A stretch of DNA of 64,000 nt from Roseithermus sacchariphilus. GTDB lineage: Bacteria > Bacteroidota > Rhodothermia > Rhodothermales > MEBIC09517. The stretch is from positions 3,516,664 through 3,580,663 of the forward strand of contig CP030158.1 of the NCBI GenBank assembly GCA_003285105.1. The letters are read 5' to 3'. The notes beneath the pieces were generated by a model, which saw only the letters and a list, made by a program, of their open reading frames with translations, made no database searches and was not told the origin of the DNA. The translations under genes were made by a program, and so were the position numbers. Shown here piece after piece: positions 1 to 64,000 of the stretch; position 1 is the stretch's first letter, and each line of letters opens with the position of its first letter.

Positions 1-1121
1 AGACCGTCGACGCCGCCCAGGTCGATGAAGACGCCGAAGTCGGTGATGTTCTTGACGGTGCCTTCGAGCACCTGGCCGGGCTCCATCGTCGAGAGGATCT
101 TCTCGCGCTGCGCCTGCAGCTCCTTCTCGATGAGGGCTTTGTGCGAGACGACGATGTTCTCGTTGGCCGGGTTCAGCTTGACGATCTTGAACTCCATGCG
201 CTTGTCCAGGTACGCGTCGAAGTCGCGCACCGGCCGCACGTCGATCTGCGAGCCCGGCAGGAAGGCCTCGACCTGGCCGACGTCCAGTTCGACGATCATG
301 CCGCCTTTGATCCGGCGCACGATCGTGCCTTCGATCACTTCCTCGTTCTCGAAGATCTCCTCGATCCGCTGCCAGCGGCGCACCTTGTCGGCCTTCGTCT
401 TGGAGATGACCGGCTGGCCCTGGCGGTCTTCGAAGTATTCGAGATAGACTTCGACTTCATCGCCCGGGGCGAGCTCGCGGTCGAACTCGTTCTTCGAGAC
501 GATACCGTCGCTCTTGAACCCGAAGTCGACGACCACCTCTTTCTCGCCGACGCTCACGACGCGGCCTTTGACGATCTCCTGCTCGGAGACTTCGGTGAGG
601 GTCTGGTCGATCAGCGCACGCAGTTCGTCGTAGCTCTGGGCGGCCTCTTCCTCTTCGGCTTCGGCCTCGGCGAGTTCTTCGAGCGTGACGACGCGGCCGG
701 TGATCTCGCCGGTGTAACCGATGCGCCCGGCCAGTTCATCGACGGAGTCGATGGACACCGGCACATCCTCATCGGGCTGGCCCGTGACGCCCGCGTCTTC
801 CGCGGCCGGCACGGACAGCTCTTCGGCGGCCGCCTCGACGGCTTCTTCGATCATCCGGGAGGCGCCGTCGCCTTCGACCTCGGCGGCCGGCTCGGCCTCG
901 GCAGCCTCTGCCTCGGCGGACTCGGCCTCGGCGGACTCTGCCGATTCAGTTGTGGCTTCAGCCTCGGCGGCCTCCGTCGCTTCGGGGGTTTCCACGGCTT
1001 CAGCCGGCGCCTCCGTCACGTCGGTCGGTGCCTCGGCGGCTTCCGTGGCGGCTTCCGTGGCCGTCTGGGTTTCTCCGGAGGTCTCCGGAGCGTCCTGGGG
1101 TTTCTGCTGGTCTTCAGCCAT
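1..1121 (-). CDS. rpsA: 30S ribosomal protein S1 (C-terminus outside window)
   Basis: Ribosomal protein S1 binds mRNA on the 30S subunit. Reading the minus strand from the ATG at 1121 gives 373 codons without a stop, so the 3' end is off the window. The first S1 (OB-fold) repeat begins near residue 183 (QEIVKGRVVSVGEK), a second near 270 (EEVIEGTIVRRIKGGM), and a third is just starting at the edge (GTVKNITDFGVFIDLGG). Before the first repeat lies an unusually long acidic extension of about 180 residues. Its first 80 residues are almost only Ala, Glu, Thr and Ser, a low-complexity tract. It lies 175 bp downstream of cmk, the classical cmk-rpsA arrangement. Identity is secure; the role of the extension is unknown. 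Confidence 0.96.
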   Translation of the reverse strand, partial: MAEDQQKPQDAPETSGETQTATEAATEAAEAPTDVTEAPAEAVETPEATEAAEAEATTESAESAEAESAEAEAAEAEPAAEVEGDGASRMIEEAVEAAAEELSVPAAEDAGVTGQPDEDVPVSIDSVDELAGRIGYTGEITGRVVTLEELAEAEAEEEEAAQSYDELRALIDQTLTEVSEQEIVKGRVVSVGEKEVVVDFGFKSDGIVSKNEFDRELAPGDEVEVYLEYFEDRQGQPVISKTKADKVRRWQRIEEIFENEEVIEGTIVRRIKGGMIVELDVGQVEAFLPGSQIDVRPVRDFDAYLDKRMEFKIVKLNPANENIVVSHKALIEKELQAQREKILSTMEPGQVLEGTVKNITDFGVFIDLGGVDG

Positions 1122-1249
1122 ACGATTCTCCGGGCCTGTTGCACACGGGTACACGGTGGAACCACGGGGAGCTGCAACGTTGCCCTTGCTCTGGGTTACG
1201 TGCCTGCGCCGGAAAGCTCCCGATCCGGCCACACGGGCACGTCTAGGGT

Positions 1250-1257
1250 GAAACATA
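1250..1257 (-). promoter_or_regulatory. Possible -7 element for rpsA (TATGTTTC)
   Basis: The minus strand reads TATGTTTC in the cmk-rpsA gap, seven of eight matches to the Bacteroidota -7 consensus TAnnTTTG. No good -33 TTG lies at the usual distance. If used, it would give rpsA a leader of about 120 nt. Weak, motif-only call. Confidence 0.25.
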
Positions 1258-1296
1258 CACGAACCGACCGGGCGGGGTCAGCGCCGCGGTCGAACT

Positions 1297-2022
1297 TTAT
1301 TTAACCGGAGTCGAAAGGTTGCGTTCCGCCGCGAGGCGCAACACCGCCTCCACCTGCTCGTCGATGGAGAGGCCGGACGTATCCAGGAGGACGGCATCGT
1401 CGGCCTTGCGAAGGGGAGCGACGGCGCGGCTCTGGTCGCGGGCGTCCCGGTCCTGCAACTCGGCCCGCACCTCGGCGAGGGACCGGTCCTGGCCTCGCGC
1501 GAGCCCCTCCTGGCGGCGCCGCCGGGCCCGCACGTCCAGATCGGCCACCAGGAAGACCTTCACGTCCGCCTCCGGGAACACCACCGTGCCGATGTCGCGC
1601 CCGTCGAGCACCACGCCGCGGCCCTGTTCGAGCTGGCGACGGGCGATCTGTCGCTGGGCCTCCACGAGTCGCTGCCTCACGGCGGGCAGCACGGCGGCGC
1701 GGCTGGCCAGCGCGCTCACGGCCGGCTCCCGGATGGCCTCGCTCACGTCCCGGCCGTTCAGCAGCGTGCGCATCCCGCCCTCGGCGGGCACGGCGCCCAC
1801 GTCCAGCGTCTCCAGAAACGCGGCCGGTGCCGCCTCTGGATCTTCGTATCCCGCTTCCAGGAAACCCAGGGCCACGGCCCGGTACATGGCGCCGGTGTCG
1901 AGGTACAGATACCCCAGACGCTCGGCCACGCGGCGGGCCGTCGTGCTCTTACCGGAGCCCGCGGGTCCGTCGATGGCGATAATGAGGGCGCTGGAAGAAG
2001 GCGGCATGGGACGACGATTCAC
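1297..2022 (-). CDS. cmk: Cytidylate kinase
   Basis: Cmk phosphorylates CMP and dCMP with ATP in pyrimidine nucleotide metabolism. The protein shows the P-loop DGPAGSGKSTTARRVA near residues 18-33. The family signature YLDTGAMYRAVA follows, and a later DGRDIGTVVFP motif contributes to CMP binding. Length (241 aa) is normal. The longest reading starts with GTG at 2022, overlapping the upstream lipoprotein stop as GTGA. An ATG at 2007 (MPPSSSALIIAIDGPAG) is an equally good start and would give 236 aa. It sits between a lipoprotein gene and rpsA on the same strand, so the three probably share transcription. Confidence 0.96.
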   Translation of the reverse strand: MNRRPMPPSSSALIIAIDGPAGSGKSTTARRVAERLGYLYLDTGAMYRAVALGFLEAGYEDPEAAPAAFLETLDVGAVPAEGGMRTLLNGRDVSEAIREPAVSALASRAAVLPAVRQRLVEAQRQIARRQLEQGRGVVLDGRDIGTVVFPEADVKVFLVADLDVRARRRRQEGLARGQDRSLAEVRAELQDRDARDQSRAVAPLRKADDAVLLDTSGLSIDEQVEAVLRLAAERNLSTPVK

Positions 2023-2615
2023 GAGCCAATGTCGCGGCTGACGATCTGGATGGGGTTCGGGTAGCGGATGGGCCCGAGGGGGGTGTCGATGGTGGGGACG
2101 GCCTGAACCATCACGCGTTTCGGCTGCCCCCCCTGACCGGAGACGGCCAGCGCCAGTTCCACGAGATCCCGCAGATTGTCTTCGAAGAACCGGAGCAGAT
2201 CCAGCTCCACCATGATCGGGACGTCCGTGGGCACACCGGGGGGCAACACCAGGTTCTGGTCGAAGACGCCGGTGATGGTTTCCTTGTCATCGAGGAACAG
2301 CGTCCAGTCCATGCGTACCAGCCGGGCCTGCACGCTGTTCTCGGGCGGATTCTCGGCGAGGAGATGCAGCTGAAAGCTGAAGGGCATCTCCCGCCGGGCC
2401 AGCGCCGTCCCCAGCCGCAGCAGATCCTGCGCGCGGACATCTTCGTAGGACCGCACCTGATCGAGGTCGATCCCGGCCAGGCGTACCTGATCCACCCGGT
2501 CGATCTGGAAGTCGACCCGCCGGAGCGAGGCGATCTCCCGCAGCGTCTGGCATCCGCCCAGGACGAACACCGGCAGAACGAGCAGGAGCACACGGGCATA
2601 CAGGGTCCGAGACAT
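2019..2615 (-). CDS. LEA14-like lipoprotein, function unknown
   Basis: The ATG at 2615 gives a 198-aa protein beginning with a lipoprotein signal (MSRTLYARVLLLVLPVFV then LGGC), so Cys21 or so is probably lipidated and the protein is envelope-anchored. An in-frame upstream start at 2666 exists but would put 17 non-signal residues first. The mature part (VDFQIDRVDQVRLAGIDL..., then ENSVQARLVRMDWTLFLD, LPPGVPTDVPI) has the repeated beta-strand pattern of the LEA-2/water-stress family. Those proteins are beta-sandwich folds of mostly structural or unknown role. It is translationally coupled (4-nt overlap) to cmk. Family assignment is by pattern only. Confidence 0.75.
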   Translation of the reverse strand: MSRTLYARVLLLVLPVFVLGGCQTLREIASLRRVDFQIDRVDQVRLAGIDLDQVRSYEDVRAQDLLRLGTALARREMPFSFQLHLLAENPPENSVQARLVRMDWTLFLDDKETITGVFDQNLVLPPGVPTDVPIMVELDLLRFFEDNLRDLVELALAVSGQGGQPKRVMVQAVPTIDTPLGPIRYPNPIQIVSRDIGS

Positions 2616-2722
2616 GGCCGGAGTGGGGCAAGGACGAGGAGCAACGAACACGGCACAGAATAACATGATACGACGCCCCGGGTTGCACCCCGGCCCGGAT
2701 CTTCCGATTTAAACCATCTTTC

Positions 2723-3295
2723 ATGCGAAAACTCCGCCATCACGAAATCCCACGGCCAGACCCGGACACCCTGGCCCGCCTGCCGCGCCATCCCATCGCC
2801 GTCGTCATCGACAACGTCCGCTCGCTCTACAACGTGGGGTCGATGTTCCGCACGTCGGATGCGGCCCGGGTGGAACACGTCTACCTGACGGGCATCACGG
2901 GCACCCCGGAGCATCCCGGACTGCACAAGACCGCGCTCGGCGCGCAGGACACGGTGCCATGGTCCTACCATCCCCGCATCGAACCCGTGCTCGACGACCT
3001 CCGGGCCGCCGGCCACACGCTGGCGGTCCTGGAGATCACCGACACGCCCGGCCGCATCGACGACCTCACCCTCGCGCACTTTCCCCTGACACTCGTTGTA
3101 GGGAATGAACTACACGGCGTGAGTGAGGCTGCCGTTGAGCGGGCGGATCTGGCTCTGGAGATTCCGCAGTACGGCGCCAAGCAATCGCTCAACGTCGCTG
3201 TGGCCTATGGCATTGCGGTGTTTCAGCTCGTGGAACACTTCCGGCGCCTGAGCCGCCTCAGCCCCCCTCATCCCTGCCCGCCCGACCATGCCTGA
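2723..3295 (+). CDS. TrmH/SpoU-family RNA 2'-O-methyltransferase
   Basis: A 190-aa SPOUT-class, SAM-dependent RNA ribose methyltransferase. Motif 1 is visible as DNVRSLYNVGSMFRTSDAA (about residues 30-48), motif 2 as LVVGNELHGV near 124-133, and motif 3 as PQYGAKQSLNVAVAYGIA near 148-165; these build the trefoil-knot SAM site. There is no N-terminal L30e-like RNA-binding domain, so it resembles the small TrmH/TrmL-type enzymes. tRNA is the likelier substrate, but the target nucleotide cannot be read from sequence. The 3' end overlaps the methylmalonyl-CoA mutase gene by 8 nt, implying co-transcription without an obvious functional link. Confidence 0.9.
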   Translation: MRKLRHHEIPRPDPDTLARLPRHPIAVVIDNVRSLYNVGSMFRTSDAARVEHVYLTGITGTPEHPGLHKTALGAQDTVPWSYHPRIEPVLDDLRAAGHTLAVLEITDTPGRIDDLTLAHFPLTLVVGNELHGVSEAAVERADLALEIPQYGAKQSLNVAVAYGIAVFQLVEHFRRLSRLSPPHPCPPDHA

Positions 3296-5174
3296 CCCTG
3301 CTTCTGCCGATCGTCTCTTCGCCGCCTTCCCCCCCGTCTCGGACGAGGAATGGCTGGCCGCCATCGAGCGCGACCTGAAGGGCAAGCGCTTCGAGGACGT
3401 GCTGGTATGGAAGCCGCTGGAAGGCTTCCCCGTCCAGCCGTTCTACCGGCGTCCGCCGGCTCCGGGCGAACCCGTCATCCCGCCCCTGCGTGCGGGCTGG
3501 ACGCTGCGGCAGGACATCCCCGGCGACGCACCGGAGGAGGTCGCCCGACGTGCCCGGCAGGCGCTGGATCAGGGGGCCGAGGCACTCGGCGTCACGATCC
3601 GCCTCGGGGCCGCCCAGGGACCGGGCCTGGCCTTCCCGGAGACGGCGGCGTTTCGGGCCTGGCTCACGCCTTTCCGCACGGTGCCCCTCCATATCGACGC
3701 CGACGGCCCGCCGGGCCCGCTGCTGGCCGCGTGGCTGGACACGGCCGGACCGGACGCGCACGGGTCCTGGATGTGGGATCCGCTCGCCCGGGGCGCCCGC
3801 CGGGGCCGGCTCCCTGCCCCGGCGACCTTCGAAGCGCTGGCCCACCTGCTGACGCAGGCAGGCCCCTCGCCCTCTGTTCGGGTCCTCGGCATCGACCTGG
3901 AGCCGTACCACGAAGCCGGGGCGTCCGCCACGCAGGAGCTGGCGGTGCTGCTGGCCGCCACACACACCTACGCCGGCGCGCTCACCGACCGCGGGCTCTC
4001 GCCCCGGGACGTCGCGCACCACCTCCACGTGCGGGTGCCCGTGGGGACGAGCTACTTCATGGAAATCGCGAAGATGCGCGCCCTGCGTCGGCTGCTCGGG
4101 CAGGTGCTGGCCGCCTACCACGCCGAGGCCGGCCGCGTGCCGGTGCTGGTGCAGGCCGTGACGTCTCGCCGGTCGATGACGCTCTACGACCCGTACGTCA
4201 ACATGCTGCGGGCCACGACCCAGGCGGCCGCCGCCATCCTCGGCGGGACCGACACGCTCACCGTCCGCCCCTACAACGAACTCTACGGCCGGCCGGACGA
4301 CTTCGGGATGCGGATCGCGCGGAACACGCAACTCATCCTCCGCCATGAAGCGTACCTGGACCGGGTCGTGGATCCCTCGGCGGGGTCGTACTACGCGGAG
4401 CACCTGACGGACGCCCTCGGGGAGCAGGCCTGGTCGCTGTTCCAGGCCATCGAAGCGCGCGGCGGGCTGCCGGCGGTCCTGCGGGCGGGATGGCTGCAAC
4501 AGCAGATCGATGCGACGCGGCAGGCCCGCGCCCGGCAACTGGCCGAGCGCCGCCGGGTGCTGGTCGGCACCAACCAGTATCCCAACACCGAAGAACGCCT
4601 CCCCGACGAGGTCCTCTCCGCCCCCTCCGGGAGCGCCGCCCCGGCCGCGCGATCCACGAACGAAACGGACGCGCCCTCCGACGGGGACCCCATCGCCCCG
4701 CTGCCGCCCTTCCGGGAGGCCGAGCCGTTCGAGCGGCTGCGGCGACGCACCGAAGCCCATGCGGCGGCCCACGGCCATACCCCGACGGTCTACCTGCTGC
4801 CCTTCGGCCATCGTGCCCTGCGCTCCGCCCGCGCCCACTTCGCCCGCAACTTCTTCGGCTGCGCCGGCTTCGTCATCGACGAGGCCGACGGCTTCGACGA
4901 CCCTCGGGCGGCAGCAGAGGCCCTGCCGGGTGTGCAGGCGGACGTCGTGGTGCTGTGCAGCGCGGACGACGCCTATCGCGATGCCGCGCCGGTGCTCCTC
5001 CCGGCCATCCGGCAGGCTGTGCCCGGGGCCGTGGTGGTCGTGGCCGGCTACCCGGAGGACGACCTCGACGCGCTCCGCGAGGCCGGCGTGGACGACTTCG
5101 TCCACCTGCGCAGCCCCGTGCTGGAAACGCTGGAGGCGTATCAGCAGCGGCTCGGCATCACCGACGTGGCCTGA
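3288..5174 (+). CDS. mutA: Methylmalonyl-CoA mutase small subunit
   Basis: A 628-aa protein of the methylmalonyl-CoA mutase family, which interconverts succinyl-CoA and methylmalonyl-CoA in propionate metabolism. The N-terminal TIM-barrel half carries family segments such as VPVGTSYFMEIAKMRALRR and MLRATTQAAAAILGGTDT. The C-terminal flavodoxin-like domain (from about residue 490) lacks the cobalamin-ligating DxHxxG motif; the equivalent stretch reads VYLLPFGHRALRSA. That marks the non-catalytic small (beta/MutA) subunit rather than MutB. The catalytic partner, usually directly downstream, is absent: after a 3-bp gap comes convergent nadA. The ATG start overlaps the methyltransferase stop by 8 nt. 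Confidence 0.92.
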   Translation: MPDPASADRLFAAFPPVSDEEWLAAIERDLKGKRFEDVLVWKPLEGFPVQPFYRRPPAPGEPVIPPLRAGWTLRQDIPGDAPEEVARRARQALDQGAEALGVTIRLGAAQGPGLAFPETAAFRAWLTPFRTVPLHIDADGPPGPLLAAWLDTAGPDAHGSWMWDPLARGARRGRLPAPATFEALAHLLTQAGPSPSVRVLGIDLEPYHEAGASATQELAVLLAATHTYAGALTDRGLSPRDVAHHLHVRVPVGTSYFMEIAKMRALRRLLGQVLAAYHAEAGRVPVLVQAVTSRRSMTLYDPYVNMLRATTQAAAAILGGTDTLTVRPYNELYGRPDDFGMRIARNTQLILRHEAYLDRVVDPSAGSYYAEHLTDALGEQAWSLFQAIEARGGLPAVLRAGWLQQQIDATRQARARQLAERRRVLVGTNQYPNTEERLPDEVLSAPSGSAAPAARSTNETDAPSDGDPIAPLPPFREAEPFERLRRRTEAHAAAHGHTPTVYLLPFGHRALRSARAHFARNFFGCAGFVIDEADGFDDPRAAAEALPGVQADVVVLCSADDAYRDAAPVLLPAIRQAVPGAVVVVAGYPEDDLDALREAGVDDFVHLRSPVLETLEAYQQRLGITDVA

Positions 5175-5177
5175 CGG

Positions 5178-6170
<993 letters not shown>

Positions 6171-6198
6171 GAGCGTGCGTCGATGTGGGAGGAAGGGA

Positions 6199-7005
6199 TC
6201 AGTCGCCCTCTCCAACGTCACCGGCGGGGTCCGGGTTCGGCGGCACGACCGGCGGAGCCGCCTCCTCGGCGGGATGGAGACGCCCCTGCCGCAGATGGAG
6301 CACGCGGTCGGCCATCTCGGCCAGCGCGAGGTTGTGCGTGGCGATGACGAACGTCTGCCCGAAGGCCCGGCTCAGCCGCAGCAACTCCCGGTGCAGCGCA
6401 TCGGCGGTGCGCGTGTCCAGATTGCCCGTGGGCTCATCGGCCAGGACGAGGCGCGGGCGGTTCATCAGCGCGCGGGCCACGGCCACCCGCTGCTGCTCAC
6501 CGCCCGAGAGCGCACCGGGCCGGTGGTCCAGCCGGTCCCCGAGCCCGAGCGTACGGAGCAGCTCCACCGCGCGAGGCCGCACCTCCTCCATCCGCCGGTG
6601 CTGGATCAGGGCCGGCATGGCGACGTTCTCCACCGCGGTGAACTCGGGCAGCAGGTGGTGAAACTGGAAGACGAAGCCGATGGAACGGTTGCGAAACGCC
6701 GCCAGCGCTTCGTCATCCTTCTCGAACACGTCCGCCCCCTCGAAGAGCACCCGGCCCGAGGTGGGCCGGTCCAGGCCGCCCAGCAGATGCAAGAGCGTGC
6801 TCTTGCCCGTGCCGCTCTCCCCCACGATGGCGACCACCTCGCCGGGCATCACGTGGAACGAGAGGTCCCGCAACACCACCAGCTCCCCCCGCTCGCCCGC
6901 CGGATAGCGCTTGCAGAGCGCCTTCGCCTCGACCAGCGGGGCGCTTCGCCTCGCCGAGTCGTCTGCCGGCGGAAACGCAGACTGCATGGACGCGGACCGG
7001 CTCAT
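6199..7005 (-). CDS. LolD-like ABC transporter ATP-binding protein
   Basis: The ATPase of an ABC complex of the LolD/MacB type, which powers lipoprotein release or envelope efflux through FtsX-like permeases. From the chosen ATG (7005) it has 268 aa. Walker A is [10 protein letters not shown], the Q-loop lies in [16 protein letters not shown], the signature is [16 protein letters not shown], Walker B is [12 protein letters not shown], and the switch His is in FVIATHNL. The EFTAVENV and PTGNLD wording is typical of the LolD/FtsE group. Starts at 6987 (ATG) and 7026 (GTG) are possible. No permease gene is adjacent, so the exact partner (LolCE-type or other) is unresolved. Confidence 0.88.
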
Positions 7006-7045
7006 CGGATCGGGACGAAGGTGCACGGAAGAACGGGGCGGAGCT

Positions 7046-8428
7046 CTAGCCGCGCTCGATCTTGTACTTGTTCATCTTGTTGTAGAGGTGCGAGCGCTGG
7101 ATGCCAATGGCCTCGGCGGTGCGGCTGATGTTCCAGTCGAACTGCTCCAGCTTGTGCAGGATGAACAGTTCCTCGGCCTTGTCCCGAAAATCGCTGAAGG
7201 CATCGTACTGATCGAGCAGGCTGAGGATCGGGTTGCCCGCGGCGGCGCCGGGCTGCACGTACCGTTCCACGTCGCGCGCGGTGATCTCCTCGCCGTCGCT
7301 GAGGATGAGCAGCCGCTCGACCACGTTGTGCAACTCGCGCACGTTGCCCCGCCAGTCGTACTGCTGCAGGCGTGCCAGGGCATCGGCCGAGAAGGGCTTC
7401 GGAGGCAGGCCGTTGCGCCGGGCGAGCCGTTCGGCGAAGAACCGGGTGATGATGGGGATGTCGTCCCGGCGCTCGCGCAGCGGAGGGACGTGAATGAGGA
7501 TGACGCTGAGACGGTGGTAGAGGTCCTCGCGAAACTCGTTCTCCGCGATCTGGTCGAGCAGATTCTTGTTGGTGGCCGCGAGCACCCGCACGTCCACCGG
7601 GATGCTGCGATCCCCCCCGACGCGCTGGATCCGGTTTTCCTGGAGCGCCCGCAGCACCTTGGCCTGCGCCGAGAGGCTCATGTCCCCGATCTCATCGAGG
7701 AAGAGCGTGCCGCCGCTGGCCTGCTCGAACTTTCCGATGCGCTGCTTGGTGGCCCCGGTGAAGGAGCCCTTCTCGTGGCCGAAGAGCTCACTCTCGATCA
7801 GCTCCCCGGGGATCGCCGCGCAGTTGACCTCCACCATGGGCCCGTCGCGCCGGGCGGAGAGGTGATGGATCCAGCGGGCCACGAGCTCCTTGCCGGTGCC
7901 GGGCTCACCGGTGATGAGCACCCGCGCCTCGGTGGGCGCCACCCGCTCGATGGTTTCCTTGATGCGCTGGATGGCCGGGCTCTCCCCCAGGATCGGCGTC
8001 AGATCCCCCTGATGCTGCTCCACGATCGTCTGCTTCATCCGTCGGTTCTCGACCGCCAGTTGTCCGCGGTCGAGGGCATTGCGCACGGTGAGCAGGAGCC
8101 GGTTCAGGTCCGGCGGCTTCTCGATGAAGTCGAAGGCCCCCAGGCGGGTCGCCTCCACCGCCGTCTCGATCGTGCCGTGGCCGGAGATCATGACGACGGG
8201 GAGTTCCGGCATCTCCTCCGAGAGGATCTGCAAGACTTCCAGGCCGTCCTGCTTCGGCATCTTGATGTCGAGCAGGACGAGGTCGTAGCGGCCCTCCCGG
8301 AGGCGAGCGAGGGCTTCGGGTCCGTCCTCGGCCGCATCGACGTCATAGCCCTCGTATTCCAGGATCTCCCGGAGGGTACGACGGATGCTGGGTTCGTCGT
8401 CGACGACGAGGACGGAGGGGGTAGCCAT
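7046..8428 (-). CDS. NtrC-family sigma-54-dependent response regulator
   Basis: A 460-aa transcription activator with three domains. The receiver (about 5-118) has the phosphoacceptor Asp54 in [12 protein letters not shown]. The AAA+ domain (about 145-385) has Walker A GEPGTGK at 174-180 and Walker [12 protein letters not shown]. The Fis-type HTH is at 437-459 ([18 protein letters not shown]). The sigma-54 contact loop reads GSFTGA at 221-226 instead of the canonical GAFTGA, a tolerated variant in some family members. It would activate RpoN promoters when phosphorylated. No histidine kinase is adjacent, so input and targets are unknown. It lies 41 bp after the TPR gene on the same strand. Confidence 0.93.
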
Positions 8429-8469
8429 ACCGGCAGAAGGGCAAGAACGAAAGGGAGGTGAGGCGTGCC

Positions 8470-9180
8470 TCAGGAGGCCTGCCGGGCCGCCACCCGGGCC
8501 AGGTGCAGATCCACTTCGGCGGCCTGCGGGGAATCCGGGTACTCCTCGCGGATGGCCTCGAAGGCCTCCCGGGCGCGGTCGTACTCGCCGGCCTGCTCGA
8601 AGGCGAGCCCGGCCTGGAGCAGGTACAGCGGCGAGGTCAGCGGGTCGTCGTAGAGACGGGCGGCGCGGAGGTACAGCGGCGCGGCATCGGCAGGACGCCC
8701 GAGGGCGACGTAGGCATCCGCCTCGCCCGCCAGCGCGCTGGCCCCGATGAGGTTCTTCTCCTTGTCGAACGCCCTGAACAGTTCTGCCGCCAGCTCATAG
8801 TTGCCGGTCTTGTAGGCGGCATCGGCCGCGTAGAAGCGAGCCAGGTTGCCGGCGTCCGTCCCGCCGTACTCCTCGGCCACCGCCAGCAACCCCATCGTCT
8901 CCGGCGTGCCGTCGAGGGCCTGCTGGTAGTTGCCCGCTTCGTAGACCGGCACGATGGCGGCCAGCGCCTCCTGCGCTTTCTGTTCCTGATTGTGCTGGTA
9001 GAACACCAGCCCGATGGCGAACAGCACCACGGCAACCAGCACACCCAGGCCGATGAAGACCAGGTTCCGGTTCTGCTCGAAAAAGCCCCAGGCACGAGCA
9101 TAGGCCGTCACGACCGTGTCCTGCCGCAACTCCTGGTGGCGCTTCGTGATGTGCTTCGGGGGGGATACAGGGGCAGCCAT
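8470..9180 (-). CDS. Membrane-anchored tetratricopeptide-repeat protein
   Basis: The ATG at 9180 gives 236 aa. A basic cytoplasmic N-terminus with HQELRQDTVVTAYARAWGFFE precedes one membrane helix (LVFIGLGVLVAVVLFAIGLV, about 38-57). The rest is predicted extracytoplasmic with TPR-like helical pairs (ALAGEADAYVALGRPADAAP, LLQAGLAFEQAGEYDRAREA, PDSPQAAEVDLHLARVA). The architecture matches the YfgM/Anc-TPR type of inner-membrane tetratricopeptide proteins, which act as envelope chaperone-like partners; the specific role here is not shown. It is the first gene of the run leading to nadA, and a promoter-like element lies 66 bp upstream. Confidence 0.82.
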   Translation of the reverse strand: MAAPVSPPKHITKRHQELRQDTVVTAYARAWGFFEQNRNLVFIGLGVLVAVVLFAIGLVFYQHNQEQKAQEALAAIVPVYEAGNYQQALDGTPETMGLLAVAEEYGGTDAGNLARFYAADAAYKTGNYELAAELFRAFDKEKNLIGASALAGEADAYVALGRPADAAPLYLRAARLYDDPLTSPLYLLQAGLAFEQAGEYDRAREAFEAIREEYPDSPQAAEVDLHLARVAARQAS

Positions 9181-9245
9181 TAGCATGCGAGAGGATGGAC
9201 GCCGAACGTGCATCCGGCGGGGGTTCTGAGTCGGGACAAAGACTG

Positions 9246-9276
9246 GTAAAATAGCCTGCCGGCAGGCGATGCGCAA
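9246..9276 (-). promoter_or_regulatory. Bacteroidota-type promoter with palindromic spacer, upstream of the TPR-ntrC-lolD-nadA run
   Basis: On the minus strand a TTG (9276-9274) is followed after 20 nt by TATTTTAC (9253-9246). This is close to the Bacteroidota pattern TTG-N19..21-TAnnTTTG. The spacer holds a perfect 14-bp palindrome, GCCTGCCGGCAGGC (9254-9267), which could be an operator. The start codon lies about 66 nt downstream of the -7 element. Motif-based; not tested. Confidence 0.4.
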
Positions 9277-9426
9277 CGCGCCGGCCCATGTGGATCGCTC
9301 TAACGCCCCGACCGGCTTACGTTTCCCGGACGCTCGGGACCGCCTCGCCTTTTTAGACGTGATTTTCATTAAATTCGGCGCGGTCCAACTGGAACGGGAA
9401 ACCACCGGCTCCTTACTTACCCGTAG

Positions 9427-10491
<1,065 letters not shown>

Positions 10492-10520
10492 CGATCACGA
10501 TCACCGGTTCTTCAGAGAGG

Positions 10521-10558
10521 CGGGAGAGCGGGGGTCCCCTCTGCTCTCCCGTTTTTCT
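10521..10558 (+). terminator. Intrinsic terminator between gapA and pgk
   Basis: CGGGAGAGC (10521-10529) pairs perfectly with GCTCTCCCG (10543-10551) and is followed by TTTTTCT. It ends about 33 nt before the pgk ATG, leaving little room for a separate promoter. It probably attenuates rather than fully separates gapA and pgk. Confidence 0.85.
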
Positions 10559-10589
10559 GTACTTCCGTCACCCACATCGCGGAAATGCC

Positions 10590-11783
10590 ATGAACAAACT
10601 GACCCTGGACGACCTCACGCTGAAGGGCCAACGCGTACTGGTTCGCGTCGACTTCAACGTCCCGCTCGCCCACGAAAACGGCACGACGACGGTTGCGGAC
10701 GACACCCGCATCCGGGCGGCGTTGCCCACGATCCGCAAGATCATCGACAGCGGCGGGAAAGCCATCCTCATCAGCCACCTGGGGCGGCCGAAAGGAGAGG
10801 TGAACCCGAAATACAGCCTTGCTCCCGTCGCCCGGCACCTGCAGCAGCTGCTGGGCGTACCGGTGCGCTTCGTCACGAACACCGTCGGACCGGCGGTGCG
10901 GGAGGCCATCGACAACATGCCCGAGGGCGGGGTGATCCTCCTGGAAAACACGCGCTTCCTGCCCGGGGAGACGAAAAACGACCCGGCCCTCGCCGCGGAG
11001 CTGGCCGCGCTGGCCGACGTCTACGTCAACGACGCCTTCGGGGCCGCGCACCGGGCCCATGCCTCCACCGAGGGGGTGGCGCGCAAGGTGCGCCAGGCGG
11101 CCATGGGCTATCTCCTCAAACGCGAGGTGGAGTACCTCAGCCGCCTGCTCGAAGCCCCCGACCGACCCTTCGTGGGGGTGCTCGGCGGCGCCAAGGTCTC
11201 GGACAAGATCGGGGTGATCCAGTCGCTGCTCCAGCGGGTGGATCACTTGCTGATCGGCGGGGCGATGAGCTATACCTTCCTGAAGGCCCTGGGCATGCAG
11301 ACCGGCGCCTCGAAGGTGGAGGAGGATCGTCTGGAGGAGGCCCGCGCGCTCTACGACGCCGCCGGCGGGAAGATCATGCTCCCCTCCGACCACGTCATCG
11401 CCCCCGCCTTCGACAACGACGCGCCGCAGCAGGTGGTGGCCGGGGACATCCCGGACGGGCAGATGGGGCTGGACATCGGGCCGGCCACGATCGAGGCCTA
11501 CCGGGAGGTGCTGCTGGACGCCCGGACCATCGTGTGGAACGGGCCGATGGGGGTCTTCGAGATGCCCAACTTTGCCAGAGGCACCCTCGCCATCGCCGAA
11601 ACCCTGGCCGAGGCGACCCGAAAAGGGGCGCTGACCGTCGTTGGCGGTGGGGACTCGGTGGCGGCCATCACCCAGGCCGGCTTCGCGGACGACGTCAGCC
11701 ACGTCTCGACCGGTGGCGGGGCGATGCTGGAATTCCTCGAAGGCAAGACCCTCCCGGGCATCGCCGCGCTGACGGACAAGTGA
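10590..11783 (+). CDS. pgk: Phosphoglycerate kinase
   Basis: Pgk transfers phosphate from 1,3-bisphosphoglycerate to ADP in glycolysis. From the ATG at 10590 the protein has 397 aa, the normal length. The longer in-frame reading from 10425 runs back into gapA and is not credible. Diagnostic segments are RVLVRVDFNVPL at the N-terminus, ILISHLGRPKGEVNPKYSLAPVA, the substrate loop LLENTRFLPGE, the nucleotide segment LGGAKVSDKIGVI, and WNGPMGVFE with VVGGGDSVAAI near the C-terminus. It follows gapA across the terminator at 10521, so read-through or a promoter overlapping that terminator is needed. Confidence 0.97.
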   Translation: MNKLTLDDLTLKGQRVLVRVDFNVPLAHENGTTTVADDTRIRAALPTIRKIIDSGGKAILISHLGRPKGEVNPKYSLAPVARHLQQLLGVPVRFVTNTVGPAVREAIDNMPEGGVILLENTRFLPGETKNDPALAAELAALADVYVNDAFGAAHRAHASTEGVARKVRQAAMGYLLKREVEYLSRLLEAPDRPFVGVLGGAKVSDKIGVIQSLLQRVDHLLIGGAMSYTFLKALGMQTGASKVEEDRLEEARALYDAAGGKIMLPSDHVIAPAFDNDAPQQVVAGDIPDGQMGLDIGPATIEAYREVLLDARTIVWNGPMGVFEMPNFARGTLAIAETLAEATRKGALTVVGGGDSVAAITQAGFADDVSHVSTGGGAMLEFLEGKTLPGIAALTDK

Positions 11784-11885
11784 TCCGGCCCGGGCGGCAC
11801 CGCCGGGCGCGTGTCCGCAGCGCGGTGCAGCCTCCCCACGCCCGACCGTCGCCGCCCGGAACGCCCCGTCCTCACGGTGATTCAA

Positions 11886-11914
11886 CAGCCCCGGCAGCTC
11901 GCCTGCCGGGGCTG
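11886..11914 (+). terminator. Strong hairpin after pgk, possible terminator
   Basis: CAGCCCCGGCAG (11886-11897) and CTGCCGGGGCTG (11903-11914) form a perfect 12-bp stem with a 5-nt loop about 100 bp after the pgk stop. No T tract follows (CTTCGTTCC), so it may stabilise the 3' end or terminate inefficiently. Confidence 0.5.
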
Positions 11915-12010
11915 CTTCGTTCCACCGGCTCGGGGACGCCCCCCGTGCGTGGGCCGGTCGATCCACCTCTGCTCATCCCCATCAGCGCGGCGTTTCAGAC
12001 GCCGTTTCCT

Positions 12011-12901
12011 ATGATCTACCACACCGCGTCCGACGTCGACCTGTCGCTGGCGGACCTCCCGCCGCTGCCCCGCCCGGCGCGGGTGCTGCTCACGAGCCCG
12101 GACCACTTCGAGGTGGCTTACGTCATCAACCCCCACATGGCGGGACACGTCGGCACGGTGGACCACGGCCGGGCCCGGACGCAGTGGCAGGCCCTGCGGG
12201 AGGCCTATGAGGCGCTGGGCATCGAGGTGCATGTGGTACCGGGAGTAAAGGGGCTTCCGGACATGGTCTTCTGTGCCAATCAGACGCTGCCCTACCGCCA
12301 TCCCCTGAGCGAACGCTGCGGGGTGATCCTGAGCCGCATGCATGCCCCGCAACGCCGGGACGAGGTGCCTCACTTCGCGGGCTTCTTCCGTACGCAGGGC
12401 TATGACGTACGCCCGCTCCCCGAGACGGTGACGTCCTTCGAGGGGATGGGCGATGCCCTCTGGCATCCCGGTCGCTGCCTGCTCTGGGGCGGCTACGGCT
12501 TCCGCACCGACCCCTCCGCTTACCGGCTCCTCACTGAATGGCTCGGCGTACCGGTCATGGCTCTTCGGCTGGTCGACCCGGATTTCTACCACCTGGACAC
12601 CTGCCTGAGCGTGCTCTCGCCCACGGCGGCGCTGATCTACCCCGGTGCTTTCGATGACGACGGCCTCGCCCTGATCCGCCACGGCTTCGAGCACGTCCTG
12701 GAAGCGCCCGAGGAGGAAGCCCGGCACAACTTCGCCTGCAACGCCCATTGCCCGGACGGTCGCCACGTCCTCATCCAGCGAGGATCCCGCGAGACGAACC
12801 GGATCCTGCGCGCGGCGGGCTTCGAGCCGGTCGAGGTCGACACCGACGAATTCATCAAGGCCGGCGGCTCGGTGTTCTGCATGAAGCAGATGTTCTGGTA
12901 G
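12011..12901 (+). CDS. Amidinotransferase/dimethylarginine dimethylaminohydrolase-fold protein
   Basis: A 296-aa member of the guanidino-group-modifying superfamily (arginine deiminase, DDAH, amidinotransferases), whose members attack guanidino carbons with an active-site cysteine. Visible family elements are the acidic/Asn substrate segment LPDMVFCANQTL (83-94), FEGMGDALWHPG (143-154), the catalytic-His segment DFYHLDTCLSVL (His194), and the C-terminal nucleophile in GGSVFCMKQMF (Cys290). The single-domain DDAH-like length argues against a full arginine deiminase. The true substrate (methylarginine, arginine or another guanidine) cannot be decided. The ATG lies just after the pgk 3' region; no arginine-pathway genes are adjacent. 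Confidence 0.83.
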   Translation: MIYHTASDVDLSLADLPPLPRPARVLLTSPDHFEVAYVINPHMAGHVGTVDHGRARTQWQALREAYEALGIEVHVVPGVKGLPDMVFCANQTLPYRHPLSERCGVILSRMHAPQRRDEVPHFAGFFRTQGYDVRPLPETVTSFEGMGDALWHPGRCLLWGGYGFRTDPSAYRLLTEWLGVPVMALRLVDPDFYHLDTCLSVLSPTAALIYPGAFDDDGLALIRHGFEHVLEAPEEEARHNFACNAHCPDGRHVLIQRGSRETNRILRAAGFEPVEVDTDEFIKAGGSVFCMKQMFW

Positions 12902-12957
12902 GCCGGCACGGTAACGCGGGTACGCCCGGGCACACGTACGTGCAAGCCACCTGCCCC

Positions 12958-13641
12958 ATGAAGATCTCCGTCGTCATTCCCGCGCTCAACGAGGCCACAC
13001 GCATCGAGGCCACGCTGGCCTCTGTCGCCGCGCAACCGGGGCCGCTGGAGATCATCGTGGCGGATGGCGGCTCGGTAGACGGCACGCGGCGGCTGGCGAC
13101 GCGCCGGGCCACGGTGATCCGGGCACCCCGCGGCCGCGCCCGGCAGATGAACGCCGGCGCCCGGCTGGCTTCGGGGGAGGTTCTGCTGTTCCTCCATGCC
13201 GACACGCTCCTGCCCGAATCCGCCTTCAAGCACATCCGCCGGGCCCTCGGCCATCCGGCCGTCGAAGCCGGCACGTTCCGTCTGGCCTTCGATGCCGAAC
13301 ACCCCCTGCTCCGCTTTTACGCCTTCTGCACGCGCTTCCCGCTGCCCGCCCTCGGCTTCGGCGACCGGGGGCTCTTCGTGCGTCGGCAGGTCTTCGAGGC
13401 CGTCGGGGGGTTTGCCGACATCCCGATGTTCGAAGACCTGGACCTGGTCCGCCGGCTGCATCGGCGCGGAACCTTCCGGTTCCTGCCCCTTGCCGTGACC
13501 ACCGCCGCCCGGCGCTTCGAAGCGCGTGGGCTCCTCCGCCAGCAGATGCTCAACGCCTACCTCTGGGCGCGCTACCACCTGGGCACGCCCCCGGACGCCC
13601 TCGTCCATCTCTACCCCTACGCGGACGAGGTACGCCGTTGA
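12958..13641 (+). CDS. GT-A glycosyltransferase, TIGR04283-like
   Basis: A 227-aa family-2-type glycosyltransferase using a nucleotide-sugar donor. The GT-A fold is shown by the N-terminal SVVIPALNEATRIEATLASV, the nucleotide-binding IIVADGGSVDGT, the RGRARQMNAGA loop and the metal-binding LFLHADTLLP (DxD replaced by HAD). The acceptor-side motif FGDRGLFVRRQVFEAVGGF matches the short TIGR04283 group, often found with carotenoid or redox-cofactor genes. No membrane helix is evident. It follows the amidinotransferase-like gene by 56 bp and precedes msrP in the same direction. The acceptor is unknown. Confidence 0.85.
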   Translation: MKISVVIPALNEATRIEATLASVAAQPGPLEIIVADGGSVDGTRRLATRRATVIRAPRGRARQMNAGARLASGEVLLFLHADTLLPESAFKHIRRALGHPAVEAGTFRLAFDAEHPLLRFYAFCTRFPLPALGFGDRGLFVRRQVFEAVGGFADIPMFEDLDLVRRLHRRGTFRFLPLAVTTAARRFEARGLLRQQMLNAYLWARYHLGTPPDALVHLYPYADEVRR

Positions 13642-13719
13642 GGAGCCCATGCCGGGAACGGCCTCTTTCAGGCCACCGTTGCAGTTGCTCGTCCTCCATC
13701 CACGCCCTCCGCATCCGCC

Positions 13720-14769
13720 ATGCCTCACATCCTCCTCCCCCCCGGCTGGAACGGCCGTGAGCGAGACGTCACCGACCCCGGCGTCTATCAACACCGCCGT
13801 GCCTTCCTGCGGCAGCTCGGGCTGGGCACCGTGGGCCTGCTCACCGCCGGCTCCGCCCTCGGCTGTGCCCGCGAGGTGGCCCCGGGGGCGTCGGCCACGC
13901 CCGAAGGCCCGCTGGACACGATCCCGTCCAACGCTCCGCGAGACGGCTACCCCGCCCCGCGCGACGCCCGCTTCACCGTCGAGCGTGCCGCCACCGATCG
14001 CCTCAGCGCCTCGTCCTACAACAACTTCTATGAGTTCATCGGGGACCCGAGCGACATCAAGAAGGTCTGGCCCTACACCGGCGACTACGAGCCCTTCCCC
14101 TGGACGCTGCGCGTCGGCGGCCTGGTCGAACACCCGTTCGAGATCGGTCTGGAGGATCTGTTCCGCGAGATGGGACTGGAGGAGCGCATCTACCGCTTCC
14201 GCTGCGTCGAGGCGTGGTCGATGGTGATTCCCTGGACGGGCTTCCCCCTGCGCAAGCTCATCGACCGCTGCCGCCCGCTCTCGACGGCCACGCATGTTCG
14301 GTTCATCTCCGAGAGCCGCCCGCGCCAGATGCCCGGCGTGCGCACGCAGCCCTGGTACGACTGGCCCTACTACGAGGGCCTGCGCCTGGACGAGGCCACC
14401 AACGAACTGGCCTTCGTGGCGACGGGGATGTACGGGGAACCGCTGACGAAGCAGAACGGCTCGCCGCTGCGTCTGGCCCTGCCCTGGAAATACGGGTACA
14501 AGGGCCCCAAAGCCATTGCCCGCATCGAGTTCGTCAACGAGCAGCCGGCCACGTTCTGGAACGACCTCCAGCCGTCCGAATACGGCTTCCTCTCGAACGT
14601 CAACCCCAACATCCCGCATCCCCGGTGGTCGCAGGCCAGCGAGCGGTTCATCGCCAGCGCGTCGAACGTCAACCGGGTGCCGACGGAGCTCTTCAACGGC
14701 TACGGGGAATGGGTGGCGGACCTGTATCCGGACGAGCCGCGCGAGCCGACCCGCCCGATCGCTCGTTGA
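13720..14769 (+). CDS. msrP: MsrP-type periplasmic methionine sulfoxide reductase, molybdopterin subunit
   Basis: A 349-aa sulfite-oxidase-fold molybdoenzyme that repairs methionine sulfoxide in exported proteins. The N-terminus has a Tat-type segment HRRAFLRQLGLGTVGLL followed by SALGC, so the exported protein may also be lipidated at Cys49. The molybdenum-coordinating cysteine is Cys162 in YRFRCVEAWSMVIPW. Family segments NNFYEFIGDPSDIKK, PWYDWPYYEGLRLDEA and LPWKYGYKGPKAI are present. The haem membrane partner msrQ, which normally supplies electrons, is not next to it: the following gene is a convergent DUF3592-like protein. Electron supply must come from elsewhere. Confidence 0.92.
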   Translation: MPHILLPPGWNGRERDVTDPGVYQHRRAFLRQLGLGTVGLLTAGSALGCAREVAPGASATPEGPLDTIPSNAPRDGYPAPRDARFTVERAATDRLSASSYNNFYEFIGDPSDIKKVWPYTGDYEPFPWTLRVGGLVEHPFEIGLEDLFREMGLEERIYRFRCVEAWSMVIPWTGFPLRKLIDRCRPLSTATHVRFISESRPRQMPGVRTQPWYDWPYYEGLRLDEATNELAFVATGMYGEPLTKQNGSPLRLALPWKYGYKGPKAIARIEFVNEQPATFWNDLQPSEYGFLSNVNPNIPHPRWSQASERFIASASNVNRVPTELFNGYGEWVADLYPDEPREPTRPIAR

Positions 14770-14791
14770 GTGAGGTGCCGTCTGGCCGGGC

Positions 14792-15283
14792 TCAGGCCGC
14801 TCCGGGCTCTGCCACCTGCCGGTAGCCCGGATCGCCCTGGCGGGCCAGATACCGGTTCCAGGCAAAGACCGCCCCGCCGAAGAGCAGCGCCCCGAACAGG
14901 CTCATCGCCGCATTCATCGCGGCAATGCGCCACTGCGTCTCGGCGATGTCCGTGATGACCACGTCCTGCGCCGCCCCGGGTTGCACGCGCACTTCCACCT
15001 CTTCCCGGCCTTCGAGCCGCGGGGCCAGCGAATGCGGCAAAGCCATCTGCTCCCGCACCAGCTCCCCGCCATCGGGCAGCGGAATCCGCAGGCTGACGTA
15101 GTCCAGCGTCACATCCACCCGGTTCGACACTTCCAGGTCCAGCACCTCGGCCATGACGGGCGTACCGGTCTGCAACGTGTCCCGCAATTCGAGGGCCACA
15201 CGGCCCTGGTTGACGGCCAGAAACAGCAGTAGGGCCGGCACCAGCCAGGCCAGGCGGGAGATCCATCGCAGGGTCGTAGACAC
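14792..15283 (-). CDS. DUF3592-like membrane protein
   Basis: No ATG lies upstream of the coding-looking region; the GTG at 15283 (MSTTLRWISRLAWLVPALLL) gives 163 aa. One helix lies at the N-terminus (about 9-25) and another near residues 120-145 (MNAAMSLFGALLFGGAVFAW). Between them is a beta-rich extracytoplasmic domain (TGTPVMAEVLDLEVSNRVDV...). This two-helix layout resembles DUF3592 proteins. Function is unknown. The reading extending to 15550 covers the HNH gene antisense and is rejected. Confidence 0.6.
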   Translation of the reverse strand: MSTTLRWISRLAWLVPALLLFLAVNQGRVALELRDTLQTGTPVMAEVLDLEVSNRVDVTLDYVSLRIPLPDGGELVREQMALPHSLAPRLEGREEVEVRVQPGAAQDVVITDIAETQWRIAAMNAAMSLFGALLFGGAVFAWNRYLARQGDPGYRQVAEPGAA

Positions 15284-15372
15284 GGGAGGCGTCGATGCAG
15301 GTGGGCAGGGCTGCCAGACACGCCGCCTCACCGCACAGGTTCCGGCGGTGTGCCCCGGCCCCGGATGCTCGC

Positions 15373-15873
15373 TCAGCCGAGGAAGAGATACGGCTTCCAG
15401 GTGTCGTCCACCGTGCCCATCAGGTCGCGGATGAACATCACATAGCTGGGCCGGAACGGCTTGCTCAGCAGCGGCATCCCGGCCTCCTCGGGGGTGCGGT
15501 TGCCCTTGCGGTTGTTGCACCGGTTGCAGGCCGCCACCAGGTTCTCCCACGTATCCCGCCCCCCCCGCGACTTCGGCACGATGTGATCCACCGTCAGATC
15601 ATCGCGGCTGTGGCAATACTGGCAGCGGAAGCGATCGCGCCGCAATACGTTTTTGCGCGTCAGCATGATGCGCTTGTAGGGGACGCGCACGAACGCCTTC
15701 AGCCGCACGATGCTGGGCCAGGGGAACCGCACGGTGGGCGAGCGCACGAAGCGCTCCGGATGCGCAGCGACGACCTCCGCCTTGCGCAGATGGACGAGCA
15801 CCACCGCCCGCTCCACGCTGCACACGGTGAGCGCGCTGTAGTCCTGATTGAGCACCAGTACGTGACCGTTCAT
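15373..15873 (-). CDS. HNH endonuclease family protein
   Basis: A 166-aa protein with a Zn-binding HNH fold in its second half. It shows CQYCHSRDDLTVDHIVPKSRGG (written in part: CQYC, then DHIVPKSRGG), then NLVAACNRCNNRKGNR, i.e. the two CxxC pairs and the catalytic His. The N-terminal MNGHVLVLNQDYSALTVCS is typical of a widespread chromosomal HNH group in Bacteroidota and Cyanobacteria, whose substrate is not established. No methyltransferase or immunity gene is adjacent, so it is probably not a restriction or toxin component. ATG start; 89 bp upstream of the DUF3592-like gene. Confidence 0.88.
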   Translation of the reverse strand: MNGHVLVLNQDYSALTVCSVERAVVLVHLRKAEVVAAHPERFVRSPTVRFPWPSIVRLKAFVRVPYKRIMLTRKNVLRRDRFRCQYCHSRDDLTVDHIVPKSRGGRDTWENLVAACNRCNNRKGNRTPEEAGMPLLSKPFRPSYVMFIRDLMGTVDDTWKPYLFLG

Positions 15874-16056
15874 GGCGCACCTCCGACGAGGACAGACGGG
15901 TGGGAGATGCCGGGGTGCGCCGGAAACGCCGGGGTTTCTGTGGCGGCAGATCGAGTTGGGAAGGCGACACCTCCAGGCGTTAGGGTGGCAGATCGTAACA
16001 GAGCCAATGTACGATGCGGCAAACCTTCCAGAAAAGGGGTTCCAGGATCCGGGGGG

Positions 16057-16884
16057 TTATCCTTTCATTGGCTCTTGCCCTATGGGCGCTTCTTTGGATT
16101 CCAGCACCTCCACCGCGGTTCCCACGCGCAACCACCCCGGCCGGTGCACCAGGGCATTCTGCCCGAACAGCACCTTCCTTCCCTGCCGCCGGTAAGTCGC
16201 CAGCGTGCGTAGCGGCTCGCGCCCGGGCTCTGCGGTCTCCGGGTCGATGGTCGTCACCACACACCGGGCACACGGCTTGACGAGGTCCAGCACGACCTCC
16301 CCCACACGGATCCGCCGCCAGGTATCCTCCACGAAGGGCTGCTCCGTGCGGACGACCACGTTGGGACGGAAGCGGTGCAGGGTGACGGGAGATGCGAGCC
16401 GGCCGTTCAGGTCCGCCAGCGAGGCCGTGCCGATCACCAGCACCGGAAACCCGTCCGCAAAGCTCACGTGGTGCCTTGATGAGGCATACGCGGGATCGAC
16501 GGGCCGGCGGACGGTGTCGGGGAGGTACACGAGGTGGCAGGGCGTACCCAGATACCGGGTGAACCAGGCGTCGGCATCTGCACCGGCGGGTGAGGCCGGC
16601 AGGGAATCATCCCACACGACGACGCGCTCGGTGGCCGGGGCGTCGGGGCGTTCCACCCACATCGCCGGCGCCTCCGGCGCCTCGACGCGTAGCCCGGCTG
16701 CGGTCGGCTCCACGCGCACCCGCGCCAGACGCGGATGGCTCCGCTGGGACAGAAACCGCCCATCCGAATCGACCAGCATCCACCGCCGGTCGCCGACGAG
16801 GCCGCGGGTTTCGACCTCGGCCTCGGTCAGGGAAAGCCCCCGCGCGGCTTTCAGGGGATACGTCCAGAGTGCATCGAGCGTCAT
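16057..16884 (-). CDS. MOSC domain protein (YcbX/mARC-like)
   Basis: From the ATG at 16884 the protein has 275 aa. It has an N-terminal MOSC beta-barrel (LWTYPLKAARGLSLTEAEVETRGLVGDRRWM) and a C-terminal MOSC domain with the conserved PCARCVVTTIDPETAE. That segment carries the cysteine expected to ligate a molybdenum cofactor. YcbX/mARC relatives reduce N-hydroxylated compounds with Moco. The ferredoxin domain of E. coli YcbX is missing, so a separate electron donor would be needed. It could pair functionally with the Moco enzyme MsrP 2 kb away, but no operon links them. Confidence 0.87.
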   Translation of the reverse strand: MTLDALWTYPLKAARGLSLTEAEVETRGLVGDRRWMLVDSDGRFLSQRSHPRLARVRVEPTAAGLRVEAPEAPAMWVERPDAPATERVVVWDDSLPASPAGADADAWFTRYLGTPCHLVYLPDTVRRPVDPAYASSRHHVSFADGFPVLVIGTASLADLNGRLASPVTLHRFRPNVVVRTEQPFVEDTWRRIRVGEVVLDLVKPCARCVVTTIDPETAEPGREPLRTLATYRRQGRKVLFGQNALVHRPGWLRVGTAVEVLESKEAPIGQEPMKG

Positions 16885-17034
16885 GCGAGAAACGGAACCG
16901 ATGGAAGAGCATAGTACACGACGTCTGGCGCCGGGAGTTCGCCCCCGCGTGTCCCGCTGTGGACGATGTGCAGGGCCGACCAGGGGACGACGTCCAGAAG
17001 GCCTCGCTCGACACCATCTTTCACCCTCTGCTCC

Positions 17035-17460
17035 ATGCAGGACTCCCCACCCTGGATCGAGTTTCAATCCGGCGTACTGCCCTACCGGCGGACGGCTGAA
17101 GGGGTGGCGTATCTGCTGGTGACTTCACGTAACCGGGGCCGCTGGGTGATTCCCAAGGGCAGCCTGGAGCCCGACCTCTCGGCGCTCGAATCGGCGCGGA
17201 AGGAAGCCTACGAGGAAGCCGGCGTCCGGGGCCACATCCGCCCGGAACCGCTGGGGCGGTACCTGCACCAGCGCCTGGGCATCCCCTCGCTGGTGCAGGT
17301 GTTTCTGATGGAAGTGACCGAGTGCCTGGACGAATGGCCGGAGCAGGCCTGGCGCGAACGCCGGTGGATGCCCGTGCCGGACGCACAGGCCCGCGTCCCC
17401 GAAGAGGGCCTCCGTCGGCTCATGGCCCGGGCCGAAGCGTGGATCCTCGACCGGCCGTGA
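17035..17460 (+). CDS. NUDIX hydrolase
   Basis: A 141-aa pyrophosphohydrolase. The Nudix box is clear: GSLEPDLSALESARKEAYEE then AGV, with the metal-binding REUxEE replaced as KEAYEEAG. It is preceded by VIPKGS, as in diadenosine polyphosphate or inositol-pyrophosphate hydrolases. The ATG at 17035 is chosen because the longer reading from 16966 adds 23 residues without homology character. It is convergent with the universal stress genes (12-bp gap). The substrate is not determinable from sequence. Confidence 0.88.
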   Translation: MQDSPPWIEFQSGVLPYRRTAEGVAYLLVTSRNRGRWVIPKGSLEPDLSALESARKEAYEEAGVRGHIRPEPLGRYLHQRLGIPSLVQVFLMEVTECLDEWPEQAWRERRWMPVPDAQARVPEEGLRRLMARAEAWILDRP

Positions 17461-17472
17461 CGCCGGCGGCCT

Positions 17473-18399
17473 TCAGCCGGTCGTCATCTCACGAGCCCGG
17501 GCCGTCGCCGACTCGGCCCGCAACGAATGGCCGAAGCTCTTGACGACGAACAGAGGACACGGAGCCCGGTGCAACACACGCTCCGTCACGCTGCCCAGCA
17601 GCAACCGGCGCAGTCCGGAACGGCCGTGGGTCGCCATGACGATCAGGTCGCTCCCGAGCGCCTCGGCCGTCTCGACGATGACGCGCTCCGGCACACCTTT
17701 ACGGATGTGCGTCGCGACCGGTACCGCCGGCCTCTCCCCTTCCACCAGCCGGCACAGGGCCTCCTCCGCCCGCTGCTCCGCTTCCCCGACGGCAGCCGGG
17801 ACGGGCTCGATGCTGTAGGCCGGGGGGAGCACCTGGGTGGGCACGACGTGCAGCACGTCCAGACGCGCCTCATAGCGACGTGCCAGATCCACGGCAACGT
17901 GCAGCGCCTCACGGGCGTGCGCGGAAAAGTCGGTGGGCACGAGGATCGCCCCGACGGACGGGGTGGCGTCCGCTCCCGGCTTTTCCCGGACGGCCAGCAC
18001 CGGGCAGGGTGCCTCACGCACCAGCTCGTCCGTCACACTCCCCACCACAAACCGCCGCACCCCCGAGTGCCCGTGCATACCGATCACGATGAGATCGTAC
18101 GCTTCACGGGCGACCAGCTTGAGCAGCGCCGCAACCACCCCCACGCCGGGCACGCGTCGGTGCGACACCCGATCCGGGTCGGCCGCCAGCCAGTAGCGCA
18201 CCGCATCGCTGAGGGGCGGCTCCCCGGCCGTGACGGCGACGTTCACCACGTCCACCGAGGCCTCGTAGCGATGTGCCAGTTCCATCGCATGGGCCAGCGC
18301 CAGATCGGCACACCCCGAATAATCGGTCGGGACGAGGATACGGTCGATACGCAGCATATTCCTGACGCTGTCGTCCGGGGAGGTCAGACGCCGGCTCAT
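17473..18399 (-). CDS. Tandem-domain universal stress protein (second of pair)
   Basis: A 308-aa cytoplasmic protein made of two UspA folds. Both domains keep the ATP-binding G-x2-G-x9-G(S/T) pattern: GMHGHSGVRRFVVGSV in the first and ATHGRSGLRRLLLGSV in the second. Each starts with the family beta strand ILVPTDYSG or ILVPTDFSA. Two-domain Usps bind ATP and help survival in growth arrest, hypoxia or oxidative stress. The ATG overlaps the stop of the preceding Usp gene as ATGA, so the two are translationally coupled and were probably duplicated. A FixL-like/NarL-type pair lies just upstream. Confidence 0.92.
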   Translation of the reverse strand: MSRRLTSPDDSVRNMLRIDRILVPTDYSGCADLALAHAMELAHRYEASVDVVNVAVTAGEPPLSDAVRYWLAADPDRVSHRRVPGVGVVAALLKLVAREAYDLIVIGMHGHSGVRRFVVGSVTDELVREAPCPVLAVREKPGADATPSVGAILVPTDFSAHAREALHVAVDLARRYEARLDVLHVVPTQVLPPAYSIEPVPAAVGEAEQRAEEALCRLVEGERPAVPVATHIRKGVPERVIVETAEALGSDLIVMATHGRSGLRRLLLGSVTERVLHRAPCPLFVVKSFGHSLRAESATARAREMTTG

Positions 18400-19358
18400 A
18401 CCGGCTCCTGCTCCGCCGGGTGCGGTTGCGGGACGGGGACCAGCATCTTCCCGAAGGCCTTCAGCGTGAACACGGGGCACTCCACCGACTGGACGACGTG
18501 TTCGGCCACGCTGCCGATCAGGAAGTGCTCCAGCCCCGTCAGCCCGTGGGTCGACATCACCACGAGGTCGCTGCCGAGGGCCTCGGCTTCCTGGACGATG
18601 GCATCCGCCGCGCGCCCCGGCCGAACGTGGACGGTCACCGGCACGTCGGGCCCCGGCGTTTCTTCGACGAGCCGCCGAAGGACCTCCCGGCTCTTCTGTT
18701 CGATGTCGGGCGTGGCGTCGTAGATCGAGGCATAGATGCCGGTGGTGTAGAACGCCGGATGCACGTACTCCTCGATCACGTGGAGCAGGTCGATGGAAGC
18801 CCCGTACAGGCCGGCGAGGGCTTTCGCGTGGACCAGCGCCGCACGGGCATGGGCCGAGAAGTCGACGGGCACGAGCAGCCGCTCGACGGACGGGGGCGCG
18901 GATGGCGTCCGGGGGCGGGGGCGGACGGTCAGCACCGGACACGGGGCCCGCTGCACGACCTCCCGGGCCACGCTTCCGAGGAGCATCCGCCGCACGCCGC
19001 GCCGTCCGTGCGTGCCCATGACGATCAGGTCGATGTCATGCTCCCGGGCGTAGTCCAGAATGGCCCGGGCCGGCGCGACGTCCCGCGTCATCGCGTGCTC
19101 GACCCGCAGATCCCCCGGATCGAAGGCCAGGGGCGCCGCCTCGTCCGGATCCAGCAGGCGGCGGATCACGTCGCGGGCCTTTTCCCCGACGGGCATCTGC
19201 GGCTCATCGGGCGCAAGCAGCGCGTCGTGCCGGGTGTCTGCATACAGGACGTGCAGCGTCGCATCCATGCGCCGCGCGAGGTCCAGCGCGTAGGCGAGCG
19301 CGTGTTCGGAGCAGGATGAAAAGTCCCGCGCCATCAGGATGTGGCGTACGTGCATCAT
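18396..19358 (-). CDS. Tandem-domain universal stress protein (first of pair)
   Basis: A 320-aa protein with two UspA domains, both with ATP-binding signatures (GTHGRRGVRRMLLGSV and STHGLTGLEHFLIGSV). The ATG at 19358 is chosen over the in-frame start at 19457 because a strong ribosome-binding sequence, GGGGAGGAG, lies directly before it; such sites are uncommon in this window. It leads the two-gene usp operon and is preceded by a 617-bp region with inverted repeats. It is a likely target of the two-component system encoded upstream, by analogy with DosR-controlled usp genes; this is inference. Confidence 0.92.
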   Translation of the reverse strand: MMHVRHILMARDFSSCSEHALAYALDLARRMDATLHVLYADTRHDALLAPDEPQMPVGEKARDVIRRLLDPDEAAPLAFDPGDLRVEHAMTRDVAPARAILDYAREHDIDLIVMGTHGRRGVRRMLLGSVAREVVQRAPCPVLTVRPRPRTPSAPPSVERLLVPVDFSAHARAALVHAKALAGLYGASIDLLHVIEEYVHPAFYTTGIYASIYDATPDIEQKSREVLRRLVEETPGPDVPVTVHVRPGRAADAIVQEAEALGSDLVVMSTHGLTGLEHFLIGSVAEHVVQSVECPVFTLKAFGKMLVPVPQPHPAEQEPV

Positions 19359-19975
19359 GGCGGCTCCTCCCCGTGTTCGTCCTCGTGGGTCTGGGCGGGC
19401 CTCACCACGACTCGTGCGCTCGCGTGCTCGTGCACTCGGTGAAGCTCTCCGGGGCAACGTAGCCCGTACCGTACCGTGGCCCTGACAGGGATCGACCCGA
19501 TCTGATCCCCTGCATTCCCCTCACGGGTGGTCAGGGCTTCCCCTGACCCGGCTGTAAGCCGGCGCCTGACCCCTTCCAACGGATCCGGGCCACCCGGCAG
19601 GTCGCCGGATGGCCCGGTACCACCACGTCACGCACCATCACAGAGTTCGCATCGAGCCCGGGATCCTGCACCGTCCCGGCCGTGGTTGAGAGATGCCTGT
19701 TGAAGACGCCGGGAACGGGAGGAGACTCGGATGCCGACGCCGCCGTTCCTCTGGTCCACACCAGCTGCCATGATGTGAACCGGAACAGGACGTCGTTCGC
19801 CGTCTCTGTCGACCGTGTGGTCCGTGGTTGGAAAGAACATGAGTATGTTCTCCCACGAGGATACCCCTCCGGCAGGCCCGGCGATGCCGGTGAATCCACC
19901 CGGCGCCTGACGGGGAGGCCTGCCGCGCCGCGTAAGGTGCTCCCCGGCAGGCTGAGGGAGAGCCCTCCGGCGCCG
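19359..19975. other. 617-bp gene-free region upstream of usp genes with inverted repeats
   Basis: No convincing gene is seen; open frames here have arginine- and serine-rich random-looking translations. Three inverted repeats stand out: CCCTG-A-CAGGG (19480-19490), GGTCAGGG-cttc-CCCTGACC (19529-19548) and AGAACAT-gagt-ATGTTCT (19834-19851). A TACGTTGC -7-like element for the usp genes lies at 19461-19454 on the minus strand, without a -33 TTG, which would fit activator-dependent transcription. The part next to 19975 can form GC-rich hairpins that may end the response-regulator transcript. Confidence 0.5.
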
Positions 19976-20626
19976 TCAGCCAACGCGCTCGCCCTCGACC
20001 CATTGCACGGCGTGCTGCATCAGTTCCGCCGCGGTGTTCAGGTTGAGCTTCGTCTTGATCCGGGCCCGGTAGGACTCGACGGTCTTGACCGAGAGGTGCA
20101 GTTGCTCGGCGATCTCCCGCGTGCTCAGCCCCCGGCCGGTCAGCTCGAAGACCTCGAGTTCCCGGTCGCTGAGCACCTCCAGAGGCGACTGCGCCAGCGT
20201 CTTCCGGCCCGTCACCATGCCCATCAGCAGGCGCTCGTTGATCTCCTCCGACACGTAGATGCCGCCATTGAGCACCCGCCGCACGGCTTTGACGATAACC
20301 TGGCCGGCTTCGAGCTTCATCACGTACCCACGCGCCCCGGCCCGGATCGCGCGCTCGGCATAGAGCGACTCGTCGTGGCGGGACACCACGAGGATGCCCA
20401 GGTCCGGCTTCCGGGCGTGCATGTGCTTGATCAACTCCAGCCCGCTCATGCCCGGCAGCGAGATATCCACGATGGCGAGATCAGGGTCATATTTCTCCAG
20501 CGCTTCAAGCCCCTCCTCCGCGTTCGATGCCTGGCCGACCATGACGAGGTCCGGCTCGGCTTCCAGCGTCATGGCCAGCCCCTTGCGCATCAGGGGATGG
20601 TCGTCGATGATGATGAGCTTATACAT
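19976..20626 (-). CDS. NarL/FixJ-family response regulator
   Basis: A 216-aa two-domain regulator. The receiver has the acidic pair DD at 8-9, phosphoacceptor Asp54 in LAIVDISLPGMSG, and a Lys near 104 (YVMKLE). The LuxR-type HTH (about 148-200) reads LSDRELEVFELTGRGLSTRE then IAEQLHLSVKTVESYRARI. It starts 26 bp after the sensor kinase gene on the same strand and is surely its partner. The CSRHDES-type wording of the dimer face and the GLSTREIAEQL helix are typical of the group. Likely targets include the usp operon directly downstream (inference). Confidence 0.94.
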   Translation of the reverse strand: MYKLIIIDDHPLMRKGLAMTLEAEPDLVMVGQASNAEEGLEALEKYDPDLAIVDISLPGMSGLELIKHMHARKPDLGILVVSRHDESLYAERAIRAGARGYVMKLEAGQVIVKAVRRVLNGGIYVSEEINERLLMGMVTGRKTLAQSPLEVLSDRELEVFELTGRGLSTREIAEQLHLSVKTVESYRARIKTKLNLNTAAELMQHAVQWVEGERVG

Positions 20627-20652
20627 GGTCGTGTCCGTCTGGTGTTGAAAGG

Positions 20653-22596
20653 TCAGGGTCGATGGCCGCGTGAGGACGTCATGGCCGCCTCCGGGCGAGG
20701 GAGTTGACAGCGAATCTCGGTTCCGCCGCTCTCCCGGCGGCGGATGTCGAGCTTGGCCCCCATGATCCGGGCACGGTATCGCATGATGTGGACGCCCATG
20801 CCGCGCTTCTCTTCGTCCAGCATCTCGGGGAAGCCCACGCCGTCGTCCACCACGCGCAGGATCACCTCATCGTTTTCACGCTCCATGTGGATGGTCACGT
20901 GCGTGGCTTTGCCGTGCTTGACGGCGTTGCTGACAGCTTCCTGCGCGATGCGGTAGAGATGGGTGGCGACCGAGTTGTCATGGACCGGCACCTCCTCCTC
21001 CGCGACGAGGTCGCACCGGATGCCGAAGAGCCGCTCGGCGTTGGAGGCCAGCCGCCGCAGCGCCGTCATCAAGCCACCGGCATCGAGTTCCACCGGCGTC
21101 AGACCGCGCGTGAGGCTCCGGGCATACTGATCCGCCTCCTGGATCAGTTCGGCGATCTCCTGGACCTGACGGGCTTCCTCCAGCCCTTTTTTCTCCATCT
21201 GCCGGGCGAGGCTCTGGCTGATCAGGCCGATCCCCGTCAGCATCTGCCCGAGGCCGTCGTGCAGGTCCTGCCCGATGCGGCGCCGCTCTTGATCGCTGAT
21301 CCGCAGGATCTCCCGCTCCATCTGCCGCCGGGATGAAATGTCCCGCACGATGCCGCTGTAGATCCGCCGGCCATTGAGCCGCACCTCGCTCACGGCCAGA
21401 TCCATCGGAAAGATCTCCCCGTTTTTGCGCTGTCCGATGATCTCGCGCCCGATCCCGATGATCTTGCGCCGACCGGTCCGGTGATAGTTCTCGATATAGC
21501 CATCGTGCTCCTCGCGGTAGGGCGAGGGCATCAGGACCCTGACGTTCTTCCCGATGACCTCCTCGGCCGTGTATCCGAAGATCCGCTCTGCCGCGGCATT
21601 GAAGGATTCGATGCAGCCGCGTTCATCGATGGTGATGATGCCGTCTACCGTGGTGCTGAGGATGGCGCGCGCCTTGGCCTCGCTCTCCCGCAGCGCCTCC
21701 TCGGCCGCCCGCGCTTTGATCGTCTCGGACAGGATGTTGACGACGGCCTGGACGAAGTCGACGTCCTGTTTCCCGAAGGCACCGGGCGCCGGGGCGAAGA
21801 CCGCGAGCACCCCGAACGGCTGCGTGCGCCCATCGATGACGAGGCACAGCCCACTCCGCACGTCGGCGTCGAGCATCCACGGCGGCAGGGCGAAGCGCGT
21901 CTCCGCAGCGGCATCGTCGATGACGATGGGGGCGCCGTCGTGCAGGGCATAGCCCGGCAGATAGGCCGGGCCGGGGGGCACCTCCGTCTCGGGAGGCAGG
22001 GCGGGCTCCCAGCCCCAGGCGGCTTGAAGGCGAAACGTCGCCTCGGGCGTCTCCGCCGTCAGGATCACCCCGCACCGCGCGTTCAGGGCGGCCACGGTGC
22101 CCTGAACGGCATAGTCCAGCATGGTCTGCACGTCGGTCCGTGCCAGCGCCTGCTTGCCCAGTTCGGCGACGACGGCCTGCTGGCGGGCCCGCGCCGCCAG
22201 CTCGGCCTCGCTGAGCCGGCGGCGGCGCTTGGCGTGCACCTTGCGCTCCAGAAACTGCATCCGCGCGTTGAACCGGGCCGCCTCCACCGTCCCCAGGTAA
22301 AAATCGTCGATGCCGTGGTCCTCCAGGATGTCCAGCATCGAGGCCCCCGACTCATCGGGCAGGACGATCAGGATCGTTCGCTCGATGCCTTTCTCTCCGG
22401 CCCAGATCTCGCGGCACGCATCTAGGTCGGCTTCATCGGTCAGGATCAGCACAAGCAGCGGAGGGTCCGTCTCGGCGCAGTGCTGCCGGGCCTCATCCGG
22501 GCGGGCACAGACCTGCACGTCGTGCCCCCGGCGCGTCAGGATGGCCGCCACCTCCGAGCGGAGTGAGGCGGCTTTTCCGTAGAGCAAGGTCTGCAT
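20653..22596 (-). CDS. FixL-like PAS sensor histidine kinase (NarX/DegS-type catalytic core)
   Basis: A 647-aa cytoplasmic kinase without membrane helices, starting at the ATG at 22596. Domains: a degenerate receiver-like N-terminus (1-125), a GAF domain (about 150-295), a PAS domain (310-425), a HisKA_3 helix with phosphoacceptor His446 (QDLHDGLGQ), and an HATPase (E553/N557 in IAQEAVSNAVKHG; DDGVGF). The PAS closely follows FixL: LMPSPYREEHDGYIENY places a His at 364 where FixL has its haem ligand, and IIGIGRE supplies Arg384, equivalent to the O2-sensing FixL arginine. FixL R206 is replaced by Asn. Haem binding and O2 sensing are therefore plausible but unproven. Confidence 0.9.
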   Translation of the reverse strand: MQTLLYGKAASLRSEVAAILTRRGHDVQVCARPDEARQHCAETDPPLLVLILTDEADLDACREIWAGEKGIERTILIVLPDESGASMLDILEDHGIDDFYLGTVEAARFNARMQFLERKVHAKRRRRLSEAELAARARQQAVVAELGKQALARTDVQTMLDYAVQGTVAALNARCGVILTAETPEATFRLQAAWGWEPALPPETEVPPGPAYLPGYALHDGAPIVIDDAAAETRFALPPWMLDADVRSGLCLVIDGRTQPFGVLAVFAPAPGAFGKQDVDFVQAVVNILSETIKARAAEEALRESEAKARAILSTTVDGIITIDERGCIESFNAAAERIFGYTAEEVIGKNVRVLMPSPYREEHDGYIENYHRTGRRKIIGIGREIIGQRKNGEIFPMDLAVSEVRLNGRRIYSGIVRDISSRRQMEREILRISDQERRRIGQDLHDGLGQMLTGIGLISQSLARQMEKKGLEEARQVQEIAELIQEADQYARSLTRGLTPVELDAGGLMTALRRLASNAERLFGIRCDLVAEEEVPVHDNSVATHLYRIAQEAVSNAVKHGKATHVTIHMERENDEVILRVVDDGVGFPEMLDEEKRGMGVHIMRYRARIMGAKLDIRRRESGGTEIRCQLPRPEAAMTSSRGHRP

Positions 22597-22746
22597 GAGG
22601 AGCCTCAAGGCGTTCGGGCGGGGCCTCCGGCACGCCGGTGCATCACACGGCCGCCGGGGGCACCCTGATCGGTCAGCGGGAATGTACGACACACCATGAG
22701 GGCAGAAAGCGATCCTCTCCCTACGTTCGGCGTAGGGAAAACCCCC

Positions 22747-22786
22747 ACAGAAAAGCCCGGGCTCCGCTGAAGGAACCCGGGCTTCC
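22747..22786 (-). terminator. Intrinsic terminator after the NagB/PIG-L gene
   Basis: On the minus strand AAGCCCGGG (22784-22776) pairs with CCCGGGCTT (22761-22753), followed by TTCTGT. It lies 28 bp after the stop codon at 22814 and isolates this gene from the sensor kinase downstream. Confidence 0.8.
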
Positions 22787-22813
22787 ACCGCAGATCCGGC
22801 GTGCGGGGACCCG

Positions 22814-24829
22814 TCAGGGCATATCGTACGTGGTGACGAACGCCTCGGCGGCGAAGAACTCGGGCAGACCGAGGCGGTTGAGCTCGTCGGCCGTGTTCCG
22901 GTTGCGGTCCATGGCGCGCTGCCAGAACTCGCGGGTGTCGTAGGCCCCCGGGAACATGGCCCGGTCCTTCTGGCTCTCGTGCTTGAAGATGGCCTCGATC
23001 TTGCGGTCCAGGTCTGCTTTGGACAGCGGGATGAACACGTCCGCCCGGGCGATCTCCCACTCCTGCCAGGCGCCCCGGTAGAGCCAGACCTGCGGCTTCG
23101 CGACGCCTCCGCCGGCGGATTTCGTCTTCCGTGCGCCTTTTTTGTCCTTGCCGGACTCGTCCGCCTCGGCCGGATCGGACTGCTGGTTGTAGAGCTTCAG
23201 AGCCTCCCGGATGGCGAAGTAGCACATCCGATGCGTGCCGTGCGGGTCCGAGAGGTCGCCGGCCACGAAGACGTGATCGGGCTTGACCTCGTTGAGCAGA
23301 TCCAGCACCTTCTGGATGTCCGCCGGCCCCACGGGCGACTTACGCACGCGGCCGGTCTTGTAGAAGGGCATGTCCATGAAGCGTGCGTGCTCCGGCCCCA
23401 GGCCCATCACCTCGATGCCGGCCACCGCCTCGGAGTAGCGAATGTAGGCCTTGAGCCGCTGGATCTCCTCCAGGTCGACCTCACCCGGCCCTTTCTTCTC
23501 CAGGAACTTGAGCAGCCGATCCTTCTGCGCGTGCACCTTCTGCATCAGCTCCGGGTCGGCCCCCAGCACCTCCATCGCCATGTCCATGAACTGCAGGTAG
23601 CGCCGCACGTCCGCATCGAACACGGCCACGGACCCGTTCGTCATGTAGGCGACGAGCACCTCGTTCTTGTTCGCGACGAGCTTGTCGAGCATCCCTCCCA
23701 TCGAGATGACGTCGTCGTCCGGGTGGGGGCTGAAGACGATGACGCGCTTTTTCTTGAAGAGATAATCGGGATAGATGATGCGCTGGCGCAGGTCCTCGAA
23801 CACCTCCCGGCACAGCACGTCGATGGACGGATAGCGGTTGGCCAGGCTGTGGAGGTGGTTGTTGAAGAAGTCGCTGGCCTCCAGGCGCAGGATGGCCTTG
23901 CCGACCTTCTCGGAGAGCCAGATCACCGCCCGTTTCGTCATGGCCGGGTCCCAATCGACCTCCTTGACCACCCAGGGCGTCTCCTCGCGCGTCAGCGCCG
24001 AGGCGGCAGCCCGGTCCACGTAGAACGTGGCGTTGCGGTGGAGTTGGAGGAAGGAGGCCGTCACCTCCCGCGTGGGCTCCTCCTCCACGGCCCGGCGCAC
24101 GATGGGGGCCTTGTGCTCGCCGGTGGCGAGCAGGATGATCTCCCGCGCTTCAAGGATGGTCCCGACGCCCATGGTGATGGCATGCCGCGGGACGTTCTCC
24201 TCGCCGAAGAAGTCGCTGGCGGCATCCCGCCGCGTGATCTCGTCCAGCACCACCAGGCGGGTGCGCGTCTCCATGCCGGAGCCGGGTTCGTTGAACCCGA
24301 TGTGCCCGCTCCGCCCGATGCCCAGCAGCATCAGGTCGATCCCCCCGGCCTTCTCGATGGCGAGTTCATAGGTGACGCAGTAGGCATCGACCTCCTCGAG
24401 AGGAATGTCGCCCCGGGGAATGTGGATGTTCTCGTCCGGGATGTTGACGTGGTCGAAGAAGTTCTCCCGCATAAACCGGTGATAGCTCTGGAGGCTGTCC
24501 GGTGAGATGGGGTAGTATTCGTCGAGGTTGAAGGTGATGACGTTCGAGAGGTCGAGGCCCTGATTCTGGTGCATGTACACCAGTTGCTGGTAGACCCCGA
24601 TGGGGGTGGAGCCCGTGGGCAGGCCGAGGACGACGTGCTGGCCGACGGCCCGGCGCTCCTCGACCAGGTTGGCAATGCGACGGGCCACCTGGTAGGCGAT
24701 CTGGGCCGGCTCCTCGAAGATGAGTACCGGCAGCCGCTCGCGCTGCGTCCCTTCGTTCATGGAGTGCGTGAGTTGCCGGGCCTTGGGCAGGTCGATCGTG
24801 GGGGATGACCGGGGCATGGTCGTGCGCAT
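22814..24829 (-). CDS. NagB-like glucosamine-6-phosphate deaminase fused to PIG-L deacetylase domain
   Basis: A 671-aa fusion (ATG at 24829; 24817 also possible). The N-terminal half is NagB-like (LGLPTGSTPIGVYQQL, FNLDEYYPI), and the C-terminal half from about residue 370 is PIG-L/LmbE-like with the Zn motif FSPHPDDDVISMGG and a later DLSDPHGTHRM. Together they suggest amino-sugar deacetylation and deamination. The NagB active-site segment reads GIGRSGHIGFNEPGS, with Ser replacing the Asp of the usual GxDGHIAFNEP, so deaminase chemistry may be altered. This fusion is known in Bacteroidota. A Lys-rich linker (KDKKGARKTKS) interrupts the PIG-L part. It has its own promoter and terminator. Confidence 0.9.
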   Translation of the reverse strand: MRTTMPRSSPTIDLPKARQLTHSMNEGTQRERLPVLIFEEPAQIAYQVARRIANLVEERRAVGQHVVLGLPTGSTPIGVYQQLVYMHQNQGLDLSNVITFNLDEYYPISPDSLQSYHRFMRENFFDHVNIPDENIHIPRGDIPLEEVDAYCVTYELAIEKAGGIDLMLLGIGRSGHIGFNEPGSGMETRTRLVVLDEITRRDAASDFFGEENVPRHAITMGVGTILEAREIILLATGEHKAPIVRRAVEEEPTREVTASFLQLHRNATFYVDRAAASALTREETPWVVKEVDWDPAMTKRAVIWLSEKVGKAILRLEASDFFNNHLHSLANRYPSIDVLCREVFEDLRQRIIYPDYLFKKKRVIVFSPHPDDDVISMGGMLDKLVANKNEVLVAYMTNGSVAVFDADVRRYLQFMDMAMEVLGADPELMQKVHAQKDRLLKFLEKKGPGEVDLEEIQRLKAYIRYSEAVAGIEVMGLGPEHARFMDMPFYKTGRVRKSPVGPADIQKVLDLLNEVKPDHVFVAGDLSDPHGTHRMCYFAIREALKLYNQQSDPAEADESGKDKKGARKTKSAGGGVAKPQVWLYRGAWQEWEIARADVFIPLSKADLDRKIEAIFKHESQKDRAMFPGAYDTREFWQRAMDRNRNTADELNRLGLPEFFAAEAFVTTYDMP

Positions 24830-24882
24830 GTTGAGTGAGAAGGTATGCGGGATACCACCGTCAGGGCGGCGGCGCGGAGCGC

Positions 24883-24914
24883 GCAACATACGTCCGGACG
24901 CCGTCCTTCTTCAA
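24883..24914 (-). promoter_or_regulatory. Bacteroidota-type promoter for the NagB/PIG-L gene
   Basis: On the minus strand TTG (24914-24912) is followed after 21 nt by TATGTTGC (24890-24883), near the TTG-N19..21-TAnnTTTG consensus. The -7 element ends 53 nt before the chosen ATG at 24829, which supports that start. Confidence 0.42.
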
Positions 24915-24985
24915 CGACGAGCCGCCATCTTGCGAAAGGCTTTACAGAAGCATCCCGGCAGCCCGAGAAGCGGACGGCGCCGGCG

Positions 24986-26284
24986 CTACAACAACCCGAA
25001 CAGCCCCGGCAGCCACAGGCTCAGCGCCGGGACGTAGGTCACGATGAGCAGGGCCAGGATCATCGCCGCGAACAAGGGCAGCAGCGGGCGCACCACGCGG
25101 TCGATGGTCGTCTGCGCCACGGTGGTGCCCACGAACAGCACGCTGCCCACCGGCGGCGTACAGATGCCCACGCACAGGTTCAGCACCATGACGATCCCGA
25201 AGTGCGTCGGGTCCATCCCCAGCTCGATGGCAATGGGCAGAAAGATCGGCGTGAAGATGAGCACCGCCGGTGTCATGTCCATGAACGTCCCGACGACCAG
25301 CAGGATGAGGTTGATGATCAGAAAGATCACCACGCGGCTGTCCGTCAAAGCGATCAGGGCCGCGCTGATGCTCTGTGGGATGTTTTCGTAGGCCATCACC
25401 CACGACATCGCCATCGACGTACCGATCAGCAGCATCACGATAGCCGTTGTCCTGGCACTATCGAGCAGAATCCTGGGCAGGTCGCTCATCTTCATCTCCC
25501 GGTAGGCCACCGAAAGGAGGAAGGCGTAGAGCACCGCCACCGCCGCCGCCTCGGTCGCCGTGAAGATCCCCGCCACGATCCCGCCGATCACCACGATGAT
25601 GAGGAAGAGGCTGGGAATGGCGTCGATGAACCGCTTGAAGGCGACCGTCACCGAGAGCCGCTCGGCCGTCGGGTACTTCTTGCGGAAGGCATGGTAACCG
25701 GCCACGACGGCCAGCGCCAGGCCCGTCAGGATACCCGGGATGTACCCGGCCACGAAGAGCGCGGCGATGGAGACGCCCCCGCTGGCGAGCGAGTACACGA
25801 TGAGGATGTTGCTCGGGGGAATCAGCAACCCCGTCGTGGACGAGGTGATGTTGACGGCCGCGGTGAATTCGCGATCGTAGCCCTCTTTCACCATCGTCGG
25901 CGTCATCATGCCACCGATGGCCGAGGCCGCCGCCACGGCCGAGCCGGAGACGGCTCCGAAGAGCATGGCGGCGAGGATGTTGACGTAGGCCAGCCCGCCC
26001 GGCAGCATCCCGAGCAGGGATTTCGCCAGGTCGATCAACCGCCGGGCGATGCCGCCCTGGTTCATCAATTGCCCGGCCAGGATGAAGAACGGAATCGCCA
26101 GCAGCGCGAACGAGTCGAGGCCCGTCGCCATGCGCTGCGCCACGGTGGTCAGCGCCGGGAGGGTCTGGATGCTGAAGAGCATCGTGATGAGGGTACTGAC
26201 CCCGATGCAGAAGGCGATCGGGACTCCCACAGCCAGCAGCACGGCAAAGCTGAGGGCCAGGATGAGGACTTCCATCCACTCCAT
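24986..26284 (-). CDS. dctM: TRAP transporter large permease subunit (DctM)
   Basis: A 432-aa inner-membrane protein with about 12 hydrophobic helices, the transport subunit of a Na+-driven tripartite ATP-independent periplasmic importer. DctM hallmarks are GIPIAFCIG-like VGVPIAFCIGVSTL, LAIPFFILAGQLMNQGGIARRL, and GSVLFVGTTVAQ near the C-terminus. It is the last gene of a dctP-dctQ-dctM run, 48 bp after dctQ. TRAP systems of this family import carboxylated compounds such as C4-dicarboxylates, sugar acids or uronates. The surrounding sugar enzymes favour a sugar acid here, as inference only. Confidence 0.95.
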   Translation of the reverse strand: MEWMEVLILALSFAVLLAVGVPIAFCIGVSTLITMLFSIQTLPALTTVAQRMATGLDSFALLAIPFFILAGQLMNQGGIARRLIDLAKSLLGMLPGGLAYVNILAAMLFGAVSGSAVAAASAIGGMMTPTMVKEGYDREFTAAVNITSSTTGLLIPPSNILIVYSLASGGVSIAALFVAGYIPGILTGLALAVVAGYHAFRKKYPTAERLSVTVAFKRFIDAIPSLFLIIVVIGGIVAGIFTATEAAAVAVLYAFLLSVAYREMKMSDLPRILLDSARTTAIVMLLIGTSMAMSWVMAYENIPQSISAALIALTDSRVVIFLIINLILLVVGTFMDMTPAVLIFTPIFLPIAIELGMDPTHFGIVMVLNLCVGICTPPVGSVLFVGTTVAQTTIDRVVRPLLPLFAAMILALLIVTYVPALSLWLPGLFGLL

Positions 26285-26332
26285 GAGCGTACGGGTAGGT
26301 TCGGCCGGCCGGAGACCGGGATGAGCGAAACG

Positions 26333-26872
26333 TCAATCGATGGTGAGCCCGGGCGGGAGCGGTTCGTCCGTCCCGTTGCCGTCTGCGTCGGCCCCCGCCG
26401 CCAGCCGGCGGCGTAGCTCGACCATGTGCGCCACGTTGTAGAACACGATGAGCAGGCCGCTGACCGGCAGAACGATGTAGACGTAGCCCAGCGGCACCTG
26501 CAACGCGGCCGAGGTCTGCTCCAGCGCCAGCGTCACGTAGACGAGCTGCGTGCCGCCGATGATCATCACGGAGACGGCAAAGAGCAGCACGATCGACTCG
26601 ATGAACAGGTCGGTGTAATAGCGGCGGGCGCCGGTCTGCTTGCGCGGAAACAGGTCGATGGCCAGGTGAATGCGCTGCCCCACCCCGTAGCCGGCCCCGA
26701 GCACCCCGAGCCAGATGAGCAGGTAGCGAGACAGTTCATCGGTGAACGCGCTCGGGTCGCCCAGGATGAAGCGAGTGAAGACCTGCCACAGCACGTTGAG
26801 CGTCATGACGGCCATCAGGACGACCAGGAACCCGGCCAGGACCCGGTCCACGGCGGCTTTGAGTCGAAGCAT
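26333..26872 (-). CDS. dctQ: TRAP transporter small permease subunit (DctQ)
   Basis: A 179-aa membrane protein with four predicted helices, e.g. VDRVLAGFLVVLMAVMTLNV at the N-terminus and YVYIVLPVSGLLIVFYNVAH near the end. The family segment FTDELSRYLLIWLGVLGAGY is the best identifier. DctQ scaffolds the large permease DctM. The ATG lies 3 bp after the dctP stop, so the two are translationally close, with dctM following. The hydrophilic C-terminus is extended and acidic (AGADADGNGTDEPLP). Confidence 0.92.
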   Translation of the reverse strand: MLRLKAAVDRVLAGFLVVLMAVMTLNVLWQVFTRFILGDPSAFTDELSRYLLIWLGVLGAGYGVGQRIHLAIDLFPRKQTGARRYYTDLFIESIVLLFAVSVMIIGGTQLVYVTLALEQTSAALQVPLGYVYIVLPVSGLLIVFYNVAHMVELRRRLAAGADADGNGTDEPLPPGLTID

Positions 26873-26875
26873 GAG

Positions 26876-27940
26876 TCAGGGTTGCATGGGGGTGGATTCC
26901 GTCGCGACGCCGACCTCCGCCTCCGGCATCGACTGGATGGCCTGGATGTAGCGGTAGATCTGCTGATCGACCGGATCGTCGGAGTCGCGGTAGTCGTCGT
27001 AAATGGGTTGCACACGTTCGACGAAGGGCCTTTTGTCGGGGCGGTAGACGGTGACGCCGGCCGCCTGGACTTCCCGCAGCGCCTCATCGCTGGCCTCCTT
27101 CCAGAGCCGCCGCTGGTACACGGCGGATTCGCTGGCGGCCTCCTGCAGCCAGGCTTGCTGCTGCGGCGTCAGGCTCTCCCAGATCGTGGTGCTGATGAGC
27201 ACCACATCGGGCACGGACGTGTGCTCGTCGAGCGAATAGTGCGGCGCGATCTTGTAGTGCTGCGACGTGTAGAACGACGGCGGGTTGTTCTCGGCCCCGT
27301 CGACCACGCCCTGCTGGAGGGCCGTGTACAGCTCACCCCAGGCGATGGGTGTGGGCGAACCGCCCAGGACGCTCACCATGCGCTGCGCGGAAGGGCTTTC
27401 CTGCACCCGTATTTTAAGCCCGGCCAGGTCGTCCGGGTGCAGGATCGGCTTATCCTTGGTGTAGAAGCTGCGGCTGCCGGCGTCGTAGAAGCACAGCCCG
27501 CGCAGCCAGAACGGTTCGCTGCTCAGGAGCAGCTCCCGCCCGATCTCGCCGTCGAGCACCTCGTAGCTGTGCTCGATGTCCCGGAACAGGTAGGGCACGC
27601 TGAGCAGGCTGTAGACCGGCGCGAAGCCTTCCATCACCGCCGCCGACACCTTCGTCATGCCCAGGCTGCCGATCTGCAACAGCTCGACGAGTTGGCGCTC
27701 GTTGCCGAGTTGCTCACTCGGATAGACGTCGATGGTCATGGTGCCGCCGGACTTCTCCTCCAGGCGCTCGGCCATGTAGAGCATGGCGCGATGCACCGGG
27801 TGGAACGTATCCAGCCCGTGCCCCATCTTGATGACGACCCGGTCCGGGTCGGCCTGATGGGTCAGCCCGAGCAGCACACCGGCCAGCACCACCAGCCCGG
27901 CGATCAGGCACAGCGCCGGCAAGGTTTTCAGGTGTTTCAT
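26876..27940 (-). CDS. dctP: TRAP transporter solute-binding protein (DctP)
   Basis: A 354-aa periplasmic receptor with an N-terminal signal or anchor helix (TLPALCLIAGLVVLAGVLLGL). The DctP fold is shown by ERLEEKSGGTMTIDVYPSEQ then LGNERQLVELLQIGSLGMT, the ligand-clasping LKIRVQESPSAQRMVSVLGG (the conserved Arg of TRAP receptors), and PIAWGELYTALQQGVVDGAE. The Arg salt-bridges a substrate carboxylate, so the cargo should be an acid. First gene of the operon; its promoter is clearly visible 38 bp upstream. Confidence 0.95.
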   Translation of the reverse strand: MKHLKTLPALCLIAGLVVLAGVLLGLTHQADPDRVVIKMGHGLDTFHPVHRAMLYMAERLEEKSGGTMTIDVYPSEQLGNERQLVELLQIGSLGMTKVSAAVMEGFAPVYSLLSVPYLFRDIEHSYEVLDGEIGRELLLSSEPFWLRGLCFYDAGSRSFYTKDKPILHPDDLAGLKIRVQESPSAQRMVSVLGGSPTPIAWGELYTALQQGVVDGAENNPPSFYTSQHYKIAPHYSLDEHTSVPDVVLISTTIWESLTPQQQAWLQEAASESAVYQRRLWKEASDEALREVQAAGVTVYRPDKRPFVERVQPIYDDYRDSDDPVDQQIYRYIQAIQSMPEAEVGVATESTPMQP

Positions 27941-27977
27941 GACGTCGTCGGGGGGTCGAGGGAAACCATGCGGGGCG

Positions 27978-28008
27978 GAAAGATAGAGAACATGTGAAGC
28001 AGAACCAA
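27978..28008 (-). promoter_or_regulatory. Bacteroidota-type promoter of the TRAP operon
   Basis: On the minus strand TTG (28008-28006), 20 nt, then TATCTTTC (27985-27978): seven of eight -7 positions match TAnnTTTG. It lies in the 84-bp gap after the TMEM220 gene, giving a short leader to the dctP ATG at 27940. The best promoter match found in the window apart from the eboA -7. Confidence 0.6.
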
Positions 28009-28024
28009 TGTGCGCGTCCGGCTC

Positions 28025-28399
28025 TCAGGCTCGGGCACGCCCGGCATGGTGCCGGCAGGTGTTTTCCAGCCAGGCATGCCAGACGGCGGTGATGAGCAGC
28101 CCCAGCATCTCCCGCGCGCGCTCTCCGTCGTCTTCCAGAAAGTGGTCAAACACGTACGCAAAGCCGTCCGTCCGCACGATGTCCACGGCGATCCAGCCTG
28201 CCCACACGAGCGCGATGAGGCCGAGCAGGCCCGGTATCCAGGGCGGCATCGGCCGGAGCACCAGCCATCCGCTGGCCACGGCCGTAGCACCATAGAGGGC
28301 CACCCAGGGGAGGGCGTCCGTGTCGTTCAACTGGAAATAGGCCCAGCTGACGAACAGCAGCACGCCCCCCCCGGCCAGCAGCTTCTTCCAGGTCGCCAT
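28025..28399 (-). CDS. TMEM220-family membrane protein
   Basis: A 124-aa integral membrane protein with four short hydrophobic helices (LLAGGGVLLFVSWAYFQLND, LPWVALYGATAVASGWLVL, WIPGLLGLIALVWAGWIAV, and MLGLLITAVWHAWLE). The sequence FQLNDTDALPWVALYGATA is characteristic of the transmembrane-220 family, which is widespread in Bacteroidota and animals with no established function. The ATG is 7 bp after the sugar isomerase stop, so it is the distal gene of that operon; the TRAP promoter follows. Confidence 0.8.
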   Translation of the reverse strand: MATWKKLLAGGGVLLFVSWAYFQLNDTDALPWVALYGATAVASGWLVLRPMPPWIPGLLGLIALVWAGWIAVDIVRTDGFAYVFDHFLEDDGERAREMLGLLITAVWHAWLENTCRHHAGRARA

Positions 28400-28406
28400 G
28401 GACGCC

Positions 28407-29408
28407 TCAGTGCTCGGCGAAGGCCGCGTCGAAGGCCACGGCCGACGGCTTGAAGTCGTACCGGCGGACGTTGGTGCACGACTCGGCCGCCCCGTGCTCG
28501 CGGTCCATGCCGATGTCCTCCCACTCCACCGACAGCGGCCCCTCGTAGCCGATCCGGTTGAGCGCCCGGATGATCTCCTCGAAGTGGATGTTGCCGCGCC
28601 CGATGGAGCGGAAATCCCAGTAGCGATCCACGTCGCCGAAGTCCAGGTGCCCGCCGAAGACGCCCGAGGCCTTGCGGGTGTCGGACCACCAGACGTCCTT
28701 CATGTGCACGTGGTAGATGCGATCGCTGAACTCGTAGATGAAGCGCACGTAATCGACGCCCTGATAGCCGAAGTGGCTCGGGTCGTAGTTGAACCCGAAC
28801 GCCTCCCGGTGCTTCAGCGCCTCCAGCGCCCGCCGCGCCGAAGCGATGTCGAAGGCGATCTCGGTCGGATGCACCTCCAGCCCGAACCGGACACCGACCT
28901 CGTCGAACACGTCGAGAATCGGGTTCCAGCGGTCGGCAAAATCCTGGAAGCCTCTGTCGATCAGGCCCGGCGTGTTGGGCGGGAAGGAATAGAGATAGGG
29001 CCAGATGGAGCTGCCCGTGAACCCGTTGACGACGCGCACGCCGAGCCGGGCAGCGGCCCGGGCCGTGTTCTTCATCTCCTCGGCGGCGCGCTGCCGCACG
29101 CCCTCCGGGTCGCCGTCGCCCCAGACGCGCGCGGGCACGATGGCTTTGTGCCGCTCGTCGATCTGGTCGCACACGGCCTGCCCGACGAGGTGATTGCTGA
29201 TGGCCCAGACCTTCAGGCCATACCGGGCCAGCAGGTCGTGCCGGCCCTGGCAGTAGCCGTCGTCGCTGAGGGCTTTTTCGACGTCGAAGTGATCGCCCCA
29301 GCAGGCCAGTTCGAGGCCGTCGTAGCCCCACTCGGCGGCTTTGCGGGCCAGGGTCTCCAGGGGCATATCCGCCCACTGGCCGGTAAAGAGGGTAACAGGA
29401 CGTGCCAT
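28407..29408 (-). CDS. Cytoplasmic sugar phosphate isomerase/epimerase (TIM barrel)
   Basis: A 333-aa xylose-isomerase-like TIM barrel without a signal peptide. The divalent-metal ligands of the fold are visible: Glu in [12 protein letters not shown], Asp in [11 protein letters not shown], His in [10 protein letters not shown], Glu in LSVEWEDIG. The segments [15 protein letters not shown] and [13 protein letters not shown] are typical of a broad Bacteroidota/Planctomycetes group next to Gfo/Idh oxidoreductases. It may epimerise, isomerise or eliminate a keto-sugar. The ATG at 29408 is used because upstream residues are low-complexity Ser/Ala. Same-strand operon with two oxidoreductases and an exported paralogous-fold protein. 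Confidence 0.87.
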
Positions 29409-29487
29409 AACGATAGGTTCAGGATAGGGTTGAAGGAAAGCCGAACGGGTCGCGGCCGTGCCGGACGGAGCCAGCGACGACGCGCCC

Positions 29488-30522
29488 TCAGGTGTACTGC
29501 GGCGCCAGCTCGTCGCGGACGCGCTCCAGCAACCGCTTCGTGGCCCGGATGCCGTCCGGCTCGCTGAGGCCGTTGCCCTCGTACTCGATGCCGACGAACC
29601 CGCGATACCCGGCATCGAGGACGATCTTCATCAGACGGACGTAGTCTTTATCGCGCTCGTTGCCCTGTTCGTCGAACTCGTGGCTCTTGGCGCTGACGGC
29701 CTTCGCGTAGGGCATCAATTCTTCGACGCCCTGATACCGGTCATACTCCTCGCCTTCACGAATGCGGAAGTTGCCGAAGTCCGGCAGCGTCCCGACGCGG
29801 GGATGATCGACCAACTCCATCACGCCGACGAGCCACCGGGCGTTGCTGGAATAACCGCCGTGGTTTTCCACGAGCACGTTGATGTCGTGCCCGTCGGCGA
29901 ACTCGCAGAGCCGACGGAGCCCGTCGGCGGCCAGGCGCTGCTGCTCTTCGTAGCTGCCTGCGCTGGCGGCATTGACCCGGATGGAATGGCAGCCCAGGTA
30001 GGCCGCGGCCTCCACCCATTTGTAATGGTTCTCCACGGCCTGGCGGCGGGCGGCTTCATCGGGGTCCCCGAGGTTGCCCTCGGCGTCGCACATGATGAGG
30101 ACGTTGACCAGCCCCTCCCCGTCCGCGCGGGTCTTCATCTCGTTGAGGTAGGCGGTATCCTGCGCCCTGTCGAAGAAGAAGGTGTTGACGTACTCCACCC
30201 CGTCGACCCCGTAGGTTCGCCGAGCCTCGGTGATGAAGTCGAGGTGGCTCAGCTCGCCCCGGTAGAGCGAGGACGGATCGGTCTGCAAGGCCCGCCCGAA
30301 GGCCGCCCAGTCCCCGGAGAGCGCGTCCCCGAAGATGGCGCGATGCAGCGACCACTCGGCCAGGGAGATCTTGAAGAGCGGTTCGGCGGAGGCGGTGGCG
30401 GCGGGCATGTCGGCGTCGGAGGGCTGGCAGCCGGTCAGGCCGAGGCCGGCGCCGAGGCCAGCGCCGAGGCCGGCCCCGACACCGAGCGAGGTCTGAAGAA
30501 ACCGGCGTCGCGTGTAGCGCAT
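29488..30522 (-). CDS. Exported TIM-barrel sugar isomerase/epimerase-like lipoprotein
   Basis: A 344-aa protein starting at the ATG at 30522 with a Tat motif ([15 protein letters not shown]) and a lipobox (GLTGC). It is therefore likely exported folded and lipidated. The signal h-region is the repeat [14 protein letters not shown], encoded by a GCC/GAGGCCGGC microsatellite. The mature part is a xylose-isomerase-like barrel with metal ligands in [26 protein letters not shown] and GIEYEG. It sits between Gfo/Idh genes and the cytoplasmic isomerase. Exported Gfo/Idh and TIM-barrel pairs are known in Bacteroidota from oxidation-elimination breakdown of glycosides; the exact substrate is unknown. 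Confidence 0.87.
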
Positions 30523-30568
30523 GGTTCGATGATGGTCTGGTAGCAGGTCAGGCGAAGGGGCGGGCATC

Positions 30569-31729
<1,161 letters not shown>

Positions 31730-31762
31730 GTGATGCGGAGGGGAATCTGTGAGGGGAGTGGG

Positions 31763-31785
31763 AAAAGGCCGGGATATTCCCGGCC
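31763..31785 (-). terminator. Intrinsic terminator between the two Gfo/Idh genes
   Basis: Perfect 8-bp stem GGCCGGGA-tat-TCCCGGCC, followed on the minus strand by TTTT. It lies 67 bp after the stop at 31852 and only 34 bp before the next co-directional ATG (31729). Confidence 0.75.
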
Positions 31786-31851
31786 GGCGGGTATGGGTCT
31801 GACGGGGGGAGCGAGCCGCGCGGCGGCCGTGGGCCGGAGCGCAGGCGGGGC

Positions 31852-33036
31852 TCAGCCGCCCGGCGGGGTGTAGCGGGCGTCCACCCAGGTGCCCTTCCGG
31901 CCGCTTTCGATGGCGGTGTGGATGAAGTGCACCCCGATGGCCCCGTCCTGCACGGTCGGGAAGTCGAGGTCGAAGGCGCTCGGCTCTTCGCCGGCGAGGC
32001 GTGCGGCGATGGTCCGTCCGGCGTTGCGGTAGACGTTGGCGAATGCCTCGATGAAGGCTTCGTGATGTCCGAACGGCAGGCGGCTGTTGTGCTGCGCAAT
32101 GGGCGAGACGGCATCCAGGTAGTCGTTGCCGTGCTTGTAGATCTGCTCCGGCTGATCCACGTAGCGCACGTGCAGGTAGTTGGGCGCTTCCTGCCGCCAC
32201 TTGAGGCTCGCCTCGCTGCCGTAGACCCGGATCGTCAGGTTGTTCTCCTCCCCGACCGAGATCTGCGAGCAGTACAGGATGCCCCTGGCGCCGCCTTCGT
32301 AGTGCACCAGCATGTTGGCGTCGTCCTCCAGCTGGCGGCCCGGCACGAAGGTCGTGATGTCCGCGCAGAGCCGCTCGATGCGCAGCCCCGTGATGTAGCG
32401 GGCCAGGTTCTCCGCGTGCGTGCCGATGTCCCCCACGGCCGACGAGACGCCGGCCTGCTTCGGGTCGGTACGCCAGACGGCCTGCTTGGCCCCCTCCGCC
32501 TCGAACGGCTTGTAGAGCCATCCCTGCGGGTACTCCACCACGATCTTGCGGATCGTGCCGAGCTTGCCCTGCCGCACCATCTCCCGCGCCAGCTTCACCA
32601 TCGGGTAGCCCGTGTAGTTGTGCGTCAGCGCGAAGACGATGCCGTGCCGGTCGACCAGCCGGCACAGTTCCTCGGCGTCCTCCAGCGTGGTCGTCATCGG
32701 CTTGTCGCACACCACGTGGAAGCCGGCCTCGATCGCCATCTTGGCCACGGGGAAGTGGACGTGATTGGGCGTGACGATGGAGATGAAGTCCATCCGCTCC
32801 CCTTCGGGCAAGCGGCTCTCTTTTTCGATCATCTCCTGGTACGACCCGTAGACGCGGCTCGGGTCGAGATGCAGCGCCTCGCCCTGCGCCCGGGACTTCT
32901 CGGGGTCCGACGAGAAGGCGCCGGCCACGAGGTTCATCTCGCCGTCGAGCGCGGCCGCCATGCGGTGTACGGCGCCGATGAAGGCACCGGGGCCGCCACC
33001 GACCATTCCATAGTTCAGTTTTCTACCGAGTGGCAT
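31852..33036 (-). CDS. Gfo/Idh/MocA-family oxidoreductase
   Basis: A 394-aa cytoplasmic member of the same family as its downstream neighbour but clearly diverged. The nucleotide-binding region is [20 protein letters not shown], the catalytic motif [16 protein letters not shown], and the substrate segment [18 protein letters not shown]. The [16 protein letters not shown] wording is typical of a subgroup common in sugar-catabolic loci of Bacteroidota. The ATG at 33036 follows a 256-bp gap after the phyH gene. It presumably oxidises or reduces a sugar or cyclitol; substrate unknown. Confidence 0.9.
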
Positions 33037-33292
33037 GTTCAGTCAGGTGAGTCAGGGGATTCCGTGGGGTTCCGGGAGGCGCCTCGGCCCGGCCGGGGCT
33101 GCCTCCATGAGCGCACGTAAGCTCAGAAATTCCGGGCGGACCTTCAACGTCTGGCCGCGACCGGGTTCACGTCGGGCCGCCACCGGGTCCCGCGTCCCCG
33201 CCTGCGGGTTCGCCGTCGGCCCGGAGGCGTTCCGGCACGCGCGGCCGGGAGCCGGCGGGGTGGCCCGACCGGGGTTCGCGGGGATCGGGCCC

Positions 33293-34090
33293 TCAGACGT
33301 CCAGGATGAACCGGGCCGCCGCACTCAAGCGCCGGCGCGTCTCCTCGCGGAGAAAACGTCGCTGGTCGATCTGCTGCACCTGGTCGCGCCGGCAGAAGTA
33401 CGAGTGGATGGCCCGGCGGGGGCGGTCGGTGCGGTTGCGGGTGCCGCCGTGCCAGGTGTGCGAGTTGAAGATCACCACCGTCCCCGCCGGCGCCACGATC
33501 TGGATCTCGTCCGGATGCGGAGCCGTCGGGTCGGCCAGGGCCTCCTGCGGGGTCGTGCCCCAGCGGTGCGACCCCGGCACGATCCGCGTGGCCCCGTTCT
33601 CCTCGGTGAAGTCGTCCAGCAGCCAGATCGAGTTACAGACCTTGAACTGGCCCGGCGGCACCGCCTCGGGCCAGTCCACGTGCAGCGCCTGGAGGCCGTC
33701 GCCGGGCCGGGCGGCGCGGTAGTTCAGCGAGGAGAGCTTGAAGGCCTCGCCGATGACGTGCCCCACGGCGGCCAGCACGCGGGGATGGGTGAAGCAGATC
33801 TCGAAGAGCGGGTCCTTGTTGACCAGGTCGCTCAGCCGATCCACCCCCTGCTCGGCCCGGTGCCGGATGTTGCCGGAGGTCCTCAACTCACTTCCCGCCG
33901 CGGCCCCCTCCTCCTCCAGCAATTCCGCCAGACGCGCATTGAAGGCGTCCACCTGCGCCCTCGTCAGGATGCCGCCCAGGGGGAGGTATCCGTGTGTGTC
34001 GAGAAATGCGATCTCATCGGCAGACAGCACAGCGTCATGGACCCCGAGCGCTTCGAGCGCCTGTTCCATCGTAAGGGTTTCCGTGGACAT
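33293..34090 (-). CDS. Phytanoyl-CoA dioxygenase (PhyH) family protein
   Basis: A 265-aa Fe(II)/2-oxoglutarate-dependent oxygenase of the PhyH type. The facial triad is visible as LHVDW (His and Asp) and SHTWHGGTRNRTDRPR (His, followed by the 2-oxoglutarate-binding Arg). The jelly-roll segment WLLDDFTEENGATRIVPGSH is diagnostic. Bacterial PhyH proteins hydroxylate diverse small molecules rather than only phytanoyl-CoA. The ATG at 34090 is preferred over the TTG three bases upstream. It lies between the MFS terminator and a Gfo/Idh gene and probably belongs to that catabolic set. Confidence 0.88.
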   Translation of the reverse strand: MSTETLTMEQALEALGVHDAVLSADEIAFLDTHGYLPLGGILTRAQVDAFNARLAELLEEEGAAAGSELRTSGNIRHRAEQGVDRLSDLVNKDPLFEICFTHPRVLAAVGHVIGEAFKLSSLNYRAARPGDGLQALHVDWPEAVPPGQFKVCNSIWLLDDFTEENGATRIVPGSHRWGTTPQEALADPTAPHPDEIQIVAPAGTVVIFNSHTWHGGTRNRTDRPRRAIHSYFCRRDQVQQIDQRRFLREETRRRLSAAARFILDV

Positions 34091-34147
34091 CAATGTCAGA
34101 ACAGGTCTTCAGTGTGATTACGCCCGAACTGGAACCGTTGAAACAGC

Positions 34148-34190
34148 GCATCGGCCCGCCGCGCTGCAAGACGAGCCGGCGGGCCGATGC
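34148..34190 (-). terminator. Intrinsic terminator after the MFS gene
   Basis: GCATCGGCCCGCC (34148-34160) and GGCGGGCCGATGC (34178-34190) form a perfect 13-bp stem. On the minus strand it is followed by GCTGTTTCAA, a weak T run. It lies 20 bp after the MFS stop and 58 bp before the phyH start. Confidence 0.7.
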
Positions 34191-34210
34191 TTCAGACAGA
34201 ACACGGGCGC

Positions 34211-35752
34211 CTAGACTGCCGTGGCCGCGGCCGCTTCTTCCGACGCCTCGGTCAGGACCACGGGCTTGTAGCCCCCCTTCGTCTTGAAGTAGAGGATCAG
34301 CCCGATGTAGCAGAGGAACATGAAGGCCGGAAGCATCGCCACGGTCAGCAGGGCGTCTTTGCGCCCCTGCTCCTGGATCTCCGCGATCTCGGCGGCCTCC
34401 TCGGGCGGGGCCGTTGCCAGCGCCTCCACGTTGAGCGCGCTGTAGTGGCCGAAGAGGCCGTCCCGCTCGACCAGGTACTCGCTGGCCATCTCCGGCTCCC
34501 GCTCCATGAGCAGTTCGGCATTGGACACGTCCTGGATGTAGCCGAGGAACGGCGCGCCGACGATGCCCACGGCGATCATCCCCACACCGGCGATGCCGTT
34601 GAGCGTCAGCGCCCCGCCGCGCGGGAACTGCTCGGCCACGATGCCGAGGGTCGTGGGCCAGAAGAACGTCTTGCCGACGCCGTAGAGCGTGGCGGCCAGC
34701 AGAATGGTGATCGCGGCGCCGGCCTGCGACAGCGCCACCAGCCCCAGGCACGCCAGCACCGAGCTGAGCGCCAGCAGCCCGAGGGGGTTCAGCCGGTGGA
34801 CGATCGGGCCGGCGTTGAACCGCAACACCATCATGATGGCCGAGGTGTAGACCAGCACCCAGCCGGCCGCCAGCCCGATCTGCTCCATGGAGTTTTCCAT
34901 CAGCACCGTGATCCAGCTATCCACGCCGAGCTCCGTCGTCGCCAGCGGGATCATCAGCAGCAACAGGAAGATGAACAGCGGCCGACCCAGCGACCGCGTG
35001 TAGGCGGCATAGATGCCCACCAGGACCAGCGTCACGATCACATTGGTCCACACCGACCAGTCCAGCACGGCCCCGACCTGGAAGACGATCATCGACGCAA
35101 TGATGAGCGCCCCGACGGCCCCGACCTCACGCAGCATGTCCCGGTAGGACGTCCCGGCCGCCACGCGCTCGTTGACGGGGAACGACTCCTTGACCAGCAT
35201 CACCGCGTAGATGACGGTGGGGATCAGGATGATGGCGATCTTCCAGCGCCACGGGATGTCGCCCAGCATGATGGCGAGGATGCCCCCCACAACGAGGCCG
35301 CCGGGCCATCCCGCGTGCAGGATGTTCAGCCACTTCGTCTTCTGCTTGTTGAAGACCGTCGCCACGACGGGGTTGATGTACGCCTCCACGGTGCCGCTGC
35401 CGAGTGCAAGCACGAAGGTGCCCAGGTACATCAGCGTGTAGCCGTCGGCCATGAGGATCAGGACGGTCGAGAGGGTATGGCAGATCAGGCCGAACCACAT
35501 CGCGACCTTGTAGCCGATCTGGTCGATGATGAGGCTGAAGAGGATGATGGAGATGGCAAAGGGCCAGAGGCCGGCCCCCAGGATCTCGCCCACCTGCGTC
35601 TCGGTAAGGCCGAACTCGGCCCCCCAGGCATCCGCCGTCAGCGCCCGGGCGATGAAGCCGAACGAGGTGGCGACCAGCGCGATGAAGCAGCCCCAGAAGA
35701 GCCGCTTGCTGTGAATGGGTTCGGAACCTGATGCAGCGGTAGCATGAGCCAT
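34211..35752 (-). CDS. Major facilitator superfamily transporter
   Basis: A 513-aa inner-membrane carrier with about 12 hydrophobic helices (e.g. LFWGCFIALVATSFGFIARA, LTLMYLGTFVLALGSG-like, GAVGALIIASMIVFQVGAVL). The insertion between helices 10 and 11 (SNAELLMEREPEMASEYLVE...) is large and acidic. The family around FFWPTTLGIVAEQFPRGGAL is found beside Gfo/Idh and isomerase genes, which favours a sugar or sugar-derivative cargo. The ATG at 35752 is chosen over the GTG 9 bases upstream. A LacI-family-like operator lies 88 bp upstream. Confidence 0.9.
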   Translation of the reverse strand: MAHATAASGSEPIHSKRLFWGCFIALVATSFGFIARALTADAWGAEFGLTETQVGEILGAGLWPFAISIILFSLIIDQIGYKVAMWFGLICHTLSTVLILMADGYTLMYLGTFVLALGSGTVEAYINPVVATVFNKQKTKWLNILHAGWPGGLVVGGILAIMLGDIPWRWKIAIILIPTVIYAVMLVKESFPVNERVAAGTSYRDMLREVGAVGALIIASMIVFQVGAVLDWSVWTNVIVTLVLVGIYAAYTRSLGRPLFIFLLLLMIPLATTELGVDSWITVLMENSMEQIGLAAGWVLVYTSAIMMVLRFNAGPIVHRLNPLGLLALSSVLACLGLVALSQAGAAITILLAATLYGVGKTFFWPTTLGIVAEQFPRGGALTLNGIAGVGMIAVGIVGAPFLGYIQDVSNAELLMEREPEMASEYLVERDGLFGHYSALNVEALATAPPEEAAEIAEIQEQGRKDALLTVAMLPAFMFLCYIGLILYFKTKGGYKPVVLTEASEEAAAATAV

Positions 35753-35839
35753 GGCAATCACATGAACGGTTCAGGGATGGGAAAGGCGCGATGCGCTCAG
35801 GGAGGGACACCGTCCGCCGCCCCCTCTGCACGGGCGTTC

Positions 35840-35853
35840 TGGAAACGCTTCCA
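35840..35853. promoter_or_regulatory. LacI/GalR-family-like operator upstream of the MFS gene
   Basis: TGGAAACGCTTCCA is a near-perfect palindrome with a central CG, the shape of LacI/GalR-family operators; only one of seven half-site positions differs. On the minus strand it is embedded in GGTACTTGGAAGCGTTTCCA, so it would overlap a -7-like element. A 12/14 match lies upstream of eboA. No LacI-type regulator gene is in the window. Confidence 0.5.
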
Positions 35854-36031
35854 AGTACCGGACTCGTGATGGGGCATCCGGCACACGCTGCCTGCGGTGG
35901 TTCGGCCGTTCTCTTGATACGGCTTCGTCGCAAAATTTTCAACAAGGCGCATCGGGGAATATACCGGCGTCTGCATAGCACACCGGCGTCCTGCCGTCAC
36001 CCTGCATCCCGGAGGCCTCCCGGCGCTGTGT

Positions 36032-38545
36032 TCACCGGTACTCGTAGAGTTCGATGACCTGCGAGCGGGTGACCTGCGCCCCGCTGACGTCGTCGGTGAC
36101 GGTCACGGAGAAGGTGTAGGTGCCGGGCTCCACCTTGCCGACGTCGATCTCGGCGACCTCGACCGTGGAGGACTCGGCGCCGCTGCGCTCGGTCTTCAGC
36201 GAGAGCGTCGGGCCGTCCTTGCCGCGCCGGAACAGCCCGCCCCGGCGTTCCGCGCCGTTCGTCGCATCCAGGGTGTACTCGACCGTGAAGGCCGTCTGGT
36301 CGTTGCCGTCGTAGGTGAGGTTGTAGATCTCGAAATAGACGAAGACGGATTGCCGCGTGGAATAGCGGTGTAACGGATTGGGAGAAACGTAGAGTCCGTT
36401 GCGGTTGAACTTGCTGACGGACGAAGCCGGGCGGATCTCGTCGGCCATGAGCAGGTCACTCATCGCCAGGCCGGGCCGGCTGAAGTCCGGTGCGGCGTAG
36501 GTCGTCGTGTGGCCGCCGAGTTGCCGGGTCTTCTCATACTGCCCGTGCAAGGCGACGTGGTAGGAGTCCGGGGGCACCGTGATGCGGAAATAGTCGATCA
36601 GCGCCGTGGTCACGTCCGGGCTGGCCGGGACCTTCTTCTGCTCGGCGTGCTCCCGGACCGGCGTCCAGTCCATCCGGTGGAGGGCGTAGCCCATCTCGAT
36701 GGGAAGCAGACCGGCCCCGGACGCATCCGTCTCGGTGATGTAGCCGATGGGCAGGGCAAAGTGCAGTTCCAGATCCGTCTGCCCCTCTTCGCCGCGGAAC
36801 GCCAGCAGCCGGTATGGCATTTCGATGGGCTCGACGGCGTCGTCCCAGGTGTGCCGATCCGTCGTCAGCCCTTCGAGCACGTACGCCCGGCTCTCCTCGA
36901 CCAGGCGCTGCTCGCCCTGCTCGAAGTCGCGCAGGTAGCGGCTCTGCATGCTCAGCACCCCGCTCTCCATCCGTCGCCCGACCGGCGCCGGACCCTGCGC
37001 GGAGTCGCTCGCGGCAAGGGCTTCCTCGACGAGGATGGCATCGTCCCCGGCCCCGGTGACGGCCTGAGACAGGTCGCTGTACTGTTCGAACTGGAGGCCT
37101 CGCACACGACGGGCGGCGGCGACCATCTCGGCGTAGGGCTGGCCCCAGTGTTCGAGGTTTTCCAGGATGCCGAAATGCGTGATGGTGGGCGTCAGGCGCC
37201 AGTTGTTGCCGCTGGCCCCGTCATCGATCACGAAGTGGAAGTCCATCCGCGGGTTTTCGTAGCGCCACGACTCGTTGGGCACCCAGTTGCCCGAGGCGCC
37301 CCGTTCGATGGGGTTCCAGTAGGCGTTGACCTCACCCTTCTGGGTACCGGTGCCAATGTCGTCGCCGACGTAGCTTTCCCGATCCGCCGGCTCGCCATGG
37401 CGGATGTAGATCAGGCCTTTGTCGTTGAACTCCTTGTTCAGGTAATAGGCCTGCGGGAGATCGAGGTCGCCGCGTCGGTCGGGGTCGTTGTGCCAGAGGC
37501 GGTAGCCGTAGAAGGCATAGTCCTGCTCGGCCTTGAGGAGGCGGCGGTAGTGTTCGCTCAGGCGCGCATTGACGGGCATCGCCGGGAGGGGGTCACGCTG
37601 GAGCCAGAACGTCTGGAAGAAGGCCCGATACTGCTCCGGCGTCTTCAGAGAGCGGTAAAGCGCCAGCTCCTTCTCGCTGATGATGTACTTGACGTCCTCG
37701 AAGACAAAGGCCGCGTCGCGGGGGCCGCGGATGGCGGCGATAGCGTCCTCGACGCACGCCTGTGCCTTCTCGTCTTCCCCGCGGGCAAAGTAGACGCGCG
37801 CCCGGGCCAGCTGCACCAGCGAACGCGGTACGATCTCGCTGTCGAGCAGCCGCAGGAAGGCGATGCCCGCGTCGGCCAGTTGGCCGTCGAGGCGCTGGCG
37901 CTCGGCCTCATAGAAGGCGACGATGTCCCCTCCGCGGGCCGCCAACAGGGTATCGAGCCGGGCAGCATCGGCCTGGTGGATCACGTATTCGTAGAGGTCG
38001 AACAGCCCGACGAAGCTATCCACCTGCTCGGGTTTGAGGCGTACCTGCGCATGGGCCAGCTCCAGCGCCCGAGCGAAGCGGCCGCGATCGCGCTCCAGGA
38101 TGGCGTACTGGTAGAGCACGTCCCGGTGCAGCGAGTCCCGGCCGAGCACATACTCGAAGTGGGCCGTGGCGTCGCGCTCGTGCTGGGCGCTGGTGAAGGT
38201 GTTGAACTTGGCGACTTCCCGGTGCGTGATGGCGCGGTACAGCCGGGCATCCAGATGGTCCGGCTCCCGGGCCAGCACCTCGTCCAGAAGCTGGCCGGCC
38301 TCGTTCCAGCGCCGCCGTTCGATGGCCACGCGGGCCAGCCCGATCTGCGCATCGACGGAAGCCGGGTCGGCTTCGAGTGCCTCGCGGTAGACCCGGCGGG
38401 CCTCCCGCCAGTCTCCGGCCTCCAGGTAGGCGGCGCCCTCATCGAGCCGCCGGGCGATGGGATCGGGCGCCTGGGCCTGGACGGAAGCACATACCATCAG
38501 GACCAGCATCCCCCCGATCCCCCACATCACACGCGAATGCTGCAT
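36032..38545 (-). CDS. Exported TPR protein with GWxTD domain
   Basis: From the ATG at 38545, preceded by GGAGGACC, the protein has 837 aa with a cleavable signal (GGMLVLMVCASVQAQA). TPR-like repeats follow (LDEGAAYLEAGDWREARRVY, AQIGLARVAIERRRWNEAGQ). A central GWxTD domain (about 380-500) carries AFFQTFWLQRDPLP and YYLNKEFNDKGLIYIRHGEP. The C-terminus is beta-rich with FEIYNLTYDG and ends EVAEIDVGKVEPGTYTFSVT. GWxTD proteins are common in Rhodothermota, Acidobacteria and Gemmatimonadota, with no proven role. It follows the sugar isomerase gene by 112 bp. The longer reading to 38875 is antisense to that gene and rejected. Confidence 0.82.
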   Translation of the reverse strand: MQHSRVMWGIGGMLVLMVCASVQAQAPDPIARRLDEGAAYLEAGDWREARRVYREALEADPASVDAQIGLARVAIERRRWNEAGQLLDEVLAREPDHLDARLYRAITHREVAKFNTFTSAQHERDATAHFEYVLGRDSLHRDVLYQYAILERDRGRFARALELAHAQVRLKPEQVDSFVGLFDLYEYVIHQADAARLDTLLAARGGDIVAFYEAERQRLDGQLADAGIAFLRLLDSEIVPRSLVQLARARVYFARGEDEKAQACVEDAIAAIRGPRDAAFVFEDVKYIISEKELALYRSLKTPEQYRAFFQTFWLQRDPLPAMPVNARLSEHYRRLLKAEQDYAFYGYRLWHNDPDRRGDLDLPQAYYLNKEFNDKGLIYIRHGEPADRESYVGDDIGTGTQKGEVNAYWNPIERGASGNWVPNESWRYENPRMDFHFVIDDGASGNNWRLTPTITHFGILENLEHWGQPYAEMVAAARRVRGLQFEQYSDLSQAVTGAGDDAILVEEALAASDSAQGPAPVGRRMESGVLSMQSRYLRDFEQGEQRLVEESRAYVLEGLTTDRHTWDDAVEPIEMPYRLLAFRGEEGQTDLELHFALPIGYITETDASGAGLLPIEMGYALHRMDWTPVREHAEQKKVPASPDVTTALIDYFRITVPPDSYHVALHGQYEKTRQLGGHTTTYAAPDFSRPGLAMSDLLMADEIRPASSVSKFNRNGLYVSPNPLHRYSTRQSVFVYFEIYNLTYDGNDQTAFTVEYTLDATNGAERRGGLFRRGKDGPTLSLKTERSGAESSTVEVAEIDVGKVEPGTYTFSVTVTDDVSGAQVTRSQVIELYEYR

Positions 38546-38657
38546 GGCCGAGGTCCTCCATGGGTCAGGGATCCGTCGCCCATCCGGCCGGTCTGCCCGG
38601 CGGAAAGGGCTTTTCCACTCCAACCACGCCGGGGCCTCCCGGTTCGCCGCGGAGACG

Positions 38658-39581
38658 TCAGGCCTCGAAGCGATCGACCTCCTCGTAGGCCTGGATGACG
38701 GCTCGTTCGCCCGCCTTGCCGGGCTTCGAGTTGCCGTGCTCCATCCCCAGGATGCCGGTATACCCCCTGTCGTGGATGTACTTGAACACGTTGCGGTAGT
38801 TGATCTCGCCCGTCGTCGGCTCCTTCCGGCCGGGGTTGTCGCCGATCTGGAAGTAGGCGATCTCGTCCCAGGCACGCTCCATGTTGGGGATGAGATTCCC
38901 TTCCTGGATCTGCTGGTGGTAGATGTCGAAGAGGATCTTGCAGGCCGGGCTGTCGACGGCGCGGCAGATCAGGTAGGCCTGCGGGATCTTACTGAGGAAC
39001 AACCCGGGGTGGTTGGCCCAGTGGTTGAGCGGCTCCAGCACCATCGTCAGCCCGTGCGGCTCCAGGATGTCCGCGGCACGCCGTAGCGTCTCCACCACGT
39101 TCGCCGTCTGGTAATCCATCTCCAGCCGCAGATCGACGTGGCCCGGCACGACCGTCATCCAGCGGGCGTTCACCCGCCTGGCCACGTCCACCGATTCGCG
39201 AATCTCCTTCAGGAAGCGTTCGCGATACTCCTCCTTGCCGGTCGTCAGCGACGGCTCGGTCCAGAAGATGGTGTGGGCGACGAAGACGCCCATCTCCATG
39301 CCCAGCCGGGCCATCTCGGCGGCGATGCGTTCCTGATCCCGGACGGAGCGGCCCTTCATGCCGTTGTCTTCCAGCGCCCGGAACCCCTCATCCGCCATGA
39401 ACTTGATCTGATCCACCACGTCATCCCCGGCGTGGTGCTTGAACATGCCGAAGTGCGGGGCATACTTCAGGTTGAACGTGCGGCGTGTACGGGGCGCTGC
39501 AGAGGCCACCGGAGCCGTCCCTGCGGCGGCCAGCCCGGCTCCCGCCGCCAGCCCGGCTCTGACAAAGTCGCGTCGTTTCAT
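38658..39581 (-). CDS. Exported hydroxypyruvate isomerase-like TIM-barrel protein
   Basis: A 307-aa protein with a Tat signal (KRRDFVRAGLAAGAGLAAAG, then AxA-type ASA cleavage). The mature barrel follows the Hyi/EcXI subgroup: FKHHAGDDVVDQIKFMADEG, MVLEPLNHWANHPGLFL, ILFDIYHQQIQEGNLI and FQIGDNPGRKEPTTGEINYR. These contain the metal-binding Glu, Asp and Gln/His positions. An exported Hyi-like barrel suggests a periplasmic keto-sugar reaction rather than hydroxypyruvate metabolism. The ATG at 39581 (second Met of the GTG-ATG pair) is only 20 bp past an intrinsic terminator. Confidence 0.87.
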   Translation of the reverse strand: MKRRDFVRAGLAAGAGLAAAGTAPVASAAPRTRRTFNLKYAPHFGMFKHHAGDDVVDQIKFMADEGFRALEDNGMKGRSVRDQERIAAEMARLGMEMGVFVAHTIFWTEPSLTTGKEEYRERFLKEIRESVDVARRVNARWMTVVPGHVDLRLEMDYQTANVVETLRRAADILEPHGLTMVLEPLNHWANHPGLFLSKIPQAYLICRAVDSPACKILFDIYHQQIQEGNLIPNMERAWDEIAYFQIGDNPGRKEPTTGEINYRNVFKYIHDRGYTGILGMEHGNSKPGKAGERAVIQAYEEVDRFEA

Positions 39582-39600
39582 CACAACGAGGTTTCCTGGG

Positions 39601-39638
39601 AAAAAACACCGGGGCCATCGCCAGCGACGACCCCGGTG
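39601..39638 (-). terminator. Intrinsic terminator between Gfo/Idh and Hyi-like genes
   Basis: On the minus strand CACCGGGG (39638-39631) pairs with CCCCGGTG (39614-39607), immediately followed by TTTTTT. It begins 13 bp after the oxidoreductase stop, and its T run ends 20 bp before the next ATG on the same strand. Confidence 0.88.
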
Positions 39639-39650
39639 CGAAGTGTTCGA

Positions 39651-40997
39651 TCAGATCACCTGCGTCTTGCCCGGGACGGGCACGGGATACAGGCCGTTCT
39701 CGTCCGGCAGCACCGGAGGGGCGGCATCCCAGGCGAAGCGCTCCGGCATGAGGCTGAGCTGGGAGTTCAGCGCCTGGTCCCATTCAATCATCTGACCGGA
39801 GTACGTCGCCATGCGGCCCATGATGGCGGACATGGTGGCGATGGCGCCGTTTTCGGCGTCGGCATACCGGTACTCGCCTTTCGCGATGGCGTCGAACAAC
39901 TCGTCATGTTCGACCTGGTACGGGTTCGGGTCGTCCTGGCCGCGGTGGCGGTAGATGGCGTTGCCGCTGGCGTCGTAGATCTCACCGGGTTTGGGGGCCG
40001 TGCCTCTGGTTCCGTGGAAGCCCTCGGAGACGAGGTTCCAGCAGCCCTGGATGTGGCGGCACTGGCTCAGCACGCGGCTGCCGTCGGCATACTCGAATTC
40101 CACGAAATGGTGGTCGAAGATCTGGCCATGATCCCGGCCTTTGCGCACCTCGCGACCGCCCTGGCCCTGCGCCCGGATGGGATGCCCCTGCTTGACCCAG
40201 TTCGCCACGTCGATGTTGTGGATGTGCTGCTCGACGATGTGGTCGCCACAGAGCCAGTTGAAGTAGTACCAGTTGCGCATCTGGTACTCCATCTCGTTCC
40301 ATTGCGGCTGGCGCTCGCGCGTCCAGACGCCGCCGCCGTTCCAGTAGACCCGGCCCAGGATGATGTCCCCGATGGCGCCGTCGTGGAGGCGCTGCACCCA
40401 CTCGCGGTAGACCGTCTGATAGTGCCGTTGCAGGCCGACGATCACGTTGAGCTTCTTCTGCTTGGCGATCTCGGCCGCTTCGAGCACCTGACGGACGCCC
40501 GGCGCGTCGGTGGCGACGGGCTTCTCCATGAAGACGTGTTTGCCCGCTTCCACCGCCGCGCTGAAGTGGATCGGACGGAAGCCGGGCGGGGTGGCCAGGA
40601 TGACGACGTCGACGAGAGGGATGACCTCCTTGTAGGCGTCGAACCCGACGAACTTGCGTTCCTCGGGCACGTCGATGCGCGCCCGCAGGTCCGCACCCGC
40701 CTGGCCGGACCAGTCCGAGTACTCGGGATCGGTCAGGCTCTTGTAGCTGTCGTCGAGCCGATCGCGGAAGGCATCGGCCATCGCCACGAGCTTGACGTTC
40801 TCCTTGGTGCTCAGGGCTTGGGCCGCAGCGCCGGTACCGCGGCCACCGCAGCCAATCAGACCGACTTTGATTTCATCGGCACCGGCCGCATAGGCGAAGT
40901 TGCCGCTCGGCATGAGGCTGGCGCCCAGCGCCGCCGCGGCCGAGGTTTTGACGAAGTCGCGGCGGGTAAAGCCGTCCTTGGTAGCATGTGTCTTCAT
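39651..40997 (-). CDS. Tat-exported Gfo/Idh/MocA oxidoreductase
   Basis: A 448-aa protein with a twin-arginine signal (FTRRDFVKTSAAAALGASL). Exported Gfo/Idh proteins must fold with their NAD(P) cofactor before Tat transport. The Rossmann motif is VGLIGCGGRGTGAAAQAL, the catalytic motif MEKPVATDAPGVRQVL, and the substrate side has WLCGDHIVEQHIHNIDVANW. This VEQHIHNIDV subgroup is frequent in Bacteroidota and Planctomycetes sugar loci. It is paired with the exported Hyi-like barrel directly downstream, a likely two-step periplasmic sugar oxidation-rearrangement. The ATG at 40997 is the first with a proper signal peptide. Confidence 0.9.
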   Translation of the reverse strand: MKTHATKDGFTRRDFVKTSAAAALGASLMPSGNFAYAAGADEIKVGLIGCGGRGTGAAAQALSTKENVKLVAMADAFRDRLDDSYKSLTDPEYSDWSGQAGADLRARIDVPEERKFVGFDAYKEVIPLVDVVILATPPGFRPIHFSAAVEAGKHVFMEKPVATDAPGVRQVLEAAEIAKQKKLNVIVGLQRHYQTVYREWVQRLHDGAIGDIILGRVYWNGGGVWTRERQPQWNEMEYQMRNWYYFNWLCGDHIVEQHIHNIDVANWVKQGHPIRAQGQGGREVRKGRDHGQIFDHHFVEFEYADGSRVLSQCRHIQGCWNLVSEGFHGTRGTAPKPGEIYDASGNAIYRHRGQDDPNPYQVEHDELFDAIAKGEYRYADAENGAIATMSAIMGRMATYSGQMIEWDQALNSQLSLMPERFAWDAAPPVLPDENGLYPVPVPGKTQVI

Positions 40998-41027
40998 GGC
41001 TGCATCTCGGGATCGTTTTGTGAAGGG

Positions 41028-41072
41028 AAAAAAGCGCTTCCTGGCGGCCGTGTAGATGGATTCAGGGAAGCG
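41028..41072 (-). terminator. Intrinsic terminator after the SUMF1-like gene
   Basis: On the minus strand CGCTTCCcTG (41072-41063) pairs, with one bulge, with CAGGAAGCG, followed by CTTTTTTCCC (T run at 41033-41028). It lies 21 bp after the stop at 41093 and 31 bp before the next gene's ATG. Confidence 0.7.
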
Positions 41073-41092
41073 TACGGGGCGTGAAGCAGGGG

Positions 41093-41959
41093 TCAGGGAT
41101 TTGAGGGTTCGCGGACCAGGCGAAACCCGATGAAGGGGCCGTCGGAGAGCCACCAGGTGCTCTTGGGAAGCTGCGGGTCAGTCACGTTCCAGGCCGGCAC
41201 CTGCAGGGATCGCGCCTCGCACGAAACGTCCTCGGCATCATCCATCCACGACCCGCCTTTGGTCACGGGCGTGCCGTCGACGCCGACGACCCATTCCTTG
41301 ACGTTGCCGCGCATGTTGTGCAGGCCAAGCCGGTCGGGCGGCTTGGAGTCGATCTTGTGGGCCTGGCTGTTGGCATTGTCCCAGTACCACGCCACCTCAT
41401 CCAGCGGAGCATCCAGCATACCCAGCTTGCAGGCGTGCTCCCACTCGGCCTCGGTCGGCAGGCGGTAGGTGTGGCCGGTCTTTTCGGACAGCCACTCGGT
41501 GTACTTCTGCGCCGCCTTGAAGGTCATGGCCAGCGCGGGGTTGCCCTGATGCCCGAAGCTCTCGCCGGGCAACACGTAGGGCTTGCTGGGGCGCGATTCC
41601 GTATCGAAGTCCGGCGGCTGATCCTCGGGGCGATCCAACTGGTACGCCCAGACGTCGTACTCGTCCCAGGACAGCTCCGTCTTGCCGATCCAGAACGGCC
41701 GCACCTCGACGGTCTGCCCCTGGACCGTCACCGTCCCGCCCGGCACGGGGATCATTTCGAAGGTCACCGTCGTGCCCGAGAGGGTGTCCACGTACGCCTC
41801 CATGCCCGGCACGTCCAGAGACACGGAGGCAGCGGCTACGGACGCCGCCGGCCCGGCGGCCTCGGGGCCGGTCACGCCGGTCTGCGCGCTGCCGGCACAC
41901 CCGGCCGCCAGCCCCGCACAGACGGCCACGACACACGAAAAGAAAACGCGATGCATCAT
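41093..41959 (-). CDS. SUMF1/FGE-sulfatase-domain lipoprotein
   Basis: A 288-aa lipoprotein (signal FFSCVVAVCAGL, lipobox LAAGC) with a formylglycine-generating-enzyme-type fold: MTFKAAQKYTEWLSEKTGHT, YRLPTEAEWEHACK, NMRGNVKEWVVG and KGGSWMDDAEDVSCEARS. True FGE enzymes need a redox Cys pair in the last region; only one Cys is present here. Oxygen-dependent sulfatase maturation is therefore unlikely, and a structural or carbohydrate-binding role as in GldJ/GldK-type proteins is more probable. Its start codon overlaps that of divergent apbE, so there is no intergenic space. ATG at 41959, with a second ATG immediately after. Confidence 0.85.
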   Translation of the reverse strand: MMHRVFFSCVVAVCAGLAAGCAGSAQTGVTGPEAAGPAASVAAASVSLDVPGMEAYVDTLSGTTVTFEMIPVPGGTVTVQGQTVEVRPFWIGKTELSWDEYDVWAYQLDRPEDQPPDFDTESRPSKPYVLPGESFGHQGNPALAMTFKAAQKYTEWLSEKTGHTYRLPTEAEWEHACKLGMLDAPLDEVAWYWDNANSQAHKIDSKPPDRLGLHNMRGNVKEWVVGVDGTPVTKGGSWMDDAEDVSCEARSLQVPAWNVTDPQLPKSTWWLSDGPFIGFRLVREPSNP

Positions 41960-42989
41960 GCGGATGGTTCGGTTCCTGAGTCACACGACCCTGTGGGGGT
42001 GGGCGGGGCGGTTGGCACTCGGTCTGCTGCTCTGGATCGCCACCCCGGGCATAGCGGCGGCCCAGCATCCGGCACCCCCGCTGTATCGTTTCGAATATAG
42101 CCAACTGCACATGGGGGTACAAGTACGGCTCGTGCTCTACGCCCCCACGGAATCTGCTGCGTTCGAGGCGGCCCGGGCGGCCTTTTCGCGCGTCGCCGAA
42201 CTGGACCAGGTGATGAGCGACTACCGCTCGACCAGCGAGTTGATGCGCCTGTGCCGACGGAGCGGCCAGGGTCCGGTGCCGGTGAGCGCGGATCTCTACG
42301 CAGTGCTGGAGCAGGCGCAGCGGCTGGCCCGGCTTTCCGACGGGGCGTTCGACGTGACGGCCGGCCCCTGCATCCGCCTCTGGCGCCGGGCACGGCGCTC
42401 CGGCACGCTCCCGTCCCCGGACTCCCTCGTGGAGGCCCGTGCCCGCACGGGCTGGCAGCAGCTCCGCCTGGACCCGGCCACGCGGACGGTTCACCTCACC
42501 ACACCCGGCATGCAACTGGACCTGGGCGGCATCGCCAAAGGATTTGCCGCCGACGAAGCGCTGGCGGTGCTCCAGGCCCATGGCATCGCCTCGGCCCTCG
42601 TGGAGATGGGCGGGGACCTGCGCCTCGGCAAGGCGCCCCCCGGCCGCGACGGATGGCGCGTGCGCCTGCCCAACGCCCCGGCCGACCGGCAGGAGGCCAT
42701 GCTGGCCAACGTCGCCGTCTCCTCCTCGGGCGACACCGAACAGTTCATCGAGGTGGACGGCCTCCGCTACTCGCACATCGTCGATCCGCGCACGTGCATC
42801 GGCCTCACCGACCGCATCGCCGTCACCGTGATCGCCCCCACGGCCTTTCTGTCGGATGGCCTCTCCACCACGCTCTCGATCCTCGGACCGGAACGGGGCC
42901 AAACGCTCCTGCACGAACAGTTTCCCGAAGCCCGGGCCTTCGTGCGGCACGGCGACAACCCCGACGGCGCCTCGCTCCTCGATCCCTGA
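41958..42989 (+). CDS. apbE: FAD:protein FMN transferase
   Basis: A 343-aa exported ApbE protein that covalently attaches FMN to Thr/Ser of periplasmic or membrane flavoproteins using FAD. A signal peptide (LALGLLLWIATPGIAAAQ) is followed by the ApbE elements DQVMSDYRSTSELMRLCR, SDGAFDVTAGPCIRLWR, LDLGGIAKGFAADEAL, and the Mg-binding YSHIVDPRTC with SDGLSTTLSILG. The usual DPRTG is DPRTC here. An ATG at 41964 is an alternative start. Targets may be Na+-translocating or electron-transfer flavoproteins encoded elsewhere; the neighbouring multihaem cytochrome suggests an envelope electron-transfer context. Confidence 0.92.
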   Translation: MRMVRFLSHTTLWGWAGRLALGLLLWIATPGIAAAQHPAPPLYRFEYSQLHMGVQVRLVLYAPTESAAFEAARAAFSRVAELDQVMSDYRSTSELMRLCRRSGQGPVPVSADLYAVLEQAQRLARLSDGAFDVTAGPCIRLWRRARRSGTLPSPDSLVEARARTGWQQLRLDPATRTVHLTTPGMQLDLGGIAKGFAADEALAVLQAHGIASALVEMGGDLRLGKAPPGRDGWRVRLPNAPADRQEAMLANVAVSSSGDTEQFIEVDGLRYSHIVDPRTCIGLTDRIAVTVIAPTAFLSDGLSTTLSILGPERGQTLLHEQFPEARAFVRHGDNPDGASLLDP

Positions 42990-43013
42990 ACCACCGGCGG
43001 GAACGCCCGACGG

Positions 43014-44855
43014 CTACGGCGCCAGAGAAGCGCGTTCCGGCACGGCCGGCTGCCAGCTCTCGTAGGAAGGCGCGCCTTCACGGACGAGCACGGTCTGACG
43101 CCCCGGCACGTCGAGATACCGGTCCACCGTTCCGCTGGGCCATGCCACGATCAACGTATCCACCTGCGTGGCCGCCCCCAGCCCGAACGTGGCCGTCAGC
43201 TCGGACTGCGACAGGTAGCTCCCCCCCGTCCGCACCCGTCGTTCCTGCCGAACGTCACCGGTGACGGCCACGAGGCGAGCCGAGATGCCATCGCGGTTGC
43301 TCTGCTCTCCCCTCAGGTGCACGCGCAGGTAGGCATGGCCGGTCTGCACGTCGTTCCGCCAGAGTTGAACGGGGCCGTCATTCTGCGTGACCAGCACGTC
43401 GAGGTCGCCATCGTGATCCACGTCGGCATAAGCCGCTCCGCGCGCCACGATGGGCGTGGTCATCACCCCGCCATGCGCCGGGGCCAGATCCTCGAAGGTG
43501 CCGTCCCCCCGGTTGATGAACAGATGCGGGGCTTCGGCATAGCCGATCCCCTCCTGCGTCGTTTCGATCTCGGGCTGCACATGGCCGTTCGCCGCGAACA
43601 GATCCAGGTCGCCGTCCAGGTCGGCGTCGAAGAGAAACAGGCCGAAGGTGAGCGTGAGCAGGCTGGGACGCCCGATCCTGGAGACGGCGGCCCGGTCGAT
43701 GAACAGGCCGTTGCCGAGGTGCCGGTACACGCCGATCATCTCCTTGGAGAAGTTGCCGACGAAGAGCGACACCTGACCGGTGGCGTCCACCACCCCCGCA
43801 TCGATCCCCATGCCGGCGCGGGCTTTGCCGTTTTCATCGTAGGCCATGCCGCTGACGGCTCCGCGCTCGGTGAACGTGCCGTCGCCGTTGTTGACGTAGA
43901 GCAGATCCGGCTGCGTGTCGTTGGCGACGGCCAGATCCGGCCAGCCGTCCTCGTTCACGTCGAGTTCGGTGACACCGAGCGTCTTGCCGGGGGCCGGCAG
44001 AAAGCCCGCCTGCTCGGTCCAGTCGCTGAACGTGCCGTCGCCGTTGTTGTGATAGAACCGGCTCGGCACGCCTTCATAGGTTTCGGGAGTACAGTAGCCT
44101 TTGTGCTCCCCGTCGAGCGAGCACCAGATGTCCGTCTCCGGCGACCATTTCACGTAGTTGCCCACGTAGAGGTCGAGCCAGCCGTCCCGGTCGGCATCGA
44201 AGAAGATCGCCGAGGAACTCCAGGTGGGCTCCCCTCCCACTCCGGCCCGGGCGGTCACGTCGACGAAGACGCCGTCGTCGTTGCGGAGCAGCAGGTTCTC
44301 GTAGAGCGTGGTGATGTAGAGGTCCTGATCGCCGTCGTTGTCATAGTCGGCCCCCAGCACGCCCAGACTGTACGTATCGAGCGAGGCCAGGCCGGCGCGT
44401 TCGGTCCAGTCGCTGAAGGTGGGCATCTGCCCCGGTTCGGGCGGGCCGTCGTTCCGGTAGAGGACGACGGGCGGCCCGGCGGGCTCCGGGCTCCGATCCC
44501 AGGCCCCGCCCCCGGCCAGCACGATGTCGATCCATCCGTCGCCGTCCACGTCGACGAAGCCGCCACCGGATCCCATCGACTCGGGGAACCACTTCTCCCC
44601 GAAGGCGCCGGTTGAATGGCGGAACCCGTCGAGCCCGGCGGCGGCGGTGACGTCGGTGAAGCGAACCGGCAGCGGTGCGGCGTTGGGCGCGGCGTCCGGG
44701 GCGGCGGCCGGCCCGTCGGCACCGGCACACCCGGACCCGGCCAGCACGGCCAGCATCAGCACGGCCTGAACCAGCACGGCCTGAACGGCACGCCCGGGGG
44801 CCCACGGATGGACGGGTCGGCGTGGGGTACGTCGCATCATCTCGTCGTTCGTCAT
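43014..44855 (-). CDS. CRTAC1/UnbV-type FG-GAP repeat lipoprotein
   Basis: A 613-aa exported protein. A signal with lipobox (VLAGSGC) is followed by VCBS/FG-GAP blades with Ca-binding DxDxDG loops: DVDGDGWID, DYDNDGDQD, DADRDGWLD, DVNEDGWPD, DADLDGDLD and DVDHDGDLD. Together these predict a seven-bladed beta-propeller. It ends in an ASPIC/UnbV domain (VDTLIVAWPSGTVDRYLDVP). CRTAC1 proteins often sit next to multihaem TPR cytochromes, as here (start 4 bp after that gene's stop). The molecular role is not established. The ATG at 44855 was chosen because the longer reading lacks signal character. Confidence 0.88.
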   Translation of the reverse strand: MTNDEMMRRTPRRPVHPWAPGRAVQAVLVQAVLMLAVLAGSGCAGADGPAAAPDAAPNAAPLPVRFTDVTAAAGLDGFRHSTGAFGEKWFPESMGSGGGFVDVDGDGWIDIVLAGGGAWDRSPEPAGPPVVLYRNDGPPEPGQMPTFSDWTERAGLASLDTYSLGVLGADYDNDGDQDLYITTLYENLLLRNDDGVFVDVTARAGVGGEPTWSSSAIFFDADRDGWLDLYVGNYVKWSPETDIWCSLDGEHKGYCTPETYEGVPSRFYHNNGDGTFSDWTEQAGFLPAPGKTLGVTELDVNEDGWPDLAVANDTQPDLLYVNNGDGTFTERGAVSGMAYDENGKARAGMGIDAGVVDATGQVSLFVGNFSKEMIGVYRHLGNGLFIDRAAVSRIGRPSLLTLTFGLFLFDADLDGDLDLFAANGHVQPEIETTQEGIGYAEAPHLFINRGDGTFEDLAPAHGGVMTTPIVARGAAYADVDHDGDLDVLVTQNDGPVQLWRNDVQTGHAYLRVHLRGEQSNRDGISARLVAVTGDVRQERRVRTGGSYLSQSELTATFGLGAATQVDTLIVAWPSGTVDRYLDVPGRQTVLVREGAPSYESWQPAVPERASLAP

Positions 44856-44859
44856 CGAG

Positions 44860-47631
44860 CTAGGGGCGTCCGCCCCCGGTGCGGAGGGGGCGCAGGGACG
44901 CCGTCGCGGGCGTCTCCGCCGGAGCGTGCCGAGCCACCGGCAGCCCGGGCACGGCACGCCCGTTCACGACGCGATGGAGCTCGTGTTCGTGGATGGACTG
45001 CGCCTCCCGGTTGTCATAGGGGTGGCGTTGCTTATAGGGCGTCGCAACCGCTTGCTCGTCCTCATTGTCCTTGTGGTACTCGTAGAGCCGCTGCGCCTCG
45101 GCAAAGGCCTCCATGCGATCCAGCGCGCCGAGCGTCAGCATACGGTTGTAGAGGCCGCCGATGTCCTCGGGGTCGATGGCCAGCACCCGGTCATGCCAGG
45201 TGAGCGCCTCCTCGTAGCGCCCGGAGAGGTAGTGCAACCGGCCGATCCCGAGCAGCAACACCCGATCCTGCGGATAGGCGTCGTAGACCTTCATCCACTC
45301 GGCCAGGGCCTCGTCGTACAGGCCGTTGGCGCGGTACCAGACGCCCCGGAAGTAGGCCGTCTTGAGGTAGCCCGGCTGCCGGGTTTCGGCCAGGTCGAGA
45401 GCCTCACGGGCACGATCCAGTTGCCCCTCGTCGAGCAGCACGCGGGCCTCGTTGATGGGCCCCTCTGCGCTCTGCGGAGCCAGTTCCGTGACCCGTGCGA
45501 AAGCAGGTAGGGCCTCCCGCGTGGCCCCCTGCAGGAAAAGGCCGATGCCGTAATCGTTCCACCGCTCCCACAGGGGGCGTCCCGTGGTGTAGGGCTTGCC
45601 GGCCTGCCGTTTCGTCTCGGCGATCACCGTGACGGGCAGATCCGGGGCCTCGCCCTCGCCCAGCACCCAGCGCCGGCGGTCTACCTCCGGCCGCCCGAGC
45701 GAATCCGGCTCGCCCGGTGCCACCTGGCCGCGGAATGTCCACTCATTGAAGTACCACTTGAACTTGCGGTGCTTGAGGGCGGCCCGGAAAGAGCGGATCG
45801 TCTCGCCGGGCGGCACGTCGAAGCGGTAGCGGACGACGTGCGCCGTGCCGGGGCCGATGACGTTGGCATAGACCGTGGCGATCCAGTCCTGCGCGTTGCG
45901 TTTGTCGATGCGCTGACTGGCCCGGTCCACCTGGACGGCCCCCCAGAAGTGGGCGCTGGAATCGACCCGTCCCGCTTCGTCGATCAGGCCCGAGGCCAGG
46001 ACGGTTTCCTCCTCCCCGTTCTGCCCGATCAGTTCCAGCCAGAACTCGTTCGAGTCGTTGGTGCCGCCGGGGAAGCCGTGCCCGACCTTCCGGTTGCGCA
46101 CCACCACCTGGAGGGCCACCGCATCGCCCGCACGCAGCACCGGCATCGGCTCCTCCGGGCCGTAGAACCGCCCGTTGACCTCGACGCCGAACAGATCGAC
46201 GGTGACGATGGAATCCTGGAGCGCCCGCTGCACGGCGGCAAGCTGGTCGGCATGGCCGTTGAGGTGCGGCAGGGCCGTGTTGGCCGAGGCAAAGCGATGG
46301 CTCCGCACGAACCCGCCGTCGTTGCCCTGGTCATCGGACGGCACGAGCGGCATGTGGCAGCTCGTACAGGTCGTGGGTTCCTTAGGCAGGTAGAAGGAAC
46401 GCACCGTGTTTCCGGAGGCCCCGCTGGCGTGCCAGGCATCGTACTCGTTCTGCCCTCGCCGCCACTTGTAGTTGTTCACCTCCGGCGGCAAGCCCACCTT
46501 GTGGCAGCTCCCGCAGAACTCCTGCGTCTGGTGTACCGGTTTGAGCATGGCCTGACGGTGGGGCTCCGGCTTGGTGCGGATGAGCTTATTGTGGAGCCAC
46601 CGGCCGACGCCATCCTCGGCACGGGCAAACGGATACTCGTCCGGCCGGGCGATGATGTATCGCCCGTTGCCCCGCACGTCGCGCAGCCCCTCGACGGCGT
46701 GGCAGGACAGGCACGTCAGCCCCTCCTGCCCCGTCCAGTGATCGGGGTCGACGGGCGTTTCATGCCCGAAGCCACCGGAGAAGAGCACGACGGGATCGTG
46801 GCAGGAGGCACACCAGCGCGTCGGGGCCGCCCCGCTCCGGGCCAGCATGTTCTCGACGCTCTTGCGGTAGTACGGATTGTTGAAGGACGAGAACCGATGG
46901 ACGGACTCAGCCCATTGTGCGTAGATGTCGGGATGGCACCCCTCCTGACCGCAGGTCTCCGAGCGAGCCAGGTCGGTGGCATCGAGAAAGCCATCGTGTG
47001 CCAGCAGCGCCTGGGCGGCGCCCAGCGGATGCTCGTCGTACGGCGTGTCCACCTGCAGGCCACGCTGGATGGTCAACAGCGGTAGCAACAGGATCATCAG
47101 CGTGACGCCGCCGCCGGCCAGCAGCGTAAGGGAGAGCGGATGGTGTAGTGCCCGCACCCGGTCGCTCCGCCAGCGGTCACCCAGTTCGAGGAAGTGAAAG
47201 CGGACGCCACGTTTCAGGGAGATGTGCGCACCGAAGCCGAGGATGGCGGCCACGGCCGAGCCGATGTGCAGAATCAGCATCCACCCACCGGCTACCGTAG
47301 AGCCCGCCACCACCAGCCCGAGGCCGGTACCCAGCAGCAACACGACGGACATCGCCGTGCATAGCCCCGCCACCGTCGCCGCCCGGTTCAGGCGGAGCGG
47401 CATCTTGCGGATGTGCAGCACCAGAAAAGCCGCCACCGGCACGATCAGCAGCAGCCCGAGCCCCACGTGTAACAGCACGAGGCTCATGTAGGCCATCGCC
47501 GTCGATTCGTCGAACAGCAGCAGGAGCAGGCTGTTGAGCAGCAGCAGCACGTACCCTCCCAGCACCACGCTCACCAGCCGGCGCTGACGAACCGGCAGAC
47601 GGGTGTATCCTCTCTTACGACGCGGTTCCAT
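44860..47631 (-). CDS. Membrane-anchored multihaem cytochrome c with C-terminal TPRs
   Basis: A 923-aa protein. Four N-terminal helices (e.g. VVLGGYVLLLLNSLLLLLF, TVAGLCTAMSVVLLLGTGLG) precede a large periplasmic region. Five haem-attachment sites are visible: CGQEGCH (CX4CH, atypical spacing), CASCH, CLSCH, CGSCH and CTSCH. A beta-rich domain follows (AVALQVVVRNRKVGHGFPGG), then TPRs (LFLQGATREALPAFARVTEL, LLGIGRLHYLSGRYEEALTW). The architecture fits an inner-membrane-anchored electron-transfer protein of the NapC/NrfH-cytochrome c554-like class. Start at 47631; co-transcribed with the CRTAC1 lipoprotein. The redox partner and terminal acceptor are unknown. Confidence 0.88.
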   Translation of the reverse strand: MEPRRKRGYTRLPVRQRRLVSVVLGGYVLLLLNSLLLLLFDESTAMAYMSLVLLHVGLGLLLIVPVAAFLVLHIRKMPLRLNRAATVAGLCTAMSVVLLLGTGLGLVVAGSTVAGGWMLILHIGSAVAAILGFGAHISLKRGVRFHFLELGDRWRSDRVRALHHPLSLTLLAGGGVTLMILLLPLLTIQRGLQVDTPYDEHPLGAAQALLAHDGFLDATDLARSETCGQEGCHPDIYAQWAESVHRFSSFNNPYYRKSVENMLARSGAAPTRWCASCHDPVVLFSGGFGHETPVDPDHWTGQEGLTCLSCHAVEGLRDVRGNGRYIIARPDEYPFARAEDGVGRWLHNKLIRTKPEPHRQAMLKPVHQTQEFCGSCHKVGLPPEVNNYKWRRGQNEYDAWHASGASGNTVRSFYLPKEPTTCTSCHMPLVPSDDQGNDGGFVRSHRFASANTALPHLNGHADQLAAVQRALQDSIVTVDLFGVEVNGRFYGPEEPMPVLRAGDAVALQVVVRNRKVGHGFPGGTNDSNEFWLELIGQNGEEETVLASGLIDEAGRVDSSAHFWGAVQVDRASQRIDKRNAQDWIATVYANVIGPGTAHVVRYRFDVPPGETIRSFRAALKHRKFKWYFNEWTFRGQVAPGEPDSLGRPEVDRRRWVLGEGEAPDLPVTVIAETKRQAGKPYTTGRPLWERWNDYGIGLFLQGATREALPAFARVTELAPQSAEGPINEARVLLDEGQLDRAREALDLAETRQPGYLKTAYFRGVWYRANGLYDEALAEWMKVYDAYPQDRVLLLGIGRLHYLSGRYEEALTWHDRVLAIDPEDIGGLYNRMLTLGALDRMEAFAEAQRLYEYHKDNEDEQAVATPYKQRHPYDNREAQSIHEHELHRVVNGRAVPGLPVARHAPAETPATASLRPLRTGGGRP

Positions 47632-47893
47632 CGGGCTCCCCCGGCTAACCCTGTTGTTCTGGCCGACGGGCGGCCTGTGACGGTACGACCCTCTTCCGGG
47701 TCCTCTCCTCGACGACACCAACCTGCTGCGCCCCGAAGCACGCACGGGGACGCAAGGCCTCGTCTACCCTACAGACGCATTGCTCGATGGCGTCTCGTCG
47801 ATCCATGATCCCGGGTCTTGTTTCTGCTGGAGCAGGATTTGTACGGAAGGGGGCAGAAAGGGCATCGTGGAAGACGGATCTGCCCGGATCGTA
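47632..47893. other. Gap between eboF and the cytochrome gene
   Basis: 262 bp without a convincing gene. A 61-codon minus-strand frame (47949-47764) overlaps the end of eboF and has no homology character. No clear promoter or terminator motif was recognised, although the cytochrome gene needs a promoter here unless it is read through from ebo. Confidence 0.4.
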
Positions 47894-49330
47894 TCAGGAT
47901 ACGGCACCCGCCGATCGGTGTAAACCCGATCCGGGATCCCCGGGAGCATATCGTCCCCGCAGATGCGCCAGGATGACGTCCTGCACGGCGGTGGCCGGGA
48001 TCGTGTCGGGGAGGGCCTCCAGATAGGCCGCCTGGCGGGTGACGAGGACCGGGCCCTCGGCGGGGTTGTCGGGCAGCCGCCCGTGGGAGCCGCGGACCTG
48101 CCGGCCGTGCAGGGGAATGACGTCCATCAGGTATCGGAAGCCGAGCTTCTTCTGCACCAGCCGCCGGGCCATGCGAAGCCGGGGGAAGCGCAGATCCGGG
48201 TCGAGGAACAACTCGGCCGGATCGTAGCCCGGTTTGCGGTGGATGTCCACCGTCGGCGCGAAGTCGGGGGCGCGGTCGTCGTCGAGCCAGTAATAGTAGG
48301 AGAACCAGGCATCCGGCTCGGCGACGGCGACCAGCTCTCCGGCCCGATCATGGGCAAGGTGATGCGCCCGCTTCCCGTCCTCGTCCAGCACCGCCTCCAC
48401 CCCGGGCACGGCCTCCAGCAACGCCCGCACCTCGGCCAGCCGCTCCGGCCGGTTGACATAGACGTGGGCCACCTGATGGTCGGCCACGGCGAAGGCTTCG
48501 CACGCCCCGGCATCGAGCAGCTCCCGGCCCAGTTCCTCGCGCACGGTGATCAGCCCGGCCTCGCGGAGTACCCGGTTCAGCGCCACCGGCCGCGTCACCC
48601 CGGTGATGCCGTACTCCGAGAGCAGCATCACGGTCACCCCGCGCTCTTCATAAAACGTGACCAGTTCCTCACAGACCGCGTCGATCTCACGGAGGTCCGT
48701 CGCCACGGCCGGGTCGTCCGGGCCGAGCCGCTGCAGGTTGTAATCCAGGTGCGGCAGGTACACGAGCGAGAGCGTCGGGGCGAAGCGGCGTTCGACGTCC
48801 ATCGCGGCGCGCGCGATCCACTGGCTCGACCGGATCGTGGTGCCGGGCCCCCAGAACTCGAACAGCGGAAACGGCCCCAACCGCTCCTGCAATTCGAACC
48901 GGAGCGCCGGCGGCCAGGTGTAGACGTCCGGCAGCTTCCGCCCGTCGGCCGGATACATCGGCCGGGGCGTGACGGCGACGTCGACCGACGAGTACATGTT
49001 GTACCACCAGAACAGGTTGGCGCAGGTGAAGCCGGTGTCCTCTGCCCGTGCCTGCTCCCACACCTTCGGCGCCTGCACCAGGCGGTTGGACTGCCGCCAG
49101 AACTTGACCTCGCATTCGTCCCGGAAGTACCAGCCGTTGCCGACGATGCCGTGCGTCTCGGGCCAGACGCCGGTCAGGTACGTGGCCTGCACCGAGCAGG
49201 TCACCGCCGGCAGCACGCCCTGGATGGGGCGCACCGTCCCCTCGGCCGCCCAGCGCGACAGAAACGGCGTCTCTGCTCCGATGAGGCCGGGCGTGAGCCC
49301 GACGACGTTCAGCACGGCGGTTCGGTTCAT
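47894..49330 (-). CDS. eboF: EboF-type alkaline-phosphatase-superfamily phosphodiesterase
   Basis: A 478-aa type I phosphodiesterase/nucleotide-pyrophosphatase-fold hydrolase, the last ebo gene. The nucleophile region is VLPAVTCSVQATYLTGVWPE, followed by THGIVGNGWYFRDE. Metal-ligand segments include VYLPHLDYNLQRLGPDD and MLLSEYGITGVTRP. No signal peptide is seen, so it is probably cytoplasmic. The ATG overlaps the eboE stop as ATGA. Its place at the end of eboA-B-C-D-E on one strand supports the ebo assignment; it presumably hydrolyses a phospho-linked intermediate of the exported metabolite. Confidence 0.9.
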   Translation of the reverse strand: MNRTAVLNVVGLTPGLIGAETPFLSRWAAEGTVRPIQGVLPAVTCSVQATYLTGVWPETHGIVGNGWYFRDECEVKFWRQSNRLVQAPKVWEQARAEDTGFTCANLFWWYNMYSSVDVAVTPRPMYPADGRKLPDVYTWPPALRFELQERLGPFPLFEFWGPGTTIRSSQWIARAAMDVERRFAPTLSLVYLPHLDYNLQRLGPDDPAVATDLREIDAVCEELVTFYEERGVTVMLLSEYGITGVTRPVALNRVLREAGLITVREELGRELLDAGACEAFAVADHQVAHVYVNRPERLAEVRALLEAVPGVEAVLDEDGKRAHHLAHDRAGELVAVAEPDAWFSYYYWLDDDRAPDFAPTVDIHRKPGYDPAELFLDPDLRFPRLRMARRLVQKKLGFRYLMDVIPLHGRQVRGSHGRLPDNPAEGPVLVTRQAAYLEALPDTIPATAVQDVILAHLRGRYAPGDPGSGLHRSAGAVS

Positions 49331-50597
49331 GGCTGCTCCCTGGTTCGTGGGGAAGACTCCTGCGGGTGCGGGCGCCGCCCCAGCCCACGTGCGTCCAGCG
49401 CCTCCAGCACCCAGTCGTACTCCCGCCGGATGGAAGCCCCCAGGTCGATCTTCAGCGCCTCGGGCAGCACGTCCCAGGTGTACGTTTCGATCTCCAGATG
49501 GCGGCAGGCGCCGGTCTGCGCGAGCACGTCGAAGGTGGCCTCGACGTCCGGGCGGGTCGATGAGAGCGGGCCGTAGCGATCGGCAAAGAGCGGCACGTGG
49601 TAGTGGATGCGCCAGGCCTCGGCGTCGGTGCCGGCCAGCCGGGGCAGGGCCTCGGGCAGATCCGGGTAGCGCGTCAGCCGGCCGTCTCGATGCCGGGCGA
49701 CGACCTGGTGCAGGTAGGTGGACTCGGCAAAGGGCTCCAGGGCGCGGTGCACCCCGGCCCGGGCGGCAGAGCGCGGGGGGATGGGCACGTCGAGGGCGGA
49801 GCTGATCTGCACCTTGCCCACGCCGATGCCGGCCGCGTCGAGCGCGGCCCACACCTCCGCTGGCGTCTCGAATTCGACGGCGAAGTGGCAGGTGTCGTAG
49901 CACAGCTGCACGTGCCGGCGCAGCGCGGCTTCGGCGGCGGCGGGCGTCTCCCCCAGCACACCGGCCAGCTCGGCCCGGCCCTCGTGCAGGAGGTCGTCTT
50001 CGTAGAAGCCGATCCACTCGGCGGCGTTCTCGATCAGACAGTCCGGCTCCGGCTCGATGTCGAGGTGGATGAACGCGCCGGTGTCTCGCTCCAGCCGCAC
50101 GAGCGCCGCCGCCACCCGGGCGACGTGCCGAGCGCCGATACGCCGCACCGCCCGCCGCTCGGCCTCCGCCAGCCAGGGCTTGTAGGAGATCGGCGAGGTG
50201 GAGATCCCCCCCCCAGGCCCTCGGGCAACAGCGCGGCCAGCACCTCGGCCAGCCGAACGGTGTAGTCCACCCGCTCCCGGGTCCGCCAGTCCGGCGCGTA
50301 GACCCGGTCCTTGACCACCTGCTGGTGGAAACCGCCGTAGGGGAATCCGTTCAGGGTGAACACGTACAGATCGTGGGCGGCGAGCCAGTCGCGAAACGCC
50401 GCGAGGGCCGCCTCCTGCCGCAGGTCGTCGACCGCCCGCCGGGAGAGCCGCAGGCCGACGCCGAAGGGAGCCTCCGGGGCCAGCGCCGCCTTGAGCGGGG
50501 GCAGATGATGCCGGAGCGTGCGCTGCACTTCCGCCCAGGTCTCTCCCGGATGGATGTTGGTGCAGTAGGTCAGGTGACGGTCGGCCGCGATGCGCAC
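49327..50597 (-). pseudogene. eboE: eboE (xylose-isomerase-like TIM barrel), frameshifted at a G9 tract
   Basis: EboE is the TIM-barrel 'metabolite traffic' protein of ebo clusters. Reading from the GTG at 50597, the family N-terminus HLTYCTNIHPGETWAEVQ and DLYVFTLNGFPYGGFHQQVV is good. At nine consecutive G (forward C 50206-50214) the frame breaks. The family sequence resumes in another frame at ISTSPISYKPWLAEAE and continues through LCYDTCHFAVEFETPAEVW and HLEIETYTWDVLPEALK to the stop at 49327. One extra G would restore about 423 aa. It is either a homopolymer sequencing error, a phase-variable switch or a real mutation. The downstream part is otherwise intact and overlaps eboF. Confidence 0.88.
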
Positions 50598-50641
50598 GGA
50601 TCAGAGAAGGAAGGCGATCAGAATACGGAGCCGGTTGCGGG

Positions 50642-51823
50642 TCAGGAGGCCGATACCGCGGCCCGGGCACGGAGCCGCTCCACGGCCTGGCGATACCCCT
50701 CGAAGCGCACCTCGTGCACCTCCACCGGCGCCCCGATGTCCCGGAGGAGCAGGATGGTGAGCGGCCCGCCGAGGTGCTCCTGAAACTCACGCAGCCCGCG
50801 GAACAGCCCGGCCGGGTGTGCCGGATCGTCCAGGTGGGCCTCCAACTCAGGCACATAGCACGGCAGCCCGAGGCGCTCCAGCAGGGAGAGGATCCGGTCC
50901 CAGACCGGCTCCGGCAACAGGCCGGCCAGGGCGGCATAGGTGCAATCCAGCGCCAGCCCCACGGCCACGGCCTCCCCGTGCCGTAGCGTGTAGCCCGTCA
51001 GATGCTCCAGGCGGTGCGCTGCCCAGTGCCCGAAGTCGAGCGGCCGCGAGGATCCCCGCTCGAACGGATCGCCCGACGTGGCGATGTGCTCCAGATGCAG
51101 CTCCGCACAGCGACGGATGAGCCGGGCCATCGCCTCCGCGTCGCGGACCGGGGGCGCCAGCCGCCCGGCGTCGGCCTCCAGGCGATGAAAGAACGCGGGG
51201 TCTTTGATGAGCGCCACCTTCACGGCCTCGGCCATGCCGCCGGTCCAGTCGCGGTCGTCCAGCGTGTCCAGCAGCGTGCGGTCGTTGATCACCGCGAACG
51301 GCGGGGCAAAGCTCCCGAGGAAGTTCTTAGACCCGAAGGCATTGACGCCGTTCTTGACCCCGACCCCCGAGTCGTTCTGTGCCAGCACGGTCGACGGCAC
51401 GCGGATGAGGCGGACGCCGCGGTGGGCCGTCGCCGCGGCGAAGCCGACCAGGTCCAGCACCGCCCCCCCGCCGGCCGCCAGCACGTAGGCGTGCCGGTCG
51501 ATGCCGTGCCGGTAGATGGCCTCGTGGATGCGGGTGAGCAGAGCCGGGTCGTTCTTCGCCGCCTCGCCGCCCGGCACCTGCATCGGCGGGGCGACGAGCC
51601 GGAAGGCTCCGGCATGGTGATCCGCGTAGTGCTCCAGCCCCTCCGGCAGATGCGGATGGGCCTGCACCAGCCCGGCATCGAACACGGCCAGCAGCCGCGC
51701 CGGACCCTCGTGCGCCGGGGGGAAAAGGCCGGCGAGCAGGTCGTTGCCAGGGCGAAAAATGCCCTCGGTGAAGTACACGGCGTAGGTGAAGGGGATCGAG
51801 AAACGCTGAACGATGGCGGACAT
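50642..51823 (-). CDS. eboD: EboD-type sugar phosphate cyclase (3-dehydroquinate synthase-like)
   Basis: A 393-aa member of the sugar phosphate cyclase superfamily (DHQS, EEVS and relatives), NAD- and Zn-dependent. Visible elements are the NAD-binding VLAAGGGAVLDLVGFAAATA and the cyclase segment STVLAQNDSGVGVKNGVNAF, followed by GSKNFLGSFAPPFAVIND. Zn ligands lie in DFGHWAAHRLEHLTGYTLRH then GEAVAVGL. Position between eboC and eboE, rather than shikimate genes, indicates EboD. It probably cyclises a ketose phosphate to a cyclitol-like precursor (inference). The ATG at 51823 is preferred to the GTG two codons upstream. Confidence 0.92.
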   Translation of the reverse strand: MSAIVQRFSIPFTYAVYFTEGIFRPGNDLLAGLFPPAHEGPARLLAVFDAGLVQAHPHLPEGLEHYADHHAGAFRLVAPPMQVPGGEAAKNDPALLTRIHEAIYRHGIDRHAYVLAAGGGAVLDLVGFAAATAHRGVRLIRVPSTVLAQNDSGVGVKNGVNAFGSKNFLGSFAPPFAVINDRTLLDTLDDRDWTGGMAEAVKVALIKDPAFFHRLEADAGRLAPPVRDAEAMARLIRRCAELHLEHIATSGDPFERGSSRPLDFGHWAAHRLEHLTGYTLRHGEAVAVGLALDCTYAALAGLLPEPVWDRILSLLERLGLPCYVPELEAHLDDPAHPAGLFRGLREFQEHLGGPLTILLLRDIGAPVEVHEVRFEGYRQAVERLRARAAVSAS

Positions 51824-51874
51824 GGGCACGCAGGATACGACGGGACGAAGGCGGCTCCAGGGCCGGGCACGACG

Positions 51875-51913
51875 GGTCAGGTCACGTGGTCAGGTCACAT
51901 GGGGTCAGGTCAC
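51875..51913. repeat. Three direct copies of GGTCAGGTCAC at the eboC 3' end
   Basis: GGTCAGGTCAC occurs at 51875-51885, 51888-51898 and 51903-51913 (spacing 13 and 15 bp). On the coding strand each reads GTGACCTGACC. The first copy in the transcript contains the last codons and TGA stop of eboC; the other two extend into the eboC-eboD gap. It looks like a small tandem duplication around the stop codon. Confidence 0.85.
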
Positions 51914-52840
51914 GGCGAAGCGCCGGGCCAGGAAGACGGACAGCGGCCACAGCAGCAGCACCACGACCCCGTGCAGCCAGCCCCCGAACCCGGCGGCCAG
52001 CGCCGCGTCCAGGCTGATCAGCGCCAGGACGCCGGCCCGGACGGCCGACCGGATCGATGCGGGACGCGGGTGCCGCGCCGCCCGCACGAACGGCGGCCCG
52101 ACCTGCGCCGCGAACAGCATCAGAAACGGAGCCGAGCGAAATACGGAAAACGCCGGCAAAAGCTCCAGCGCCAGGACCCCCAGCACGACGCCCCCGAGCA
52201 ACACCAGCGCCAGGCGGCCCGTCCAGCGGCTCCCGCCGTGCACCTCGCCGCGGCTGACGGCCGTGATGGCGGCGATGTAGGCGAGGGGTAACACCGCGAG
52301 AAACCAGCGGGACCCCACCAGCCCCGGCACCAGGCTGACCCCCAGCAGCAGGTTCCCTCCCCGGCAGGCCCCCATCACCAGCGGCCCCGCCGGCGCGTGG
52401 TGCTTGGCAACGGCGTCGTAGAGCACCGCCCCGGCGGCCACGAGCACCGCGATCCCCGCACTCGCCGCCGACACCATCGCCGCCGCCCCGACGCCCACGA
52501 GCAGCAGCAGCACGCCGAGCCCGGCCGCCGCGCTCCGGCTCACCCGCCCGCTCGGGATCGGCCGTTCGGGGCGCTCGCGGGCGTCGAGCGCCGCGTCGAA
52601 GACGTCGTTGAGGACCACCCCGCCCCCGTAGAGCCCCGTCGTCGACAGCAGCAACCACCCCACCGGCGCCACCTCGTCCGGACCCATCCCCACGCCGAAC
52701 CCGGCCACCGCCACGCCTGCCAGCACGTCCGCCCACGCCGTAACGATGTTGGCCGGGCGCATCAGGTGCACGAAGCCCTGCAGACGGTCGCGCAAGCGCC
52801 ACACGGCCGGGCGGGTATCAGAACGCGATGGAGGAGTCAT
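51905..52840 (-). CDS. eboC: EboC, UbiA-family prenyltransferase-like membrane protein
   Basis: A 311-aa polytopic membrane protein of the UbiA superfamily with about nine hydrophobic helices. The prenyl-diphosphate-binding motif NDVFDAALDARERPERPIPS (NDxxDxxxDxxxxRP) is intact after helix 2. The second Asp-rich motif is degenerate: the usual DxxxD is replaced around VLYDAVAKHHAPAGPLVMG. UbiA relatives attach prenyl chains to aromatic or sugar acceptors. In ebo clusters EboC is thought to help make or carry a lipid-linked precursor. ATG at 52840, 72 bp after eboB. Confidence 0.92.
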   Translation of the reverse strand: MTPPSRSDTRPAVWRLRDRLQGFVHLMRPANIVTAWADVLAGVAVAGFGVGMGPDEVAPVGWLLLSTTGLYGGGVVLNDVFDAALDARERPERPIPSGRVSRSAAAGLGVLLLLVGVGAAAMVSAASAGIAVLVAAGAVLYDAVAKHHAPAGPLVMGACRGGNLLLGVSLVPGLVGSRWFLAVLPLAYIAAITAVSRGEVHGGSRWTGRLALVLLGGVVLGVLALELLPAFSVFRSAPFLMLFAAQVGPPFVRAARHPRPASIRSAVRAGVLALISLDAALAAGFGGWLHGVVVLLLWPLSVFLARRFAVT

Positions 52841-52912
52841 GCCGGATCGTCGGTTGCAGGGCGCAGATCGGGGAAGGCCCCGTCAGTCCCCTTCGCTCGT
52901 CATCCGCCGCCG

Positions 52913-53830
52913 TCACTCGATGATGAGCCGCTCGTCCTCCTCGGGCGCTTCGACCAGCGGATCGGCCCCGCCGCGCAGGATCGTGTTGCCCATGTAGAGC
53001 TGGCGCTGGTCGATGGGCTCCGGGTCGAGCCAGTCCTCTTCCCGGATCTGACCGCTCTGCCCGTAGGCCGCCAGCGCATTGGCATAGCAGACCGCCCGCA
53101 CGTCCGCCTCGGGAAGGCCGCGCTGGAGCATCAGCCGGGCCGTCTTGGGCACGCCCAGCGGGTCGCTCTTGCCCCAGTCCGCCGCGCTGTTGATGAAGAT
53201 GCGCTCGGTGCCATACTGCTTCACGATCTCCACCATCCGCTCATTCCCCATCTTGGTGCCGGGATAGATGGTGAACGCCGTCCAGAAGCCCCGGTCCAGC
53301 ACGTCCGCCACGGTCTCTTCGTTGTTGTGGTCGATGATGACGCGCGCGGGGTCCAGCCCGTGCTCCGCACACACGTCCATGCTGCGCAGCGTCCCCTTCT
53401 TCTTGTCCCGATGCGGCGTGTGGATGAGCACCAGCATGTCCAGCTCCTTCGCCAGCTCCAGTTGCCGGCGGAAGTAGCGATCCTCCGCGTCCGTCTGATC
53501 GTCATACCCGATCTCGCCGATGGCGACGACGCCCTCCTTACAGGCATAGAGCGGCAACAGCTCCATCACCTCCTCGGCGAGCCGCTCGTTGTTGGCCTCT
53601 TTCGGATTCAGGCCGATGGTGCAGTAATGCCGGATGCCGAATTGCGCCGCACGGAACCGCTCCCAGCCGACGATCGAGCTAAAGTAATCCTTGAAGGAGC
53701 CGACCGTCGTGCGTGGCTGTCCGAGCCAGAAGGCCGGCTCGATCACGGCCACCACGCCGTGCGCCCGCATCTTTTCGTAATCGTCGGTCGTGCGAGAGAC
53801 CATGTGGATGTGGGGGTCGATGAAGATCAT
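52913..53830 (-). CDS. eboB: EboB, TatD-like metal-dependent hydrolase
   Basis: A 305-aa amidohydrolase-fold protein starting MIFIDPHIHMVSRTTDDYEK, with the first metal pair HIH. Further ligands are in VAIGEIGYDDQTDAEDRYF (Glu), LVLIHTPHRDKK (His) and RVIIDHNNEETVADV (His). Near the C-terminus INSAADWGKSDPLGVPKTA carries the final Asp. This subgroup of TatD-like hydrolases is the second gene of ebo operons. It lacks a signal peptide, so it is cytoplasmic. The substrate is unknown. It follows eboA after 138 bp; the reading to 53932 adds non-homologous residues and is rejected. Confidence 0.92.
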   Translation of the reverse strand: MIFIDPHIHMVSRTTDDYEKMRAHGVVAVIEPAFWLGQPRTTVGSFKDYFSSIVGWERFRAAQFGIRHYCTIGLNPKEANNERLAEEVMELLPLYACKEGVVAIGEIGYDDQTDAEDRYFRRQLELAKELDMLVLIHTPHRDKKKGTLRSMDVCAEHGLDPARVIIDHNNEETVADVLDRGFWTAFTIYPGTKMGNERMVEIVKQYGTERIFINSAADWGKSDPLGVPKTARLMLQRGLPEADVRAVCYANALAAYGQSGQIREEDWLDPEPIDQRQLYMGNTILRGGADPLVEAPEEDERLIIE

Positions 53831-53968
53831 GGCAGGCAGGGGGAACAGGCAGAGGGAACAGGCAGGGGGACGAATCGAAGGGTCAACGAGCGCACGGGAG
53901 AACGGTCGAGGGCCGCCGCGGAGGCCCGTCACGCCGCCTCGGTTCGGCCCCGCAGCTCGACCAGCGCA

Positions 53969-54874
53969 TCAACCGGGACGGGTCGGTACGGCGAGCGTCG
54001 ACCAGGTGAGCGCACCGCTGCGCACCGCCTCCCGGAGGTCGGGGGCCTCGGCAGCCAGCACCTCGGCGGCCCGGGGGTCCGGGGAGGCCGCCAGCGCCAG
54101 CGCGGCAGCCTGCCGCTCGGCGGCGGAGTCGCTGCGCAGCACCCGCGCCAGATCATCCAGGACGACCCCTTCGGCGAACGGGCCGACGGGCCTCCACAAC
54201 TCGGGGGTGACGGAGCGGTGCGCGGCCCAGCGCTCGTGGGCATAGTCGACCAGCATGGCCGCCAGGCGCGGGTTGGCCCGCTCGTCCAGGCCGTCGATCT
54301 GATGGAGCGGACTGCCGACGAACACGGCCTTCAGCACCATCTGATTCCACGCCCCCTCGTCCAGCCAGGTTCTGGGATACGGGTTGCGCAGAGCGATCGC
54401 GTTGAAGACCGAGGTCATGTTCGTCCGGATGCCCTCGGCCGCCCGCTGCCGGAAGCGGGGTGGGAAGGGCAACAGCGGCAGGCTCTGGTAGAGCGCGACG
54501 CTCTCCCCCACGTCGGCGGTTTCGAAGACGCGGTCCAGCGTGTGCACGAAGGCGTCGGCGTCGGCCTGCGGGAGCGCCAGCACGAGCAGCGTCCGGCCGG
54601 CCTGATCGACGCTCCAGGCCTGCGGCTGCCAGCCGGGACACGCCGCGTCGGCCTCGGCGAGGTCGGCCTCGGTGAGGCGCAGATCGTCCTTGCCGAGATG
54701 GCGAGGCACCGAGCTGAAGGCGGTGAAGAACTGCCAGGCCGGCGCTCCGTCGGCGATGGCGCGGCGCTTTTCGTCCAGCCAGGCCCGTCCCTCGGACCGG
54801 GCGACGGGGTCGATCCAGGCACGCAGCAGCGCGATGACGCGATCGCGGTCGACGGATACGGAAGGGGTCGTCAC
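53969..54874 (-). CDS. eboA: EboA domain protein
   Basis: A 301-aa helical protein without membrane segments, the first ebo gene. It matches the EboA family by the central WLDEGAWNQMVLKAVFVG then SPLHQIDGLDERANPRLAAM, by VALYQSLPLLPFPPRFRQRA, and by YAHERWAAHRSVTPELWRPV. The HEAT-like C-terminus (SDSAAERQAAALALAASPDP) may be a binding surface. EboA is the defining but biochemically uncharacterised member of the cluster. It uses a GTG start at 54874. A -7 element overlapping a LacI-like operator lies about 95 bp upstream. Confidence 0.9.
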   Translation of the reverse strand: MTTPSVSVDRDRVIALLRAWIDPVARSEGRAWLDEKRRAIADGAPAWQFFTAFSSVPRHLGKDDLRLTEADLAEADAACPGWQPQAWSVDQAGRTLLVLALPQADADAFVHTLDRVFETADVGESVALYQSLPLLPFPPRFRQRAAEGIRTNMTSVFNAIALRNPYPRTWLDEGAWNQMVLKAVFVGSPLHQIDGLDERANPRLAAMLVDYAHERWAAHRSVTPELWRPVGPFAEGVVLDDLARVLRSDSAAERQAAALALAASPDPRAAEVLAAEAPDLREAVRSGALTWSTLAVPTRPG

Positions 54875-55198
54875 GGCAGGTACGTCACAGGGTTGGATGC
54901 AACAGGGCTGAGGCGAGGGCGGGGTGCACCGGCACGGCCACGCGGGCCATGGACCGGCCTCGAACCGCTTCCAAACATAGGCCCCCCGAGGCGTTGCGGC
55001 TCGGCGTGCTCATCGCCCCCTGCACATTTTTTCACAGATTCACACGAATGCCCTGTGCACGGCGGCCGGAACCTCCGTGTTCCAGACGAGCTCCCGGAGC
55101 AAGGCTGCCGCGGCCCGCAGGCGATGAGAGCCGGGGCTTTTGCAAAGGCCCCTTCGTACCTTTCCGCCGGCTTCCGTTTCACGACGGCGATCGCATCC
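54875..55198. other. Divergent intergenic region between eboA and the first phosphotriesterase-like gene
   Basis: 324 bp without a gene. On the eboA side it contains the -7 element and operator at 54960-54979. On the other side is an AT-rich stretch, ATTTTTTCACAGATTCACACG (55025-55045), which could lie near the promoter of the plus-strand gene, although no good consensus is seen. A GC-rich stretch next to 55140 has no recognisable feature. Confidence 0.6.
54960..54979 (-). promoter_or_regulatory. eboA promoter -7 element overlapping a LacI-family-like operator
   Basis: On the minus strand TATGTTTG (54979-54972) is a perfect Bacteroidota -7 element. It runs directly into TGGAAGCGGTTCGA (54973-54960), which matches the operator upstream of the MFS gene at 12 of 14 positions and has the central CG of LacI/GalR sites. 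A repressor bound there would block transcription of the ebo operon. The -33 TTG is not evident. Confidence 0.55.
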
Positions 55199-56215
55199 AT
55201 GCACCGAAGGGCTTTCCTCACCACCGCCGCCACGCTGGCGGCCGCCGGCTGCTTCACCCGCCCGAACCCGCTGGCCGAGAGCGGCCGCATCATGACGGTC
55301 CGCGGGCCGATCGACCCGGCGGTGATGGGGCGCACGCTCACGCACGAGCATCTGTTCTCCATCTTCGGCCTCGATCCGGCCGAACCCTTCCGCTACGACC
55401 GCCCGGTCGTCCGCGACGCCGTGCTCCCGCACCTGCAGGCCGTCCACGCCCTCGGCGTACACACCATCGTCGATGCCACGGCAGCCTATTTCGGCCGGGA
55501 CGCGGTGCTCCTGAAGCAGCTGTCCGAGGCCTCCGGGCTGCACCTGATCACGAACACCGGCTACTACGGCGCCGCCAACGACCGCTACGTGCCCGGCCAT
55601 GCCTTCGAGGACTCGATCGACGGGCTGGCGGCGCGTTGGATGCGCGAGTGGACGTCCGGCATCGCCGGCACGGGCATCCGCCCCGGCTTCATCAAGCTCG
55701 GCGTGGACCGCGGCCCGCTCTCGGCCATCGACCGGAAGCTCGTGCAGGCGGGCGCCCGCGTACATCGCCGCACCGGCCTGACCCTCGCCGTCCACACGGG
55801 CGACAGCGTCGAGGCCGCCCGGCAGCAACTCGACCTGCTGCGCAGCGAGGGCGTGGACGCCTCCGCCTGGATCTGGGTGCACGCCCACAGCGTGGCGACG
55901 ACGGACCCGCTGCTGGAGGCCGCCGACGCCGGCGCCTGGATCTCGCTGGACGGCTACCGCCCCGATCGCACCCCGCTCTTCCTGGAGCGGCTCGGCGCGT
56001 TCCGGGCCGCCGGCCTCCTCGGCCGGGTGCTGCTCTCGCACGACGGCAACACCTACCCCCGCAACGGCTCCGCGGAGCCCCGGCCGTTCACGGCCCTCTT
56101 CACGGACCTCCTCCCGGCGCTGCTCGAACACGGCTTCGCCCCGGCCGAGATCGACCGGCTGACCATCGAGAATCCGGCGCGGGCCTTTACCGTGCAGGTG
56201 CGCACGACGGATTGA
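55199..56215 (+). CDS. Phosphotriesterase-like metal hydrolase, exported (paralogue 1)
   Basis: A 338-aa amidohydrolase-superfamily protein. The N-terminus is a Tat/lipoprotein-type signal (HRRAFLTTAATLAAAGC). The binuclear metal site is recognisable: HEH at 49-51 in RTLTHEHLFSIF, a bridging Lys in RPGFIKLGVDRGPLS, His in TLAVHTGDS and WVHAHS, and Asp in LLSHDGNTY. Phosphotriesterase-like proteins are often lactonases or phosphodiester hydrolases rather than pesticide hydrolases. The ATG at 55199 is divergent from eboA. Strongly similar to the gene at 61659, with which it brackets an ABC sugar transporter. Confidence 0.88.
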   Translation: MHRRAFLTTAATLAAAGCFTRPNPLAESGRIMTVRGPIDPAVMGRTLTHEHLFSIFGLDPAEPFRYDRPVVRDAVLPHLQAVHALGVHTIVDATAAYFGRDAVLLKQLSEASGLHLITNTGYYGAANDRYVPGHAFEDSIDGLAARWMREWTSGIAGTGIRPGFIKLGVDRGPLSAIDRKLVQAGARVHRRTGLTLAVHTGDSVEAARQQLDLLRSEGVDASAWIWVHAHSVATTDPLLEAADAGAWISLDGYRPDRTPLFLERLGAFRAAGLLGRVLLSHDGNTYPRNGSAEPRPFTALFTDLLPALLEHGFAPAEIDRLTIENPARAFTVQVRTTD

Positions 56216-56317
56216 CGCCCCCGGCCCCCCACGCCGCTGCGGCGGTTGAACGGCCTGCCGTCGTTCGGTAGATTGCCGCTCCCGCCTCCTTCCCCGGTGC
56301 CCCTACCCCCTCCTGCC

Positions 56318-57280
56318 ATGCCTACCTTCGCTTCACGCGGCATCCTGCTGCTCCTGCCCTTCCTGCTCCTCGCCTGCGGCGGCTCCGGCGGCGACCGGCC
56401 GGCCGCCACGACGGACCGACCCGTCATCGGCGTCTCGGTGTTGACGCTGACCCACGCCTTCTTCCAGGACCTCACCGCGGCCCTCGAAGCCGAGGCCGAT
56501 GCCCACGGGTTCGACGTCGTCATCACCGCCTGCGAGTTCGACATCGCCCGGCAGAAAAACCAGGTTTCCGACTTCGTCGTGCGCCAGGTCGACGCCATCG
56601 TGCTGGCCCCGTGCGACTCCCGCGCCATCGGCACCTCGATCCTGGAAGCCAATGCCGCCGGCATCCCCGTCTTCACCACCGACATCGCTGCGCTGTCCGA
56701 GGGGATCGACGTCGTCACGCACGTGGCGACGGACAACTACGAGGGCGGCCGCCTGGCCGCACGGGCCATCCTGGACGCCATCGGCGGCAGCGGGCAGATC
56801 GCCATCATCGACCACCCCGAGGTCGAGTCCGTCATCATGCGCACGAACGGGTTCTTCGACGAACTGGAAGCCCGCTCGGCGCCGGTCGAGGTCGTCGCCC
56901 GGCTCCCCGGCGGCGGGGTGAAGGACCGCGCCTTCCGCGTGGCCGAGGACATCCTGCAGGCCCACCCCGACCTCGACGCCATCTTCGCCATCAACGACGA
57001 CACCGCCCTCGGGGCCGTGGCCGCCATCGAGAAGGCCGGACGCGCCGGCACGGTGCGCGTGGTCGGCTTCGACGGTACGCTGGAGGCCCGCCGCGCCATC
57101 CGCGACGGTCAGATCTTCGCCGATGTCATCCAGCACCCGGATCGCATCGGACGGGAGACGGTGCAGGCCATCGTTCGCTACATGAACGGCGAACCCGTGG
57201 AGGACGAGATCCTGATTGCCCCCAGCCTCTACACGCAGCAGGACGCCCTGGCGGACCCGCTGTTGCAGGAAAGCGAATGA
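56318..57280 (+). CDS. Sugar ABC transporter substrate-binding lipoprotein
   Basis: A 320-aa periplasmic-binding protein of the RbsB/LacI-like type. Signal and lipobox are LLLLPFLLLAC. The two-lobed fold is shown by IGVSVLTLTHAFFQDLTAAL, VDAIVLAPCDSRAIGTSILE, VFTTDIAALSEGIDVVTHVA then TDNYEGGRLAARAIL, and AIFAINDDTALGAVAAIEKA. Its ligand should be a sugar or cyclitol. It starts the plus-strand importer (followed by ATPase, permease and PfkB kinase), 102 bp after the phosphotriesterase-like gene. Confidence 0.93.
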   Translation: MPTFASRGILLLLPFLLLACGGSGGDRPAATTDRPVIGVSVLTLTHAFFQDLTAALEAEADAHGFDVVITACEFDIARQKNQVSDFVVRQVDAIVLAPCDSRAIGTSILEANAAGIPVFTTDIAALSEGIDVVTHVATDNYEGGRLAARAILDAIGGSGQIAIIDHPEVESVIMRTNGFFDELEARSAPVEVVARLPGGGVKDRAFRVAEDILQAHPDLDAIFAINDDTALGAVAAIEKAGRAGTVRVVGFDGTLEARRAIRDGQIFADVIQHPDRIGRETVQAIVRYMNGEPVEDEILIAPSLYTQQDALADPLLQESE

Positions 57281-57373
57281 GGAGAACGGATGACGGGCGG
57301 CTCGCCCTCCCGTTCGTGGCCCGCACTCCCGTTCGTCCTTACACCCCTGCCCCATCGTCTCGCATCGACGCCC

Positions 57374-58903
57374 ATGTCTTCGGCCCCCTCCTCCGCCCCG
57401 CTTCTCGTCATGGACGGCATCGAGAAGTCGTTCCCTGGCGTGAAGGCGCTCAAGGGGGTGCGGCTGACGCTGCACGCGGGCGAGGTGCTGGCGGTGGTCG
57501 GGGAGAACGGGGCCGGCAAGAGCACGCTGATCAAGACGCTGGCCGGCGTGCACCGCCCCGATGCGGGCACCATGATGCTGGACGGGCAGCCGGTTTCCTT
57601 CGCGTCGCCGCACGAGGCACAGCAGGCCGGCATCGCGGTGATCTACCAGGAGTTCAACCTGGTCCCGGCCCTCTCGGCGCGGGAAAACATTTTCCTCGGC
57701 CACGAGCGGGCCCGCTTCGGCGTCCCGGACCGCCGCGCCGAACGCGCCGAAGCGCAACGGCTCTTCGAGCGCATGAAGGTGCAGATCGACCCCGACGCGC
57801 CGGTCCGCTCGCTCAGCGTGGCCCAGCAACAGGTCGTCGAAATCGCCAAGGCCCTCTCCCTGGGCGCGCGCCTGCTGGTGATGGATGAGCCGACCGCCAC
57901 GCTGACCCCCGGCGAAGTGGATCGCCTCCTGGCGATCATCCGCGACCTGCAACGGGACGGCATCGGCATCATCTACATCAGCCACCGCCTGGAGGAGGTC
58001 TTCGCCGTGGCCGACCGGGTGATGGTGATGCGCGACGGCGAACACATCGACACGCTCCCCCGGCAGGGCCTCGACCGCGAGCGGCTGATCGAGATGATGG
58101 TGGGGCGGTCGCTGGAGCAGGAGTTCCCGAAGGCCCGGCATGCCATCGGGGCTCCGCGGCTGGAGGTGCGGGGGCTGACGCGGCGGGGCGTCGTCGAGGA
58201 CGTCTCGCTGACCCTCCGGCGCGGCGAGGTGCTCGGGCTGACGGGCCTCGTCGGCGCGGGCCGCACCGAACTGGCACGCCTCCTCTTTGGCGCCGATCCG
58301 GCCGACGCGGGCGAGATCCGGCTGGACGGCCGCCCGCTCGCCCTCCGCTCGCCCCGGGATGCCATCGCGGCCGGCATCAGCCTGCTCACCGAAGACCGCA
58401 AGGCGCAGGGGCTGGTGCTGATGTTGTCCGCCCGGGAGAATTTCGCCCTGCCGAACCTGAGCCACTGGTCGCGCCGGGGCTTCATCCGGCAGCAGGTGGA
58501 ACGTGCCCGCTTCGCACACTACATCGAGAGCCTGAAGATCAAGCTCTCGCACCAGGATCAGACCGTCCGTAATCTCTCGGGCGGGAACCAGCAGAAGGTG
58601 CTGATCGCCCGATGGCTGGAGGCCAACGCCGACGTCGTCATCTTCGACGAGCCCACACGCGGCATCGACGTGGGCGCGAAGTATGAGATCTACCTGCTCA
58701 TCAATGAACTGGCCGCCGCCGGGAAGGCGATCCTCATGATTTCCTCCGAACTGCCCGAGGTGCTGGGCATGAGCGACCGCATCCTCGTCATGCACGAGGG
58801 CCGGATCAGCGGCGAGATCACGGACGTTGCCCACGCCACGCAGGAGCAGATCCTGGCCCTCGCCGTCGGGCGCGAAGACAAGGCAGAAAAGGTCGAAGGA
58901 TGA
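57374..58903 (+). CDS. Sugar ABC transporter ATP-binding protein (RbsA/MglA type)
   Basis: A 509-aa protein with two fused ATPase domains, the usual form for ribose/galactose-type importers. The first domain has Walker [18 protein letters not shown], signature [15 protein letters not shown] and Walker [13 protein letters not shown]. The second has the degenerate Walker [19 protein letters not shown], signature [16 protein letters not shown] and Walker [17 protein letters not shown]. The ATG at 57374 is preferred over the in-frame start at 57290, which adds low-complexity residues. Placed between the binding protein and the permease. Confidence 0.95.
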
Positions 58904-59003
58904 GGCGCGGAGGACCGCCAGGAAAAACCCCGTGGCCTGACCGACCATCACACGCTTCCGTCGACCGTCCTGCAGCAAGAACCTGTTGACCCGGCCATTC
59001 CGC

Positions 59004-60362
59004 ATGCTACCCCGTCTCTCCTCCCCCCCGAACCGCACCCGGATTCAGCAAGCGGTATCGCAGTTCTTCTCGAACTACGGGATGCTGCTCGTGCTGCTGT
59101 TGCTCTGTACGTACTACGCCGTGGTCACGCTCGAGGAACAGAACCCGCGCGGGGCCGATGCCGCCGAGGCGCTGCTGGACGACCTGACGGCGCGGGTCCC
59201 GGCAGGGGGTACGGTACTGATCGCCACGAAGGCGAATGAGGAAGACCGCGTCTTTGCCGCCGCGCTGGCCGAGGGGCTCCGGGCGGCCGGCTACACCCCG
59301 GCCGGTCCGGTCGAGGGCACGCCGCAGGACCTCCGCCAGGCCCTCGAAGCCGTGGCCGCACAGGGCCGTCCCATCGCCGCCATCGCCACCACGCGCGACA
59401 ATGCGGCCATCGTGCGCAACCTCCAGCGGCAGGTTACCTCGCTGGCCGAAACACCCGTGCTCACCCCGGCCTCGTACCGCTGGCCGACGTTCCTGCGGGC
59501 CGACAACATCCGCAACGTCGCCAACCAGATCGTCGTCATCGCCATCATTGCGGTGGGGATGACGATGGTCATCATCACCGCCGGCATCGACCTGTCGGTG
59601 GGCAGCCTGATCGCGCTGTCGGCCGTGGTGGCGGCCTATCTGATCCAGGCGATGGGCGGGACGGAGGCAGGCACCGGCGCGATGCTGCTGGCCAGCGCCG
59701 CCGCCATCCTGCTGTGTGGCCTCGTCGGGCTCTTTTCGGGCTTCGTGATCACCCGCTTCCGGGTGCCTCCCTTCATCGCCACGCTCGGGGTGATGCAGAT
59801 CGCCAGCGGGCTGGCGTACATCATCTCCGAGGGGAAGTCCATCTCCGCCATACCCGACGGCTACGTCTGGCTCGGGCGGGGCGCCGATCTCTTCTCGCTG
59901 CCGAACGCCGTGGTGCTCATGATCCTGATCTATGCCGGCGCGCACGTCCTGATGACCCGGACGACGCTGGGCCGCTACATCTACGCCGTGGGCGGCAACG
60001 AGGAGGCCGCGCGGCTCTCGGGGATCCGCGTCCATGCCGTGCTGGTGTTCGTCTACGTCGTGGCCGGGTTGCTGGCCGGGCTGGGCGGCATCGTGCAGGC
60101 CTCGCAGCTCAAGAGCGGCGCCCCCACCTACGGGCTGATGTACGAACTGTACGTCATCGCCGCCGTCGTCATCGGAGGAACCAGCCTCTTCGGTGGCGAG
60201 GGCAAGATCCTGGGCACCCTCATCGGGGCCTTCATCATCGCGGTCATCCAGAACGGCATGAACCTCACCGGCGTCGAAAGCTACACGCAGAAGGTCGTCC
60301 TGGGCTTCGTCATCCTCGGTGCGGTGCTGCTGGACATGCTGAAGAAGCGCGGCCTGCGCTGA
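59004..60362 (+). CDS. Sugar ABC transporter permease with inserted extracytoplasmic domain
   Basis: A 452-aa RbsC/BPD_transp_2 permease. The core contains GMTMVIITAGIDLSVGSLIA, FVITRFRVPPFIATLGVMQI, GRYIYAVGGNEEAARLSGIR and GGTSLFGGEGKILGTLIGAF, with about ten helices. Unusually, about 120 residues (roughly 43-165) separate the first helix (YGMLLVLLLLCTYYAVVTLE) from the rest. This insert looks like a partial periplasmic-binding-protein lobe (VLIATKANEEDRVFAAALAE; RPIAAIATTRDNAAIVRNLQ). It should lie outside the membrane and may interact with substrate or binding protein. ATG at 59004, 100 bp after the ATPase. Confidence 0.93.
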   Translation: MLPRLSSPPNRTRIQQAVSQFFSNYGMLLVLLLLCTYYAVVTLEEQNPRGADAAEALLDDLTARVPAGGTVLIATKANEEDRVFAAALAEGLRAAGYTPAGPVEGTPQDLRQALEAVAAQGRPIAAIATTRDNAAIVRNLQRQVTSLAETPVLTPASYRWPTFLRADNIRNVANQIVVIAIIAVGMTMVIITAGIDLSVGSLIALSAVVAAYLIQAMGGTEAGTGAMLLASAAAILLCGLVGLFSGFVITRFRVPPFIATLGVMQIASGLAYIISEGKSISAIPDGYVWLGRGADLFSLPNAVVLMILIYAGAHVLMTRTTLGRYIYAVGGNEEAARLSGIRVHAVLVFVYVVAGLLAGLGGIVQASQLKSGAPTYGLMYELYVIAAVVIGGTSLFGGEGKILGTLIGAFIIAVIQNGMNLTGVESYTQKVVLGFVILGAVLLDMLKKRGLR

Positions 60363-60474
60363 GGGGCGGATGACCTCTGTGGAAGCCGGCGGCGAAGACC
60401 GGGCAAGGCCGGTCACGACACGCCCCCGCACACCGGCTCCCTCCTCTCGCACGCCTGACACACCACATCGACCC

Positions 60475-61662
60475 ATGCCGGTCCATCGCTCCGCTGACGC
60501 CTCCCCCGCCCGCGGGCACGCCGGCTCGCCGGTGCCGATCGTCGTGGCCGGGCACGTGTGCCTGGACGTGATCCCGACGCTGCCGGCCCCGACCGGCCCC
60601 CTCGCCGCGCTGCTGCGCCCCGGCTCGCTGACGGAGGTGGGGCCGGCGCTGCTGACGACGGGCGGCGCGGTGTCGAACGCCGGGCTGACGCTGCATCGCC
60701 TCGGGCACCGGGTCCACCTCATCGGAAAGGTGGGCGACGACCTCTTCGGGCGGGCCGTCATGGAGCGCCTCCGGGCCGCCGATCCCGCCGCCACGGATGG
60801 CCTGCTCGTCGTTCCGGGGGAGGTCACCTCCTACACCATCGTGCTGCAACCGCCCGGCGCCGACCGCCTCTTCCTCCATGCGCCGGGGGCCAATGCCTCC
60901 TTTGCACCGGATGAGATCGACCCGGATGGCATCCCGGAGAACGCGGTGTTCCACTTCGGCTACCCACCGCTGATGCGAATGACATACACTGACGGCGGAA
61001 CGGCGCTGGCCGCGTTGTTCGCCGCGCTGCGCCGCCGGGGGGTCTTCGTCTCGCTGGACATGGCCATGCCCGACCCGCAGGGTGCGAGCGGCCGGGTGGA
61101 CTGGCGCCGGTGGCTGGCGTGCGTGCTGCCCCATGTGGACCTGTTCGCGCCGGGCCTGGAGGAGATCCGCTTCATGCTGGCCCACCCGGCTGGCGCCGTC
61201 GATGGGCCGCTGCTCGTCCGGCTGGGCGAGACCCTGGTCAGCCTCGGGGCACGGCTCGTAGCGTTGAAGCTGGGCGATCAGGGGCTGTACCTCCACACCG
61301 GCCCCACCCCCGGAAGCCCCCTGCTCCGGCCGGCGGCCGACTGGGCGGGGCGGCGGCTGCTGGCGCCCTGCTTCCGGGTCACCGCGGCCGGCACGACGGG
61401 CGCCGGGGACGCCACCCATGCCGGCCTGCTGGCAGCGCTCGTGCGCGGGCTCGACCCCGAGGCCGCCGTCACCGCCGCGGTGGCCGTCGGCGCGTGCAGC
61501 GTCGAAGCCGCCGACGCCCCGGCCGGCGTACCGACCTGGGATGCCCTGCAGGATCGCCTCCGGCGCGGCTGGCCCCGCCGTCCCATCGCACTCCCGCTGC
61601 CGGGCTGGTCCTGCAACCCCGCTACCGGGCTCTATCACCCTCCCTCCAACGCCCCCGCATGA
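60475..61662 (+). CDS. PfkB-family carbohydrate kinase
   Basis: A 395-aa ribokinase-like kinase. The N-terminal substrate-binding segment GGAVSNAGLTLHRLG with HLIGKVGDDLFG and the C-terminal catalytic motif GTTGAGDATHAGLLAALV (GAGD with catalytic Asp) are intact. An N-terminal hydrophilic extension precedes IVVAGHVCLDVIPTLP. It presumably phosphorylates the sugar imported by the adjacent ABC system at a hydroxyl. Translationally coupled (ATGA) to the second phosphotriesterase-like gene. The ATG at 60475 is chosen since upstream codons lack homology. Confidence 0.9.
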   Translation: MPVHRSADASPARGHAGSPVPIVVAGHVCLDVIPTLPAPTGPLAALLRPGSLTEVGPALLTTGGAVSNAGLTLHRLGHRVHLIGKVGDDLFGRAVMERLRAADPAATDGLLVVPGEVTSYTIVLQPPGADRLFLHAPGANASFAPDEIDPDGIPENAVFHFGYPPLMRMTYTDGGTALAALFAALRRRGVFVSLDMAMPDPQGASGRVDWRRWLACVLPHVDLFAPGLEEIRFMLAHPAGAVDGPLLVRLGETLVSLGARLVALKLGDQGLYLHTGPTPGSPLLRPAADWAGRRLLAPCFRVTAAGTTGAGDATHAGLLAALVRGLDPEAAVTAAVAVGACSVEAADAPAGVPTWDALQDRLRRGWPRRPIALPLPGWSCNPATGLYHPPSNAPA

Positions 61663-62696
61663 ACCGCCGCGATGTCCTTCGCATCGGCCTTGCCGCGCCG
61701 ATCGCCGCCGCCGGCTTCGCACAACGTGGCCGAGCGACCACGCCCCGGCCGACGATCATGACCGTCGCCGGACCGATCACCCCGGACGCCCTTGGCCCCA
61801 TGCTCACCCACGAGCATGTGCTGGTCGACTTCGCCCCCCTCGCGGAACGCACCGCGGAGCCCACCACCGCGCGCTACGACCCCGACGAGGTGTTCGACGT
61901 CGTCCTGCCGCACCTGCAGGCCCTGCGGCCGCATGGCTGCCGGGCGATGGCCGAGTTCACCCCGGCCTACCTCGGCCGCGACCCGGCCCTGCTCCGGCGC
62001 CTCTCGGCCGCCAGCGGGTTGCACCTGCTCACGAACACCGGCTTCTACGGCGCCCGCAACGATCAGCACCTGCCGCCCTTCGTCTTCACCGAAACGGCCG
62101 ACGCCCTGGCGGCACGCTGGGTGCGCGAGTGGACGGACGGCATCGACGGGACCGGCATCCGCCCGGGGTTCATCAAGATCGGCGTGGATGGCGGGCCGCT
62201 CTCCGACGTGGACCGCAAGCTGGTCCGGGCCGCCGCCCGCACGCATCGCCGCACCGGGTTGACGATCGCCGCCCACACCGGACCGGCCGTGCCGGCGTTC
62301 GAGCAACTGGAGGTCCTGGCCGAGGAAGGCATCTCGGCCTCGGCCTGGATCTGGACGCACGCGCAGAACGAGCACGACCCCGCCCACCACGTCGCCGCCG
62401 CCCGACGCGGGGCATGGGTGGCGTTCGACGGCGTCGCCCCGGCGTCGCTGGAACGGCACGTCGCCCTGGTGCGGACGATGAAAGACCACGACCTGCTGGA
62501 CCGCGTGCTGCTCTCGCAGGATGCCGGATGGTACCACGTGGGCGAACCCGGTGGCGGGGACATCCGCCCCTTCACGTTTTTCTTCACCGACTTCCTCCCC
62601 GCCCTGCGCGCGGCGGGGCTGACCGAGGCGGACCTCACGCAACTGACCGTCACCAACCCCGCCCGCGCTTTCACCGTGCAGGTCCGCACCCGCTGA
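61659..62696 (+). CDS. Phosphotriesterase-like metal hydrolase, exported (paralogue 2)
   Basis: A 345-aa paralogue of the protein at 55199. The Tat signal is NRRDVLRIGLAAPIAAAG, without an evident lipobox. Metal residues are HEH at 51-53 (MLTHEHVLVDFA), Lys in RPGFIKIGVDGGPLS, His in TIAAHTGPA and WTHAQNEH, and Asp in LLSQDAGWY. Compared with paralogue 1 the final loop contains WYHVGEPGGG rather than TYPRNGSAEP, which suggests a different substrate. Its ATG overlaps the PfkB stop, so kinase and hydrolase are co-translated, although one is cytoplasmic and the other exported. Confidence 0.88.
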   Translation: MNRRDVLRIGLAAPIAAAGFAQRGRATTPRPTIMTVAGPITPDALGPMLTHEHVLVDFAPLAERTAEPTTARYDPDEVFDVVLPHLQALRPHGCRAMAEFTPAYLGRDPALLRRLSAASGLHLLTNTGFYGARNDQHLPPFVFTETADALAARWVREWTDGIDGTGIRPGFIKIGVDGGPLSDVDRKLVRAAARTHRRTGLTIAAHTGPAVPAFEQLEVLAEEGISASAWIWTHAQNEHDPAHHVAAARRGAWVAFDGVAPASLERHVALVRTMKDHDLLDRVLLSQDAGWYHVGEPGGGDIRPFTFFFTDFLPALRAAGLTEADLTQLTVTNPARAFTVQVRTR

Positions 62697-62819
62697 TCGC
62701 CCCTCCCTGCCATGCCAGAGGAAAAACAGTACTGAGGGAAGGAAAACAGCGGTCGAGGTTCACCGGCGTTGCGTCTCCTCCACGTACGATCCACCTCCAA
62801 CCACCGTCGTCACCTGCCC

Positions 62820-63767
62820 ATGCCCCGATCCCTCCTGAGCCGTCGCGACTTCACCCGCACGCTGGCCGCTGCGGGGCTCGGTCTGCCGCTGGCCGCCCGT
62901 GCGCCGCAATCCCCGGATCGCCCCCATCCGGCGCGCCCACCCCTCTGCATCTTCTCGAAGCACCTGCAATGGCTCCGCTACGACGAGATGGCCGATGTGG
63001 CCGCCGAGATCGGTTTCGACGGGGTGGACCTGACCGTGCGTCCCGGCGGGCACGTGCGCCCCGGGCGCGTGGAGGACGACCTGCCGCGGGCCGTGGAAGC
63101 CGTCCGCCGCGCCGGGCTGGAGGTTCCCCTGATGACCACCGCCATCACCGACCCGGACGCCCCGGACACCGTAGCCATCCTGCACACCGCGCAGCAACTC
63201 GGCATCACCCACTACCGCCTGGGCTATCTGCGCTATGACGACGACCTCGGCGTGGCCGGCACCCTCGACGCGCTGCGCCCCCGCCTTCGGGACCTTGCTG
63301 CCCTGAACGCCGAATACGGCCTCCACGGCGCCTACCAGAATCACAGCGGCACCCGCGTGGGCGGGCCGGTCTGGGACCTCTGGCTCCTGCTCGACGGCCT
63401 CGACCCCCGCTGGATCGGATGCCAGTACGACGTGCGCCACGCCACCGTCGAGGGCGGCACGGCCTGGCCGCTGAGCCTGAAGCTCCTCCACCGCTACATC
63501 CGTACGACGGCGATCAAGGACTTCACCTGGGAGGTCCGCGGCCGTCGTGCCCGCATCCGGGACGTCCCCCTCGGCGACGGCATCGTCGACTTCAATCACT
63601 ACTTTAACCTGGTCCGAGAACTGGGCCTGTCCGGGCCGATCTCGCTCCATCTGGAGTACGACCTGCCCGAACCGCCCGATACGGCCGAGCGTCGCCGGCA
63701 GACCATCGCCGTCATGCGGCGCGACCTCGCCACCCTGCGTGCCTACCTGGACGACGCCGGCCTTTGA
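62820..63767 (+). CDS. Exported TIM-barrel sugar isomerase/epimerase-like protein
   Basis: A 315-aa xylose-isomerase-like barrel with a Tat signal (LSRRDFTRTLAAAGLGLPLA, ending AARA). Metal and substrate positions are visible in GAYQNHSGTRVGG (Gln where many relatives have Glu), CQYDVRHATVEGG, AIKDFTWEV and SLHLEYDLPE. It is the fourth such barrel in the window and the third that is predicted to be exported. It follows the second phosphotriesterase-like gene by 123 bp on the same strand. A periplasmic sugar-modifying role is likely; the reaction is unknown. Confidence 0.85.
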   Translation: MPRSLLSRRDFTRTLAAAGLGLPLAARAPQSPDRPHPARPPLCIFSKHLQWLRYDEMADVAAEIGFDGVDLTVRPGGHVRPGRVEDDLPRAVEAVRRAGLEVPLMTTAITDPDAPDTVAILHTAQQLGITHYRLGYLRYDDDLGVAGTLDALRPRLRDLAALNAEYGLHGAYQNHSGTRVGGPVWDLWLLLDGLDPRWIGCQYDVRHATVEGGTAWPLSLKLLHRYIRTTAIKDFTWEVRGRRARIRDVPLGDGIVDFNHYFNLVRELGLSGPISLHLEYDLPEPPDTAERRRQTIAVMRRDLATLRAYLDDAGL

Positions 63768-63843
63768 GCGCCGGGAACGCTCCGGCCCGTCCGGGCTTAC
63801 CGGAGTGCGTGATTCCCGTGGCCCCTGTGTGTATTCCCTGCCT

Positions 63844-64000
63844 ATGCCTGTGTTGACGTGTTCGTCTCGCTGCCGTCCGCTCGCCGCGTGCCGGGCCGCC
63901 GGCTTCGTCGGCTTTCTGCTGCTGTTGCTCTCGGGCTGCGGGGGGTCGAGCGCCGACGGCGGCGGGGCGGCCTACCGCATCGCCGTCGTCCCCGGGGCGG
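63844..64000 (+). CDS. Binding lipoprotein, probably a second sugar ABC substrate-binding protein (3' end outside window)
   Basis: The ATG at 63844 opens 52 codons to the window edge. A lipoprotein signal (AAGFVGFLLLLLSGC) is followed by GGSSADGGGAAYRIAVVPGA. The stretch YRIAVVP directly after a Gly/Ser linker is how many RbsB-like binding proteins begin. Too short for certainty, but the lipoprotein call is firm and the context of an ABC sugar operon fits. Confidence 0.65.
   Translation, partial: MPVLTCSSRCRPLAACRAAGFVGFLLLLLSGCGGSSADGGGAAYRIAVVPGA

Follow-up and report, generated by a model that had tools for sequence, protein, structure and literature searches.

A predicted oxygen-sensing two-component system of the Rhodothermales that combines a FixL-type haem-PAS kinase, a DosR-like regulator and a palindromic operator

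The kinase-regulator pair of Roseithermus sacchariphilus described here is best explained as a cytoplasmic O2-sensing two-component system of the Rhodothermales, off in air and built as a chimera of the FixL and Dos types, and we consider this explanation likely to be correct. Visible in the compared sequences themselves are a FixL-type pocket, a conserved gene pair, its linkage to candidate target genes and an operator shared among them. The sign of control is presumably that of FixL, judged from homology and from the targets. The FixL kinase is switched off when its haem carries O2 (PMC8534201), and by this established mechanism the system is expected to be silent in air and active at low O2. 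A wider claim, to which we give slightly better than even chances, is that the main low-O2 switch of the Rhodothermales represents a distinct class of two-component systems, in which the sensor is of FixL type, the output is of DosS/DosR type, and one new operator ties the Usp/Acg quiescence proteins to high-affinity respiration and the supply of haem.

The analysed stretch, called the window in the following, comprises 64,000 nt of CP030158.1 (GCA_003285105.1; G000:C1:3516664-3580663) from a genome of 4.81 Mb. On the minus strand, the gene of a sensor histidine kinase of 647 amino acids (20653..22596) is followed 26 bp on by that of a NarL/FixJ-family response regulator (19976..20626) and, after a gap of 617 bp, by two genes of tandem Usp-domain proteins, usp1 (18396..19358, minus strand; 320 amino acids; PF00582, 1.8e-63) and usp2 (17473..18399, minus strand; 308 amino acids; PF00582, 1.1e-58). 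They overlap by 4 bases and carry two Usp domains each according to Pfam, which bears out a preliminary description that had placed two usp genes beside the pair. The operon upstream of the kinase is unrelated to it by Pfam content. There, the minus-strand stretches 22814-24889 and 24986-27940 encode a glucosamine-6-phosphate isomerase domain joined with a deacetylase domain of PIG-L/LmbE type, and this NagB-PIG-L fusion adjoins the three genes of a TRAP transporter (DctP, small permease, DctM); together they look like genes for amino-sugar uptake and use.

The comparison set consisted of 80 genomes of the same order. The kinase is present in 59 of them, 56 of which were judged orthologues, and the regulator is usually encoded directly behind it, mostly with 60-81% identity to the regulator of the window. 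In 27 of 56 loci, usp genes are found no more than about 4 kb from the kinase, where at most 1.4 such loci are expected from the Usp-domain counts of the genomes; chance adjacency was rejected by this counting, with the caveat that the genomes are related, so that the counts are not independent and the linkage corresponds to about nine families. Of the 80 genomes, 31 have a true ccoN that exceeds the curated cut-off, and in 13 of these, belonging to seven families, it lies at most about 10 kb from the kinase. Unbiased clustering of neighbours recovered ccoN, ccoO, ccoP and ccoG of the cbb3 oxidase in up to ten kinase loci; fifteen have an Acg-type nitroreductase. An Acg assignment is backed by NF047509, with 337 bits vs a cut-off of 199. 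Kinase-less genomes have a median of 2 Usp domains, compared with 9.5 in kinase-bearing ones, and ccoN is found in 2 of 24 kinase-less versus 30 of 56 kinase-bearing genomes. Linkage and the shared operator described below strongly suggest that the kinase-regulator system controls the cbb3 oxidase. Verrucomicrobia and Planctomycetes also have the pair, mostly at 45-57% identity. Whether they share the regulon was considered and rejected, as usp, cbb3 and operator are mostly absent beside the pair, and the claim is therefore limited to the Rhodothermales, with hints in the Balneolia.

For the search of a common operator, the regions upstream of usp, ccoN, acg and kinase genes, 178 distinct ones of at most 360 bases each, were scanned for every hexamer palindrome with spacers of 0-10 and 1 or 2 mismatches allowed, with dinucleotide shuffles as control. 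The dominant motif, GTAGGG-N5-CCCTAC, occurs in 65 of the 178 regions vs 1.25 in the shuffles, and when extended it reads TGTAGGG-N5-CCCTACA. Relative to the start codon, it stands at a median of -132. The operator is found in 27 of 30 ccoN upstream regions, whereas regions upstream of other conserved genes from the same loci, taken as control, carry it in 11 of 202 cases (Fisher p 1.5e-14). Operator sites amount to 0.29 in kinase-less genomes vs 1.38 in those with the kinase (p 2e-5), and the reversed pattern, serving as control, gave no kinase-dependent difference between genomes. Four kinase-less genomes do have sites; in two of these, G043 and G059, ccoN is present and completeness is 81-88%, so that a mere gap in the assembly may account for the lack of a kinase. 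A literature search with the letters of the palindrome returned unrelated sequence papers only.

In relatives, sites also precede nosZ with an Rrf2 regulator, a cytochrome c, a Tll0287-like protein and a P-type ATPase with a PF12156 domain, presumably a CcoI-like copper ATPase. In one of these relatives (L273:2947-2965), the operator stands between the gene of a nitrous-oxide reductase propeller (nosZ-like) and the Rrf2 regulator, and the regulon may reach denitrification. A Balneolia bacterium (L186) has a near-perfect palindrome, TGTAGGGGAAACCCCTACA, of 28.1 bits downstream of the regulator, 1534 bp after the start of the kinase core, hinting at an operator that is older than the Rhodothermales.

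The genome of R. sacchariphilus was left out of the training of the weight matrix, and its own sites were taken from pattern searches. The predicted operator of the kinase, CGTAGGGAAAACCCCCACA (22731..22749), scores 23.4 bits, which is the best value in the window by 12 bits. Its centre lies 144 bp ahead of the start of the kinase, and just one further site in the 4.8-Mb genome matches YGTRGGGN5CCCYACR perfectly. Allowing up to 2 mismatches gives nine sites genome-wide, six of which precede the kinase, two usp operons, an acg-usp operon, hemA and ccoN. The strongest (27.0 bits; 3114221-3114239) heads a tandem usp run at G000:C1:3110255-3114022; lower scores were obtained before another usp gene (20.4 bits), acg followed by usp (19.8 bits), hemA (19.5 bits) and ccoN (18.1 bits; genome 3726544-3726562). 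By a rough count of the eligible promoter length, the chance of five or more such promoter sites is below 1e-12. Sites at 1535605, 3816919 and 4028397 (16.5, 12.6 and 8.0 bits) have lower scores and overlap open frames; they were rejected as operators and are taken as chance.

The regulator consists of a receiver (PF00072) and a GerE/LuxR helix-turn-helix domain (PF00196). Among proteins of solved structure, NarL (1e-30) and DevR/DosR (2e-29) come closest to it, with FixJ at 9e-15, and its earlier classification as NarL-type stands. The recognition helix, KTVESYRARIK, is nearly invariant among 59 loci. We infer that this regulator binds TGTAGGG-N5-CCCTACA, since orphan copies of it (59-80% identical, with no kinase beside them) lie divergent from ccoN in seven further genomes, a site precedes the kinase gene, sites co-occur with the kinase, and the end bases of the palindrome resemble those of the GacA box, TGTAAG-N6-CTTACA, the site of a related regulator type (PMC4950607). 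It is unlikely that the palindrome marks the low-O2 regulon while another factor, either a paralogous regulator or one of Crp/Fnr type, binds to it and the pair is merely one of the targets. Such a reading could draw on the small share of kinase upstream regions with an operator of at most 2 mismatches (only 5 of 30) and on a paralogue of the regulator, similar to it in the recognition helix, that adjoins a motif-bearing usp gene in the same genome. Its difficulty lies in the orphan copies, which accompany ccoN where no kinase stands beside them, in the scarcity of sites in kinase-less genomes and in the GacA-like ends of the palindrome; moreover, the unbiased palindrome scan of the 178 upstream regions yielded no Fnr-like element. 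The paralogous locus (L103, genome 3364294-3368797) encodes a second HisKA_3 kinase, which lacks the haem-PAS residues, and a regulator (3368165-3368797) 55% identical to that of the window. This pair is divergent from the usp gene whose operator scores 20.4 bits, and its regulator may share the operator.

The partner of the regulator, the kinase of the window, is the presumed oxygen sensor. It is composed of a pseudo-receiver (residues 1-125), a GAF domain (154-293), a FixL-type PAS domain with His364 and Arg384 (310-421), a HisKA_3 domain with the phospho-acceptor His446 (437-504) and HATPase_c (544-635), of which the last four lie above the Pfam cut-offs. The N-terminus, which is absent from the preliminary description, was recognised in the AlphaFold2 model (pLDDT 82, 25 sequences), where residues 1-105 adopt an alternating, receiver-type fold with five strands; it has neither the acidic pair nor the conserved Lys of active receivers and is thus named a pseudo-receiver. 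GAF domain and HisKA_3 core had been described before and are in place, as is the FixL-type PAS with His364 and Arg384 at exactly these positions. In phmmer searches, the PAS domain matches FixL best (6e-37 to 1d06 from S. meliloti, 1.5e-31 to 8js5 from B. japonicum), with DosP far behind at 2e-15. Its identity in the fold search is 51% to S. meliloti FixL and 43% to B. japonicum FixL, and the modelled domain fits oxy-FixL 1dp6 with an rmsd of 1.1 Å over 115 columns (TM 0.95 by target). In the residue alignment, His364 falls on FixL H200 and Arg384 on R220. Among 60 PAS domains of the Rhodothermales loci, 59 retain both residues, the one exception being the second of two tandem PAS domains, and the signature is therefore not a matter of chance. 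The paralogous kinases of the R. sacchariphilus genome show no His/Arg signature in the alignment.

The full-length FixL model NF041777 gives the kinase 152 bits vs a cut-off of 850, from the PAS part only, and by Pfam the HisKA-type dimerisation domain of FixL is absent and replaced by HisKA_3. The core is thus of the HisKA_3/HPK7 type, as in DosS/DosT. The GAF domain found no DosS/DosT GAF among PDB sequences at E 1e-3; their ATPase domains alone were matched.

By homology and by its targets, the PAS domain probably binds haem and O2. Rather improbable is the alternative that the kinase serves the regulon while its PAS domain senses NO, CO, the redox state or another ligand, or binds no haem at all. 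FixL Arg206, which contacts the proximal haem propionate, is Asn370 in the kinase of the window and N, S or A in most relatives, and GAF and pseudo-receiver could be the main inputs. On the other hand, the haem-ligand His and the O2-binding Arg are near-invariant, the hydrophobic distal positions I215, L236 and I238 (FixL numbering) are unchanged or conservatively replaced across the 60 PAS domains, and cbb3 oxidase, copper ATPase and hemA are targets typical of low-O2 control.

By spacing, the usp pair of the window does not belong to the transcription unit of the regulator. The sole site near it, at 19931..19949 where the gap behind the regulator begins, is weak and doubtful; with 10.9 bits, it ranks third in the 64-kb window. 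With this weak site only, control by the regulator may occur by readthrough or via a diverged site, or may be absent. That the usp genes adjoin by chance an ordinary orphan system is highly improbable: the gap, the weak site before usp1 only and the 22 Usp domains of the R. sacchariphilus genome would fit it, but it is opposed by the excess of usp-linked loci, by usp genes starting about 60-80 bp past the regulator in several relatives and by the strong operators before other usp operons of the same genome. The unusually long gap also contains a perfect inverted repeat, GGTCAGGG-GAAG-CCCTGACC (19520-19539), about 170 bp before usp1, for which a terminator, a leader hairpin or a diverged operator are candidates. 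The gap also holds an open frame of 150 amino acids, whose sequence led us to dismiss it as spurious.

Implementing these observations, we propose the following mechanism. The PAS domain would bind haem via His364, and O2 bound to the haem and held by Arg384 would keep the kinase off. With falling O2, the deoxy kinase would autophosphorylate at His446 and phosphorylate the NarL/DosR-like regulator, which would then bind TGTAGGG-N5-CCCTACA about 100-170 bp before start codons. In this way, it is predicted to activate ccoNOPG (cbb3), the copper ATPase belonging to it, hemA, Usp proteins and Acg-family flavin reductases, as well as its own kinase-regulator operon.

In the open-access literature, we found no paper linking Rhodothermus to FixL and no comparable low-O2 control system for the Rhodothermales. 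The present analysis offers a concrete, order-wide predicted regulon with a defined operator for low-O2 control in this order.

The cbb3 oxidase (ccoNOPG) is the classical output of FixLJ. The system shares with FixL-FixJ a haem-PAS of the same sequence type, the predicted control of the cbb3 oxidase and its copper ATPase (equivalents of fixNOP, fixG and fixI) and a regulator that, like FixJ, joins a receiver to a LuxR-type DNA-binding domain. It differs from FixL in that HisKA_3 (HPK7) takes the place of HisKA, GAF and pseudo-receiver replace PAS-A, and Arg206 is exchanged; its regulator is much nearer to NarL and DosR than to FixJ. In contrast to the FixLJ regulon, the operator found here is palindromic, and usp and acg genes are included.

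With DosS/DosT-DosR (DevSR) of mycobacteria and OsdKR of Streptomyces, the system has in common the HisKA_3 kinase, the NarL-class regulator, a usp locus near the pair, an autoregulatory site and, here by sequence only, usp and Acg genes as core targets. Universal stress proteins and Acg-family flavin reductases/nitroreductases are core targets of the DosR regulon (PMC11876180, PMC5069765). DosS carries its haem in the GAF domain, whereas it is predicted in the PAS domain here, and a cbb3 oxidase and hemA are linked to the system described here in contrast to Dos. The palindrome TGTAGGG-N5-CCCTACA does not match a DosR-type operator, and the OsdR consensus AGGGCCGATCGGCCCT differs from it as well. 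The preliminary description had proposed a composition like that of the Dos module with a FixL-type sensor. Linkage to usp and Acg genes and the shared operator uphold this likeness, while the link to cbb3 had been missed and the site at the usp pair of the window is weak. A role in dormancy is presumed.

NmpRSTU of Myxococcus xanthus provides an independent example in which cbb3 and Usp genes are governed by a haem sensor, and its low-O2 regulon includes a cbb3 oxidase and Usp proteins (PMC11841059); its sensor is of globin type and its regulator a sigma54-dependent one of NtrC type. The lxa locus of Burkholderia cenocepacia has six usp genes that are induced by low O2, and it is involved in anoxic persistence (PMC9104464). 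It concerns another organism and another gene set, and Burkholderia has in addition a separate FixLJ that acts through fixK.

The system of the Rhodothermales lacks defining features on either side, namely the HisKA core and Arg206 of FixL as well as the GAF-haem and the operator of Dos, and is best called a chimera. As its strongest link is to cbb3, the FixLJ output, beside Usp and Acg, it appears to merge both regulons. This suggests that one switch can run the Usp/Acg 'dormancy' set together with the cbb3 oxidase, with an interchangeable sensor: a GAF-haem in mycobacteria, a globin in Myxococcus and a FixL-type PAS in the Rhodothermales.
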